Source: a virus
Length of the DNA stretch: 47,009 nucleotides
IMG/VR virus record: IMGVR_UViG_3300001769_000019
Location: 1-47,009 of that record
Reading direction: 5' to 3' (one strand)
Positions 1 through 47,009 of this stretch are shown one piece after another (within the stretch, counting starts at the first letter, position 1; each line of letters starts with the position of its first letter). A program made the position numbers and the translations under genes. The notes below the pieces were generated by a model that was not told the DNA's origin, did no database searches, and saw only the letters and a list, made by a program, of their open reading frames with translations.

Positions 1-327
1 TTATTGCGGTCTTTCATCGGTATAAATGCTAAGCATTACGCTATCTTCCTTACCGGGACCAATAATCACTTCACCATCGAGATGCGAAGGAGAGTAAGCC
101 CAAATAGTCGGGCTTGAGTTGCCTTGCACTCCCAACTTTCCCCACGCAATTTTTATACGTGATCCTGAAAATGAAACGTGATCCCCATCACTGTCGATGG
201 ATTGGCCACTTTCAACCACTTGAATTTTAGTAACTCCAGCGGCATTCAAGTCGAAATCTACACCATCCTTGGTGACATTGTATTCTTCTTGTGCACTAGA
301 GTTTTGATAGGCAGTAACGCGCAGCAT
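1..327 (-). CDS. Hypothetical phage tail-end protein
   Basis: Protein of 108 residues that I do not recognise. It is the last gene of the leftward late operon, two bases after the preceding 127-residue gene. The composition is beta-rich and soluble, with no signal peptide or membrane segment and a mixed acidic C-terminus. Position behind the fibre and adhesin genes suggests a virion surface or tail-fibre accessory protein, which is inference from context only. The window begins exactly on its stop codon, so nothing downstream can be seen. Confidence 0.6.
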   Translation of the reverse strand: MLRVTAYQNSSAQEEYNVTKDGVDFDLNAAGVTKIQVVESGQSIDSDGDHVSFSGSRIKIAWGKLGVQGNSSPTIWAYSPSHLDGEVIIGPGKEDSVMLSIYTDERPQ

Positions 328-329
328 GA

Positions 330-713
330 TTACACCGCGCTTAGCTCACGCACAAAGATTTGTGCGGCTGGGATATCTACAGTATCACCATCTTCATTGG
401 TAATATCTCTGTCGTTAGCGTCGACACTCACAAGAACTTCAGACGCTGAGCAATAAACAACTTGAATATCATCGGTCGATGCTGCCACACCGCTTGGGTC
501 AATACCACTTTTACCATTGATGGTTACTAGCAAATCATTGCCAGATGCAGAAAATGATACGTCAGTCCCAGTAAGTGGAGTGGTGGCAATCGACTTAGAT
601 TGGATAGTTGCCAAACTATCTGCCGCGGAGGGATTCTTGCACAGATGAGCAACGGTTACATTGTCCTTTAAATACTGGTAACCGTGTTGTTTGATCACAA
701 GCTTAGTAAACAT
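330..713 (-). CDS. Hypothetical phage tail-end protein
   Basis: Protein of 127 residues, unrecognised. The N-terminal third is mixed and the rest looks like a small beta-sandwich, rich in Ser, Thr, Asp and Val, with the run VSFSASGNDLLVTINGKSG near the middle. No signal peptide or membrane helix is seen. It is packed between the lectin-like repeat protein upstream and the last gene downstream with 2-base gaps, so it is probably co-translated with them as part of the tail or adhesin set. Its function is not deduced. Confidence 0.6.
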   Translation of the reverse strand: MFTKLVIKQHGYQYLKDNVTVAHLCKNPSAADSLATIQSKSIATTPLTGTDVSFSASGNDLLVTINGKSGIDPSGVAASTDDIQVVYCSASEVLVSVDANDRDITNEDGDTVDIPAAQIFVRELSAV

Positions 714-715
714 AA

Positions 716-1987
716 TTAAACCTTATTAAGTGAATAGCTGTTTGCTATTGGGGTTATTGAATATATTGGTGTTACAGGTTGCAGGCGTAAGCCCGTTAAA
801 TCAGTGTTATCTCCACTTAAAAGAACATGAAGTATCTCAGTCTCTGTTAGTTGTTCTACCTCAATAGTTTTTATCTTCTGTAAGTCTTTTATTGAAAGCG
901 CTTGGGCGTCTGATGCTTGCTCAGCAGTTACGAGATCCAATTTATTGACCTGACTAACTAGCAGAGTTTGGGCGCCTTCTCGCTGCTCGGCCACTATAAG
1001 AGTGATTAACTGACCTGTGTATTGCTCCACCGTTAACGGAGTAGCGTTCTGTATTTCTTCAGCAACCACGAAAGTTAAAGCCTGAATACTCGACAAGCTT
1101 GCGCTTAGCGCTTGCTCAACCTGTTGAGCTACGATGCTATTTAAGCGCTGATGCTGAATTGGCGTTAATATTTGAGCTTCTGAAAGATGCTCTGCAGCTA
1201 TCGAAATCACGCTTTGTGATGCCGTTTGCTCAACAGTCAACATCGAAGCTTGATGCCGTTCTTCTGAAATGGTGGCGCTGCCCACCTGCGAGCTAACAAG
1301 ATTCAGCACATAACCATTCGTTACGTGCTCGCCCGTAAGTAAATTTACCGAAAGTGCTTCTGATATTGGTAGAGTAAGCGCTTCTTGCTTGTTTTCTGCG
1401 GTAATAAGGCTAACGGGTTGCGAAACCGGTTCGGGAGAACTTCCATCATCGTAATAAATCCAGTGGTCATTATTAGCTGGAAAGCCGCTTAACTGTCCGT
1501 GCGCACCGCTTACTGTTTCAGTATATTCAATATCAGGGTTGCCGCTCGTGCTTGACTTGATAAAAGAATGAGTGAGTACGCCGTTTTGCCATACCTGATT
1601 GCGATAAATTTTACCCGTAAAGAGATTTTTAAAGTTGATATCGCCTAGTTCAAAATAGTTCGTCTGGGGCCCCACCTCCTCAAGCGATCCACCATCAATA
1701 GACCACGAAACTAAACTGTCTGTAGCTTCCACCCTGATTACAGTGCGAGCACTTACAACCACTGGCGTTGATGATGTAACAGTAGGTAAACCAGCGGAAC
1801 CATTACGGAGTTCCCACAATCCGCTATCAGCTTTGAGATAGCGGAAATCACTCTCGTTAAAATTGATAACTCGCTGATTCGTTGTATTGGGAACGTCTAC
1901 TTCAAATTCCCATGCCCATGTTCCGTTTAGGCGAATAGTAGGTAACGAAACTAAGCCACCAACTGAACAATCAAGAGCAAGTGCCAT
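716..1987 (-). CDS. Tail-associated lectin-like protein with 20-residue repeats
   Basis: Protein of 423 residues with two parts. Residues about 10-170 look like a beta-sandwich of concanavalin/laminin-G type (WAWEFEVDVP, RVEATDSLVSWSIDGG, NLFTGKIYRNQVW), a fold used by phage proteins to bind glycans. Residues about 190-395 are about nine degenerate tandem repeats of roughly 20-21 residues, each carrying an (I/V)xxEQ or (I/V)xAE core and an Ala-Leu-rich tail. A short C-terminal region follows. The gene overlaps the next upstream gene at the start codon. A fibre-tip or receptor-binding accessory role is inferred from fold and position. Confidence 0.6.
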   Translation of the reverse strand: MALALDCSVGGLVSLPTIRLNGTWAWEFEVDVPNTTNQRVINFNESDFRYLKADSGLWELRNGSAGLPTVTSSTPVVVSARTVIRVEATDSLVSWSIDGGSLEEVGPQTNYFELGDINFKNLFTGKIYRNQVWQNGVLTHSFIKSSTSGNPDIEYTETVSGAHGQLSGFPANNDHWIYYDDGSSPEPVSQPVSLITAENKQEALTLPISEALSVNLLTGEHVTNGYVLNLVSSQVGSATISEERHQASMLTVEQTASQSVISIAAEHLSEAQILTPIQHQRLNSIVAQQVEQALSASLSSIQALTFVVAEEIQNATPLTVEQYTGQLITLIVAEQREGAQTLLVSQVNKLDLVTAEQASDAQALSIKDLQKIKTIEVEQLTETEILHVLLSGDNTDLTGLRLQPVTPIYSITPIANSYSLNKV

Positions 1988-2598
1988 TAGATTATAGCCC
2001 CGTATAGGTCATCTACATAAAGCGTTGAATAGCGTGTTGGCACTTGGCACACATAGTCTTTGGCTTCTTTCACTACATCAAATCCGGTGATACGTTGAGT
2101 TACACCTTGGATTTGTGCGTACACTTGTGGCCGGTGCGGTTCTACTTGTTGAGATAGAGTAATTTTGATGTAACCATCAACAGGAGTGACGGGTTTTGTT
2201 TGGATAACTTCACCGCGAGCTTTTCGCCAGTCATACTCACTTACGTTTTCAAATGGTTTTACCGTGACGTTGGCAGCGTTAAATACAGCGGTCGCAAATC
2301 CTAGTGTCAACGTTCCTTCTTCAACCAGGCTGTTCATTTTACTGGAAAGCCTGTCACCATCAGTTTCGGCGCTGTCTTCCGCTTCGTTTTTACGAAAATC
2401 GAATCTTCCACCACCGCTTCTAAATAAAGTTAAAAAAACCCTTACTGACTCGTCAGTGCTTTCAATGGCTTCAAGGGCACTCAAATTACCCGGGTGTTTA
2501 TCGAATATGACGCCCATGTCATTAGTGTTAAGGATAACGCCCCGACTTTCTGTATGCGTCCTTGCTGCGCTCAATGTCTCAAAATCACCTAGCTTCAT
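1987..2598 (-). CDS. Hypothetical tail-region protein
   Basis: Protein of 203 residues, not assigned to a family. It is soluble, with no signal peptide. Residues about 70-90 contain the charged segment FRKNEAEDSAETDGD; the C-terminal half appears beta-rich (GYIKITLSQQ, VYAQIQGVTQRITG). Start and stop overlap or abut the flanking genes, which places it in the same translated unit as the tail-fibre genes. A tail-fibre or baseplate-accessory role is inference from neighbourhood. Confidence 0.6.
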   Translation of the reverse strand: MKLGDFETLSAARTHTESRGVILNTNDMGVIFDKHPGNLSALEAIESTDESVRVFLTLFRSGGGRFDFRKNEAEDSAETDGDRLSSKMNSLVEEGTLTLGFATAVFNAANVTVKPFENVSEYDWRKARGEVIQTKPVTPVDGYIKITLSQQVEPHRPQVYAQIQGVTQRITGFDVVKEAKDYVCQVPTRYSTLYVDDLYGAII

Positions 2599-3128
2599 TA
2601 GTTGATGCTCCAGATGCTAGCCATGTTTTCGACAGCCAGTTCGTGCGCCTCTTCTAAATCTGCAAGAGTCACATCAGTCATTACACCGGTGGGCGTATCG
2701 GCAAGCGACCATTGGATATTGGTTAAATCTTTGCGCTGTGCTGCCAAAATGGCATTTGCCATGCGAGAAATACTTTGCTCGTCTGCATCATATTTATTGC
2801 CGTTTGATGTGGTGACTACCGCGATATCAAGAAGTTGTTGGCGGGATGCTTTGAATTGGTCAACTTGCTCTTGCTGGGCAATGCTATCTCTGTTTTCTTG
2901 AGTTAGGCGCTGAATGTAGATTTCGCCAGATTGCTCTTTAGCTAATAGGGTTTGCCATACGTCTATTGTGTTGCCGGCTGAATCTTTGCGCTTAAACCCT
3001 TCACGTATTACCCCTGAGTGGGTTGGCAATCCTTCTCCTTCATCCCACATCCAAGATATAGAACCATCTTCGTTTTCTTTAAATGTATCGACTTTTAGGA
3101 AGTCGCTTTCTTCGATAAATTTTAGCAT
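2598..3128 (-). CDS. DUF4376-like tail fibre assembly-type protein
   Basis: Protein of 176 residues. The C-terminal part (about residues 95-176) fits the DUF4376-type domain often found in phage tail-fibre assembly proteins: an invariant-looking GNKYDADEQS segment, then a helix with ILAAQ, then W and TLADLEEAHELA. The N-terminal part is a mixed domain with Trp-rich patches (SISWMWDEGEG). It lies directly after the putative fibre gene, the usual place for a fibre chaperone or assembly factor. The family call is from recall of the motif pattern and has not been searched. Confidence 0.6.
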   Translation of the reverse strand: MLKFIEESDFLKVDTFKENEDGSISWMWDEGEGLPTHSGVIREGFKRKDSAGNTIDVWQTLLAKEQSGEIYIQRLTQENRDSIAQQEQVDQFKASRQQLLDIAVVTTSNGNKYDADEQSISRMANAILAAQRKDLTNIQWSLADTPTGVMTDVTLADLEEAHELAVENMASIWSIN

Positions 3129-3137
3129 TGTTATTCC

Positions 3138-4208
3138 TTAAAAGTTGACGGTTATTTTAGAAGATGCGGTTTCTGTTGCAATAACTAATGGAGTTCCTGC
3201 TTGATAAGAACCTGTCGGTAAAGTGTACGTAAGTCGGTGCAACTTATTTGATGAAGCAGACGAAGCAATAAAAGAGGTTACTCCTGATGCTATTACAGCA
3301 CCTGTCAAACGGTTTAAAATAGAAAACTGCCCTGTTGTAGATGAGCCTGTAACTGGTGTTGGACTGTTTATGTGAGCAATGAAAGCACAAAAACCTGTGC
3401 TACTAACTATCTCTCCCTCCATTAACCAGTCATTTGCAGCAACTCCTCCAAACTCATTAAAATTAGTGTTACCGCTATGATAGAGTTCTGCCCAAGCAAC
3501 GTCGTTAGACTGAGGACGTGTGCATCCCAACCAAGCTTTAATATCTTGTCTTGTGGATACGTTTCTTTGGTATATAAAGTTAGTTCCAGTGGCAGCGGGG
3601 TACGCTAAAACAGATGCGTTAAAAGTAGGTGTTTCTGGTGCGTCAGTGGCGCCACCAATTGATTTATAAAAGCCAGATTGTTCATTTAATCCAAAATCTG
3701 TGATGCCGTCAGCAGAAGAAGTGGCCAACCCTAAACCAAAAGCGCCAACCTCCATTAAACTACCATTAACGGTTCCTACATTCTTTGTAGCAGCACTACC
3801 TAAATACCCCTTAGTAACAACATCATCATTAGAACTAGGTGAAGCAGCTTTAATTCTGCCGTTAGAATCGCGCTTTACGAAGCTATTAGCCGTAGCTGTT
3901 GCGCTGGCGCTACTGACTAAAGATTGAATATCTGTGATTAACTGTTGCGCTGCTACGCCAGCTGATGCAGCTGCAGCAGCGCTCGGTTTGATTGTGGCTG
4001 ATGTAGTTCCGGTGCTACCAGGCCAATTATTGTAAAGTGTAATGGTGTTACCACTTACCGACTTCACCTCCACCGGTTCGTTGTAGTTGCCGGCTGTTAA
4101 TGATGAATTAGCTTTTACGCTATCCAAGCTTGGGCCCGTATTAACGGTTACTGTTTTACTGCCATTAGTAAAAGACAGGCTAGAGCCTGTCCAAAATGTT
4201 GCTGTCAT
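3138..4208 (-). CDS. Putative tail fibre protein
   Basis: Protein of 356 residues following the J-like tip protein. The N-terminus (about 1-75) is a small beta domain (TNGSKTVTVNTG, YNEPVEVKSVSGNTITLYNNW) like the attachment heads of other phage tail fibres. Residues about 76-110 are Ala/Ser-rich and probably helical. The segment FVKRDSNGRIKAASPSSNDD is a common fibre-shaft motif. The C-terminal half is Gly, Ser and Thr rich beta sequence suited to a receptor-binding tip. It is tightly linked to the J-like gene upstream (gap of 3 bases). Confidence 0.7.
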   Translation of the reverse strand: MTATFWTGSSLSFTNGSKTVTVNTGPSLDSVKANSSLTAGNYNEPVEVKSVSGNTITLYNNWPGSTGTTSATIKPSAAAAASAGVAAQQLITDIQSLVSSASATATANSFVKRDSNGRIKAASPSSNDDVVTKGYLGSAATKNVGTVNGSLMEVGAFGLGLATSSADGITDFGLNEQSGFYKSIGGATDAPETPTFNASVLAYPAATGTNFIYQRNVSTRQDIKAWLGCTRPQSNDVAWAELYHSGNTNFNEFGGVAANDWLMEGEIVSSTGFCAFIAHINSPTPVTGSSTTGQFSILNRLTGAVIASGVTSFIASSASSNKLHRLTYTLPTGSYQAGTPLVIATETASSKITVNF

Positions 4209-4211
4209 TAT

Positions 4212-7200
4212 TTATTCCTCGGTGATAATGAGTCGTACCGACTGACTTCTAACAAACTGTTGCGAGTGATAGCGAGTCTGGTTTGAAACAATTACCCTGT
4301 ACGAGAAATTGCTCAACCCTGCTGTTGTGTCTGTGAATGTCCACGTGCCGCCCAGCTGCTCGTCTGTTCTGCATCTGTCAACCTCATCAATGTATGTTTT
4401 GGTTACTGTGCCCTGTTCGTATTGCGTTTGAATGGTTTCCCAATTGCCGCCGCCAATCTTCCGCTGCAGCGTTACATTGCAACTTGGCATTACGGCGCCA
4501 GGCTCACTGCTACATTGCCCATCGACGAACGACAATGCGTTCCATCCAACTCCGAACACTACGTTTTTTTGACGGCCGTTTGTGCCGAATGGCCCTACCT
4601 CGATTGACGGGTTTAGCGTTATCAGTGTTGAACGAGCGCTATTACTCAATACGCCGGCGCTCAGACTTCCCCCAAAATACGCATCGCCAGAAATATCTCG
4701 CCACTGCGTTGCGTTGGTCTTTGTTGCTAGCGTGTAATCGGGTTTACTGCCGTTCATGAATTTTGGGCCGTAGTAATACGTGAGTGAATCGGGACCGAGG
4801 CCATCGGGGTTGCTGAGCTCCATGTAACCTGCCCCGATATTTTCAGACGCATTAGAGCGCAGCGTGCCGTTAAACACATAGTCATCCGCCTCTGTATCAA
4901 AAAACAAACGTGAGGCGCCCTTACTGTTTTGAAATATCACACGCATTGTTTTGAATATGATTTCTGATACATCTGGCGTGGCGCCCAGCTGTATGAGGGC
5001 GGCGTTTCCGTTGGCATCAACAGCGAGTTGCGCAACAGCACGGTATTCCTCTAGTTCACCATCAACCTCGGCAAGAAGGGTTAGTGCAGTATTCGCTTTC
5101 CCTTCGGCTGTTTCTGCTGTGCTTTTTATTCCCGTGATCGCGCTTGCGTTAGTCGTTGCCTTACCTTCAGCTGACTCGGCCGTGGTTTTAGCTTGCTGTG
5201 CAATTGTGTTAGTGGCACTCAAACCATTAGCACTATCATTGACCGCGTTTGAAATACTTTGGATGGCGTTAGTGTTAGTCGTCGCCTTACCTTCAGCTGA
5301 CTCGGCTGTCGCTTTTGCTTGCTGCGCAATTGTGTTGGTTGCTGTTAAATCTTCGTTCAGAATGCTTACATCATTCTCGATTCTTGTAATGGATGAGGCG
5401 TTTTGCGCTGCGTTCGATGCAGCGTTTTGCGCTGAAACTATAGCTTCCTGTGCGAGAGTAAAGTTAGCCTCCACATTTTGTTCTATGTTTGTTGCCCTAC
5501 CCTCAATAGCGCTTAAAGATATTGCGTTTTCATTAGCTTTTACCTCAACTAAATCAATGCGAGATAGCGCGCCGGTTAGGTTGCCACTCAAACCCGATAC
5601 GCTAAGGTTTAACTGCTCTATTGCGCTAGCATTGCCCTCAGCATCTGTCTCCACTTGCGATAAGCGCTTATTGGTCGCGGTAATGGCGTTACCGTTTGAT
5701 AATGTTACCGTTTGCAATGAACCAATATCTTTAGCGAGAGAGCCTTCTGGCGAAACGTCAATCTGAAGTTGGTTAACCGCCAGTGCAACCGACTCATTGG
5801 ATTCGGCCTCTTGCATATAAGCAGATAAGTCATTAACTGCCTGCTGAAGCAGTGCCGCTTGCACATCGTAGGTTTGGATTTGCTGTGAGGCGAGCCCAGC
5901 TACTTGTTCTGTAATACCCAAGCTATTTACTTGCTGTTGAACATCGCTAATTGATGACTCAACACCTTCAATGTCTTGCTCAAAGCTTTGAACAATATCT
6001 TGAATAGTACCGGTTTGACCGTTTAGGAACGTGGCCGCAGATACAGCCTTCTGAATGACATTGTTATCAATAAGTTCTTGGCGTTTGGCTTCTAGCGCAA
6101 TGATAGTGTCTAGCGCATTAACTTTTTGTTCAACGTTGCTAACCGTTATTGCGTTTTCATTGAAATAAGACGTTGATACACGTTGCGCTATTTCTGCTTC
6201 ATTGGCATTAATTGCTAGCTCGGCAGCATTAACCCTTGACGTTATGTTAGCCAAGTCCTGTGTAGTGGCGTCTGCTTTACCAATGCTAATCGATGATATT
6301 TTAAATTCATCACTGACAGAGGCGCCCAGCACCAAGCGAACGCGGGTAACTGTACCTGTGTAGCTCGCCATCGCAGAGAAATCAATTAGCAGTATCGACG
6401 CTTCTTCTACGTAGTTAGCGTAAGTCTCAACTGAGCTATCATCACGTTCGATAATAACAGTGCCAGACCAACCCGAACCAGCTAGGCGCTGTAGCGATAC
6501 ACGAATTAGCTTGTTTTCGCTTGCTAGATAGTTAAGCGTATTATTCTCAATATCGCCGTGCGTAACCGTAATTTCGTTAAGGCCAGCGGTTAGCGTTCCA
6601 TTAACTGCTTCCCAGCCCTGGGCGCTATCGAAGAAGTTGAACGCATAGGCAGGCTCTAACGCTGAAATTGACTCACTTACAATAGCTGTGGCTTTCGCGG
6701 TGATAATGCCAGGTACTAACGAAAGTTCTGAAGATAAACTTGTTATTGCATCTTCAGTCTCACCGATGCGCTTAGAAGCAAGCTCGACTTCGCCAGACAC
6801 ACCATCGATCTTCAACGATGCTTCAGTGAATTTATCATCAGCATAGTTGTAAGCGCGATTAACAATAAGGCCGTTAGATGGGTCACGGTAGACAACAGCG
6901 TTGGTAAGTTCTTCGCCTTGCTCTATTCTACGCGCCAGTTCGATTTGATACGTTGCGTTTTCACTGATGCTTTGCAGTAAGAGTGCCTGCGCCGCTTCAG
7001 TGCTAATACGTTCTTGCTGAACAATGCTTAGCGTTTGTGCTTCAAAATCCACAAAGCGATTGTCAATATCTTCCACACTTAACTTTAAGCTCTCGATATC
7101 GACTGTGATCGGCGAAAGAATAGGCTCAATGATTTCAGTGATAGGCTGCGCATCATTGTGCGTTGTAGCCTCAACCGATAACCAATCAGAAACGCCCAGA

Positions 7201-9014
7201 GGATTGTGCGAACGCACCCAAATTTTATAGTTGGTGATAGGTGACAAGCCAGAGAATGTATAAGAAGCGGCGGGCCCCCTAATTAATCCGCCGGGCTCTG
7301 TCGCATTTTCATCGGTAATTGTGTAATCGAATGAAACTGAACTTCCCGCATTTTCTAGCCACGGAATAACTTCAATATCGAAGTTAGAAATGTTGAGGTT
7401 TATGCTTGTCGGTGGTGAAGGCACTTGCATTACAAGTGGAATTTCAGCCCAGCCAGAACGTTTACCTAAACCACTTAGTGAGCGAACCTGAAAGCGATAC
7501 TGCCCCATATCAAAGCCAGAAAGCTCAACAGAGTGAGAAGCTACGCGCTCAGTTTGAATGATCACATCACCTTTTAGCACCCGATAATCGAAACGCTGAG
7601 ATTCAGATACCCAGCTTGCTCTTACTTGAACAAAATTATCGTATATGTGCTCGATGTTTAAATCGGTTGGAACGTCTGGCGCTTTATTTGTATAGGTAGT
7701 ATCTGGCAGCTCTGGCTTATTACCCAAACCAAAGAAGTCATAGATGTAAGGCTGATGTTCACGAATAGTAAGCTTTACTTCTTCCCTGTTTTCTTCCTTA
7801 GACTCAATCCTAAATAGCTTTGCATCCCAAAATGGCAACCCACTCATGTAAGTAACAGGAACAACATCACCCACATCATAAATAGTGGCCCACTTTGGCA
7901 GGGTTATAGTTGTTCTGGTCTGGTGGCGAGATACTTCAAGATAGGTTTTAGCGAACTCTAGCGCTTCGTAATAATTGCGACAGGTTTTTAGATCAACGCT
8001 TTCTTCACGCAAGAACCCATTATCTTCAGCAAGCATCTGTTCAAATAACTCGCTATCAGGTTCAGGGTAAACCGCCTCTTGCTTACTGCCATCTGCTGCA
8101 GGATCATAATAAGTGACACTTACACGGTTAAAGCGATTGTTCTTGTTGCCTTCTGTAATTTTACCCATTTGAAGAATGTCTTCTTCGAGAATGGGCTGAT
8201 CAACAGGCGGGTTATCTTCTTCAATAATTAATGTGAGCTGGCCATCAATAATAGGTAGCCAGCCGCGCATTGGCTTGAGTAATGTATTTACGTTTTCAAG
8301 GACAGTTGCGCTCGTATCTATTGCCACATTACAGCTGAATAAATCCCTAAACACCCCACTGCCTTTACGCTCTTCTATATCCGAACTACATAACGCTTCT
8401 GCATAGCTAAATGAGGCGCTATTGATGTAAGAAGATGTAAGGCCTTTGCCGTAGATACCATTGGTTAAATAATCCAATAAAGCGGTAGCAGGGTTTGAAA
8501 ATGTGGTGCCAGTTAAATCTGCTGTAAGATTCGGCTCTGATAGAATAGCTGTTTCATCGTCATGGTATTCAAGCCGGATATAAGAACATGCCTTACCTTG
8601 TAATTTGTCTGATGCTCTCCACCCAGCGCGAGTGAGGATAGGGTCTGAGTAGTTTCCCATACCATTAGGGAAATTGCGAACGTGAACAGCGCGCTTGTCA
8701 CCTGCATAGAACGCATCATCGTTTGAAGAGTCTGGGATATCATCAATATAGACTTCATCGATACTCTCAACCGCTTCACCCCATACAACGATGATATGAA
8801 GCAAGTCATTCGGATAATCGTCATCATCATTATCGTTCGTTTCTTTGAATACGATGTGACCAGGCTTCTTTTCAACTTTTCCGTAAACTTTCGCAATATT
8901 TGCATCTGTTTCAGCACTCGTTAATTCGGCACCCGGTGCTAGTTGCTTCGGCGGGTCTGGCATTAGCCAGCCGAACGCAAACTCAAATACGTCTTCTAAA
9001 AAACCCAAACCCAT
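4212..9014 (-). CDS. Tail tip / host-specificity protein, lambda gpJ-like
   Basis: Protein of 1600 residues, the largest gene in the window. The N-terminal about 440 residues carry the conserved J-type core (opening with a hydrophobic segment and PDPPKQLAPGAEL, then VWGEAVESIDEVYIDD and WLPIIDGQLTLIIEEDNP). Next come fibronectin-III-like domains (about 445-640; VPTDLNIEHIYDNFVQVRASW, SPITNYKIWVRSHNPLG). A very long helical, coiled-coil stalk follows (about 640-1320), including 42-residue tandem repeats. The C-terminal head has several Cys. It would form the central tail fibre and tip that contacts the receptor. Its start overlaps the stop of the preceding gene as TAATG. Confidence 0.85.
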   Translation of the reverse strand: MGLGFLEDVFEFAFGWLMPDPPKQLAPGAELTSAETDANIAKVYGKVEKKPGHIVFKETNDNDDDDYPNDLLHIIVVWGEAVESIDEVYIDDIPDSSNDDAFYAGDKRAVHVRNFPNGMGNYSDPILTRAGWRASDKLQGKACSYIRLEYHDDETAILSEPNLTADLTGTTFSNPATALLDYLTNGIYGKGLTSSYINSASFSYAEALCSSDIEERKGSGVFRDLFSCNVAIDTSATVLENVNTLLKPMRGWLPIIDGQLTLIIEEDNPPVDQPILEEDILQMGKITEGNKNNRFNRVSVTYYDPAADGSKQEAVYPEPDSELFEQMLAEDNGFLREESVDLKTCRNYYEALEFAKTYLEVSRHQTRTTITLPKWATIYDVGDVVPVTYMSGLPFWDAKLFRIESKEENREEVKLTIREHQPYIYDFFGLGNKPELPDTTYTNKAPDVPTDLNIEHIYDNFVQVRASWVSESQRFDYRVLKGDVIIQTERVASHSVELSGFDMGQYRFQVRSLSGLGKRSGWAEIPLVMQVPSPPTSINLNISNFDIEVIPWLENAGSSVSFDYTITDENATEPGGLIRGPAASYTFSGLSPITNYKIWVRSHNPLGVSDWLSVEATTHNDAQPITEIIEPILSPITVDIESLKLSVEDIDNRFVDFEAQTLSIVQQERISTEAAQALLLQSISENATYQIELARRIEQGEELTNAVVYRDPSNGLIVNRAYNYADDKFTEASLKIDGVSGEVELASKRIGETEDAITSLSSELSLVPGIITAKATAIVSESISALEPAYAFNFFDSAQGWEAVNGTLTAGLNEITVTHGDIENNTLNYLASENKLIRVSLQRLAGSGWSGTVIIERDDSSVETYANYVEEASILLIDFSAMASYTGTVTRVRLVLGASVSDEFKISSISIGKADATTQDLANITSRVNAAELAINANEAEIAQRVSTSYFNENAITVSNVEQKVNALDTIIALEAKRQELIDNNVIQKAVSAATFLNGQTGTIQDIVQSFEQDIEGVESSISDVQQQVNSLGITEQVAGLASQQIQTYDVQAALLQQAVNDLSAYMQEAESNESVALAVNQLQIDVSPEGSLAKDIGSLQTVTLSNGNAITATNKRLSQVETDAEGNASAIEQLNLSVSGLSGNLTGALSRIDLVEVKANENAISLSAIEGRATNIEQNVEANFTLAQEAIVSAQNAASNAAQNASSITRIENDVSILNEDLTATNTIAQQAKATAESAEGKATTNTNAIQSISNAVNDSANGLSATNTIAQQAKTTAESAEGKATTNASAITGIKSTAETAEGKANTALTLLAEVDGELEEYRAVAQLAVDANGNAALIQLGATPDVSEIIFKTMRVIFQNSKGASRLFFDTEADDYVFNGTLRSNASENIGAGYMELSNPDGLGPDSLTYYYGPKFMNGSKPDYTLATKTNATQWRDISGDAYFGGSLSAGVLSNSARSTLITLNPSIEVGPFGTNGRQKNVVFGVGWNALSFVDGQCSSEPGAVMPSCNVTLQRKIGGGNWETIQTQYEQGTVTKTYIDEVDRCRTDEQLGGTWTFTDTTAGLSNFSYRVIVSNQTRYHSQQFVRSQSVRLIITEE
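5149..5400 (-). repeat. Tandem 126-bp (42-residue) repeats in the J-like stalk
   Basis: Two adjacent copies of a 126-bp unit start at 5149 and 5275 on the + strand and share long near-identical runs. They encode TIAQQAK(A/T)TAESAEGKATTN twice. Period is 42 residues, i.e. six heptads, as expected of a coiled-coil stalk. A third, more decayed unit is suggested by TAETAEGKANTAL. Confidence 0.75.
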
Positions 9015-9640
9015 TAAGGTAACTCCGGTATAGGAAACTTCGAATACGGTCTAGTCGTGTCGTAACCGTATGAGGCTGATGAAGGTGCTTTTCTGCCCCA
9101 GTAAATTTTGCGTTTAGCCTTTGCAACATGATCAAAAGCAGTATCAGTTGGATAGTTCCGCTGCTGGCTCTTAGTGTTTGTTCTAGTACCGGCTTCTTTA
9201 TCAAAGTCAGCCCAAACCGAAGTGATATTTGCCAGTATCTTTCTTTTTTCGGGGTCTAAATCGCGCGAGTCTAAAAGCCCTTCGAAGACATTGCTGGTGA
9301 AGATGAGGCCAAGATCATCATAGTGCTGCTCATAAATCGTTACAGGACCATTCATCCAGCCTTCATTAAGAAACAGGGGCACAAAGCTATTTTCGTTTGC
9401 GTCTATCTCAATGCCGATATCGTTAGTCTTCGGCTCTGAAGTTGTTTCAATATCATCAATGCTTTCATCATCGATGTAGCCGGGGTAATAGGTTGCGCCT
9501 GCAAAATCAACTTCGGCATCAGAGTCAGTGATATACGCCCACTCACCATTGATTTTCATTTTCACCAGATAAATAGTCTTCCTCCCCGCGCGGTAGTTTT
9601 CTTTCAACCGTTGCAGGGTTATTGAATCCAGTTGCTTCAT
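9014..9640 (-). CDS. Tail tip assembly protein (DUF2163/gpL-like)
   Basis: Protein of 208 residues. The N-terminus YRAGRKTIYLVKMKINGEW, the middle SDAEVDFAGATYYPGYID, and the C-terminal VWADFDKEAGTRTN followed by the SQQRNYPTDTAFDHVAKAK segment match the phage tail-hub-associated family that lies between tape measure and J in many lambda-like and Vibrio-type siphophages. It probably helps build the tail tip. It overlaps the 195-residue gene upstream by 4 bases and abuts J. No NlpC/P60 peptidase (gpK) or gpI homologue is found in this interval. Confidence 0.6.
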   Translation of the reverse strand: MKQLDSITLQRLKENYRAGRKTIYLVKMKINGEWAYITDSDAEVDFAGATYYPGYIDDESIDDIETTSEPKTNDIGIEIDANENSFVPLFLNEGWMNGPVTIYEQHYDDLGLIFTSNVFEGLLDSRDLDPEKRKILANITSVWADFDKEAGTRTNTKSQQRNYPTDTAFDHVAKAKRKIYWGRKAPSSASYGYDTTRPYSKFPIPELP

Positions 9641-10224
9641 ATTTGTTCGATTAGCTCAACGTAGTGCGAACCCCAGCGCGCTTTATTTGCGGTAGTGGCA
9701 TCGCTATCGCGACCGGTCATTGAAACCTGAAACTCCACAGCATCACCGTACTTTACCGACGATGGCGCAAGATGATTTTGGATTAATGCTTGAGTAAGCT
9801 TCACTTCAACGTGCCCTGAAGAATTAGCGTTCGCATCCTCAAGAACGCGATACGCTTTTTTGCTACCAGTTATTTGGAGAAAATCGCCCGCTATTACTGC
9901 GTCGACTTCGTTAGGTTGCGCACCCGCCAATATGATTGTGGAAGCCCCTTTGTTCGCAGCCTGATACACATAGAGCCCTGTCTGGGCTCTATGTGAAATC
10001 ATTGGGTTCACTAAGGCGAACACTTCAAATTCACCTTGGTAGCTATCGAGCACCGCATCTATTCGCGAGAACTCTCGATAGATCTTCATTTGAGATTGCA
10101 GGCTAAACTGGTAGTAAGGTTCTTTGCTGCTTTTGGAGCGATAGCGCCTTAATCGCGCTTTTGGAATAATCGTGTGGCTTATCAACTCAGCCTGGATTGA
10201 TTCAAAATCATTAGTTGGAAACAT
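9637..10224 (-). CDS. Tail tip region protein, function unknown
   Basis: Protein of 195 residues located between tape measure and the gpL-like gene, where a distal-tail or tip protein is expected. Composition is alternating beta (VFALVNPMIS, STIILAGAQPNEVDAVIAGDFLQITGSKKAYRVLE) with a C-terminal strand DAVEFQVSMTG. I do not recognise a specific family. It starts one base into the stop of the tape-measure gene and overlaps the next gene. It contains a perfect 12-bp inverted repeat inside the coding region (9967-9995). Confidence 0.6.
   Translation of the reverse strand: MFPTNDFESIQAELISHTIIPKARLRRYRSKSSKEPYYQFSLQSQMKIYREFSRIDAVLDSYQGEFEVFALVNPMISHRAQTGLYVYQAANKGASTIILAGAQPNEVDAVIAGDFLQITGSKKAYRVLEDANANSSGHVEVKLTQALIQNHLAPSSVKYGDAVEFQVSMTGRDSDATTANKARWGSHYVELIEQI
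9967..9995. repeat. Perfect 12-bp inverted repeat with 5-nt loop inside a tail gene
   Basis: Arms CACATAGAGCCC (9967-9978) and GGGCTCTATGTG (9984-9995) are exact reverse complements, separated by TGTCT. There is no U-tract on either strand, so it does not look like an intrinsic terminator. It lies mid-gene in the 195-residue tail-tip gene. Confidence 0.85.
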
Positions 10225-12161
10225 TAACGAGGCCTTTGCAGTTGTGCTTGCACTTTGCGTATAAACTGTTTTGGTAGCTTATCAACGCGAGAAAGCATTT
10301 CTTCAGGGGAAAAATTGCCGCCATTGAACGTGATAGGTGCATTAATGCTCACCCCCTCACCTTGACCTCGGGTTAAGTCGATTACTTTTTCACGCGGGTG
10401 AAGCATGGCTAACTTACCGCCCTTTCCATCCATGCCACCGATACGAGCACCGGAACCAGTAAAACCACCACCGTCATAGGAGGCAACCGCGGCGCTGGCA
10501 GATAATCCGGCTATCGCTGCGGCGATTGGTTGTGTGATAGAGAGTGCGGTACCCATGGCAGCTGGCGCCATTGCGGGGCCAACAATTGGAATCGCAGCCG
10601 TACTCTGGAACGCGTTAAGACCTGCCATCAATGATGATGCTTGGGCATTCAGCGCTAAACCTGATGCGCCAGCTACTGCTGCACTTTTACCCACAAACAT
10701 TTGAACAAGCTGATACGCCAACCATTGCGCGGCCATTTGACCAAGCGCGTTTACAACGCTTCGAGCCATACCTTGCATTACGCCTTGGAAAGCATCACCC
10801 AAGTTTTCAGAATCGAAAACAACCGACTCTAAGGCATCACCCATCTGCCCAGAAAAATTCTCAATCGTGGTGGCTGAAAGCTCATCAAAGTTTGTTAAAT
10901 TAGACTGCGCAGCTTCAAGCCAGCTCTCCCAGAAAGATTGGTTTCCTTCTTGAAGGTTTTCATAAGCTGTGAAACCTCGCTGCTCGAAGTTCTCCCAGAA
11001 CATGCCAGCGTTTTCTGCCATGGACTCATCAAAGCTAAATGCATTAGCGTTAATGTCATCAATGAGAGCAAGACTATTGAGAAAAGAGTGCTCTACTTCT
11101 TTGGTGGCTTCTTCGACCTGCTTTGTAATTGGTGTGGTATCAATATTTGTTGCGGCGCCAGATAAATCAAAAGGATTTTCTAGCCCCTTAAAAATATCGT
11201 CGGTTTCACCATAACCAAGCTCATATTCAATTGGCTCACCTTTAATTTTTCTGGTGAGCTTGTCATACTGATCAGATAGGTATTCTGCTCGCTGCGCCAA
11301 CTTATCCATTTCAGCAGTATCGACATTGGCACCAACTGCTTCTTTAAATTGAAGAAATGAAAGTTTTGCCTCAGTGACGAACTTGTCAATTTCAATAAAG
11401 TCGCGCTCGAAACGAACAATAGAGCCTGTATAAAAATCGTTTATTGCTTCACCGATATCGGCTAAAGGCTCTACGAAAGCTGACGCTAAGCTAAACTTTA
11501 ACTTTTGCCCTGCCGCTTCTAGGCGTGCCATTTCATCAGAGAGATCTTTGACCTTAGTTACATCGGTTTCCGATATAGCTAGGTTTAGATCTCTGTATTC
11601 CTGCGCTAAGTCATTTACAACTTTTCCATTGTTTTCTAATGCAGGAATTAAAAGCGTGGCATCATTGGCAAGCGACTCCATGTAGAATACTTGCTCTTTG
11701 GCTGATACGTTCGCATCGTCCATTGCCTTTTTAACAGCAATAAGGACTTCGCTGCTTGAAAGGTTTTTCAATGCATCAGCGGTCAATCCGACCTTGGGTG
11801 CAACTTGCTCGAAGAAGTCTTTGAACGGGCCTGCACCTGTAGCTAGGAAATCACCCAGTTTGTCTTGAACATCTTTCGAAATATCAGCGAACTTTTCTTG
11901 GCTGATATTGAACTGCCCATAGGCGTAACTTAGCGCCTGAAACTCTTCAACAGTAACGCCAGCAAGCTTGGCTTGGGCGTCCAACTCTTTCGCTGAGTTA
12001 ACTGCACTACTTGCCATTACCGCAAAAGAAGCAGTAACGCCAGCTACTGCAGCTGCGGTAGTAACTGCCTGCTTGGTTACCGTTCCTAGCTTTGAGTTGA
12101 TCGCGGTGAAAGCCTGCGCGGTTTTATCCTGCGCTGAGATAATAAATTCGTATTTACTCAC
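10224..12161 (-). CDS. Tail tape measure protein
   Basis: Protein of 645 residues starting on a GTG (MSKYEFIISAQDKTAQAF), an opening typical of tape measure proteins. Residues about 30-60 are a hydrophobic Ala-rich helix; the middle is long helical and coiled-coil; residues about 480-570 are hydrophobic, consistent with the membrane-interacting part used in DNA ejection. The C-terminus has the family's usual SYDGGGFTGSG and LHPREKVIDLTRGQ. Length would suggest a tail of roughly 100 nm by the usual 0.15 nm per residue rule (inference). Its start overlaps the end of the frameshifted chaperone by 8 bases. Confidence 0.92.
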   Translation of the reverse strand: MSKYEFIISAQDKTAQAFTAINSKLGTVTKQAVTTAAAVAGVTASFAVMASSAVNSAKELDAQAKLAGVTVEEFQALSYAYGQFNISQEKFADISKDVQDKLGDFLATGAGPFKDFFEQVAPKVGLTADALKNLSSSEVLIAVKKAMDDANVSAKEQVFYMESLANDATLLIPALENNGKVVNDLAQEYRDLNLAISETDVTKVKDLSDEMARLEAAGQKLKFSLASAFVEPLADIGEAINDFYTGSIVRFERDFIEIDKFVTEAKLSFLQFKEAVGANVDTAEMDKLAQRAEYLSDQYDKLTRKIKGEPIEYELGYGETDDIFKGLENPFDLSGAATNIDTTPITKQVEEATKEVEHSFLNSLALIDDINANAFSFDESMAENAGMFWENFEQRGFTAYENLQEGNQSFWESWLEAAQSNLTNFDELSATTIENFSGQMGDALESVVFDSENLGDAFQGVMQGMARSVVNALGQMAAQWLAYQLVQMFVGKSAAVAGASGLALNAQASSLMAGLNAFQSTAAIPIVGPAMAPAAMGTALSITQPIAAAIAGLSASAAVASYDGGGFTGSGARIGGMDGKGGKLAMLHPREKVIDLTRGQGEGVSINAPITFNGGNFSPEEMLSRVDKLPKQFIRKVQAQLQRPR

Positions 12162-12800
12162 TATTCACCTGATTATCAATTATTCGCATGGCTTCAAGGT
12201 ATTTGTGTGGCTGTTCGAGAACGCCACCTGACAGGCACAGTTGCCCCTGCTTGTAAAAGCCATAGAGATTTAAAAGGTTGTTACTTTGCGGTGTTACTTG
12301 ACCTAGAGGGCAAATGCGGGTTGATTCAATTTTGCCATCTATTTTTATATCCCATTTATCGAAGGGTGCGGGGTTAGTTTCGTCGCAGTGCCTACCCCAT
12401 GTGCAATTGTCGCAATTAAACGCATCACGTTTTTTAGCAACTTCTACTGCGATAATTAGTTTTTTCTTTCTGACTCTGCCAGCGCTGACTTGTTATAAAT
12501 GGCCTGTGCTACGTGAACGAGATCTAATGCGGGAATTTTTGAAATCTGCGAGGCATCCTCTAAACCATAAGTAAGAAGTAACTTCACACCTACCGAATTC
12601 ATTTTGTTAATACCGTTTTTAACCTCGTGACCATCCATCATTACTTCCATGAACTGAAGCGAATTAAGTGGCTTAATGCGGTAGCCTTTGGCGTTATCTT
12701 TAAGCAAAGGCTTTTCATCAGCGCCTTTAATTAGCTCTCCATCATCATTCCTTTGATAAGCGCTCAGTGGATAGTGAGTTTCAACTGCTAGTGCTTGCAT
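12154..12800 (-). CDS. Tail assembly chaperone long form (gpGT-like), by -1 frameshift
   Basis: The 114-residue chaperone ends with codons AGA AAA AAC TAA. A slip of -1 on A_AAA_AAC opens an uninterrupted 101-codon frame running to a stop at 12154-12156, giving a product of about 215 residues. The extension begins LIIAVEVAKKRDAFN and has a Cys motif CDNCTWGRHC followed by a later CPL and CLSGG; there is no usable start codon early in this frame, so it can only be made by frameshift. This is the same layout as lambda G/GT, in which the long form recruits the tape measure. The extension ends 8 bases inside the tape-measure gene. Confidence 0.85.
12456..12800 (-). CDS. Tail assembly chaperone short form (gpG-like)
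   Basis: Protein of 114 residues between the tail tube gene and the tape measure, the invariant place for the tail assembly chaperone. It is mostly helical and contains RIKPLNSLQFMEVMMDG and a C-terminal helix ALDLVHVAQAIYN. Sequence identity to lambda gpG is not evident, so the call rests on position, size and the canonical slippery heptamer at its 3' end. It would coat the tape measure during tail assembly together with the frameshifted form. Confidence 0.8.
   Translation of the reverse strand: MQALAVETHYPLSAYQRNDDGELIKGADEKPLLKDNAKGYRIKPLNSLQFMEVMMDGHEVKNGINKMNSVGVKLLLTYGLEDASQISKIPALDLVHVAQAIYNKSALAESERKN
12459..12465 (-). promoter_or_regulatory. Programmed -1 ribosomal frameshift slippery site A_AAA_AAC
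   Basis: On the - strand the heptamer AAAAAAC sits in frame as A_AAA_AAC directly before the TAA stop of the chaperone. It fits the X_XXY_YYZ rule exactly. The -1 frame stays open for 101 codons. Confidence 0.85.
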
Positions 12801-12809
12801 GATAAATCC

Positions 12810-13727
12810 TTACTTAAACTCAATAGTGAATTCGTCATCACCCAGCGTTTCGTGCGCGCCGTAGGTTAAGTCATCAGTTCTTCGCTGATCACGCTCACCC
12901 GCTGAAATATCTCGAATCCCCACCTTCGCACTAACATTCCAAATGTTACCCGCCACTTTGCCTACATCGCCGGTAGTCATATCCATAAGCTCACCGTTTT
13001 TAAACTTCGTTTCGAAGTCGATCACGGAAATCTTTTGCGCTTCAGGGTCAATCGAGCCATTCGGGTCACGCTTTGATATTTCTACTTGCGCATAACCATC
13101 TGCTTCACGGACATTGCCAGGTGTAGAAATCGTGTTACCGAATGCTAATGAGAAAGAATTAATGATTGCGTCATAGCCACCGATAGAGAAAGGAACTTCA
13201 ATAAACGGGCGTGGAACAGTTGCGTTGTATGCGAGTGCTGGGAAGTTTTGGTCAACACGACCAGCATCCTTTCCAGTAAATTCAAACTGGATTGTGCCTA
13301 AACCGCCGGCTTCTGCGTTAATTGTTGCTGTGCCTTTGGCGCCAATAATTTTATTTAAACGGCCATCTTGGTAGTAATAAATGGTGCAGGACTCATGGCC
13401 TTCAGATACTGGCTGATAGATTACACTCGCGCCGATAGTCTCAGACAAACCACAACAGCGTAATGCTTGACCAATTTCAGGAGCAACGCCAGCGGTACCG
13501 GAACCTTTCATTTCTGCGGTGAAAGTTAGTTTTTTAAGCGTACCCGCAAAGATAGATTGTTCAGTTGAAATGGTAGGCTTAATAAGGGGGCGCTCAACCA
13601 TTCGCAAACCTTCATTTGCGTAACTTAACTCTGAAACTAAAATGGCATCAGCTGATGGATCTGGCGCGGCTTCAACACCTTGGGTGGTTTCAATTTTTAA
13701 GGCAATGGCCTCTTTAGTAGTAAGCAT
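12810..13727 (-). CDS. Major tail tube protein
   Basis: Protein of 305 residues; fits the phage tail tube family. It is beta-rich, opens MLTTKEAIALKIETTQGVEA (typical start of this family), and contains the GSGTAGVAPEIGQALRCCGL segment seen in many siphophage tail tube proteins, plus a Gly/Asp-rich C-terminal domain. It lies between tail completion genes and the chaperone, matching lambda gpV in order. Its ribosome site (AGAGGA) lies within the end of the 26-codon ORF upstream. Confidence 0.88.
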   Translation of the reverse strand: MLTTKEAIALKIETTQGVEAAPDPSADAILVSELSYANEGLRMVERPLIKPTISTEQSIFAGTLKKLTFTAEMKGSGTAGVAPEIGQALRCCGLSETIGASVIYQPVSEGHESCTIYYYQDGRLNKIIGAKGTATINAEAGGLGTIQFEFTGKDAGRVDQNFPALAYNATVPRPFIEVPFSIGGYDAIINSFSLAFGNTISTPGNVREADGYAQVEISKRDPNGSIDPEAQKISVIDFETKFKNGELMDMTTGDVGKVAGNIWNVSAKVGIRDISAGERDQRRTDDLTYGAHETLGDDEFTIEFK

Positions 13728-13729
13728 GC

Positions 13730-13810
13730 TCAGTCCTCTTTACTTTGCTTCTTTGGAGCCGGTGCCTTGGTGCTACCGCCTTTACGTGTTCTGAATTCGC
13801 GCTTTTTCAT
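13730..13810 (-). CDS. Small basic peptide, 26 residues
   Basis: A short open frame (MKKREFRTRKGGSTKAPAPK and six more residues) lies between a terminator and the tail tube gene. It has a good ribosome site (AGGTGA) 6 bases upstream and ends 2 bases before the tail tube ATG, so it could couple translation to that gene. It is strongly basic and probably disordered. It may be a real small protein or only a leader. No family is recognised. Confidence 0.4.
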   Translation of the reverse strand: MKKREFRTRKGGSTKAPAPKKQSKED

Positions 13811-13822
13811 GTCTTCACCTAC

Positions 13823-13846
13823 AAAAAAACCCGCTCAGTGGCGGGT
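13823..13846 (-). terminator. Intrinsic terminator (second of a tandem pair)
   Basis: On the - strand: ACCCGC, a 6-nt loop, GCGGGT, then seven T. It lies just before the 26-codon ORF and the tail tube gene. Together with the one at 13861 it isolates the lipoprotein gene from the downstream tail genes. Confidence 0.8.
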
Positions 13847-13860
13847 GAATTACGGGCAAT

Positions 13861-13881
13861 AAAAAACCCGCCGAGGCGGGT
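13861..13881 (-). terminator. Intrinsic terminator after the lipoprotein gene
   Basis: On the - strand: ACCCGCC, short loop, GGCGGGT, then a run of T. It begins about 20 bases after the lipoprotein stop codon. It is followed by a second terminator about 20 bases further on. Confidence 0.85.
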
Positions 13882-13902
13882 CTTGATTGTGATTTTTTAA
13901 AG

Positions 13903-14271
13903 TTACAAGGCGGTAAGGCCCGTCTTAATTTCTTGGGCAGAGTCATTGTAAGAATAACTCGTTACCTTCCCCTCTTTATCAAACCATATTTGCAAGGTTT
14001 GAGTTTGGGTGTCAGCTCCGCCTGCGAAAGCACCTACTACCGGAATAAATGTACTGGCCTTTGTTTGGGCTTGCGTGTAAGTATAAATATAGAATTTCAA
14101 TCCATCAGGTGTAACGCCAGTTGTAAACGGGCTACCTAGATTTGCTCTAACTTCATGTTCTGTAGTTACCCCCTCCTGAATAGATGTTGCGTATTGAGCA
14201 TCTATTTTATTTCCATAAGAGGCACAGGCTGCTAGAAAAAGTGACAGGGCGATAATTAAGATATATTTCAT
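13903..14271 (-). CDS. BamE/OmlA-like lipoprotein (phage moron)
   Basis: Protein of 122 residues with a clear lipoprotein signal: Lys3, a hydrophobic run, and lipobox FLAAC with Cys16. The mature part resembles the SmpA/OmlA (BamE) fold: an early helix with a short turn (SIQEGVTTEHEVRANLGSP), then TPDGLKFYIYTYTQ and TLQIWFDKEGKVTSYSYND. It would be anchored in the outer membrane or its inner leaflet. It sits inside the tail module but has its own sigma70 promoter upstream and two terminators downstream, the hallmark of a moron expressed in the lysogen. A superinfection-exclusion or envelope-modifying role is inferred. Confidence 0.75.
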   Translation of the reverse strand: MKYILIIALSLFLAACASYGNKIDAQYATSIQEGVTTEHEVRANLGSPFTTGVTPDGLKFYIYTYTQAQTKASTFIPVVGAFAGGADTQTQTLQIWFDKEGKVTSYSYNDSAQEIKTGLTAL

Positions 14272-14301
14272 TATTTTCTTCCTTGAACAAAGTGGAGTTT
14301 A

Positions 14302-14330
14302 AATATACGCCAATAATTCAGATGTTACAA
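14302..14330 (-). promoter_or_regulatory. sigma70 promoter for the lipoprotein moron
   Basis: On the - strand: -35 TTGTAA (14325-14330), 17-bp spacer, -10 TATATT (14302-14307). The start of transcription would be near 14295, about 25 bases before the lipoprotein ATG, which has an AAGGAAGA ribosome site. It overlaps the last codons of the gene upstream. Confidence 0.7.
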
Positions 14331-14756
14331 ACTAGGGTCTGCAACATTGGTTCTGTATTTAACAAGCCATGCAACACTAGTCACACTGTTGTATAAGTCA
14401 GAGTCATCGGAACGCTTTGGTTCCTGCTGACCAATGGGGTCGATTTCAGTAACGAAATCTAAACCAAGCGTATAATCTGCCATTAGCGCTTTGTGAATTT
14501 CCTTTCTCACATTTTGTGCTAACGCATCCACATCTTCATCGGTTGAACTAATCGTTATATCTGTATAGACAGTTAATTCCCAATTGATAAACGCACTATT
14601 TTTGTTAGCCACATCATCGGGGCCAATTAATACGCTTATCGATGGGTAATCGTGAGAGTGGCGAGCACCCTTTGTTATCTCTTTCACTGTGCCAGCTGTT
14701 TCTAGTGGTTCAAGTGACGATATAATAGCGTTACGGATAACAATAGCTTTATGCAC
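14325..14756 (-). CDS. Tail terminator/completion protein (gpU-like)
   Basis: Protein of 143 residues. The pattern of an N-terminal helix (MHKAIVIRNAIISSLEPL), a strand YPSISVLIGPDD, ELTVYTDITI, a helix DALAQNVRKEIHKAL, and a C-terminal strand SVTSVAWLVKYRT fits the minor tail protein U / tail-terminator fold. This caps the tail for head joining. It lies between the FII-like connector and the tail tube gene (with a moron inserted after it), the lambda order. The call rests on fold pattern and order. Confidence 0.65.
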   Translation of the reverse strand: MHKAIVIRNAIISSLEPLETAGTVKEITKGARHSHDYPSISVLIGPDDVANKNSAFINWELTVYTDITISSTDEDVDALAQNVRKEIHKALMADYTLGLDFVTEIDPIGQQEPKRSDDSDLYNSVTSVAWLVKYRTNVADPSL

Positions 14757-15033
14757 TCTTTAACTCCAAGTCCACTAACGGTTCGTCAATATCCGGTATA
14801 TAAGTGACAACGTAACTACGGTTACGAACCACAATAGAATCACCTTTTTTAAAGCGGACCATATCTTCTTTTTTAACAGAGAGCGTAGTCTTCCTAAAAA
14901 GACCCGCTTCCTCTTCGAATGTTTCATCATCAAAGATAGCCCTAACTTCGACGCCATTGATAAAAATTGGCTCACCGAAGTGTTCAAGGCACTCATCACC
15001 TAGCGAAGCTAGAGCCTCTTTGAAATTAAACAT
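14749..15033 (-). CDS. Head-tail connector (gpFII-like)
   Basis: Protein of 94 residues, size close to lambda gpFII (117). It has the family's beta pattern: GEPIFINGVEVRAIFDDE, TTLSVKKEDMVRFKKGDSI, and a C-terminal VRNRSYVVTYIPDIDEPLVD. It joins the completed head to the tail. It overlaps the gpU-like gene by 8 bases and follows the 83-residue gene. Confidence 0.7.
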   Translation of the reverse strand: MFNFKEALASLGDECLEHFGEPIFINGVEVRAIFDDETFEEEAGLFRKTTLSVKKEDMVRFKKGDSIVVRNRSYVVTYIPDIDEPLVDLELKSA

Positions 15034-15038
15034 CTAAA

Positions 15039-15290
15039 CTACTCTTCGCCGTCTTCTTCGCTGTTCGCAGACTCTTTACTAACGGCCACCAAGCCGCCTT
15101 CAATTAGTCCTTTCGCTACCGATTCAATAAGCAAGTGTGAGCCGGGCTTGAGAGGTTCCGCACCTGGCATAAGCTGAACAGTTTTAGAAAGGTAAACTTC
15201 CATCTTGCTCTCAGTTGTAACTTTTGAGTTTGTGCTATTAGCATCTTTAGCTGCGGCTGCCGCTTTTTGCTTTGCTGTTTGAGCTGTCAT
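15039..15290 (-). CDS. Small head-module protein, possibly gpFI-like
   Basis: Protein of 83 residues between major capsid and FII-like connector, where lambda has FI. The N-terminus is Ala/Lys-rich and helical or disordered (QTAKQKAAAAAKDANS); the middle holds VQLMPGAEPLKPGSHLLIESVAKGL; the end is acidic. No sequence identity to FI is obvious, so the name is positional only. A perfect hairpin (15302-15320) separates it from the capsid gene. Confidence 0.5.
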   Translation of the reverse strand: MTAQTAKQKAAAAAKDANSTNSKVTTESKMEVYLSKTVQLMPGAEPLKPGSHLLIESVAKGLIEGGLVAVSKESANSEEDGEE

Positions 15291-15301
15291 AAATAACCTT
15301 T

Positions 15302-15320
15302 AGGCGGGATAAACCCGCCT
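15302..15320 (-). other. Intercistronic hairpin between capsid and downstream gene
   Basis: AGGCGGG, 5-nt loop, CCCGCCT: a perfect 7-bp stem without a U-tract, lying between the capsid stop and the next start. It probably stabilises or processes the capsid mRNA and could set different expression of the flanking genes. Confidence 0.7.
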
Positions 15321-15330
15321 GATTAGAAAA

Positions 15331-16362
15331 TTAAAGGACCGTTACATCAACGAACGCGTTTGGATCAGGCGTAACCATTAGTGGCGCTGATTGCGTCATG
15401 ATGTACTCAACCGATGGGTCAGGTTGCTTCCAGTTTTTTGGATAGCGAGAAGCAGACACAATACCTTCGTCGTTGGCGTCTACATCTTGGATTGCGCCAT
15501 AACAGCGAACGCCATCATAAGATGAGTTACCAAGAAGGATTTTGTTGACCGGCATGTAATACTCTTTATTGTCATTTTCAGGGTTGATGTACTGACCTGT
15601 GTAAACCCAAATCGCAACATCACCAAAGTAACCTTTAAAGCTCACAACCATGCCAAGATCTTTGGTTGCAGTTTCCATTTCTGAAGAACTGCCGCGGCTA
15701 GAATCTAGGTTATCTTTTACAGACTTGAACGAGTAGAACTTAGACCATGCCGTTTTACCCATAACAATGGTGTTAATGTTACCGGTTGCTTTTTCTGCCC
15801 AATTAGTAATGTCATCGGTTGGGTCATAAGTTTCAGGGTCTACAGCATCCCACTTAGCAGCACCTGAAAGAATAATGCTGTTGTCAGCACTGCGGCCAAA
15901 ATCGACAACCTGTTTAGGGTAGTCTTCGCCTTCTACGGTAACTGAACCAGTAAGCACAGCTTGCGCGGCCATCCATTCTTCACGAGCAGTGATTGCTTTG
16001 TCTTGGCGCTCAAGCAAATCAACAACCGTAGCTTGTTTGCGCTGCGCTGGTGTTAACTCACCCAAATATGATTCACCTGGGCGGCGTTTTAAGTTATTCG
16101 ATGGCTTAACCGCATGCTTCGGTTTAACGTAAGCTGGTGTGAATTTCTTAAGCTCGCCGCCTTTTTCTTTATGCACCTTACCAGCAATCACTGGTGATAC
16201 GAACGGCGCCATAACAACATCGTCATGGATTTTGTCGAAGTGGATGCTTTCATCAGGCGATATAACAACACTGCCAAAGAACAAACGCAAAAAGAAAGGG
16301 TCAAATTTGCCCATTGTCGAAACAATTGAAAGCATTGTGCTAGTTGCTAGAGGGGTAAACAT
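15331..16362 (-). CDS. E: Major capsid protein (lambda gpE family)
   Basis: Protein of 343 residues, equal to lambda gpE in length (341). Features of the family: N-terminal LATSTMLSIVSTMGKFDPFFLRLFF, VIAGKVHKEKGGELKKFTPAYVKPKH, PGESYLGELTPAQRKQATV, ARE(E)WMAAQAVLTGSVTVEG, and a C-terminal QSAPLMVTPDPNAFVDVTVL. It forms the HK97-fold icosahedral shell. Neighbours are decoration protein D upstream and FI/FII-like genes downstream, the exact lambda order. Confidence 0.95.
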   Translation of the reverse strand: MFTPLATSTMLSIVSTMGKFDPFFLRLFFGSVVISPDESIHFDKIHDDVVMAPFVSPVIAGKVHKEKGGELKKFTPAYVKPKHAVKPSNNLKRRPGESYLGELTPAQRKQATVVDLLERQDKAITAREEWMAAQAVLTGSVTVEGEDYPKQVVDFGRSADNSIILSGAAKWDAVDPETYDPTDDITNWAEKATGNINTIVMGKTAWSKFYSFKSVKDNLDSSRGSSSEMETATKDLGMVVSFKGYFGDVAIWVYTGQYINPENDNKEYYMPVNKILLGNSSYDGVRCYGAIQDVDANDEGIVSASRYPKNWKQPDPSVEYIMTQSAPLMVTPDPNAFVDVTVL

Positions 16363-16374
16363 TGTGCGCGCTCC

Positions 16375-16734
16375 TTATAAAACGGCTGATTGTTTTTGCA
16401 GGCTGATTGGTGTACCCACAAAAGCAGTTAATTTTTTAGTGGCATCAAAGTTTGCATGCCAGTTCAATTGTTCAGGGTCGAATGTTCCCGACTTAATCAC
16501 CTGCGCTTGTGTATCACCGCCAGACGCATCAACAGCTTGTGCAGTTAGGTAAACTGCTGTTTGGCTACCGTTAGTAGCTGAAGGGTTACACTCAACGAAC
16601 TTACCAGTAGAGGTAACTTGACCAAGCGGGGTATTTGCTGGCAGGTTCTGACCAGACGCGATAGTTACGCTAGTAGTAGCGATTTCATCACTGCCAGAGA
16701 CAGGATGATCATAGTTGTAAGATTCAGTAGTCAT
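16375..16734 (-). CDS. D: Head decoration protein (gpD family)
   Basis: Protein of 119 residues (lambda gpD is 110). It contains the decoration-protein landmarks SVTIASGQNLPANTPLGQVT, then an Ala-rich strand, and GGDTQAQVIKSGTFDPEQLNW with a C-terminal GTPISLQK. It would trimerise on the expanded capsid to stabilise it after packaging. It abuts the protease/scaffold gene and precedes the capsid gene. Confidence 0.92.
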   Translation of the reverse strand: MTTESYNYDHPVSGSDEIATTSVTIASGQNLPANTPLGQVTSTGKFVECNPSATNGSQTAVYLTAQAVDASGGDTQAQVIKSGTFDPEQLNWHANFDATKKLTAFVGTPISLQKQSAVL

Positions 16735-17118
16735 TTACTTTGCTCCGGTAGCAGTTTTGTAAGATTGAACGAACTGTTCTGCCTCTGAAGGTTCAGAGTC
16801 TTCAGCAACAGCCGCGATGTTTGGTTGCTCAGTATTAGCCATCGCAACATCAAGCGCATTACCCTGTTCAGCGCTAGCTGATTGTTGTGGGGCCTTAGCT
16901 AAAACGCCAAGCGCTTGCTCTACTGACATATCAGTATCAAATGCCAAGTGGTGAGCTAAGTCTTTTCGACCTTCAGCCGCTTCAGCCGTGATAATGGCTT
17001 TACAACGTGCTTGGTGGTCTACCGTATTTTCAGTTGTAGCAGTAGCTGGCGTAGCAGCTTGGGCTTCTTCACCGGCAGTTACCGACTCAGTTGCCACCGA
17101 AGTAGATTGTTCACTCAT
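16735..17118 (-). CDS. Internal head scaffold (Nu3-like), in-frame start within C
   Basis: In-frame ATG at 17118-17116 with a CGGAG ribosome site 7 bases upstream gives a 127-residue protein identical to the C-terminus of the protease (MSEQSTSVATESVTAGEEAQ onward). It is acidic, Ala/Thr/Glu-rich and helical, as expected for a scaffold that fills the prohead and is then removed. The nested arrangement is that of lambda C/Nu3. Confidence 0.75.
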   Translation of the reverse strand: MSEQSTSVATESVTAGEEAQAATPATATTENTVDHQARCKAIITAEAAEGRKDLAHHLAFDTDMSVEQALGVLAKAPQQSASAEQGNALDVAMANTEQPNIAAVAEDSEPSEAEQFVQSYKTATGAK

Positions 17119-18021
17119 TGTGACGCTCCGTAGTGTTGAACTGTCCGGTGAGGACAGATGTTGTTTAAAATGTGAAATGATGTTGTGCGAGTTAACCAAC
17201 TCATCAGCTAGGCCTGCATCTACAGCTGCTTGCCCGGTATATGTCTGCGCTTCTGTTTCAAGAACGGTTTCAATAGGTAAACCAATGTTCGTTGCTACCT
17301 TTTCGGCAAACTGTTGGCGCAAGTCATCGCACTGCGTTTTAAAATCTTCATAAACAGATTCGGGCAGGTTTTTATAAGGGTTGCCATCAACCTTGTGAGA
17401 ACCGGAATAAATTAACGTGACCGCCAAGCCTGATTCAGCAAGCATTTCTTCATAGCTTGCATGTATCTGAACAACACCAACAGAACCACTTATGGCTGTC
17501 TGCGTTGTTAAGCGCTTGTCTGCAACGCTGGCAATACACATAGCGCCACTACAAGCCATATCGTCATAAATTGCCCAAACAGGTTTATCACCCTTGTTTT
17601 GTGCAATGTGGTCTGTAGCGTCAAAGCAACCTGCAACAGTGCCGCCAGGCGAATTAATGGCAAGCAATATGCCCTCTACATCAGGATCGGCATTAGCGGC
17701 ATCAAACATGCCAACAATAACGTTGTAGCCGGTAGCCCATGAACTTGAATAACTAAGCTTATGAACTAGCGTTCCCATAACGGGAATAATGGCTATGCCA
17801 TCAATAAAGTGGAAAGGCTTTGAGTCGTAGTTTCGGCCGCTCATACCATACCCCAAAGACGAGGTGCTTATGCGCGGCTTTTCGGTAGCATCAACAGCAC
17901 CTTGATCATCAGTGATTGAAAAACCACCTTTCTGAAGGCGAGACAGAGAGCCAATAAGGTTTCTAGCTGACTTAGCATTCATAGCCAAAAACTGATTGGC
18001 GAGTTGTTCTAACATAGGCAC
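16735..18021 (-). CDS. C: Capsid maturation protease (S49 family, gpC-like) with C-terminal scaffold
   Basis: Protein of 428 residues. Residues about 70-275 are an S49/SppA-type serine peptidase: INSPGGTVAG for the oxyanion region, MACSGAMCIA with Ser158 as probable nucleophile, and SGSHKVDGNPYK with Lys210 as probable general base. The C-terminal about 127 residues are a helical, Ala/Glu-rich scaffold with its own internal start (17118), as lambda C contains Nu3. It cleaves head precursors during assembly. It follows the portal gene and precedes D. Confidence 0.92.
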   Translation of the reverse strand: MPMLEQLANQFLAMNAKSARNLIGSLSRLQKGGFSITDDQGAVDATEKPRISTSSLGYGMSGRNYDSKPFHFIDGIAIIPVMGTLVHKLSYSSSWATGYNVIVGMFDAANADPDVEGILLAINSPGGTVAGCFDATDHIAQNKGDKPVWAIYDDMACSGAMCIASVADKRLTTQTAISGSVGVVQIHASYEEMLAESGLAVTLIYSGSHKVDGNPYKNLPESVYEDFKTQCDDLRQQFAEKVATNIGLPIETVLETEAQTYTGQAAVDAGLADELVNSHNIISHFKQHLSSPDSSTLRSVTMSEQSTSVATESVTAGEEAQAATPATATTENTVDHQARCKAIITAEAAEGRKDLAHHLAFDTDMSVEQALGVLAKAPQQSASAEQGNALDVAMANTEQPNIAAVAEDSEPSEAEQFVQSYKTATGAK

Positions 18022-18040
18022 AAAAAAACCGCTTACGCGG
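18022..18040 (-). terminator. Terminator-like hairpin between portal and protease genes
   Basis: On the - strand CCGC-GTAA-GCGG followed by seven T. The loop is a GNRA tetraloop. The 4-bp stem is short, so it is likely weak and read through by antiterminated late transcription. It starts inside the portal stop codon. Confidence 0.5.
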
Positions 18041-19625
18041 CCTCTCCTTCTGATTCATTGCTGGCGAACTGGTTAACTTGAACCCAGCTAGGCGGGGGTA
18101 AACCCGCCGCTTTTCGTTCTTCGGTTTCACGAATTTGTTGGCTGAATATCTCTTGGTAATCCTCACCCATTGTTGCCAACTCTTTTTCGTAAGTAGAAAG
18201 GCCAGATTCGATTCTTAGAACCGCTTCTTTAACTTCTTTCAGACCATCAATTGCTAGTCGGCCAGAACCAATCCACTCAGCGTTACACCATGCTGCTTTT
18301 CGCTCGTAGAAGTTATACTTAGCTTTGCGCGGCAAGGTGATAATATTTCGACTTACTGCTTCTTCTAGCCATAAAGCAAATACACGGGATGCAAAGCCAG
18401 AGGCGATCACTTTCCTGCGACCCATGAAATAGCGCCAGCTTTCCATCATCGATGCGCGGGCGCTCGAGTAATTTACTTTTGAGTAGTCACGCGCTAATTG
18501 CTCATAACTTACGCCCATGCCTGCAGCGGTATATCGAAGTATTGACGCTTCTAAGTCTGCAAAACCATTGTCTGCATGACCGGGCGTTTTTAAGTTAAGT
18601 GATTCACCGGGGAACAGATGTGGAATTTTAGCGCCGTTCATTTTAACGTTAGCGCCTTGGTGATACTGGCCAGTCATTGCCATCATGGCAGATAACCCTT
18701 TTATTGCAGGGTTATCATTACCCTGCCCTGCGCCTAGTATCATTTGATTCGCAGTTTCTGAATCAAGGTCCGACTCAATTACAGCGGCATACATTGCGTT
18801 AATGATGGCGTTTTGAAGCTTTGTTAATTGCAGCTTATCAATCATGAAAAGCTGTTCCATAACAGAAAGGAACTGGTTTGCCCCTCGCGTTTGCCCATCT
18901 TCACGCGGTTCAAATACATGAATAAACTGCTGGCGACCCCAGCGGGTTTCTCTAGGAACACGGGTCCATTCGCCATAACCATAGCCGTTCAACGATGCAC
19001 CAATGCCATAACGAGGGTTAAGAACATGGTAAGCAACTGCGCTGCTATGGCGGTCTTGTTCTACACCACCACGCAAAAACTGGTTATCTGCCACACCATT
19101 TGGGTTTGAAACACGTTTGGGTGAAACCATCTTGATAGCAGTTCTAAACAAAGAACCAGGGCGGCGGATCCATTCAGCTGCAGCCATCGCTTCACCCAAA
19201 TTAACGTGAGTTGCAACAACTTCACGAACCATCATGGTGAATGTGCGCTTACGCTCTGCATCCAAGTAACAACCTACGTTATCTTCAGCATGCTCTTTAA
19301 ATGCAGCTTCTACATCTACGGCTAAAGCGCGGGCGTCTGCTTCCTGAATGCCGAGTGTTCTCCATTGTGGCTTATAGCTTAAGCGAAATAGCGAGCCGAC
19401 CACGTTATCAACGTGCATTTGCACAGCGCCATTTGCAAAGCCGTGGTTCTTAACAAGATCATCGGCGCGCGCGTTACCCATTTGAAGGTTAGGCAATAAA
19501 GCGGCATCTGCTGATTGAAGCGTGGGGTTCCAGTCTGTTAACTGACCACCAAAACCATGAGCGGCGCCCTTGTAAGATTCGGTCATTGGTTGACCTTTGT
19601 GATCTAATATTTGAACATTTTTCAT
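18033..19625 (-). CDS. B: Portal protein (lambda gpB family)
   Basis: Protein of 530 residues, as lambda gpB (533). Landmarks: AHGFGGQLTDWNPTLQSADAAL, RADDLVKNHGFANGAVQMHVDNVVG, FIHVFEPREDGQTRGANQFL, PGHADNGFADLEASILRYTAAG, and YEQLARDYSKVNYSSARASMMESWR, the family signature. It forms the dodecameric ring through which DNA is packaged. Order W-B-C is as in lambda; the start overlaps the stop of W. Confidence 0.95.
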   Translation of the reverse strand: MKNVQILDHKGQPMTESYKGAAHGFGGQLTDWNPTLQSADAALLPNLQMGNARADDLVKNHGFANGAVQMHVDNVVGSLFRLSYKPQWRTLGIQEADARALAVDVEAAFKEHAEDNVGCYLDAERKRTFTMMVREVVATHVNLGEAMAAAEWIRRPGSLFRTAIKMVSPKRVSNPNGVADNQFLRGGVEQDRHSSAVAYHVLNPRYGIGASLNGYGYGEWTRVPRETRWGRQQFIHVFEPREDGQTRGANQFLSVMEQLFMIDKLQLTKLQNAIINAMYAAVIESDLDSETANQMILGAGQGNDNPAIKGLSAMMAMTGQYHQGANVKMNGAKIPHLFPGESLNLKTPGHADNGFADLEASILRYTAAGMGVSYEQLARDYSKVNYSSARASMMESWRYFMGRRKVIASGFASRVFALWLEEAVSRNIITLPRKAKYNFYERKAAWCNAEWIGSGRLAIDGLKEVKEAVLRIESGLSTYEKELATMGEDYQEIFSQQIRETEERKAAGLPPPSWVQVNQFASNESEGEAA

Positions 19626-19837
19626 TAGAATCTAAAACCTACTGGGGCGCGGCGGCGGTGATTACCGTTAACCTTTAATTCCAGCTCTGCTATATAAGCA
19701 TTGAGCTCATAAAGGTTGGCACTGGTATACTCAACTGACATGCCGCCCTTGTTTATTTTTACAACTCGCGCGCCAGTTACAAGTTTATGCTTTGCCAACT
19801 GGGCTTCTTCAAGCTGTTTTACTTCATTAGCTGCCAT
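19625..19837 (-). CDS. W: Head completion protein (gpW family)
   Basis: Protein of 70 residues (lambda gpW 68). Pattern: N-terminal helix with QLEEAQLAKHKLVTGARVVKI, a beta hairpin GGMSVEYTSANLYELNAY, a second helix IAELELKVNG, and a basic tail RRRAPVGFRF. gpW fills the head-tail connector beneath the portal. It overlaps terminase by 11 bases and abuts the portal gene. Confidence 0.9.
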   Translation of the reverse strand: MAANEVKQLEEAQLAKHKLVTGARVVKINKGGMSVEYTSANLYELNAYIAELELKVNGNHRRRAPVGFRF

Positions 19838-21782
19838 TAAGTAGTTTTCCTAAATCTGCCATGCTGCTGGAGCTTGATTCTTCTGGCTGGGCTTCAGCTG
19901 GTATCGCTGCAAGGGAATCCAAATCAAGGGCTAAATATTGCTGTGCTACCCGTAGCGCGGCTAAATTATAAACTTCACAATCTAGCTTTTCGTTTCTCAC
20001 ACCATCTGGGCAGTGCCACTTATAACTTTTCTGGCCGTTAACAAAAAACGGCTTTTTGTACTCAGCCAGTAACTGCTGGAAGAAAGAAAGGTTGCACCAC
20101 TCTTTCATTGGGAAATGAATGCACCCTGGCTTTCTTAAGCCGGGTTCAGCGGGAACAATTCCCAATCTTTCCGATATTATGTCTTTGGCGTTATCGGTAC
20201 CTACCATAACCAAGTAGACACCGTGAGAATTTTTCTTTTTAGGCTTCGTCGCTATTGGCTTGCCATATTGGCTTGCGCCCTTGCAAGGGAACAAGCGCAT
20301 TACACCGAAGCGTTTGGTGAACTTGTAAACCTCATCGGTATAGTGACCGCCTGAGTCAAAGCAACCGATTGCCCAGTTCATCACTTGACCATTAGCTTTT
20401 TTGTATTGCTTGCGTAGCGGCTTTTCTAGTTGGTCCCAGAAAAGCGGTACGGATGGGTCGCCGTGAACCTCAAAAGCATCTATAACAAAGCTTTCTTCAC
20501 CGGCTGTCCAACCTTTGACAACGAACTCTGCCCAGTGGTCTTGCATGTCACCACCTACCGTGATGAATACAACATCATCAGGAACTTCAGCGCGGTAGTC
20601 TTCACGCCTAGCAAAAAGGTGTTCTGGCTCAGTTTTAGAGCGTTCCACTTCCTCAAACGCTTCGCCAAGGGTCGTATTGATGAAAGACTTAAGCTTCATC
20701 TGGCTGCCTTGGGCCTTGTACCATTCGGTGACAATTCTCGACCAAGGAGAAAAGTTTGAGTAAAGCGAATTTATATACCAGGTAACTGATTCTGGTGTGG
20801 GCGCTATACTCTTTGTTTCTGGAAAACCTTCAGCGTGATAGAACGTAATGCTGTCATAGGTTGCTAATCCTTCGTTGCTCAGCCAATACCCTTTGTGATC
20901 AGCTTCAATAAAATCTGAATATGAAAATGTTTCACTGCAGGTAATACAGCGATACTTTGCTGTTCGAGCTCGCTCTGAACCTTCCAGTTCGCTGTTCCAC
21001 TCCAAACCGTACTTGCTGTCTTTACCACCAAATATTAACGTTTGATGTGTACCGCAGTGTGGGCAAGGTATGTAGCGTTTGAAGTATTGTTCTGACTCTT
21101 CGGCGGCCTCTGTGATTTGGCACTCGCCTTTTATCGTGGGCGTAGAGCCCCGTATTGATTTACCGAACGCTGAGCCTTCCAAGCGTTTATCGCCAAGGAA
21201 AGTGGCAGAACCTTCGCCTTCAATATCTCTATCGAATTTTGAAAGTTCGTCATATATCGATAAATCTAGGGATTTCTCACGATAGTTTTTAGCCGCCTTA
21301 CCACCCATCAAGAACAATTCACGGCGGTTAGTAAACGCCTTATTCTCAATGGTGTTTTGCTTACTCTTTTTGTTTAAGTAAGGAAATATTGCGCGCAATG
21401 GCCCAACATCGCGAAGCATAGGGTCGATATGCTTTTTACTAAAGCCGTCTCGCGCACCATCATCTGGTTGCCAAACACCTATGTTTCGTTTTTTGTGCTC
21501 AATGAAGTAACCAATAGCCGCACAAATCAGTTTGGTGTAACCAACTCGCGCCGACTTTAACCAGTTAACCTCTTTAATATCGTCGTTGCACATTGAGTTC
21601 AGAATTGCTATCTGACTCGGTGCGGTCTTCCATGGCCCCTCAATGTAAGAGGATTCAGGAGACATATAAAAATGTTTATCTGCCCATTCAACACCAGTAA
21701 GTGGTGGCGAACGGTAAAGAACTTTCGCACCCTCTTGCAGCGCTTTCTTAAACTTTCGCCTCTGCCTGAGTGATAACGTCAT
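19827..21782 (-). CDS. A: Terminase large subunit (lambda gpA family)
   Basis: Protein of 651 residues (lambda gpA 641). The N-terminus has LTGVEWADKHFYMSPESSYIEGPW and the ATPase P-loop variant VNWLKSARVGYTKL (about 73-85). A zinc-type Cys set follows (CPHCGT, CITC). Nuclease-domain residues appear in VFITVGGDMQDHWAEFVVKGW and the later IGCFDSGGHYTDEVYKF. It cuts cos and drives packaging. It overlaps Nu1 by 35 bases. Confidence 0.95.
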   Translation of the reverse strand: MTLSLRQRRKFKKALQEGAKVLYRSPPLTGVEWADKHFYMSPESSYIEGPWKTAPSQIAILNSMCNDDIKEVNWLKSARVGYTKLICAAIGYFIEHKKRNIGVWQPDDGARDGFSKKHIDPMLRDVGPLRAIFPYLNKKSKQNTIENKAFTNRRELFLMGGKAAKNYREKSLDLSIYDELSKFDRDIEGEGSATFLGDKRLEGSAFGKSIRGSTPTIKGECQITEAAEESEQYFKRYIPCPHCGTHQTLIFGGKDSKYGLEWNSELEGSERARTAKYRCITCSETFSYSDFIEADHKGYWLSNEGLATYDSITFYHAEGFPETKSIAPTPESVTWYINSLYSNFSPWSRIVTEWYKAQGSQMKLKSFINTTLGEAFEEVERSKTEPEHLFARREDYRAEVPDDVVFITVGGDMQDHWAEFVVKGWTAGEESFVIDAFEVHGDPSVPLFWDQLEKPLRKQYKKANGQVMNWAIGCFDSGGHYTDEVYKFTKRFGVMRLFPCKGASQYGKPIATKPKKKNSHGVYLVMVGTDNAKDIISERLGIVPAEPGLRKPGCIHFPMKEWCNLSFFQQLLAEYKKPFFVNGQKSYKWHCPDGVRNEKLDCEVYNLAALRVAQQYLALDLDSLAAIPAEAQPEESSSSSMADLGKLLNGS

Positions 21783-22263
21783 CGATTATATCGTCCAAGT
21801 AATCATCAAGATTCGACGCCTCGTTTTGATGCTTGATGGTTTCGGACTTTATGAAGTCGATAATCCTCTGCTCTATTTCTGGGTGTCGTCTTTTGATATT
21901 TGGTGCTAGTGAATCTAGCGTTGCGCCAACTTGGGCTAATATTTTTGCTAGAACATCTCGCGCAGCTTCTACAGGAATTGCGCGGCCTTCCAAAATTTCG
22001 TTCTTGATCTGCTGGGTGATTCGTTGCTGTTGAGTGAGCATTGCCCGCTCAAGTTCGAGATCTATTGTTTCGCCGCCAAGGTTAACTCGGTTGTTGTTTT
22101 TCTTAAGTTCGTTTTCAATGCGATTTTCAACCACATCCTGAACCCTAAAAAACGTTTGGCGTCCCACCTTCTTGTGTGGCTTCACACCCCATTTATCAAA
22201 GGCCTGAGTGGAAATGCCTAATGACTCAGCCATGTTCTTTTTGTTGAGTAAATGCGAGTCCAT
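21748..22263 (-). CDS. Terminase small subunit (Nu1-like)
   Basis: Protein of 171 residues (lambda Nu1 181). The N-terminal winged helix reads NKKNMAESLGISTQAFDKWG, then KVGRQTFFRVQDVVENRI, the DNA-recognition pattern of Nu1. The C-terminal half is helical and acidic for contact with gpA. It would bind cosB in the adjacent non-coding region upstream. Its 3' end overlaps the large subunit. Confidence 0.9.
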   Translation of the reverse strand: MDSHLLNKKNMAESLGISTQAFDKWGVKPHKKVGRQTFFRVQDVVENRIENELKKNNNRVNLGGETIDLELERAMLTQQQRITQQIKNEILEGRAIPVEAARDVLAKILAQVGATLDSLAPNIKRRHPEIEQRIIDFIKSETIKHQNEASNLDDYLDDIIDDVITQAEAKV

Positions 22264-22471
22264 GGTTTGTGCTTTTTCAGTGACGCTTTAGGCGATAACT
22301 AAACAACCTAGAGCGAAAATGAGTCATAAATAGCGAAAGTTTGCGCTGCTACGTACCCGTAACAAAAAAAGATGCTGGAAAGTACCTTTTTTATTGACAT
22401 TTCTATCGTCCTCGATTTTTTTTGGCACGGTCTTTGTCGTGCTTTCGCCGATTACACAAGTAGTGTAAGGA
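22264..22471. other. Putative cos region
   Basis: A 208-bp gap upstream of Nu1, the location of cos in lambda. It contains a dyad GCACG-8 nt-CGTGC (22425-22442) that could mark the nicking site, T/A-rich tracts, and three copies of TTTCGC (read on the - strand as ACTTTCGCTAT and ATTTTCGCTCT near 22330 and 22313, and inverted near 22444) that could be small-terminase sites. No sequence match to lambda cosN is claimed; assignment rests on position and symmetry. Confidence 0.45.
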
Positions 22472-23125
22472 TTAGCGCGGCTGCACTTTGTTTTTAGTTG
22501 CCAGTCTTATCTGGTTGCGCACGGCATCAGCCATGTTCTTTTTAAACCTAACGTCTGCCATACTTTTAAGCTTGGCTTGCATTGGTTTTGATTTGAATTC
22601 GACTCTGATTGATGGGCCAGTGATTGACTTAAGTGGGGTCTGACCGCTGCCCTTCCGAGCGAACACCAGGTACTTACCTGAGCCCCTACCTTTACCAATG
22701 AATGTTCCATCGTATGTTTTGCTTTTGCCCCATGCTCTAGCCTTTACGCCTTTGGCGCGATACTTACCTTTTCGACCACTCTTTAATGTCTTGCGGTGGT
22801 TGAAGTGGTTAGGCTTACGCAATGATGGAGATACAAAACTAATAAGGTTTGATGCTCTACCCTCTGAAGAATCGACGGTAGCAAACTGCTTATTGCGTGT
22901 AGCTTTGAACTTAAAGTTATCTGATGGACCAGATATCTTAGCGCGCACTTCTTTCTGCTGGATGCCGGTCTTCTTGCTGACTTCACGAACCGCGTCGGTC
23001 TTAGTGCCTCGGCCAGTTCGGTTAAGTGCTTGAACCGTTGCCTTTGGTACAGCTGATTGCTTGATAGCCTGTAGGTCTTTGGTTAGTGCTGCAATTTCAT
23101 TCTTGAAACTGATTTGCATTGTCAC
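22472..23125 (-). CDS. Minor tail protein Z-like
   Basis: Protein of 217 residues, strongly basic. It resembles lambda gpZ (192): an N-terminal helix with AVPKATVQALNRTGRGTKTDAV, REVSKKTGIQQKEVRAKI, a basic middle, and a C-terminal helix FKKNMADAVRNQIRLA. gpZ is needed for tail completion and DNA positioning. Unlike lambda, where Z sits next to U, here it lies on the other side of cos, after the lysis genes. Overlaps the 95-residue gene upstream by 4 bases. Confidence 0.75.
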   Translation of the reverse strand: MTMQISFKNEIAALTKDLQAIKQSAVPKATVQALNRTGRGTKTDAVREVSKKTGIQQKEVRAKISGPSDNFKFKATRNKQFATVDSSEGRASNLISFVSPSLRKPNHFNHRKTLKSGRKGKYRAKGVKARAWGKSKTYDGTFIGKGRGSGKYLVFARKGSGQTPLKSITGPSIRVEFKSKPMQAKLKSMADVRFKKNMADAVRNQIRLATKNKVQPR

Positions 23126-23409
23126 ACCCTACCAGTTATTGGCCTGAGTCCATCTTCAGGGTTACCGCGCTCAAAGGTTAAGAACTCAAAGTTATTATGC
23201 TTAAGGTAAGCCCTAATCGCTTTTCTTACTTCTAATGTTATTGAGCCGTAACCATTAAAAAGCCTTGCCGTTCTATCGCCAGCATGTGTTACGTTGACAT
23301 TGAATACTAAGCGAGTTCTTGCTTCGCAATCATATATTTTTAGGGTTGCGCCAGTCAGTTCTGACTCTACTACTAACCCATCTATTGATTTGATGGTTGA
23401 GTAGGCCAT
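23122..23409 (-). CDS. Hypothetical protein
   Basis: Protein of 95 residues, unrecognised. It is predicted as a small beta domain followed by a helix (GSITLEVRKAIRAYLKHNNFEFLTFERG). It lies between the lysis genes and the gpZ-like gene and overlaps the latter by ATGA-type coupling. A head-tail or tail accessory role is possible from its pairing with gpZ. This is inference. Confidence 0.55.
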   Translation of the reverse strand: MAYSTIKSIDGLVVESELTGATLKIYDCEARTRLVFNVNVTHAGDRTARLFNGYGSITLEVRKAIRAYLKHNNFEFLTFERGNPEDGLRPITGRV

Positions 23410-23422
23410 GACTACCCCTTAG

Positions 23423-23662
23423 TTATTTACTCACCTGAAGGATGCGATCGAGTTTAGAGTCAATGCTATCTAGGCGCTTTTCGATTCTGCGCGCGTCTTC
23501 AATACGCTGTTGCTGCAAGAACTCAATGTCCTGCTCGGCAGCTGCTATGCGTTTATCGAAATCCGAAAGGTACTGAATGCCACCTACTAAAAGAACGATA
23601 GTGGTGATGATATGGCCTACGGAAATAGACTTCTCGATGTGGAATTTGTTCTCTGTGCTCAT
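23423..23662 (-). CDS. Small membrane-anchored coiled-coil protein of the lysis cassette
   Basis: Protein of 79 residues: short N-terminus, one membrane helix (about 17-34, HIITTIVLLVGGIQYL), then a coiled coil (AAAEQDIEFLQQQRIEDARRIEKRLDSI split over 45-75). The topology resembles an i-spanin in miniature, or a holin accessory. No lipoprotein partner is nested in it. It starts on the stop of the holin gene. Function is inferred only from topology and place. Confidence 0.55.
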   Translation of the reverse strand: MSTENKFHIEKSISVGHIITTIVLLVGGIQYLSDFDKRIAAAEQDIEFLQQQRIEDARRIEKRLDSIDSKLDRILQVSK

Positions 23663-24141
23663 TAGTTACGAGCCGCTATTAACTTCGTTTTATCGCTGCT
23701 TGAACGGGTTGTTCCGTACCAATATTGCATAGCGTTCGACCATTCTTTTACAACCACGCCTAGTAACATGAACAATACGTCTTTTGATGCATCTGGCACA
23801 GGCGCAAAAAAAAGCAGATAAACTACCAGTACAACGAATAAAGTGAGTGCGATTGATAATGCTGCTGGCATTCTGCTGTCTTTATGACTTAAGCGAGCGT
23901 TCTGCTTGTCTTTTAAGTACAGCTCTTGAAGCTTAGTTTCGTTATTCGACTCGACTTCTTTAAGCTTAAGCGCTGCGTTTGGGTCTGCTTGGATAGCTGC
24001 AGCAATATCGTTAGGCGTTTCTTTTGTGCCGAACTTGCTCGCTAAAATTGTGCCGAACGCCGCACCTGATGGACCACCAAGAACACCGCCTAACAGTGGC
24101 GCATAATCCGCTACTTGTTTACCTAGTTCTTGCCAGTTCAT
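23662..24141 (-). CDS. Holin, 3TM family
   Basis: Protein of 159 residues with the pattern of the 3TM phage holin family: N-terminal Gly-rich hydrophobic stretch (PLLGGVLGGPSGAAFGTILA), a helix with IAAAIQADPNAALKLKEVE, the KQNARLSHKDSR turn, then two membrane helices (about 90-114 and 118-140), and the terminal WYGTTRSSSDKTKLI. It would make the inner-membrane lesion that releases the endolysin. It overlaps the endolysin by 4 bases. Confidence 0.75.
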   Translation of the reverse strand: MNWQELGKQVADYAPLLGGVLGGPSGAAFGTILASKFGTKETPNDIAAAIQADPNAALKLKEVESNNETKLQELYLKDKQNARLSHKDSRMPAALSIALTLFVVLVVYLLFFAPVPDASKDVLFMLLGVVVKEWSNAMQYWYGTTRSSSDKTKLIAARN

Positions 24142-24554
24142 TGAAATTCACCTGTAACCATTTGGTCGTAAAGTTCTTTAGCGCGGTTTGGTGTCTGCAT
24201 AGCCCAGCGACTATTAAGCATTTCTTTACCAGCTAATTCGTATTCGTGACGGCGAACAGCTTCAAGCATATTCTTGAAACCAAGAAGGCCATTGAAACCA
24301 AGCTGAAAGGCCATGTTGATCAATACTGCTTTACGAGCATCGTTCTGACTATCTAACAGGCCAGCATCAAAAAGCCTTTCTTCTACTTCGCAGATATCAC
24401 GAAGAAGCATTTCTTCTGCTTCAGATTTGTTTATGCCCTTATCTTCAAGATTGCGACCATAACCAATTGTTAGCTTACCGGCAGTACATTTATAAGGCTT
24501 AAGCTTCAAGCCTTCGTGCCGCTTCAATTGATTGATGGTTGATTGATAATTCAT
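24138..24554 (-). CDS. Endolysin, T4-type lysozyme (GH24)
   Basis: Protein of 138 residues with the GH24 lysozyme core. RHEGLKLKPYKCTAGKLTIG holds catalytic Glu14 and Thr29; the T4 Asp20 position is Cys23 here. GYGRN and a C-terminal helix SRWAMQTPNRAKELYDQM follow the family pattern. There is no signal-anchor sequence, so release through the holin is expected. It cleaves the MurNAc-GlcNAc bond of peptidoglycan. First gene after the late promoter and terminator. Confidence 0.92.
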   Translation of the reverse strand: MNYQSTINQLKRHEGLKLKPYKCTAGKLTIGYGRNLEDKGINKSEAEEMLLRDICEVEERLFDAGLLDSQNDARKAVLINMAFQLGFNGLLGFKNMLEAVRRHEYELAGKEMLNSRWAMQTPNRAKELYDQMVTGEFQ

Positions 24555-24571
24555 GTCTTTTCTTAGGGCAT

Positions 24572-24602
24572 AAAAAAAGCCCCAACATGATGAAGGGGCT
24601 TT
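24572..24602 (-). terminator. Intrinsic terminator ahead of the lysis genes (tR'-like)
   Basis: On the - strand AAAGCCCC, 10-nt loop, GGGGCTTT, then a T-run. It lies between the putative late promoter and the endolysin start, the place of lambda tR'. Late transcription would have to be antiterminated through it, fitting the Q-like gene upstream. Confidence 0.85.
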
Positions 24603-24629
24603 GTATGTAACTGTTACCAGAATACAAAT

Positions 24630-24638
24630 ATTATGGCA
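24630..24638 (-). promoter_or_regulatory. Candidate late promoter (extended -10)
   Basis: On the - strand TGC-CATAAT, an extended -10 (TGN plus hexamer), with start near 24623. No good -35 is seen; two 14-bp direct repeats lie just upstream instead. A terminator follows about 20 bases after the start, as at lambda pR'. Confidence 0.5.
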
Positions 24639-24656
24639 CTTTTTGGGGGGTAAAAA

Positions 24657-24691
24657 AACGCAACATCTGGCGAATTAAACGCAACATCTGG
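24657..24691. repeat. Two 14-bp direct repeats, 21-bp period, upstream of the late promoter
   Basis: AACGCAACATCTGG at 24657-24670 and again at 24678-24691 (+ strand). Relative to the predicted start they centre near -41 and -62, two helical turns apart, on one face of the helix. They look like sites for an activator or the Q-like protein. Confidence 0.7.
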
Positions 24692-24722
24692 TGAAATCGT
24701 AAAATAACTAACCTTTTTTCAG

Positions 24723-25061
24723 CTATAAAAATGCAATAAGCATGTTTTCTGCCTCACGAATATAATAATCATCGCGATGCCTTTGCTTAATGTATTTATC
24801 TTTTACCGCCGTTCGACACCTAAGAGACAGCCTATCTATCGCTTTACCTATCTCATCTATATGCGGGGGTACGTAGAAGTTATCAGCCTGGTGACTGAAA
24901 AGATGCAAGTCAGAAGATATCTGAACTTGTGTTCTCATTATCTCGCATATCCTTGCGGTAACTGACTGGCGAGCATAACCCTGCCCCATTTCAGCATTAG
25001 CCCAGAACGAACCCCATACGCGCAAATCTTTGCGAACCTGTTTAATCGTTTTAAGCGGCAT
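24723..25061 (-). CDS. Antiterminator Q-like protein
   Basis: Protein of 112 residues resembling the phage antitermination Q family: LRVWGSFWANAEMGQGYA near the N-terminus and a C-terminal helical part DEIGKAIDRLSLRCRTAVKD with KYI, in which the L-R-x-A-x-x-x-x-Y pattern resembles a sigma-like helix. Position immediately before the late promoter, terminator and lysis genes supports a late gene switch. It overlaps the XRE gene upstream by 11 bases. Call is from motif recall and context. Confidence 0.65.
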   Translation of the reverse strand: MPLKTIKQVRKDLRVWGSFWANAEMGQGYARQSVTARICEIMRTQVQISSDLHLFSHQADNFYVPPHIDEIGKAIDRLSLRCRTAVKDKYIKQRHRDDYYIREAENMLIAFL

Positions 25062-25275
25062 GAGGTAACCCCTCTAGCTCAGAAATGGTGAAGTGAAGGG
25101 TTTTAATAATTAAGTCAACATCATCATAACTTGGACGAGCTCTGCCAGCCTCCCAATTATAGATGGTATTAACTGCGAATCCTGTAAGTTCGGCCAGTTC
25201 TGCGCGGTTATACCCGCGCATTGTTCTAGCTAACTTAACCAGCTTACCGCCTTTTGTTATCTTGTTGTCAGTCAT
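25051..25275 (-). CDS. XRE-family helix-turn-helix protein
   Basis: Protein of 74 residues that is almost only an HTH of the XRE type: LVKLARTMRGYNRAELAELT, then GFAVNTIYNWEAGRARPSYD as turn and recognition helix. It overlaps the Q-like gene and so may tune entry into late transcription. DNA target unknown. Confidence 0.8.
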   Translation of the reverse strand: MTDNKITKGGKLVKLARTMRGYNRAELAELTGFAVNTIYNWEAGRARPSYDDVDLIIKTLHFTISELEGLPHAA

Positions 25276-25304
25276 AGCGCCCCCTTTACTCTATTGTACC
25301 TATT

Positions 25305-25829
25305 TTAAGCGGCTAGCGCTTGAATAAGTAGGTTATCTACCGATTTATAAAGGTCTTGTAATGTGCCATTATTATCAATTCGGAATGTAACCAATTTACT
25401 ACTTATTCCGTTCTCTGATGAGTGAGCAGCAACCTCATTTATATCTGCGCGGGTAACTTCAATAACAATACCCCCAGCAGCTAAAACTGCCTCTGCTTCA
25501 TTATCAAAACGACAATCACTAATCACAATGCAATCATGCTGTTCCATTTCCTTTTGGGCGCGTAATATCCATAAATCTGAATTGATAGTATTGCGCCCCC
25601 ACTCCGTTCCTAGCGTTTGCAGTGCTACTCGAGGTGAAACACCAAAGCGTGGGTCTACCACTTCTTTTAAATCACCATATAAATGTGCATTATCCCAGCC
25701 GAACATACTGCGGCAAGCGTCTTTCATTGGCTTACTAAACCAATAGTGGTTAAATCCGTGTGCTACTGCCAGATGCTCTGCTACTGTATCTTTACCGCTT
25801 CTTGCCTTACCTGTTAATCCTATGATCAT
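25305..25829 (-). CDS. Deoxynucleoside monophosphate kinase-like P-loop protein
   Basis: Protein of 174 residues. P-loop GLTGKARSGKDTVAEHL (Walker A with Gly-Lys-Asp-Thr), later SRVALQTLGTEWGR-type segment (PRVALQTLGTEWGRN) and VISDCRFDNEAEAV with the conserved Asp-Arg, the pattern of T4 gp1-like dNMP kinases. It would raise dNDP supply, or phosphorylate a modified base if the phage has one. Overlaps a membrane-protein gene downstream of the operon start by 4 bases. Confidence 0.8.
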   Translation of the reverse strand: MIIGLTGKARSGKDTVAEHLAVAHGFNHYWFSKPMKDACRSMFGWDNAHLYGDLKEVVDPRFGVSPRVALQTLGTEWGRNTINSDLWILRAQKEMEQHDCIVISDCRFDNEAEAVLAAGGIVIEVTRADINEVAAHSSENGISSKLVTFRIDNNGTLQDLYKSVDNLLIQALAA

Positions 25830-26110
25830 TGCTTACGCCCCTTAAAAACGTGCTTCACCATGTATGGGTGAGTTTTGATTGATGCAACTATGGCAGCTGG
25901 GCCTGACAGCATGAAAGCGATACCTTCAACTGTGAGCATATCGCCAGCACTTAAGCCACCTATTATTGAAAATACAAAAAACTGACTGGCACCGATGAAT
26001 AAACTTCCTACCGCTGCACCGGTACAGTTTGCATCCCTAACCATCTGGCTTTGAATGCCCAGTAGGAAAACTACGGCAAATTGGCTTGTGAATATTATTA
26101 AGGCGCTCAT
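25826..26110 (-). CDS. Small membrane protein
   Basis: Protein of 94 residues with three hydrophobic stretches (about 3-20, 30-52 and 63-76). No family is recognised. It overlaps both neighbours by 4 bases (another small membrane protein and the dNMP kinase), so the three form a coupled unit. Its function is unknown; possible superinfection or envelope effect is only a guess. Confidence 0.6.
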   Translation of the reverse strand: MSALIIFTSQFAVVFLLGIQSQMVRDANCTGAAVGSLFIGASQFFVFSIIGGLSAGDMLTVEGIAFMLSGPAAIVASIKTHPYMVKHVFKGRKQ

Positions 26111-26445
26111 ACTTTTTGCTGCTCCCTTTTTCCAATAACTAAAACTTGGACAATAAAACTAAGAAGCGCAGTGTAAGCAGCAGTAAAAATCCAGCCGTAA
26201 TATATGAGTGACAAAACGATGATAATTAACATAGCTCTCGACCAAAGCTTACGAAGTGTCATGCCTGTGGGCGGCAGTTCGAAATCATCACTTAAAATAA
26301 CTAGAGGCGTCAGTGTAAGAATTCCGTTGTAAAACCAAACGCCGAAAACGCCGATATTAATTAACCCTTCTTTACCTAAAATGTTGCCTGTTATAAATGA
26401 AGCTATTATAAGCGCCCAGATTAAATGGGTTACTAAGTTACTCAT
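26107..26445 (-). CDS. Small membrane protein
   Basis: Protein of 112 residues with about four hydrophobic segments (8-25, 31-52, 71-87 and 89-105). The loop LSDDFELPPTGMTLRKLWSR is probably cytoplasmic. It overlaps the metallophosphoesterase at one base and the next membrane protein by 4 bases. Not recognised as a family. Operon location suggests an early accessory function. Confidence 0.6.
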   Translation of the reverse strand: MSNLVTHLIWALIIASFITGNILGKEGLINIGVFGVWFYNGILTLTPLVILSDDFELPPTGMTLRKLWSRAMLIIIVLSLIYYGWIFTAAYTALLSFIVQVLVIGKREQQKV

Positions 26446-27605
26446 TAGTCATTAGCCCTTACAGTTTCTTCAATGCGTTTTGGTGAGTAGCCTATCTTCT
26501 TATCAAAGATAATGCCTTGGATGCCTCGTGCAGCTCCGTAAGCGCCACCATGAGCATAAGCGTCTTTTGGCGGGATGATACCAACGGTTTCAACTTTACA
26601 ACCAGGGTGTTCTTTAAACTGAGTCCATGAGTTGTGGTGAACATGGCCGGTAATCCAGTGGCGATATGTGGTTTTACCCCAAAGCTTAAACTGATCATCT
26701 GCCATCTTGCCCGGTAAACTGGACAGCTTGCACGTATGGCCATGAGCGAAACCAAGTAGAACTTTGCCACGCTTCACGTACTGGAACGGGCTATCACCTT
26801 TTTGTACAGTTATGCGGGGGTTATCGCGATACAGCTGCCAAACGTAAGAACCGATAGCGCGACCCAAAATATCATCGTGATTGCCTGGCACGTTGATAAA
26901 TTCCACTTTCTTATATTTACGTAAGCAAGCATCGATAAACATGCGGATAACAACAAAGCCAGCATCCAGCCATTTACCGTGGCGCCCATCAAGATCAAGT
27001 TTGTGTTTGCTACGGCTAGTTTCACCTTGGATATTATCAGCATGGAAGAAATCCCCCGTATTCACCAAAATGCACTCTTCAGTATCTGGCAGGTTCGATA
27101 GCAGGCGCTTAAATACCTTTCTATATACTCGGTCTGCGATTTTAATATCCCAGTCCTCGCCTACTTCTTTACTCCAAGTCATTAAACCGATATGCGGATC
27201 ACCAATCGGAATAACAGTGAACTGGTCAGTGGTTGCCACTGTGTTCTTGAATGGGATAACCGGCAAAGGTTTGATTTCTTCAATCATGCTCTCAACGATT
27301 GCACCAGCGGTTTCCACTTGCTTACTTATATGAACGTTGGTTTTCACCCACTCCATAACGCGGCCAGTGCTGCTATCGTCTTTGTGCTTGTGCCGAACTA
27401 GTGTTGAGTAACCAGACACCAATTGATTTTCTGGGTTGTTGTAGTCTCTGTCGTTCGCTGGGTCGAAACCTGAGTCTTTGAGGTTTTTAATTCGACGCTG
27501 AACAACTCGCTGAGACATTCCATACTGATCAGAAATTTCCTTCGTACTTTTGCCTGCTCTCAGTTCCTCGCGCAGTTCTTCGTGTGTAATCTTAATTGCT
27601 GCCAT
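26445..27605 (-). CDS. HTH-metallophosphoesterase fusion
   Basis: Protein of 386 residues. Residues about 5-45 form an HTH (STKEISDQYGMSQRVVQRRI). Residues about 128-340 are a calcineurin-like phosphoesterase: GDPHIG (135-140), NTGDFFHAD (about 182-190), PGNHDD, FAHGHTCK and GHVHH, i.e. all metal-binding motifs. This family in phages is probably a nuclease or nucleotide phosphoesterase of the SbcD type acting on DNA. It is next to RusA, suggesting a DNA-processing role. Confidence 0.8.
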   Translation of the reverse strand: MAAIKITHEELREELRAGKSTKEISDQYGMSQRVVQRRIKNLKDSGFDPANDRDYNNPENQLVSGYSTLVRHKHKDDSSTGRVMEWVKTNVHISKQVETAGAIVESMIEEIKPLPVIPFKNTVATTDQFTVIPIGDPHIGLMTWSKEVGEDWDIKIADRVYRKVFKRLLSNLPDTEECILVNTGDFFHADNIQGETSRSKHKLDLDGRHGKWLDAGFVVIRMFIDACLRKYKKVEFINVPGNHDDILGRAIGSYVWQLYRDNPRITVQKGDSPFQYVKRGKVLLGFAHGHTCKLSSLPGKMADDQFKLWGKTTYRHWITGHVHHNSWTQFKEHPGCKVETVGIIPPKDAYAHGGAYGAARGIQGIIFDKKIGYSPKRIEETVRAND

Positions 27606-27626
27606 TATTTCACCTTAGCGCACGGC

Positions 27627-27995
27627 TTATGCCGCTATCTTTTCTGGGTTAAGCACTCTTACTATCACTTTGCCACCCTTCACAGGCGCATGTTTGGTGC
27701 TGGTTAGTTTTACTATTTGGCTATCGTCTTTGAATACGCTGGCGTTCTCTAACGCATCAAGCAAAGCCTTATTAATGTTATCTAGGTCTCGTTTTCTTTT
27801 GTCCGGTGGGTAAGCGTCTATTTCTACCTCGATAGGTGCACTTATATTGGTACCGGCATTCGCTTTACGAACAATAAACAAGACAGACAATCTGAATGAC
27901 TTGCCCTTGTCTTTAATGTACTTCCCACCTTTTGCTTTAACCCCGTAATAGTGGTTAATTGTTGGCGGGTATGGCAGTTCAAGTTCAATCATCAC
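27627..27995 (-). CDS. rusA: Holliday junction resolvase RusA
   Basis: Protein of 122 residues, as E. coli RusA (120). The catalytic set is present: RDLDN with Asp70 and Asp72, Lys76 and Asp91, equal to the E. coli numbering. N-terminal LELPYPPTINHYY is also typical. It resolves branched DNA from recombination and replication before packaging. It overlaps the gene upstream by 4 bases. Confidence 0.92.
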   Translation of the reverse strand: MMIELELPYPPTINHYYGVKAKGGKYIKDKGKSFRLSVLFIVRKANAGTNISAPIEVEIDAYPPDKRKRDLDNINKALLDALENASVFKDDSQIVKLTSTKHAPVKGGKVIVRVLNPEKIAA

Positions 27996-28378
27996 GAAGC
28001 ACCATCAAACTCAGGATTAAAACACTGACTTTTTGGTGTTCTTACCTTTTCGATATCGCTTATTGATTGCATTGCTTGTTCAACCACTAACTCAAAATAT
28101 TCTTCAACCCAGCGGTGATCTAAAACCACTGTGCGGCCACGAGCGTAATCAGCAAGTCGATAAATCTCTTCAGGCGGGCAAACAATAAAGTTAAACTCCT
28201 TACCCGCTGCGGCCGCCTTGCGCTTAAAAAAAGCAACATCCTCATGGCGCACAAAAACCACCAAATCAGTGGGTTTAACCCTATCCAGCATCGATGTGGT
28301 GCGGCCTGTTTGGCACATGCTGATTTGCGCCTGTTTAACAAGATTTCTTACATATCCGCCGAAGCCATACTTATCCAT
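27992..28378 (-). CDS. Hypothetical phage protein
   Basis: Protein of 128 residues, not assigned. It opens MDKYGFGGYVRNLVKQAQIS and contains the segment TGRTTSMLDRVKPTDLVVFV followed by an alternating alpha/beta part (EFNFIVCPPEEIYRLADYA, TVVLDHRWVEEYFEL). The TGRTTSML segment recalls a P-loop-like Gly-Arg-Thr-Thr but lacks the Lys of Walker A. It starts 51 bases after the P4-type integrase stop and overlaps rusA. Confidence 0.55.
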   Translation of the reverse strand: MDKYGFGGYVRNLVKQAQISMCQTGRTTSMLDRVKPTDLVVFVRHEDVAFFKRKAAAAGKEFNFIVCPPEEIYRLADYARGRTVVLDHRWVEEYFELVVEQAMQSISDIEKVRTPKSQCFNPEFDGAS

Positions 28379-28429
28379 TCAACACCCCTTTTTACTGTTT
28401 TGTGTATTCCATATTGGAAAACCCGACAT

Positions 28430-29677
28430 TTACGCTACATTGCTGTAATTATTAGCTATTTCCTGATTTTGCGTTTCATGCTCTGGCGCTTGGCAGGCGG
28501 TCTCCAAATCATTAAATAGCCATTCGTGATACTGGGTTAACGCTTCACGCTTCACCGTTATCGAGTCGGCTTTGATGTAAACCAAATCCAAGCCTTTTTG
28601 CTTGTGGTTAAGCAAACGCTCTGCTACCCAGTAATCGATACCAATGGTTGCCCATACGCTACGGGCAAGCTTTCTTAGGTCATGGGCTGACCAGTTACGC
28701 CTTGATGCTGTTCTTACTAATTGGTCTGCTGTACTGGCGCTTATTGGTGATTTACCACCGAACAGGTATTCACCTTTACATCGCTGTTTATAATCTGTCA
28801 GTAGTTGGTGTGCATGTTTGGTGATTGGTAGCGTGTGAACTGCGCCCGTTTTAGTTACCGACTCAGGCAGGGTTATTACACAGCTATGCAAGTCGATGTA
28901 ACGCCATTTAAGTTGGCGAGTCTCACCGATGCGAGTAGCAAACATCAGCATGAATAACAGCATTACCTTAGTGCTTTCTGGCAGGTTCGATAACTGTTCT
29001 ACTACACCCTTTGCATCTTCAACTAACAACTTACCTTGCTTTGGCTCTATTCTTCGCTGAACGTGATCGCGAAACTTCATACCCGCCATTGGGTTAACCG
29101 ATATAAGCTCTAATTCTTTTGCGCTGGCGAACGCTCGTTTAAGAACGGCGAAGTGCTGTCGAATAGTGGAAGGTTTCAGGCTCTGGTTTTGAAGTGGAAG
29201 TATTAACTGTTCATCGATAACCACTTTGCGAACTGCAGTAATGCTTACGTTCTCTAGCATTGGGAACAGATGCCTGTTTATTGCGCTCAACACGCTCTTG
29301 CGGCGGCTTTTGCTTTTTAACGCCTCTTTCTCAGTTCTTGCTGCATACCAGGTAAGCAAATCGCCAACGGTTTTAAAGCTAGTGCTTTGAATCTCTTTCC
29401 CATGGTGAAGCTTTTCAATGATGCCTGGTAGCATTGCTAGCACATCTTTAGCCTTCAATGTAGGCCAGTAACCTAAACGCGTTCGCTTTCTAGCCCCACC
29501 TTCATATCTAAAATAAAACCACAGTGCGCGTTCACGACTTTTATGAAAGCGCAACCCTAGCGGATTTCGGATATCACGCAACTCACTCACATCAACATCT
29601 AATGCATGCTTTTTAATTGCTGTATCGTTAAGGTTGATGGGAAGGTACTTCAACTTTAAAATCTCCCGCCAGCGCAA
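28430..29677 (-). CDS. Tyrosine recombinase, P4-like integrase
   Basis: Protein of 415 residues with a DUF4102-type N-terminus (INLNDTAIKKHALDVD, LGLRFHKSRERALWFYFRY) and a catalytic domain with a full RKHRHY set: Arg in FATRIGETRQLKW, Lys in VTKTGAVHTLP, His and Arg in SAHDLRKLARS, His in LLNHKQKG, Tyr in LDLVYIKAD. Unusually it lies in the middle of the leftward early/nin-like stretch, not at the prophage end. Start may be internal because the chosen ATG overlaps the upstream gene by 22 bases. Confidence 0.9.
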   Translation of the reverse strand: MRWREILKLKYLPINLNDTAIKKHALDVDVSELRDIRNPLGLRFHKSRERALWFYFRYEGGARKRTRLGYWPTLKAKDVLAMLPGIIEKLHHGKEIQSTSFKTVGDLLTWYAARTEKEALKSKSRRKSVLSAINRHLFPMLENVSITAVRKVVIDEQLILPLQNQSLKPSTIRQHFAVLKRAFASAKELELISVNPMAGMKFRDHVQRRIEPKQGKLLVEDAKGVVEQLSNLPESTKVMLLFMLMFATRIGETRQLKWRYIDLHSCVITLPESVTKTGAVHTLPITKHAHQLLTDYKQRCKGEYLFGGKSPISASTADQLVRTASRRNWSAHDLRKLARSVWATIGIDYWVAERLLNHKQKGLDLVYIKADSITVKREALTQYHEWLFNDLETACQAPEHETQNQEIANNYSNVA

Positions 29678-29967
29678 GAGACGCCTCTAATATTTCTGAG
29701 CATCTCTTGTAACTCCGCCGCCTCTTTTTTGCTGGTTGCTTTGCCAAGGATAAGAACCTTACCTTTGTGCCTAACGCTCTCTGCTGGATTGAGTGGGCGA
29801 CATTTAACACCCATTGCTTTGAAGAACGCTAACTGCCCCTCCTGCCTTGCTTTTTCATAGCCTGCTAAATTAGGTAGCCCAAAAGGTATTGATAACATCT
29901 GGCGCTTCACTTCCATTTTCTGCGCAAGGGTTAAAAATAACTCTGCCATTTCTTTGCTAAATGCCAT
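29656..29967 (-). CDS. Hypothetical phage protein
   Basis: Protein of 103 residues, unrecognised. The N-terminal half is helical and basic (FLTLAQKMEVKRQMLSIPFG), the C-terminal half basic with VRHKGKVLILGKATSKKEAA. No membrane segment. It sits directly after the NinB-like gene and overlaps the P4-type integrase start, inside the nin-like set. Possible nucleic acid binding from charge only. Confidence 0.55.
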   Translation of the reverse strand: MAFSKEMAELFLTLAQKMEVKRQMLSIPFGLPNLAGYEKARQEGQLAFFKAMGVKCRPLNPAESVRHKGKVLILGKATSKKEAAELQEMLRNIRGVSCAGGRF

Positions 29968-30435
29968 TTAAGCCCCCATAGCCTTTAAATAAAGATCGTG
30001 ATTAGTGGTTAGCGTGTAACGCTGGCTATCTGCCCAGTCTTTAATAGCGTTCAAATAACGGTGCATTTGCTGGGTGTTGAAGTTGCCGGTTACTGTGATA
30101 GATACAGGTGGGCCCATAAGGTAAATTTTCTTACTTTGTGGTAATTGTTTTATCACCTGGTCATAAATGGTTTTGAATTCTTCATTCTCACGGGCTATGG
30201 GAACGCCAAACACCAACTTGCAATAAGCGTTCATATACTTAGCGCTTTTACCCGTTTGGCTACTCAGTTCGTTGTACCAGTGGTGTTGCAATGCTTTCAT
30301 AGCATCTAGGCGTGAAGGAGCGCTTTCACGCACCTTCACATCAACCATTTTACCTTCACGAAACCATTCACATGCTGCTTGGTTCACTGATTCAAGTTGC
30401 TGAAGGTTTGCAACGGTTACGCTTTGCCAGCTCAC
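29968..30435 (-). CDS. NinB-like recombination accessory protein
   Basis: Protein of 155 residues. The arrangement resembles the NinB/YbcN family (lambda NinB 146): a strand with VDVKVRESAPSRLDAMKALQ, then HHWYNELSSQTGKSAKYMNA, then YCKLVFGVPIARENEEF and a C-terminal helical part. NinB binds single-stranded DNA and helps recombination. Similarity is in layout more than in identity. It overlaps the upstream 58-residue gene by 4 bases and precedes rusA in the same direction. Confidence 0.5.
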   Translation of the reverse strand: MSWQSVTVANLQQLESVNQAACEWFREGKMVDVKVRESAPSRLDAMKALQHHWYNELSSQTGKSAKYMNAYCKLVFGVPIARENEEFKTIYDQVIKQLPQSKKIYLMGPPVSITVTGNFNTQQMHRYLNAIKDWADSQRYTLTTNHDLYLKAMGA

Positions 30436-30608
30436 GCTTCAATCTCCTTCCATAGCGCATCAAAATAGGCTTGATTACTTAGGTTCTCAGCCGTGACTTC
30501 ACGATACTCCTCATTGATACGGCGAGACTTAGCGCGCTTTTGCAAAGTTGGGCTTTTTGTTTCACGCTTAATGCGTAGTGTTCGGTTTTCTAATTGGTGT
30601 TGGTTCAT
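30432..30608 (-). CDS. Small basic protein
   Basis: Protein of 58 residues from the ATG at 30608, chosen because this start overlaps the previous stop as ATGA (a longer frame from 30656 would overlap far into the previous gene). It is basic and helical (RIKRETKSPTLQKRAKSRRI) with an acidic C-terminus. Not recognised. It sits between a small HTH-like gene and NinB-like gene, all translationally coupled. Confidence 0.55.
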   Translation of the reverse strand: MNQHQLENRTLRIKRETKSPTLQKRAKSRRINEEYREVTAENLSNQAYFDALWKEIEA

Positions 30609-30862
30609 GCTGCTTTTACTCCAAAGATTGCCATGCGTAACAGGCTTTGGTTGCAATGTTCGCGGCCTTGGATGCTTACAACTTTAACCTTGCGATTAGG
30701 TAGAGGGGTTTCTTCCACTTTGTATTTCTTGCTGTGCCTAATGTTGTAAATTAGGCCAGATGCGCGCATTGCGGTTATTTCCATTTTGGCGGCGAGTGTT
30801 GCAGCTGTATGCCAGCCTCCATCACGATGCATTATTTCTGCTGCTTCTTGAGTGTTGTTCAT
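30605..30862 (-). CDS. Small winged-helix-like protein
   Basis: Protein of 85 residues. Pattern DGGWHTAATLAAKMEITAMR then ASGLIYNIRHSKKYKVEETP looks like a winged HTH followed by a wing. Function unknown; could regulate early genes or bind DNA. It overlaps Dam upstream and the 58-residue gene downstream. Confidence 0.55.
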   Translation of the reverse strand: MNNTQEAAEIMHRDGGWHTAATLAAKMEITAMRASGLIYNIRHSKKYKVEETPLPNRKVKVVSIQGREHCNQSLLRMAIFGVKAA

Positions 30863-31395
30863 GCTGCCACCTCTAACTTATCAACCTGTCCTTTAGTCAT
30901 TAGCGCTTCACGCGTAACAAACGAAACATGCCCAGCGCTTATACGGTGTGGGTCAAATACGAATATCACTGAGCCTTTGTTATTGCCCTTTTGCGGTACG
31001 CCGTTCTTTAGGAACGCTAAGCGGCCATCGGTAATAAAACGGGTTTCACTGGCATATTGCTGAGCAAGGCTGAACCATTTAACTGATGGGTCGCACATAA
31101 CAAGCATTACTGTCATTCGCCCGTTTAACTGTGCTTCAATGGCCTTTTCCACCCAGGGCGCGATCTTAGAATATGGCGGGTTACACCATAGAGCACCCAT
31201 TTCAATTAAGCCGGCACCAGGTATGCGGCACTTTGCATCTTCTGCCCAATCTTTAGAAAGCGCATCATCTTCGGTGGTCCAATAGTCTGAACACTTAGCA
31301 GTTTCTTCTTCAGCGCATACATCGAACCCAAAGCAAAACTCTTTATCTAACGCTTCAAACACCTCTGGTGGTGTAGCCCATAAATCGTTTGACAT
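30859..31395 (-). CDS. Phage N6-adenine methyltransferase (Dam family)
   Basis: Protein of 178 residues of the phage N-6-adenine-methyltransferase type: start NDLWATPPEVFEALDKEFCF, GFDVCAEEETAKC, the catalytic WCNPPYSKIAPWVEKA (NPPY at 72-75), and VIFVFDPHR. It probably methylates adenine in GATC or a similar site, giving protection from restriction or replication timing. It follows DnaB at a 6-base gap and overlaps the small wHTH gene. Confidence 0.9.
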   Translation of the reverse strand: MSNDLWATPPEVFEALDKEFCFGFDVCAEEETAKCSDYWTTEDDALSKDWAEDAKCRIPGAGLIEMGALWCNPPYSKIAPWVEKAIEAQLNGRMTVMLVMCDPSVKWFSLAQQYASETRFITDGRLAFLKNGVPQKGNNKGSVIFVFDPHRISAGHVSFVTREALMTKGQVDKLEVAA

Positions 31396-31401
31396 AATCC
31401 C

Positions 31402-32823
31402 TTACCCCTCGAACTTATCTGAAAACTTTTTAGCTTTGGGCACATCACCCACAATCTGGCGGTTAGCAAGTGGTTTGAACTCGCTGTACTCACCACGGAA
31501 AACAGAACCTACCATCCCAATTTCACCCATACGGCATTTGCCTATGATGATTTCGGCTAGGCCTTTGTCTTGGCTGTTCTCGTTGTAAACCTCATCGCGA
31601 TAGATAAAAATTATCTTGTCTGCGTCTTGCTCAATCTGCCCAGACTCGCGTAGGTCTGAGTTAATTGGTCGCTTGTTATTGCGAGTTTCAAGTGAGCGAG
31701 AAAGCTGGCTCAAAACAAGGAATGGGCAATCGAACTCTTTAGCTAACGCTTTAATGCCTCGGCTAATTTCACTGATTTCGTTCACTCGGTTGTCTGTTTT
31801 GCTATGGCCGCGAATAAGTTGAAGGTAATCAGCCATTATCAACGTGGGCTTGCCGTGCTTTTTTTGGTACCGGCGCAACTCTAATCGCATGCGCGGTATA
31901 GTCATGTAAGCATCATCAATTACTGATAGGTGAGTTTCCTTCAGCTGCGCCATTACGTTAGAAACTCTCGCCCAGTGTTCATCAGTCATACCGGCCTCTT
32001 GATCACCAGGGCGCTGAATTGACGAAATAGGCACTTGCCCAATGGAAGATAGAAGCTTGTAGATAAGCTGCTGGCGCGGCATTTCCATGCTAAAAACAAT
32101 TGGCTTTCCGCCGTTTACTGCTTCACTGGCTACCATGTTCATTGCTAGCGTGGTTTTACCCATCGATGGCCTAGCCGCTAAAACAATCATGTCAGCTGGT
32201 TCTAAACCGTTTATCTTCTTATCTAGGTCTTTAAGGCCCGTAGATATTCCAGCTATTTCGCTGCCTGAATTAATGCGCGCTTCTAACTCATCAATAGCTG
32301 AACCAATAGCAGCTTCAATCGAGTAATCTGATTCATTGGTACAAAGCTTTTCAGATACATCACCCAAGCGCTTTTCAGCGTTGCCAAGTATCTCAATTAC
32401 ATCAGAGCCGTCTGAGTTGTAGCACTGCTCTTGAATGTCATGTGTTGCAGCAATTGCCTGGCGCTGTAGCGAACGATTGCGAACTGTATTCGCATAGGTC
32501 ATAAGATTCGCTGTTGAAGGAACATTTCGCACCAGTTCGTAAACGTAAGTGTCACCACCAACGTCTTCTAACCACTGCTTGTGCATCAGGAAATCAGGCA
32601 AAGTGATTAAGTCTACTGCGCGGCCAGAACCAATCATTTCAGTGATAGCGCGGTAAATCAGGCCATGCGCACGGCTGTAGAAATCCCCATCGTTTAAAAT
32701 TGGCGCTACAGCATCAAACAACTCGTTATTGCTTAGGATTGCACCTAGTACGCCTTGCTCAGCTGTCGGACTGTGCGGCGGGATTCGAAGTGTTTCAGAA
32801 TTACTCACGCTTGTTCCCTCCAC
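31402..32823 (-). CDS. dnaB: Replicative DNA helicase DnaB
   Basis: Protein of 473 residues. N-terminal domain PHSPTAEQGVLGAILSNNEL; linker; RecA-type core with Walker A LAARPSMGKTTLA (about 216-226), Walker B-type LIMADYLQLI, and SQLSRSLETR with the Arg finger region, then SDLRESGQIEQDAD. Hexameric helicase that opens the phage origin. Its start overlaps the initiator gene by 19 bases, so loader and helicase are translated together. Having its own DnaB it may not depend on the host helicase. Confidence 0.95.
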   Translation of the reverse strand: MEGTSVSNSETLRIPPHSPTAEQGVLGAILSNNELFDAVAPILNDGDFYSRAHGLIYRAITEMIGSGRAVDLITLPDFLMHKQWLEDVGGDTYVYELVRNVPSTANLMTYANTVRNRSLQRQAIAATHDIQEQCYNSDGSDVIEILGNAEKRLGDVSEKLCTNESDYSIEAAIGSAIDELEARINSGSEIAGISTGLKDLDKKINGLEPADMIVLAARPSMGKTTLAMNMVASEAVNGGKPIVFSMEMPRQQLIYKLLSSIGQVPISSIQRPGDQEAGMTDEHWARVSNVMAQLKETHLSVIDDAYMTIPRMRLELRRYQKKHGKPTLIMADYLQLIRGHSKTDNRVNEISEISRGIKALAKEFDCPFLVLSQLSRSLETRNNKRPINSDLRESGQIEQDADKIIFIYRDEVYNENSQDKGLAEIIIGKCRMGEIGMVGSVFRGEYSEFKPLANRQIVGDVPKAKKFSDKFEG

Positions 32824-33677
32824 TGCTTGTTTGAAAGGAATTTAGCAGGCCACATTTTTTCGTGATTGAAGTAATCAGATGTTTGGTTAGTGCCTTGCTT
32901 GCTGGCAATGTCTTGGTGCGCTTCTAGTGCAAAGGCGCACATCTGGTTAACTTCGGCTTTGAATGCTTCAACACCTATGCGGTTGATGTAGCTGTCAGTG
33001 AAAAGCTTTGCAAAGTTGTTGGTGTAAGTCTTCTCCTTCGGAGCTTTGTTTTTAAGACCTACAAGGTCTTTGCATTCTGCCCATTTCTTCCAGAAGTAAT
33101 TGAATGCGTTTTTGCGAAGTTCAGAGTGCACAGGCGGGGTCGCAGACCCTGCATAATTTTTATTATTGTTAAGATCATTATTGTTTTCTTGGTCACACGA
33201 TTGGTCACACGATTGGTCGCTACCACCATTCAAGCCCTTTATTTCTGCGGTGTGTGGTTGGTCACTTGATTGGTCACTTGATTGGTCGAATTTTTGCCAT
33301 TTTTTCCAGTTAAGGAATGTAACTCTTTGACCAACGCTACGCTGACCGCGCTTTATAGTTTCACGGCTAATAATGCCAAGTTGTTCAAAGCTGGCAAGAA
33401 CGCGCTTAACTTTTGAGTCATTAATACCTTGCTCAACAAAATGCTGGCGCTTTGTGAACAATTGACCCGGGTGAAGGAACACAGGAACGCCGTCAACTTC
33501 AATCTTACGACTCTTGTGTTGAGCATCTAATAGCATATCCAAGAACATGCCTCGAGCTATTAAATCGGTGTAGAAAGGCTGTTTCTTAATATCGCGCCAT
33601 AGGCTTATATAGCCGTTCTTGCTGGGCATTACTCGCTGCCCCTCATGTAATTGATAGACATTGGCTTGATTACCCAT
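32805..33677 (-). CDS. Replication initiator with internal iterons
   Basis: Protein of 290 residues. The N-terminal about 130 residues are a winged-helix DNA-binding domain (GYISLWRDIKKQPFYTDLIA, GQLFTKRQHFVEQGINDSKV, LEQLGIISRETIKRGQRS). The linker about 133-172 has tandem DQSS/DQSC repeats encoded by 12-bp iterons and then an Asn-rich run. The C-terminal part (KNAFNYFWKKWAECKDLVGL) may bind the helicase. This is the layout of lambda O: initiator carrying its own origin. Followed by dnaB. Confidence 0.8.
   Translation of the reverse strand: MGNQANVYQLHEGQRVMPSKNGYISLWRDIKKQPFYTDLIARGMFLDMLLDAQHKSRKIEVDGVPVFLHPGQLFTKRQHFVEQGINDSKVKRVLASFEQLGIISRETIKRGQRSVGQRVTFLNWKKWQKFDQSSDQSSDQPHTAEIKGLNGGSDQSCDQSCDQENNNDLNNNKNYAGSATPPVHSELRKNAFNYFWKKWAECKDLVGLKNKAPKEKTYTNNFAKLFTDSYINRIGVEAFKAEVNQMCAFALEAHQDIASKQGTNQTSDYFNHEKMWPAKFLSNKQWREQA
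33153..33289. other. Probable replication origin (iterons plus AT-rich patch)
   Basis: Six copies of TTGGTCac/gc with a 12-bp period: 33189, 33201 and 33213, then 33258, 33270 and 33282 (two groups of three). An almost GC-free stretch at 33153-33190 lies next to the first group and would be the unwinding element. All are inside the initiator gene, as in lambda ori within O. The period of 12 differs from the 10.5-bp helix turn. Confidence 0.7.
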
Positions 33678-33855
33678 TAGCTTTCGCCTCCGCTGCCAAG
33701 ATGTTTATAGTTGCATCCAGCTCAGCTATGAGGCGTTCACAATCAGCAGCTGTAAGACGTAATACCTTACCCACCTGATTGGTTCGCAAGAACACTTGGC
33801 CACCCTGGGCGGCAATGGTGTAATTGGGGTTGTTAAATTTGGTTAATTCACTCAT
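33670..33855 (-). CDS. Small hypothetical protein
   Basis: Protein of 61 residues, beginning MSELTKFNNPNYTIAAQGGQ, with TAADCERLIAELDATINILA as a C-terminal helix. No known family. It overlaps the initiator gene by 8 bases and may be a replication accessory. First gene after the non-coding stretch. Confidence 0.55.
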   Translation of the reverse strand: MSELTKFNNPNYTIAAQGGQVFLRTNQVGKVLRLTAADCERLIAELDATINILAAEAKANG

Positions 33856-34205
33856 AATTACCTCGAACTTAGTTGTTCAAACCCCGCTAATTGCTTTCGT
33901 CGGCATGCGGGGTTTTTTATTTCCTGTAACAATCACAAATCTAAATGTGAGTGTTTTTGGTAACCCGTAACGTGGGCTAGTCGGACTTTCTAGGCTGGAT
34001 TCCGTTGTGCTATCCCACAACCTCATAACGGCTTACCAGCATGCCTACACGTCTTTCCGTAGTGTCAAAAGCGCCGACTGCATTTGTGCAATCCGCATAA
34101 CGCTTTGAAAAAGAGGTTCAGACTTGAGTGACGCCCCGCAAAACCTTGGGTTAAAAACCTCTTTATCAAAACGCCCTATTTCTAGGAGAGCTTAATTCTC
34201 AATTC
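33856..34205 (-). other. Gene-poor, hairpin-rich leader upstream of the replication genes
   Basis: About 350 bp with no convincing gene. It holds several inverted repeats: AACCCCGC/GCGGGGTT (about 33880-33914, with TTTTTT on the + strand), GTTGTG/CACAAC near 34004-34021, and AAAGAGGTT/AACCTCTTT around 34112-34166 enclosing nested AACCTTGGGTT and GGTTTTTAACC. On the - strand the last ends in a T-run and is terminator-like. Could be an attenuator or antitermination leader. Confidence 0.45.
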
Positions 34206-34304
34206 TTAATCCCAAAGCCCATCAATTTGATTGTTAGGGAAATGAACCCAGCTATTCTCACTTCGCTGTTTTCTAAGCTTTTCGTTAAGTTGCTCTGTTG
34301 GCAT
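34206..34304 (-). CDS. Small protein, 32 residues
   Basis: Open frame starting at 34304 with AAGGAG 6 bases upstream (MPTEQLNEKLRKQRSENSWV and 12 more, ending GLWD). The same frame can be extended to an ATG at 34367 but the ribosome site favours the short start. Unrecognised; hydrophilic, one helix. It stands alone between two structured non-coding stretches. Confidence 0.5.
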   Translation of the reverse strand: MPTEQLNEKLRKQRSENSWVHFPNNQIDGLWD

Positions 34305-34653
34305 ACATATCTCCTTGTTTAGTTTTGGTGCCCTACTCTCGTAAGGCTTGATTAAGGTAAGCGCCATTACAGCGCCAAATTCATTGCCTTATCCTCTTGC
34401 CGATTTAAAGGATTTAATCTTCATAAATCGCTTCTCTTGCACCGACTTAACCCCAATTAAGGGGCTTGTGGTCTTGTCTCTCCAAGTGTCACCCGTTTAT
34501 CGCCACCATTCAGGTCACTGGCCCATGTCCGGGGAAAACCGACCCCCGTTTGGCTTGCATGCATACTTTGTCTGATTGTCCTCACCTTATTGGACTGAGG
34601 TTCAAGCGGTACAATCAGGACGCTTAAAGCGCTGCAGCTGACGCTATGAAATT
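34305..34653 (-). other. Gene-poor, hairpin-rich stretch
   Basis: About 350 bp without a supported gene. Inverted repeats include CCCC-6-GGGG (about 34451-34464), GGGG-8-CCCC near 34533-34548, and TGCATGCA near 34556. Only tiny frames (11 codons or fewer) with or without ribosome sites are present on the - strand. It follows a strong terminator at 34654. Function unknown; a long regulatory RNA leader or small RNA gene is possible. Confidence 0.4.
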
Positions 34654-34680
34654 AAAAAAACGGCTACTAACTTCGTAGCC
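34654..34680 (-). terminator. Strong intrinsic terminator in the leftward early operon
   Basis: On the - strand GGCTAC, 7-nt loop, GTAGCC, G, then seven T. It comes just after the 25-codon gene and would stop transcription from the cro promoter unless antiterminated, like lambda tR1. Confidence 0.85.
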
Positions 34681-34695
34681 AAAAGTCTCGGGAAA

Positions 34696-34773
34696 TTAAG
34701 CAGCCCTTCTCATTGGCTCATGATCAGGCTTTGGGGTTGTTTTACGGTTTGGGAAAGTGATTACTTTGCTCAT
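34696..34773 (-). CDS. Small protein, 25 residues
   Basis: Short frame with ribosome site AGGAG 8 bases before ATG. Opens MSKVITFPNRKTTPKPDHEP and ends MRRAA, a look shared by many tiny phage early proteins. Function unknown. It is directly followed by the terminator at 34654. Confidence 0.5.
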   Translation of the reverse strand: MSKVITFPNRKTTPKPDHEPMRRAA

Positions 34774-34785
34774 GCTACTTGCTCC

Positions 34786-34986
34786 TTACTTATTAGGGAC
34801 TTTTGAGTCCCTCAAAATATTCTTTATAGCCATTGATGATGGGCAAATGTCGGTTAATACAGAGCCAAGACCTTCAAGCATTGCTCGTTGCGCTGCTTCC
34901 TCAAGACTTACGCCAAGCTCATCTGCATGTTTTTGTAGTAGTTCTAACTCTTCGTTACTGAGCTCTATTTTTTCTTCGGTCATCAT
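34786..34986 (-). CDS. Small acidic early protein
   Basis: Protein of 66 residues. The N-terminal two thirds form one or two acidic helices (LSNEELELLQKHADELGVSL, EEAAQRAMLEGL), a pattern related to short ribbon-helix-helix or antitoxin-type proteins; the tail is VPNK. No function assigned. Two consecutive ATG codons at the start; either could be used. A small hairpin GGGACT-TTTG-AGTCCC lies at its 3' end (34796-34811). Confidence 0.5.
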   Translation of the reverse strand: MMTEEKIELSNEELELLQKHADELGVSLEEAAQRAMLEGLGSVLTDICPSSMAIKNILRDSKVPNK

Positions 34987-35010
34987 TGAGGGCCTTAAAA
35001 AGTCTTAGAT

Positions 35011-35027
35011 GAACCCTCTTTGGGTTC
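35011..35027 (-). other. Intercistronic hairpin
   Basis: GAACCC, 5-nt loop, GGGTTC: perfect 6-bp stem between the ribbon-helix-helix gene and the next gene. On the - strand a T-run follows 9 bases later, so it may be a weak terminator or processing site. Confidence 0.5.
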
Positions 35028-35039
35028 TTCGTTAATGTT

Positions 35040-35228
35040 CTAAGCTGCTGTACGCTCTTTACTTCCGAACGAAACAGACTCTTTTAGGCCACGCATGAAA
35101 ATGTCACGAACAATTACCGCTTTTTGTCCGCCAGTATTTTTTACCAGCGCTTCAAGCAAGTCATTAACGTCATCATCTAAACGAACTTTGACTTCGTTCT
35201 TTTTGATTTTTCTTGGGTCTGCGTACAT
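35040..35228 (-). CDS. Ribbon-helix-helix DNA-binding protein
   Basis: Protein of 62 residues from the ATG at 35228 (a longer frame to 35405 overlaps the Cro-like gene in another frame and is not the real start). EVKVRLDDDVNDLLEALVKN followed by TGGQKAVIVRDIFMRGL is the CopG/Arc ribbon-helix-helix pattern. It probably regulates early promoters. It starts 17 bases after the Cro-like stop. Confidence 0.7.
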   Translation of the reverse strand: MYADPRKIKKNEVKVRLDDDVNDLLEALVKNTGGQKAVIVRDIFMRGLKESVSFGSKERTAA

Positions 35229-35244
35229 AGCCTTTATCTCCGTA

Positions 35245-35421
35245 TTAACTGGCTTTTTTGTATTCTTCAGGTGGGTAAATATCAGGGCGCAGCTCATATC
35301 GAGGTGTTCCTGTAATTTTTTCAAGTTCAATAACTCTGTTTGCGGGTATTTTTGTTCTGAACCAGAGGTATACAGCTTGCTCTGATATATCAAAATGCTT
35401 CGCAATATCTTTTGGGTTCAT
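35245..35421 (-). CDS. Cro-like repressor
   Basis: Protein of 58 residues: MNPKDIAKHFDISEQAVYLW then FRTKIPANRVIELEKITGTP, then RYELRPDIYP. The HTH plus IPANRVIELEKITG...LRPDIYP ending is the signature of the YdaS/Cro family. It is the first gene transcribed leftward from the promoter at 35444-35472 and lies divergent to the repressor gene, as Cro does in lambda. It would bind the 15-bp operators and shut off the repressor promoter. It is short and overlaps a longer spurious frame, so easily missed. Confidence 0.85.
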   Translation of the reverse strand: MNPKDIAKHFDISEQAVYLWFRTKIPANRVIELEKITGTPRYELRPDIYPPEEYKKAS

Positions 35422-35432
35422 GTCGGATCCTA

Positions 35433-35506
35433 TAAATCATTACTTTATAAAGCGTAGCTTTATGGAAAACAAATATCAAGTAATTTATGATTAAAGAAAC
35501 ACTTTA
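35433..35506. promoter_or_regulatory. Operator cluster O_R-like (three 15-bp sites)
   Basis: Sites TAAATCATTACTTTA (35433-35447), TAAAGCGTAGCTTTA (35448-35462) and TAAAGAAACACTTTA (35492-35506). Consensus TAAAGC-NNN-GCTTTA is palindromic. The first two abut, and the third lies at the start of the repressor gene. The matching cluster at 38900-38967 confirms the motif. Binding by the repressor and Cro-like protein is inferred. Confidence 0.8.
35444..35472 (-). promoter_or_regulatory. Leftward early promoter (pR-like)
   Basis: On the - strand: -35 TTGTTT (35467-35472), 17-bp spacer, -10 TATAAA (35444-35449). The middle operator (35448-35462) lies in the spacer and the first overlaps the -10. 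It drives the Cro-like gene and the whole leftward half. Confidence 0.7.
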
Positions 35507-35519
35507 TGAAAGACGCGGT

Positions 35520-36077
35520 ATGAGCAAAGAGTTAGGAAAGCGGATAAATGAGGCGATCCTAAGGTCGTCATATTCTAAAGCTGAAATTGCGAGGACTTTC
35601 GGAATAACCGCTCAAGCTGTAAATGGCTGGGTAACCACAGGTAGGATAAGTAAGGAGTTATTAATAGAATTAGCTAACCTCATAGGTGCAAACCCAAATT
35701 ATTTGTTATTTGGTTACAATACAAAAAGTGACGAGGTTGGCTTAGGAGATAACGAGGTCGCCTTGTTTCTCGATGATAACCAACGCGATTTACTAAAGGC
35801 TGTTGCAAAAATGCATGGTGTTTCTGAGAATGAAGCTGCGCAGATTGCAATGAGGAAAGGTATTGAAAATTATAAAAATCGTGAACAAAAAGGTGGATCA
35901 AAGCAGAGATTTAGCATAGGTGATATTAATTCAGCTATAGCGGTCAGCTCACCAAGAACAACAGCTATACTCAATCAAATAAATCATCTGATTGATGAAG
36001 GTATTGAACTGTCAGAACAAGAAGAATCAATTATAAAATCAATCTTAGATTCGGTTAAAAAGCGCCAGAAGGAGTAG
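35520..36077 (+). CDS. CI-like HTH repressor without LexA-type protease domain
   Basis: Protein of 185 residues from ATG 35520. An in-frame ATG at 35487 gives 196, but the third operator lies over that stretch; neither start has a good ribosome site. The N-terminal HTH (about residues 1-60) reads KRINEAILRSSYSKAEIART, FGITAQAVNGWVTTGRIS, ANLIGANPNYLLFG. The middle (FLDDNQRDLLKAVAKMHGVS) is helical and recalls a ribbon-helix-helix-like or dimerisation part. No S24 peptidase motifs are found. It heads a rightward operon with a HipA-like kinase. Likely the lysogenic repressor, binding TAAAGC-NNN-GCTTTA. Confidence 0.75.
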   Translation: MSKELGKRINEAILRSSYSKAEIARTFGITAQAVNGWVTTGRISKELLIELANLIGANPNYLLFGYNTKSDEVGLGDNEVALFLDDNQRDLLKAVAKMHGVSENEAAQIAMRKGIENYKNREQKGGSKQRFSIGDINSAIAVSSPRTTAILNQINHLIDEGIELSEQEESIIKSILDSVKKRQKE

Positions 36078-36085
36078 GTGTAGTA

Positions 36086-36832
36086 ATGGAAGTGAATTTT
36101 GGAACAGTTACAGGAACGCCAAGACCACTAAGTTTAAAAACTGCAAATGCTGTTTACGTTGGTCAAATTATTTTAGGTGACGGCAGCTCCAATAGAGCTT
36201 ACATCAAGAGAGTTTCACCTGAAAAAATTGCTATTGAATATGCAATTGCAGAGTTAACCAATCAGTGCGGTTTGAGCTCTCCTAAACCTGTAATTACTAA
36301 CTGGCATGGTGATATCGTTTTCGCGAGTGTAGACGCAAATACTCCTTCTCTGTTTAGTCTGGCAAAGATGGGGGATGAGAAATCGATATTGCGAGCAATA
36401 AACAACACCGAAACTATAAATAAAGTGGCGAGCTTTGATGAGGTCATAAGCAACCCAGATAGAAATCAGCAAAACATACTTATCAAAGGCGATGGTGATG
36501 TAATTCTTATCGACCACGAGTGTGCGCTCTCTTCAGAAAAAGACAGGCCTACGGACAAGAACCAAATTCTTGAAATGTTAAAAGGAAATATTCACCCAGG
36601 TGATCAACTCAATATGCACAGAGCGTTTAAAGATATTGAGAAGCACATAAGCGCTTTTGAGTGTATTTCAACGTCAGATGTTGCAAATTTACTCTACTCA
36701 GTTAATATTTTGAATTATGAGCAGCGCGATTTGTTCATTGAATATATTGATTTTCGCGTTGCAAATTTAACGCAGTTATTGAAACAGCAAATGGGTATAA
36801 CTAGCCAAATAGGGTTAAATTTCAGTGCTTAA
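36086..36832 (+). CDS. HipA-like protein kinase
   Basis: Protein of 248 residues, 8 bases after the repressor, with AAGGAG ribosome site. Kinase-type landmarks: a Gly/Ser loop ILGDGSSNRAYIKR with Lys41, an N-lobe helix AIAELTNQCGLSSPKPVI, then SNPDRNQQNILI (catalytic Asp125, Asn130) and LIDHECALSS (Asp143-His-Glu as the metal-binding motif). This matches the HipA-like family pattern FD..x.N.DR..NxL...IDH. Standard HipA is about 440 residues, so this is a short form. A HipA-type kinase phosphorylates a translation-related or other partner protein; its target here is unknown. Confidence 0.75.
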   Translation: MEVNFGTVTGTPRPLSLKTANAVYVGQIILGDGSSNRAYIKRVSPEKIAIEYAIAELTNQCGLSSPKPVITNWHGDIVFASVDANTPSLFSLAKMGDEKSILRAINNTETINKVASFDEVISNPDRNQQNILIKGDGDVILIDHECALSSEKDRPTDKNQILEMLKGNIHPGDQLNMHRAFKDIEKHISAFECISTSDVANLLYSVNILNYEQRDLFIEYIDFRVANLTQLLKQQMGITSQIGLNFSA

Positions 36833-37688
36833 AGTAAGTGACATGGAAGGTATGTTTCCGAATCTGCCGAAGGCGAGCGGAGAATACAAAACTGTTTTTA
36901 TAGAGCCGATAGCACTTTCTGGGGAAAGGTTAGCCGCCTGTACAATCGCTCGCCTTTCATCTGGTGAGTATAAAGTTATGCAGACCATTCCTAGCGCAAC
37001 ACTTATTTGCATGTACGGCGCGCAAGCCAAGGCAATGGAAGGTCTTATTCGCACAGTTATAAATGATGCCGACACTTGGCTTAGCAACAATTACCCTCTT
37101 TTTGATTACCAACCACCGTTTTCCAACACATTTAGTTCTGAAACGCATAGTTTGAATGCCGATAATATCGAACAACTTTTAAAAGCATCTATTCAAAATA
37201 CCGCCTCTCTCGCTCCGCTCAACTTCGAAGAAGAAGAGCCAGAAATTGTCGAGGCACGTAGAGGAAGCGGAGGGCTAGCAAAAAGATTCGTAGCAAAGGT
37301 CAAAGGTTCCGTTATAGATTTATCACCAAATTTAAGTAAAAATTTTAATGTGAAAATTGGCGGCATGCATAAATACCATTTTATTGGGAATGGTTATGCA
37401 GCAAACTTGGGGGCTATGAATCCTGCAATGCCCTATAATTCAGTTAACGAAGCGAAACGGTTGCTTTGGGATCTTGCGGTTGTAGACCAATATGATTGGA
37501 CTATAGAAAAGCAAGAGTTGATTATATATATGCCCGAAGACGACAATATCACCTACAGCAAAAAGCAGTATCAAAATGCCAAAGATACACTTGCTAGATT
37601 TGAAGATGAGGCCGATCAAAAATCCATAAGGTTAATCACAACAAGCTCCTCTGTTATTGCCAGAGATAGGTTAATAAAAGCAGCTTGA
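36825..37688 (+). CDS. Partner protein of the kinase, family unknown
   Basis: Protein of 287 residues from GTG 36825, overlapping the kinase by 8 bases. An N-terminal alpha/beta part YKTVFIEPIALSGERLAACT is loosely like the DUF3037-type partners often seen beside short HipA-like kinases; I am not sure. The middle is acidic (LNFEEEEPEIVEARRGSGGL). The C-terminal part (about 170-287) is alpha/beta: KYHFIGNGYAANLGAMNPAM and ELIIYMPEDDNITYSKKQ. It is the third member of the operon; I cannot assign a reaction. Confidence 0.6.
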   Translation: MLKVSDMEGMFPNLPKASGEYKTVFIEPIALSGERLAACTIARLSSGEYKVMQTIPSATLICMYGAQAKAMEGLIRTVINDADTWLSNNYPLFDYQPPFSNTFSSETHSLNADNIEQLLKASIQNTASLAPLNFEEEEPEIVEARRGSGGLAKRFVAKVKGSVIDLSPNLSKNFNVKIGGMHKYHFIGNGYAANLGAMNPAMPYNSVNEAKRLLWDLAVVDQYDWTIEKQELIIYMPEDDNITYSKKQYQNAKDTLARFEDEADQKSIRLITTSSSVIARDRLIKAA

Positions 37689-37771
37689 TTTTTATATTAA
37701 CCTGACAGATTGAACCAACAAGGGACTGCACATATATAAACGATATAGGTTTAATTTTAGGGCGCTTACTG

Positions 37772-37777
37772 TATAAT
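37772..37777 (+). promoter_or_regulatory. Promoter -10 for the second accessory cassette
   Basis: Perfect TATAAT preceded at 16 bp by TTTAAT as a weak -35. Start of transcription would be near 37784, 17 bases before the next frame. No clear terminator is seen between 37688 and this site, so read-through from the kinase operon may also occur. Confidence 0.55.
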
Positions 37778-37800
37778 GCGCGGCCTTAAATCACGGAGGT

Positions 37801-37974
37801 GTGTTATGGATACCAGAAGTTTTTAAAGAACGGATTGCAGAACGTGACAGCGAAGATAAGCTATTAAAAATCATTGGTAGCGATATCGATAATCATAGAA
37901 ATATTGAAGAAGTTCCATCGAGCATATTTACTCGCATGTCTGCTATAAAAGCCAAAGCGCAAAAGAGAAGTTGA
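37801..37974 (+). CDS. Small protein, start uncertain
   Basis: Frame of 57 codons from GTG 37801 (LWIPEVFKERIAERDSEDKL onward). The ribosome site GGAGG abuts this GTG and better serves ATG 37806, which is in another frame and stops after 6 codons. So either GTG is used, or the gene starts by +1 frameshift, or it is slightly damaged. It is helical and charged. Function unknown. Confidence 0.4.
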   Translation: MLWIPEVFKERIAERDSEDKLLKIIGSDIDNHRNIEEVPSSIFTRMSAIKAKAQKRS

Positions 37975-37976
37975 TT

Positions 37977-38207
37977 ATGAAGCTTAATGACATTCAAAAA
38001 CGATTTTTAGCTGGCGTTGGCTCTGTTTTTGCGATTATGCCATCAACGAGCTATGCTGACTTTACTCCTAGCCATGATGCAAAAGAACGTATGGACTCTT
38101 ACTGGCAAGACACAGGGAAGCACCTCAGAGTGGCTTTAAATAATTATGAGCAAAAGCAGACACACCGCAAACAGAAACAACCAACAACAACAACAACAAC
38201 AAAATAA
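37977..38207 (+). CDS. Small protein with possible signal or hydrophobic N-terminus
   Basis: Protein of 76 residues: MKLNDIQKRFLAGVGSVFAI then MPSTSYADFTP, and a charged rest ending in a Thr run encoded by a CAA-type repeat. SYA-D could be a signal cleavage site, or the segment may simply be a conserved helix. It overlaps the DUF2335-like frame by 62 bases in another frame. Function unknown. Confidence 0.45.
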   Translation: MKLNDIQKRFLAGVGSVFAIMPSTSYADFTPSHDAKERMDSYWQDTGKHLRVALNNYEQKQTHRKQKQPTTTTTTK

Positions 38208-38544
38208 GTTACAATCTATCGCCACTAAGGTCGAGTACAACGGCCCTATCCCGCCTGCTTCTGAAATGGCGAAATACTCTGAAATTTTAGCGAGCGCTCC
38301 TGAGAGGATTTTGTCGATGGCAGAAGAAAGCCAAAGACACGCCAACATGATGGATGTAAAAGCTATCGACGCACAGCGCAGAGAAATTAGGCGCGGCCAA
38401 GTATTCGGACTCATCGTGCTGGGGGCTTTTTCCTCTTCTGCTTACATTGCCTATTTAGGGCATCCTAGTGTATCTGCCGTTATCGGCGGCACGACTATTG
38501 TTGCAATTGCAACGGCATTCATACTAGGTAGAAAAATTAAATGA
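38146..38544 (+). CDS. DUF2335-like membrane protein
   Basis: Protein of 132 residues. GPIPPASEMAKYSEILASAPE and RILSMAEESQRHANMM fit the DUF2335 pattern (GPlPpP..l..Y..i.p....rIl.maE.Q..H). Two C-terminal membrane helices follow (about 82-98 and 107-125). N-terminus has a Gln run encoded by (CAA)7. Function unknown; membrane position and lysogenic cassette suggest a role in the lysogen, e.g. exclusion. Start not certain. Confidence 0.65.
   Translation: MSKSRHTANRNNQQQQQQQNKLQSIATKVEYNGPIPPASEMAKYSEILASAPERILSMAEESQRHANMMDVKAIDAQRREIRRGQVFGLIVLGAFSSSAYIAYLGHPSVSAVIGGTTIVAIATAFILGRKIK
38182..38202 (+). repeat. Simple (CAA)7 repeat in overlapping frames
   Basis: Seven CAA units lie in the overlap of two genes. 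They code for Thr in the upstream frame and Gln in the DUF2335-like frame. As a trinucleotide repeat, changes in number would leave both frames intact. Confidence 0.9.
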
Positions 38545-38561
38545 AGCATTTTTAGCATTGT

Positions 38562-38825
38562 ATGGGTAGCTTTGAGTCGAAGTTAGATAATATTGATAAA
38601 GCACTCTCAGAACTCAAGTCAGACTCTAAAGATAACAACGCGTTATTAGGAAAGTTAGAGAAAAAGTTGCTGTTTGCATCCGCATTCCTCGCTGGCGGCA
38701 TCTTGGTCGGCGGCTTTCTAGTGAGCAACTTTATTGATGGAAAATTTAATTCAGTCATTAAAAAGATTGAAGCCGCAGAGAGCACGAAGATAGATAAAAC
38801 CCCAAAATCAAAGAAATCTGAATAA
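38562..38825 (+). CDS. Small coiled-coil membrane protein
   Basis: Protein of 87 residues: an N-terminal coiled coil (KLDNIDKALSELKSDSKDNN) then one membrane helix (about 37-58, LLFASAFLAGGILVGGFLVS) and a Lys-rich C-terminus. Last gene of the second accessory cassette, followed by a terminator. Function unknown; likely inner membrane. May act with the DUF2335-like protein. Confidence 0.55.
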   Translation: MGSFESKLDNIDKALSELKSDSKDNNALLGKLEKKLLFASAFLAGGILVGGFLVSNFIDGKFNSVIKKIEAAESTKIDKTPKSKKSE

Positions 38826-38850
38826 CCCCCTACCTTATTTGAAATTATAA

Positions 38851-38873
38851 AACCGCCAACAGGCGGTTTTTTT
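38851..38873 (+). terminator. Intrinsic terminator ending the immunity cassettes
   Basis: AACCGCC, short loop, GGCGGTT followed by a T-run of seven on the + strand. It ends the lysogenic cassette before the rightward early promoter. Confidence 0.85.
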
Positions 38874-38899
38874 GTGCGCTGAATAAAATTCATAAAAAA

Positions 38900-38967
38900 T
38901 AAAGTAACGCTTTAATATTGACCTTTAAATAAAGCAATGCTTTAATGTATTGTAAAGCAGTGATTTA
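38900..38967. promoter_or_regulatory. Operator cluster O_L-like (three 15-bp sites)
   Basis: TAAAGTAACGCTTTA (38900-38914), TAAAGCAATGCTTTA (38930-38944) and TAAAGCAGTGATTTA (38953-38967). Same consensus as at 35433-35506. Centre spacing is 30 and 23 bp. The middle site lies between the -35 and -10 of the rightward promoter. Confidence 0.85.
38918..38946 (+). promoter_or_regulatory. Rightward early promoter (pL-like)
   Basis: -35 TTGACC (38918-38923), 17-bp spacer, -10 TTTAAT (38941-38946), start near 38953. The middle operator occupies the spacer, as at the leftward promoter. It drives the recombination and integration operon. Confidence 0.75.
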
Positions 38968-38979
38968 TAAGGTGCCCCC

Positions 38980-39252
38980 ATGTCCACAACATTCAAAGAC
39001 CTTTTAGGCATTCAAAAGCGCGAAATAGTCAGCGCAATGGCTAAAGACCTAGAGCGCGGTAAACGCTTCATCTGGTCCAACAGCGCAGCTAATAAAGTGA
39101 CATTGAGCAAAGATAGCGACTCAGCCATCTCGATTTCTACACAATTTGATGCTGAACGAGGCCTTGAAAGCGCGTTAACCATATTCAATCGCGCACCTGA
39201 TGGTTACGAACTGGCCGACTTCTTACCTTACGAGAAGGAGTTAGCAGCGTGA
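38980..39252 (+). CDS. First early protein of the rightward operon, unknown
   Basis: Protein of 90 residues with ribosome site AAGGTG. MSTTFKDLLGIQKREIVSAM then KDLERGKRFIWSNSAANKVT. No family recognised. Expressed directly from the pL-like promoter, as lambda N is, but it does not look like N (not Arg-rich at its start). Overlaps the next gene by 4 bases. Confidence 0.6.
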   Translation: MSTTFKDLLGIQKREIVSAMAKDLERGKRFIWSNSAANKVTLSKDSDSAISISTQFDAERGLESALTIFNRAPDGYELADFLPYEKELAA

Positions 39253-39452
39253 GCGATTTAAATTCACAAGAGTTCCCAGTGCACCTTACTGAAACGGAAC
39301 TTAAAAACCTTAATCGCATGTTCAACATCATCGGCGAAGAAGCGCTTAAAGCAAACTACTTCACCAAAAGCGACATTGAAGATGTTTATTCAATTCTTGA
39401 GAAAGTTAGAACAGCTATGTTCGAAGCGGAACTTGATGAGGCGATAGCATGA
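39249..39452 (+). CDS. Small acidic helical protein
   Basis: Protein of 67 residues starting at the overlap with the previous stop. FPVHLTETELKNLNRMFNII then GEEALKANYFTKSDIEDVYS: all-helical and acidic. Not assigned. Followed by two tiny membrane-type frames, all coupled by ATGA or GTGA overlaps. Confidence 0.55.
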   Translation: MSDLNSQEFPVHLTETELKNLNRMFNIIGEEALKANYFTKSDIEDVYSILEKVRTAMFEAELDEAIA

Positions 39453-39544
39453 TTACCTTCATAACCGCTCTATTCCTGTTCGCATTCATGTTTATTTTCG
39501 CGTTCTTTGTGCGTGTTTTAACAATGCCAGGAACAGACAAGTGA
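39449..39544 (+). CDS. Tiny membrane protein, 31 residues
   Basis: ATG overlaps the previous stop as ATGA. Sequence MITFITALFLFAFMFIFAFF then VRVLTMPGTDK: one membrane helix with a positive C-terminal end. Function unknown; ribosome coupling and composition support a real small protein. Confidence 0.5.
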   Translation: MITFITALFLFAFMFIFAFFVRVLTMPGTDK

Positions 39545-39633
39545 TATTTGCAACTTTAACCACCCTTTTCATTGGCTACTGCTACGCATGCTTTTGCGTT
39601 GTGAAGTCGGTGAATGGGATTGATTGGAATTAA
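39541..39633 (+). CDS. Tiny membrane protein, 30 residues
   Basis: GTG start overlapping the previous stop as GTGA. Sequence MIFATLTTLFIGYCYACFCV then VKSVNGIDWN: a single hydrophobic, Cys-rich helix. Function unknown. A hairpin GCCCC-CGAA-GGGGC (39639-39652) without U-tract follows, perhaps protecting the mRNA. Confidence 0.4.
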   Translation: MIFATLTTLFIGYCYACFCVVKSVNGIDWN

Positions 39634-39715
39634 CTAGCGCCCCCGAAGGGGCACAAACCACTGGCTACTGAGTTTTGGACGGACATAGCAGCCAACAGCA
39701 TGAGGATAATAACCC

Positions 39716-39988
39716 ATGGAAATAAGACCGGCAACAAATCAACCAGGCATGTTCTACCTGATTTGGAATGATTCAGGTGTAGAGGGTGGCCCACGATTTA
39801 CCAAAATCGAAACTGTTGATGGTAAGCCATCACAGGACGCAATTCTATTGAACGGCATGCAGCGCGTAGAGACTCTGCACATTCAACGCAATGCTGTTAC
39901 ACCATTCTTTGACGCAGCAGCTGACGCAGGCGTTCCTGTTCATGCTGAGGTTATCAGTCAAAGCAACCAGCTAAAGGAGGCTTGCTAA
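39716..39988 (+). CDS. Hypothetical early protein
   Basis: Protein of 90 residues. MEIRPATNQPGMFYLIWNDS then GVEGGPRFTKIETVDGKPSQ suggests a small beta domain; helix in LLNGMQRVETLHIQRNAV. No family. Ribosome site AGGATAA upstream. Its stop overlaps the next start as TAATG. Confidence 0.55.
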   Translation: MEIRPATNQPGMFYLIWNDSGVEGGPRFTKIETVDGKPSQDAILLNGMQRVETLHIQRNAVTPFFDAAADAGVPVHAEVISQSNQLKEAC

Positions 39989-40407
39989 TGTTTAGGGTTT
40001 ACGGGGTAACAAAAGAAACAGCTAAAGCTGCTGCAGAAAAGAAGTTTAAGAACCTGCCTTTTAAAAAGCGTATGGAAATGTCACCTGCAGAAGCTGAACA
40101 GTTCATCCAAGAGGAAGCAGTAGAAGCATTTAAAAAGATGAAGCCCGTTGTAATAGGCAAGCCTTTAGATGCACCTGAGTTCGCACAGCAACTGATTGAC
40201 CTCACAAAAAAAACGACAGAGAGCCGTTCGTTAGAAATACGCATCAACGCGCCTCAGTTAAACAATTCGGGCGGTTTGGTTATCAACAACACCACCAAAA
40301 AGCCGAAGATGGGCTGGGAGAAATACGACCCATCAAAAGATTATGCAGCGATATTCGACCGTGTAGAAGCAGCACGCGAAGCAGCCATTAAAGGAGTAGC
40401 AGCATGA
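39988..40407 (+). CDS. Hypothetical early protein
   Basis: Protein of 139 residues from ATG 39988, chosen for AAAGGAGG 8 bases upstream and the TAATG overlap. MFRVYGVTKETAKAAAEKKF then helix-rich basic sequence, LEIRINAPQLNNSGGLVINN in the middle, and a helical end DYAAIFDRVEAAREAAIKGV. Unrecognised; basic and soluble, maybe DNA-related given the SSB and RdgC neighbours. Confidence 0.5.
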   Translation: MFRVYGVTKETAKAAAEKKFKNLPFKKRMEMSPAEAEQFIQEEAVEAFKKMKPVVIGKPLDAPEFAQQLIDLTKKTTESRSLEIRINAPQLNNSGGLVINNTTKKPKMGWEKYDPSKDYAAIFDRVEAAREAAIKGVAA

Positions 40408-40550
40408 TCGTATTTAAGAAGCGTAAACACGCACAATCTTTTTGCAACTCAGCAAACCAATTTCCTTGGTTCAACCTAATGGTGCAAGCAGTGCCCGGTG
40501 GATGGACTCTTACCCGCGCTTCTGGCGTGAACAACTCAGTAAAGGCTTGA
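40404..40550 (+). CDS. Small protein, 48 residues
   Basis: ATG overlaps the previous stop as ATGA. MIVFKKRKHAQSFCNSANQF then PWFNLMVQAVPGGWTLTRAS. Mixed, small, unknown. It lies directly before the HNH endonuclease gene (2-base gap). Confidence 0.45.
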   Translation: MIVFKKRKHAQSFCNSANQFPWFNLMVQAVPGGWTLTRASGVNNSVKA

Positions 40551-40552
40551 CA

Positions 40553-41107
40553 ATGGCAACAAAAGGCGTAAACGCGCCAGAGGCAAAGCTTTATCTTAGC
40601 GGTCTTAGTATACCGCAAGTAAGCGCTGAAACTGGCATACCTTTGTCTACTCTCCGATTTCGCTTTAAGAAGCTAGGAATCCTCAGAAGCAGAGAGGAAG
40701 CAGTAAAGATGGCAGCTGATGATGGGCGCCTAGGGTCTGGCATGAGAGGGAAAAACCGGTCATTTTCTGACGACCATAAAGAAAACATTCGGCAGAGTTT
40801 GCTGCAGCATGGAGAGAAAAACGCCAAAGGTACAACTTTGAAGCCTAGTGGCTATGTAGAGTATACGCGTGGGCCGCGCAAGGGCAAAACTGTCCATGTC
40901 GCTGTGATGGAAGCAAGGTTAGGAAGAAAACTTAAAAGTGATGAAGTGGTTCACCATATAGATGGGGATACGCAGAACAATGACGAAAATAATCTCGCAC
41001 TATGTACTCGCTCAGGGCATGCGAGATTGCATAGGTTTGAAGACAAGCTGCAAGGGAAGTCTTTAAAGCGAAACAGTAAAGATCAGATACTAGGAGAGAA
41101 AAATTGA
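40553..41107 (+). CDS. HNH homing-type endonuclease
   Basis: Protein of 184 residues from ATG 40553 (a longer frame from 40442 would overlap the previous gene). N-terminal HTH LSGLSIPQVSAETGIPLSTL; a linker with RSFSDDHKENIRQSLL; the HNH core GYVEYTRGPRKGKTVHVAVM, ARLGRKLKSDEVVHHIDGDT and QNNDENNLALCTRSGHARLH. This is a free-standing HNH (HNH_3-type) enzyme that nicks or cuts DNA, probably a selfish element next to ssb. Overlaps ssb by 4 bases. Confidence 0.85.
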   Translation: MATKGVNAPEAKLYLSGLSIPQVSAETGIPLSTLRFRFKKLGILRSREEAVKMAADDGRLGSGMRGKNRSFSDDHKENIRQSLLQHGEKNAKGTTLKPSGYVEYTRGPRKGKTVHVAVMEARLGRKLKSDEVVHHIDGDTQNNDENNLALCTRSGHARLHRFEDKLQGKSLKRNSKDQILGEKN

Positions 41108-41706
41108 ATGATTTAAACCTTTGTCAGTTTATAGGGCGAATGGGTAACCCAGCAGAAGTTAGATACATGCCAAATGGTAAAGCGGTAGCTAATTTCAGTA
41201 TTGCTTGTAACCGTTCTTGGAAAGATCAGCAAGGACAAAAACAAGAAAAACCTGAGTGGATTAGATGTACTGCCTACGGCAAGTTGGCAGAAATAATAGA
41301 CCAGTATACAGAGAAAGGATCACAGCTTTATGTGAGCGGAAGACAGTCGACCCGTAAATGGCAAGACCAGCAAGGCAACGACCAATACACCACCGAGATT
41401 ATTGTTGATCAGATGCAAATGCTTGGTGGGCGTCAAGGGGGTGCGCAGAACGGGCAAGGCTTTCAGTCAATGGGTAATAACGGAAGCGGAACGGCTGGGA
41501 ATAATGCTGGACAGCCTAGCGGATCACGCGGGGCCAACAGTGGCAACCAATCAAATAACGGACGCGGTAGCCAGGGTTCGCCCCAGAATGGGATGAATCA
41601 ACGTGGTAACACTCTACCAATGGCAGAGCCCGACTTTGATTTTGATGATGACATACCTTTTGCCCGGTTATTCATGCAGCACCGCGCAATGCACTTAGCT
41701 TGTTAA
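41104..41706 (+). CDS. ssb: Single-stranded DNA-binding protein
   Basis: Protein of 200 residues, TTG start with AGGAG upstream. OB fold: LNLCQFIGRMGNPAEVRYMP, VANFSIACNRSWKDQQG, PEWIRCTAYGKLAEI, GSQLYVSGRQSTRKWQDQQG. A Gly/Asn-rich linker follows. The acidic tip DFDFDDDIPF is present but is followed by 14 more residues (ARLFMQHRAMHLAC), so the usual free C-terminal Phe is not free. It coats ssDNA in replication and recombination. Confidence 0.92.
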   Translation: MNDLNLCQFIGRMGNPAEVRYMPNGKAVANFSIACNRSWKDQQGQKQEKPEWIRCTAYGKLAEIIDQYTEKGSQLYVSGRQSTRKWQDQQGNDQYTTEIIVDQMQMLGGRQGGAQNGQGFQSMGNNGSGTAGNNAGQPSGSRGANSGNQSNNGRGSQGSPQNGMNQRGNTLPMAEPDFDFDDDIPFARLFMQHRAMHLAC

Positions 41707-41712
41707 GGAACG

Positions 41713-42870
41713 ATGATGATTTTTAAAAACGCAAAGATTTACACACTAACTCAACCGCTAACTATTACTAGCGAAATTCTTGAACATTTCTTAGGTAAAT
41801 ATGAATTTCGCCATTGTGGAGCGCAAGACTTGGCTACGATGGGCTTTGCTCGCTGTATTGGTGGTTTGTTCGCGCATGTTGCACAAGGCATGTTCACTAT
41901 CCGTATTCAGAAAGAAGAAAAGCTTTTGCCAAGTAGCGTAATCAATCAAGAGCTTGAAGAAATGGTTGAGCGCATCGAAATGGAAACAGGTGCGCCGGTT
42001 GGCAAAAAAGCAAAGGCTGATATAAAGCAAGAGATTATCACCAAATTGCTGCCACAAGCTTTCACTAATCGAAAAAGCACTTACGGCACAATCATTCCTG
42101 AAAGCAATCTTGTGATTGTTCACGCTAGCTCAGACTCTCAAGCTGAAGCTTGGCTTGCTATGGTTCGCAAAGCTATTGGTTCACTTCCCGTTGTTCCATT
42201 TGCTCGCCGCAGCATTCAATCTGAACTGACTCACTGGGTTACCGACACCACGCCTGACACCATCAACCTGTTAGAAGAAGCAGAGTTAAAAGCTACGGAT
42301 GATACGGGCGGTCTAGTGCGCGTGAAAAACCAAGCGCTTGACACTGATGAAGTAATAAACCATTTGGACGCTGGCAAGCTGGTTCAGAAAGTAGCGTTTG
42401 AGTATGACGAGGCTTTCAGCGCCATTCTTTGTGAAGACGGTTCAATTAAGCGCATCAAGTTAGCTGATCGCGTTCTTGAAGAAAATGACGACATTCCTAG
42501 CGACCAAGCAGAAGCGCGTTTCGATGCTGATGTTTATCTGTATGTAAGTACCCTGCTCGGCTTTATAAAGTTGATTGATGCTGCATTTCAGTTAACCGAA
42601 GAAAGTAGTAGCCAGCCTGCCTCTGATGAAGTTGAAGAAGACCAGCCAAACCCTTTCGTAAACAGTGAAGGTAAAGACGTTTTCTACGATGAAGCGGTTG
42701 AGTTCGTGCGCGAGACAAGACGCGCATCAGTTTCAGCAGTGCAACGCAAATTTAAAATTGGCTTCAACCGTGCCGCTCGTTTAATTGAGCAGATGGAAGT
42801 CGAAGGCATTGTAAGTAAGCCAGGTCATAACGGTGCACGTGAAGTGCTAGTTCCACCTAAAGCCGCTTAA
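41713..42870 (+). CDS. RdgC-like protein fused to an FtsK gamma domain
   Basis: Protein of 385 residues. Residues about 1-305 match RdgC (E. coli 303): [100 protein letters not shown]. Residues 321-385 match the FtsK gamma winged helix that reads [64 protein letters not shown]. RdgC is a ring-forming DNA-binding recombination-associated protein; FtsK gamma binds DNA and activates XerD. I know of no described function for the fusion. Confidence 0.85.
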
Positions 42871-42880
42871 TCAGTTTAGG

Positions 42881-42896
42881 AGCCCCTTCGGGGGCT
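42881..42896 (+). other. Intercistronic hairpin with UUCG loop
   Basis: AGCCCC-TTCG-GGGGCT, very stable tetraloop hairpin, 12 bases before the next start. No U-tract. Likely an mRNA stabiliser or processing element rather than a terminator. Confidence 0.65.
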
Positions 42897-42907
42897 AAGG
42901 ATAAACC

Positions 42908-43579
42908 ATGAACTTGCAACAAAAATTAAATAACGCTACTTGTTTCAGCAGTAACGGAGAAGACTGGTCCTCTGACATGGATGACCTGATCCACGATTTA
43001 GAAGCGCACGGAAAAGAGGGAGAAATAGTTTCGTTCTTTATCGCCAACAAAAAGACTTTCACACACGCTGACTTTATATGTAATGCATTGGAGCGCGCAA
43101 TAGAAGACGCCGTAGAACAAGCTTATGACGAAGTTGGGGAAGTTGCAGAAACGTACTTGAACAAGGTCGATACACCTGATAACGAAGCTGAATTCAAACA
43201 ACTTGTAGCTAATTTTCTCCAAGAGAAATCTGGTGATGTAAACATTTGGCAAGTTATCAACGCGCAGGAAGTTGTAGCTATCTGGAATGGTAGTGACCTT
43301 GATGAATACACAATAGATAAGCCAGATGGAATTGAAGATTGTGATATTCAAAATCTAAAGCACATGCTTGGAGCCACTGAAGAGCCTTCAAAGTGGGGTT
43401 ACAGAAATTACTTTGCGGCAGGAGGTGAGGACGTAAATTCAATGGAGAGACTTGCGAAAGCAGGACTTGTTGTTAAGCGGAATAATGCGGTAACCGATAA
43501 TTTGTACACCGCAACAGTTGCTGGCTGCCAGTTGCTCAACTTTAACCAATCAATGATTGATTACGCTTTCGATAAATAG
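42908..43579 (+). CDS. Hypothetical early protein
   Basis: Protein of 223 residues in two parts. N-terminal about 145 is helical and acidic (DAVEQAYDEVGEVAETYLNK). C-terminal about 75 is LKHMLGATEEPSKWGYRNYF then AAGGEDVNSMERLAKAGLVV and DNLYTATVAGCQLL, a small winged-helix-like phage domain I have seen in other phage genes but cannot name. Ribosome site GGATAA. Confidence 0.55.
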   Translation: MNLQQKLNNATCFSSNGEDWSSDMDDLIHDLEAHGKEGEIVSFFIANKKTFTHADFICNALERAIEDAVEQAYDEVGEVAETYLNKVDTPDNEAEFKQLVANFLQEKSGDVNIWQVINAQEVVAIWNGSDLDEYTIDKPDGIEDCDIQNLKHMLGATEEPSKWGYRNYFAAGGEDVNSMERLAKAGLVVKRNNAVTDNLYTATVAGCQLLNFNQSMIDYAFDK

Positions 43580-43588
43580 GCCCTTCTA

Positions 43589-43777
43589 ATGACCACAATC
43601 ATAATAAACAACAAGCCAATACGCATTCATGCCACTGTGGTAGCACGTGTTCAGAATCTACTAGAAGCGGGTGAAAGTATTGAAAAGGTATGCCAGAAAA
43701 CAGGGCTTTCAAAAGGCCGTGCATCGGCATTAATCGACACTATTCAAGGTCAAGCACAAATGGGGAGAGTGGCGTGA
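43589..43777 (+). CDS. Small HTH-like protein
   Basis: Protein of 62 residues. IRIHATVVARVQNLLEAGES then IEKVCQKTGLSKGRASALID reads as an HTH. Likely an early transcription regulator. It overlaps the next gene by GTGA. Confidence 0.6.
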   Translation: MTTIIINNKPIRIHATVVARVQNLLEAGESIEKVCQKTGLSKGRASALIDTIQGQAQMGRVA

Positions 43778-44280
43778 GTGAATTACAAGACATGCTTCGC
43801 GTACAAGCGAGGCTTCACAGAAAGCAAGGTGCTAATGCCTTGGGTGATTTGTTCCAATCTGCCGCTCTGGAAATTGAGATATTAACGGAACGCCTAGAAA
43901 ACCCGCAAGGATTGCAGGAATTGATTTGCGTTGAGCAAATGAAAGAAATTTCTTTGCCTGAAATACATCGAGCAAATCAAAAGCTTCACGAACAACTAGC
44001 AAAGGCTAATGAGCGTGTGAAGGAGCTTGAAAAAGGCAATAAGTCATGCGCTGTTGCTATACGTGAAATTATAGCAAAAGGAGATATAGGGCCGCTTCTT
44101 GTTACTGGACCAGAATTAGACGAAATAGTAAGCAAATTCGCCATAGAGACTCGCGCTAAGGCTTTACAGTCTTTGTTAAACAAAAAATGTCCTGTTTCTG
44201 GTTACGTCATACGAGACAAAGAAAGCCGTGAAATTATTGCGGAAGAACTAGAACAACTACGCACGGAGCAAGCCCAATGA
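43774..44280 (+). CDS. Hypothetical coiled-coil protein of the cassette array
   Basis: Protein of 168 residues from GTG 43774 (overlaps previous TGA), chosen over an upstream ATG at 43690 that lies deep in the previous gene. Central helix HRANQKLHEQLAKANERVKE; then VAIREIIAKGDIGPLLVTGP. It ends EELEQLRTEQAQ, part of the junction repeat described at 44251. Overlaps the next gene by 4 bases. Confidence 0.6.
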   Translation: MSELQDMLRVQARLHRKQGANALGDLFQSAALEIEILTERLENPQGLQELICVEQMKEISLPEIHRANQKLHEQLAKANERVKELEKGNKSCAVAIREIIAKGDIGPLLVTGPELDEIVSKFAIETRAKALQSLLNKKCPVSGYVIRDKESREIIAEELEQLRTEQAQ

Positions 44281-44555
44281 TTTATTTTGCGATAGGCATA
44301 ACAGCGCTGGTTTTTGCTGGCTTTGGTTTCTCATTCGGTCTTTTCGGTAGACTGGCTTTGTGGATAGCCGCTGAATCTCGCGTCTCTTACACATGCAAAT
44401 ACAAGCCTCTTGATGACAATAACGCTCAATTTGAAACTAGCTGCGGTAAAGAGTTTTTTAACGCTGCGGATGATGGTGATTATGTAACAACGTGGCTTAA
44501 CTACTGCCCTTATTGTGGCGGTAAGGCTAAGCAGCTACGCAAGGAGCAAGAGTGA
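44277..44555 (+). CDS. Small membrane protein with zinc-ribbon-like Cys
   Basis: Protein of 92 residues. One membrane segment (about 4-30), then Cys pairs: YTCKYKP, TSCGKEFF, and YCPYCGGKAKQLRKEQE. The CPYCG at the end with the earlier Cys suggests a zinc ribbon on the soluble side. Function unknown. Starts in the preceding stop codon, ends in the junction repeat. Confidence 0.6.
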   Translation: MIYFAIGITALVFAGFGFSFGLFGRLALWIAAESRVSYTCKYKPLDDNNAQFETSCGKEFFNAADDGDYVTTWLNYCPYCGGKAKQLRKEQE

Positions 44556-44785
44556 TGATAGCAGATAAGCTTTACGTGTTTTTTTACTTCATACTTTCAT
44601 CGGTTTCAATAGCAATTTCGTTGTACGTGTGTTCCACAAAATATGAGCAATTTTGGGTGTTTTACGCAGTACTGTTTTTTTGTTCGGGGTGTTTTTTCTG
44701 CTTTCTTGCTGTTAGTAGAATAATGGACATTTTAAATTTTCTTTGTGTCGGAACCTTAGAACAACTACGCAAGGAGCAAGAGTGA
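44552..44785 (+). CDS. Small membrane protein of the cassette array
   Basis: Protein of 77 residues with two hydrophobic segments (about 8-26 and 34-55), Cys-rich in the second. It ends LEQLRKEQE like the gene before it. Unrecognised. Starts in the preceding stop; overlaps the next start by TGATG. Confidence 0.55.
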   Translation: MMIADKLYVFFYFILSSVSIAISLYVCSTKYEQFWVFYAVLFFCSGCFFCFLAVSRIMDILNFLCVGTLEQLRKEQE

Positions 44786-44988
44786 TGGGTAAAGGTTATA
44801 TTGATGTTTCTAAGTTAAAAACCTTTAGCTTAGATGATCTGTCTGGCAGGACGGTATCTGTTCGATGCTTCAGAGATTGCTGCGAAGGTATGCAAATTCT
44901 TATGGCTTTTGACATTGAAACTAACGAAAGCTTTTTAATTAAAATTGAAAGGCTTCCTAATATTGGTAAGGGGCAAGCCAATGACTAA
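44785..44988 (+). CDS. Hypothetical small protein
   Basis: Protein of 67 residues from ATG 44785, which has AAGGAG from the junction repeat; a longer frame from 44743 is not supported. VSKLKTFSLDDLSGRTVSVR, then CFRDCCEGMQILMAFDIETN. Small beta domain, three Cys. Function unknown. Confidence 0.55.
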   Translation: MGKGYIDVSKLKTFSLDDLSGRTVSVRCFRDCCEGMQILMAFDIETNESFLIKIERLPNIGKGQAND

Positions 44989-45217
44989 TCAAGAGATCTT
45001 AGCTAATGGGCCTGAAGGCTGGACGCATGTTGCAATTGTTGAAGAACACGCTCACTACTGCAAGCTTTCAGATGGAGTTATGCGCGATAAGTTTGTTGGC
45101 GTAAAAGATATGTGGACTCAGTTTCAGGGGTTTGAAGACGTATCGCATTTTCGATCACGCGAAGACATTGAGCGCATCATTTATCTTGAAAGTGTATTGA
45201 AGGGGGGAGCAGCGTGA
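44981..45217 (+). CDS. Hypothetical small protein
   Basis: Protein of 78 residues from ATG 44981, overlapping the previous gene by 8 bases. NQEILANGPEGWTHVAIVEE then HAHYCKLSDGVMRDKFVGVK and FRSREDIERIIYLESVLKGG. Soluble, alpha/beta. Unrecognised. Confidence 0.55.
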   Translation: MTNQEILANGPEGWTHVAIVEEHAHYCKLSDGVMRDKFVGVKDMWTQFQGFEDVSHFRSREDIERIIYLESVLKGGAA

Positions 45218-45384
45218 AATTAAACCACTTTAAGTCTATGTCAAAACTTCGAGCATTGTTCTACTTCGTAGTTTTCATTATTTGTCTTGTTAGTTCATAT
45301 CACAGTATAAATGTGTACATTGAATGTGAAGGGGAAGTCCTGCGAGGCATGTTCAAACTTGTGTGTGTTGAGGGGGGCCAGTGA
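45214..45384 (+). CDS. Small membrane protein, 56 residues
   Basis: GTG start overlapping the previous TGA. MKLNHFKSMSKLRALFYFVV then FIICLVSSYHSINVYIECEG. One membrane helix, small periplasmic or cytoplasmic tail with two Cys. It links the array to xis by a GTGA overlap. Function unknown. Confidence 0.5.
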   Translation: MKLNHFKSMSKLRALFYFVVFIICLVSSYHSINVYIECEGEVLRGMFKLVCVEGGQ

Positions 45385-45602
45385 AAGCACTAACCCCCCA
45401 AGAATATGCCGATGAAGTATGGGGCGGCTCTGTAACTTCAAGAACGGTGCGCAATTGGATTAACGCGGGTAAAAAACTTAAAGGTGTTTCTCGCGTTGAA
45501 ACTACGCCAACGGGAAGAATGGCTATATTTATGGAAGAAGAAACTCAATCAAACGTACAAAGTTTGGTTGATATGATGAGAGCAAAGCAAAAGGCAGCGT
45601 AG
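45381..45602 (+). CDS. Excisionase-like protein
   Basis: Protein of 73 residues, GTG start. LTPQEYADEVWGGSVTSRTV then RNWINAGKKLKGVSRVETTP and AIFMEE: winged-helix pattern of lambda-type excisionases, and it lies 3 bases before the integrase. It would bend attachment-site DNA and direct excision. It overlaps the small membrane gene by 4 bases. Confidence 0.75.
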   Translation: MKALTPQEYADEVWGGSVTSRTVRNWINAGKKLKGVSRVETTPTGRMAIFMEEETQSNVQSLVDMMRAKQKAA

Positions 45603-45605
45603 TAA

Positions 45606-46733
45606 ATGGCACCGCGAAGAAGAAATATTAAAAATAGTGATCTACCAACTGGCTTAGTTGTAAAGGAAGTGCGAGGCGTTGAGCGCTTCCGCTTTCGTTA
45701 CCCTAATGGCAAAGATTTCTATTTCCCCATTGGTACCAAAAGAAGGGATGCCATACAAGCTACGCTTACTTTTAATATGGAACTTCGTTCACCAGAAAAG
45801 CTACGCATGCAACGTGAAGATAAGTATAACCAGCCTCTTGATTATTGGTTGCCAAAAGTTAAAAAACGCATATTAGACGATACGCCATTAGGCGCCAATG
45901 CTAAGCAACAGTTCGAAAGTAATTATGAATTTTTACTCGAGCATTTTGGTGGTGTTTATTCTAAGTCGATCACACTAGAAACGGTTAACGACTTCTTAGC
46001 ACTTGCTGCAGATGGAAAAAGTAACAACGTTTACAACAGAAAGCTTGGGTTCTTGCGCAAAATATTTAAGTACCTGGTAGATGAATCGGCAATGAAAGTG
46101 AATTTTGCCGAGCAAAAGCTTACTCGCACAAAAGAGAAGAAAAAGCGCCAACGGTTAAAGCTGGAAGATTTCAAAAAGATGCTGACGGCCAGTGCTGCCG
46201 ATACAAATTTACATTGGTTAAATATTGCAATGCGCTTATCGCTGCAAACCACACATGCAACGCTTGAAGTAAGTCGCATGAAATACCGTGATGTAAAAGA
46301 CGGGCATATTCGTATTCACCGTCAAAAGGTGCAGCATAAAGAAGCATCGCGGGTAGAGATACCAGTAACCGCCGAACTGCGAAAGGTTATTGATGAAAGC
46401 AAAGGGTTGCTATGCCCTTACATTGTTAACCGGGTTGGCCGTTATCGTGATCAAATAGGCGAAGGCTGTGATCATCCGTTCCAAGTTTCTAGCAAACATA
46501 TAAGCCGTGAGTTTTCAAAGTTGCGTGATTCGCTTGGTATTGCTGCGAACCTAGAAAAAGATGAGCGCCCCACCTTTCACGAAATACGTGCGCTATCTAT
46601 TCACTTATTTGATAAGGCGGGTATTGATCCACAATCGAGAGCCGCACACTCTGATGCAAAATCAACAAAGATTTACAAAGAGAACCATGTTGAATGGGTT
46701 CGTGTTCCAGCTGCTGAATTGAATATAGGGTGA
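45606..46733 (+). CDS. Lambda-type integrase, first catalytic Arg replaced
   Basis: Protein of 375 residues (lambda Int 356). N-terminal arm-binding part APRRRNIKNSDLPTGLVVKE, core-binding part about 75-170, catalytic part about 180-375. Gapless alignment by eye with lambda Int places Ala218 (QTTHATLEVSRMKY) where Arg212 of TGQRVGDLCEMKW is. Other residues are kept: Lys241 or 245, His325, Arg328 (TFHEIRAL), His348, Tyr357. It lies beside the excisionase at the right end, where a phage integrase is expected. Second tyrosine recombinase in the window. Confidence 0.88.
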   Translation: MAPRRRNIKNSDLPTGLVVKEVRGVERFRFRYPNGKDFYFPIGTKRRDAIQATLTFNMELRSPEKLRMQREDKYNQPLDYWLPKVKKRILDDTPLGANAKQQFESNYEFLLEHFGGVYSKSITLETVNDFLALAADGKSNNVYNRKLGFLRKIFKYLVDESAMKVNFAEQKLTRTKEKKKRQRLKLEDFKKMLTASAADTNLHWLNIAMRLSLQTTHATLEVSRMKYRDVKDGHIRIHRQKVQHKEASRVEIPVTAELRKVIDESKGLLCPYIVNRVGRYRDQIGEGCDHPFQVSSKHISREFSKLRDSLGIAANLEKDERPTFHEIRALSIHLFDKAGIDPQSRAAHSDAKSTKIYKENHVEWVRVPAAELNIG

Positions 46734-46736
46734 AAT

Positions 46737-47009
46737 ATGGAAGTTAAGTTAGATGATGTTAGAGAGAGATTGATTAAAGAGATTGATGAGAAAATATCGG
46801 ATTTGATGGGGGTTGCTAGTAGCGAATTAGAGAGCACGGCAAAATCAAGAGCGATAACAAAAGAACAGTATGAAGATATTATGGATAGGTTTAGATCTTC
46901 TATAAATCCTCTGACTCAAAAAAAGCTTGAGATAATAAGCACTGCAGCAAATTTTAGAATTACTCTTCGAAAAGATCACGACGCGGTGAAATTTATCACT
47001 ACTGTATAA
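46737..47009 (+). CDS. Hypothetical protein after integrase
   Basis: Protein of 90 residues, helical and charged (DVRERLIKEIDEKISDLMGV, EQYEDIMDRFRSSINPLTQK). No family recognised. It begins 3 bases after integrase, so it is likely co-transcribed. It could be phage or, near the prophage border, host-derived. The window ends on its stop. Confidence 0.55.
   Translation: MEVKLDDVRERLIKEIDEKISDLMGVASSELESTAKSRAITKEQYEDIMDRFRSSINPLTQKKLEIISTAANFRITLRKDHDAVKFITTV

Follow-up and report, generated by a model that had tools for sequence, protein, structure and literature searches.

A divergent HipAD-like kinase pair in the rexAB position of a P24-like Alteromonas phage, proposed to act in phage exclusion

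The immunity region of phage lambda carries two phage-exclusion genes, rexA and rexB, behind the repressor gene. RexABpp of Pseudomonas putida set a precedent for an exclusion pair behind a CI-like repressor (PMC12894663), and paaR2-paaA2-parE2 of E. coli O157:H7 CP-933P did so for a toxin-antitoxin pair, with YdaS acting as Cro and the paaA2-parE2 pair being addictive (PMC8630535). Pairs of a HipA-like kinase and a DUF3037 protein have been described as HipAD, DS-6 and PDC-M66. DS-6/HipAD was found to defend, required its catalytic residue, and was modelled as a toxin-antitoxin pair (PMC13092281); according to a citation there, the first report of HipAD came from a study of prophage defences in E. 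coli. Deletion of the HipA-like kinase abolished defence against Bas51, deletion of the DUF3037 gene was toxic, and the HTH gene of the Retron-Sda1 operon was dispensable for defence (PMC12548924). In Pf prophages, the KKP kinase module phosphorylates a silencer and in this way governs lysogeny (PMC11341870).

Layout of the immunity region

The window, the whole 47,009-nt stretch of viral DNA analysed, was found to be near-identical to Alteromonas phage P24 (MK241539) at the genes compared, with 100% identity for the kinase (K) and 99.7% for the third protein of the operon, its partner (X). The temperate-type genes of the window include an integrase, a helicase, an O-like protein and a divergent small YdaS/Cro gene. 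In the P24 record, the repressor, kinase and partner genes are labelled as an HTH protein and two hypothetical proteins, and the 58-residue Cro/YdaS-like gene as a "putative repressor". The features of the region are as follows.

35245 to 35421, minus strand: Cro/YdaS-like regulator, 58 aa, divergent from the repressor (Pfam YdaS_toxin E 6.4e-12, P22_Cro 1.5e-5)
35432 to 35507, no strand: OR-like operator cluster, 17-bp dyads at 35432-35448, 35447-35463 and 35491-35507
35487 to 36077, plus strand: CI-like repressor (HTH protein), 196 aa, DicA/RacR-like (PHROG transcriptional regulator E 9e-12)
35910 to 36077, plus strand: conserved C-terminal repressor tail, residues 142-196 (the last 55), with SPRT at S155-T158; kept in the sister phage L003
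36086 to 36832, plus strand: HipA_2/PI3K-fold kinase, 248 aa, proposed toxin (PADLOC PDC-M66A E 1.3e-7, PF00454 7.6e-5, PF20613 1.1e-3)
36825 to 37688, plus strand: partner protein, 287 aa, divergent DUF3037-type/PDC-M66B, proposed antitoxin (phrog_21150 E 8e-37; hhalign)
37801 to 38825, plus strand: further small immunity-region genes (57 aa; DUF2335 membrane protein at 38146-38544; 87 aa)
38850 to 38875, plus strand: terminator-like hairpin followed by T residues (aaaccgccaacaggcggtttttttg), read off the sequence, immediately before the second operator cluster
38899 to 38968, no strand: OL-like operator cluster, dyads at 38899-38915 and 38929-38945 and a weaker one at 38952-38968, preceding the rightward early genes

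The first-pass annotation had read a repressor, a HipA-type kinase and a third gene as one operon between two operator clusters, and the three overlapping or nearly abutting open reading frames were confirmed in that arrangement. The clusters are likewise real. The 17-bp dyad WTAAAGYNNNRCTTTAW, with at most one mismatch, occurs five times in the 47 kb (0.44 expected; 0 of 100 shuffles), at 35432, 35447, 35491, 38899 and 38929, so that all sites lie within 35432-35507 and 38899-38945. The order cro, OR, cI, K, X, small genes, OL and rightward early genes is that of the lambda immunity region, with cI and a two-gene cassette flanked by OR-like and OL-like operators, a divergent cro, and K and X in the place of rexA and rexB. 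A promoter scan gave a result no better than shuffles, and Rfam gave no match.

The three small genes between X and the second operator cluster, of which the DUF2335 gene is a moron according to PHROGs, are possibly additional exclusion genes expressed by the lysogen. To the left of cro, two small ribbon-helix-helix proteins on the minus strand (35040-35228 and 34786-34986; matches to phrog_4113 and DUF6290) resemble residues 88-135 of the repressor, a ribbon-helix-helix or RelB-like stretch.

The kinase and its DUF3037-type partner

The product of the second gene matched the PI3_PI4_kinase, HipA_2 and PADLOC PDC-M66A profiles. Its AF2 model, built from 46 homologues, has a pLDDT of 93.0 and a pTM of 0.89, and the top Foldseek matches of the model were PI4KB, VPS34 and CtkA (E 5e-7 to 3e-6), while a PDB sequence search with the kinase returned nothing real. 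The HipA-type motifs noticed earlier proved genuine: among 94 non-redundant homologues, the catalytic residues K41 (97%), E51 (99%), D125, N130 and D143 (100% each) are essentially invariant, and N123 and R126 (100%) and H144 (96%) are similarly conserved. As judged from the model, gene 2 is a kinase with a PI3/4-kinase/CtkA fold, of HipA_2 type and with intact catalytic residues, as in HipAD, PDC-M66 and DS-6.

The X gene starts with GTG, overlaps the kinase gene by 8 bp, and encodes a protein whose AF2 model has a pLDDT of 90. X had been regarded as unrecognised, a view that profile comparison ruled out. Against the PDC-M66B/DUF3037 set, hhalign aligned residues 14-281, the full length, with an E-value of 5.5e-6 (controls: 0.17 for the reversed profile, 0.56 for the kinase profile), at an identity to M66B of only about 8%. 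Single-sequence Pfam matches of X to DUF3037 were below threshold or absent, and PADLOC and Pfam single-sequence scans alone would miss this identity. Relatives of X carry a DUF3037 motif at the N-terminus ("TGEYLNVGVLF" in phage D14P, "CEFLNVGVVFA" in Halomonas-family prophages), and X has the DUF3037-type N-terminus and second C-terminal domain of the HipAD, PDC-M66 and DS-6 partners; as a two-domain protein of this type, it is not a HipS-like small subunit as in HipBST. Fold searches with X gave only weak XPF/ERCC1/CdiA-CT-like matches (E 5e-3 to 0.1), and no nuclease claim is therefore made. No RexA or RexB family was found among the Pfam, PHROG, NCBIfam and PADLOC matches of K and X. Two Pseudomonas plasmid proteins of 133-186 aa (L007:4971-5372 and L008:4806-5366), with no kinase annotated nearby, resemble only the DUF3037-like N-terminal half of X.

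In all collected M66 loci, a kinase recognised by the K profile (bona fide M66 kinases at 1e-9 to 1e-20) is followed by an overlapping or abutting DUF3037 gene. This shared order, together with the hhalign match, assigns K-X to the kinase-DUF3037 family (PDC-M66, DS-6, HipAD) as one of its divergent members; judged by domain make-up and gene order, it thus belongs to a published defence family (PMC13092281, PMC12548924) and is not the undescribed system proposed at first.

The pairing of K and X is near-obligate. Scanning viral contigs for the kinase pattern yielded 77 loci, 75 of them with an ORF, and X was directly downstream of the kinase in 71 of the 75; tblastn recovered X sequence in three of the other four, most exceptions being contig ends or missed ORFs. 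In bacterial genomes, X was found in 43 of 46 kinase loci, using an HMM built without these loci. The two proteins co-diverge (rho 0.83, 18 tail loci), and the kinase-first order with overlapping or abutting genes is kept in nearly all relatives, again as in HipAD, PDC-M66 and DS-6.

The upstream gene varies. All three genes occur together in many other phages, so that neither outcome that would have refuted the first-pass annotation, lack of a kinase fold or lack of co-occurrence, was observed. A repressor or other HTH gene precedes 34 of the 57 non-redundant pairs from viruses (16 repressors with the SPR tail described below, nine with a "DDMLKM" tail, six S24 CI proteins and three other HTH proteins); one further pair follows an Arc-like gene. 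No HTH or repressor gene was recognised directly upstream in 22 viral pairs, which follow lysis, tail or other genes, or in 30 of 33 non-redundant genome pairs, these labels resting on ORF and pattern rules and not on full annotation. K-X was also found at lysis, tail and chromosomal sites. With such varied sites and upstream genes, K-X is best described as a mobile unit of two genes that frequently, though not invariably, lies behind cI; the repressor does not belong to it as a rule, nor is it an obligate component like the HTH protein of HipBA and HipBST, and expression from the repressor promoter is not universal. The answer to whether the three genes always sit at the repressor locus is thus no, and the earlier proposal that the lysogeny repressor is the antitoxin or the kinase substrate is conjectural; it is weakened by the occurrence of K-X with unrelated repressors, including S24-peptidase CI proteins, or with no HTH protein, and by the dispensable HTH gene of Retron-Sda1. 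The survey rejects the repressor as an obligate antitoxin as a general rule; by analogy with the published pairs, we propose that X, rather than the repressor, is the antitoxin.

Several of these loci deserve separate mention. A second repressor type, mostly Pseudomonas-like and confined to one K-X clade, has a conserved "DDMLKMLEHGM" at its C-terminal end, and its gene runs into the start of the kinase gene (L018, L021, L023, L026, L030, L035, L037, L045, L052, L104), a second possible repressor-kinase link. K-X lies behind lysis (Rz-like) or tail genes rather than cI in L055, L057, L059, L060, L062, L073 and L078. In Acinetobacter phage qsb1 (L002, 10622-12807), an Arc-like gene, K and X are found among the clustered tail genes, next to a gene of the BRO family.

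We consider it likely, with a probability of about 0.65, that the locus is a lysogenic-conversion operon of a temperate P24-like Alteromonas phage, in which the lysogen expresses a HipAD-like exclusion toxin-antitoxin pair from the rexAB slot. The defence role of K-X is suggested by its published homologues, as are the roles of toxin and antitoxin. The repressor promoter would express repressor, K and X in the lysogen, where X would restrain K. Infection by another phage would disturb the balance between the two, and the freed kinase would phosphorylate an essential host target, probably a translation-linked one as with HipA, so that the infection aborts. The C-terminal tail of the repressor would probably couple it to K or X.

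The repressor tail and the immunity swap

The repressor consists of an HTH domain (about residues 14-78), the ribbon-helix-helix-like stretch (about 88-135) and the tail; an internal ATG at 35520, which would give a protein of 185 aa, may be the true start. No match to an S24 peptidase domain was found for the 196-aa protein in the Pfam, PHROG or NCBIfam listings, and the RecA route of inactivation would thus be absent. The tail, with the pattern [A/S/V/I][S/T]P[R/N/K][S/T] followed by a helix and "G.L[ST]..D..LL..IA.R", recurs in about 18 distinct and otherwise different repressors.

Searches with the tail that were blind to the kinase returned only P24 and D14P from 50,697 phage records (tblastn), only Marinobacter M3C from 72,556 plasmids, only the seeds and L136 from viral contigs, and, from about 1,738 genomes, only known cases, L150-L152 and L144, whose protein is that of L136. 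One extra match in the phage records (E 4) fell in a 16S methyltransferase gene and was dismissed as chance. Every full tail found had a kinase directly downstream, and X as well wherever the sequence extends. Five independent kinase-blind matches (D14P, L136 and L150-L152) were full tails upstream of K-X, compared with a kinase near 0 of 10 tail-like proteins without the SPR element, several of the ten being closely related; as the tail seeds came from kinase loci, very divergent kinase-less tails could have escaped these searches. The partial matches, L145 and those of Halomonas-family genomes (L146, L153-L160), were not accepted as full tails and were assigned to a different class because the SPR element is missing from them and no kinase lies close by. 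The new element is a class of tail-bearing repressors tied to K-X, the tail having been seen so far only next to kinase pairs.

A natural immunity swap was revealed by L003 (IMG/VR 2521172685), a heteroimmune sister phage of the window. Up to about 35285 the two share 95-100% DNA identity; the value then sinks to about 0.3 over the DNA-binding part of cro, OR and the DNA-binding part of the repressor, recovers at about 35920 to mostly 0.8-0.95 through the tail, K and X, and drops again past X. In L003, both operator clusters are built from another dyad, GTACCTNNNAGGTAC, found at 6782 and 6817 (OR-like) and at 9205 and 9231 (second cluster). Immunity specificity was exchanged as a set, comprising the DNA-binding domain and both operator clusters, whereas the tail, K and X were retained. 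The early region of L003 also encodes (11969-12610) a leucine-rich-repeat-like protein of repeated "TDLPEGLNVGGxLxLxGTQI" units.

The restriction of the tail to K-X loci and its survival of this swap count in favor of repressor involvement, and a link between the repressor and K-X is plausible; of the earlier idea that lysogeny, dormancy and exclusion are wired together, the tie of lysogeny to phage exclusion stands as plausible. One tentative extension, to which we give somewhat less than even odds, is that the repressor works as a third HipAD-type component, the kinase pair binding or phosphorylating its [S/T]P[R/N/K][S/T]-helix tail, so that a growth-arrest kinase would be gated by the lysogenic state, the tail being reused by heteroimmune phages with other DNA-binding domains. 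A comparably tentative version casts the repressor as a sensor or guard, whose tail binds K or X and whose loss, displacement or titration by an incoming phage (through an antirepressor or foreign operators) would free the kinase, making lysogeny control and exclusion one switch. In its favor are the restriction and swap data, the presence of tail repressors beside K-X lineages that are deeply separated (16 rows, 5-6 changes), and the absence of an S24 domain. Against it, K-X occurs with S24 repressors and without any repressor, the HTH gene is dispensable in Retron-Sda1 (PMC12548924), and, among the 18 tail loci, tail distances did not significantly follow those of K (rho 0.15, p 0.15) or X (rho 0.22), but tracked the DNA-binding part more (rho 0.35). 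Tight co-evolution of tail and kinase was thus not found, and the data give no clear sign of a closely co-evolved contact; the tail could instead act as a generic signal, or be no more than a dimerization element of the repressor.

A somewhat less probable alternative is that K and X are unlinked morons merely parked behind cI, with the tail serving only to dimerize that repressor class. The varied sites and upstream genes and the negative co-evolution test agree with it, but it leaves unexplained why full tails never turned up without K-X, and we regard it as unlikely. More doubtful is a plain addiction module that stabilizes the immunity region or prophage, with exclusion as a by-product, as proposed for paaR2-paaA2-parE2. 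CP-933P has the same layout of YdaS on the minus strand and CI and toxin-antitoxin pair on the plus strand, and its pair is addictive (PMC8630535); the breakpoint of the swap against L003 also falls inside the repressor gene, with K-X staying where it was. However, the studied homologues of K-X confer phage defence (PMC12548924, PMC13092281), and for the K-X pairs located among lysis and tail genes, a part in defence or as some other cargo is more probable. Least probable is an SOS-independent induction route in which the kinase inactivates the repressor by phosphorylating [S/T]P[R/N/K][S/T]. Both hydroxyl positions are S or T in every tail seen, no peptidase domain is present, and KKP offers a precedent of lysogeny control by silencer phosphorylation (PMC11341870); against this, S/T-P-x-S/T is also an ordinary helix N-cap.

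Comparison with known systems

The preferred reading, a lysogen-expressed exclusion pair, puts divergent HipAD-like genes into the slot that lambda-like phages classically use for exclusion, across marine and soil Gammaproteobacteria, and it would help to annotate some "unknown" genes behind cI (phrog_3162, phrog_21150). The tail offers a concrete, testable repressor-toxin link and a short mark of repressors in the K-X arrangement. If the kinase pair does read the tail, this would open a direct way to study how a prophage detects a threat to lysogeny and converts it into abortive infection in the absence of SOS cleavage.

K-X resembles HipAD, DS-6 and PDC-M66 in its two protein families, as judged by profile comparison, in its overlapping genes with the kinase before the DUF3037 protein, and in its similar sizes and mobile-element setting. 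Unlike these systems, it is very divergent (about 8% identity for X; weak Pfam and PADLOC matches) and is embedded in a phage cI operon between operators, with a special-tailed repressor. With lambda cI-rexA-rexB and RexABpp, it shares a two-gene cassette behind the repressor and between operators of the OR/OL type, but the proteins are unrelated, being a kinase and a DUF3037-type protein. The paaR2-paaA2-parE2 locus likewise has a CI-like repressor, a divergent YdaS as Cro and a downstream toxin-antitoxin pair in the immunity region; there, however, the toxin is ParE, the antitoxin is PaaA, the order is antitoxin-toxin, and no kinase is present. HipBA and HipBST also combine a HipA-superfamily kinase with an HTH protein in one operon, of three genes in HipBST, whereas in the window the order is HTH-kinase-DUF3037, the third protein is not HipS, the kinase is of the short HipA_2 type, and the HTH protein is a phage repressor, HTH genes being often missing from K-X loci. 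Finally, the KKP of Pf prophages is also a prophage kinase module that links lysogeny control with phage defence, but it consists of eukaryote-like Ser/Thr kinases and a phosphatase and shares no family with K-X.
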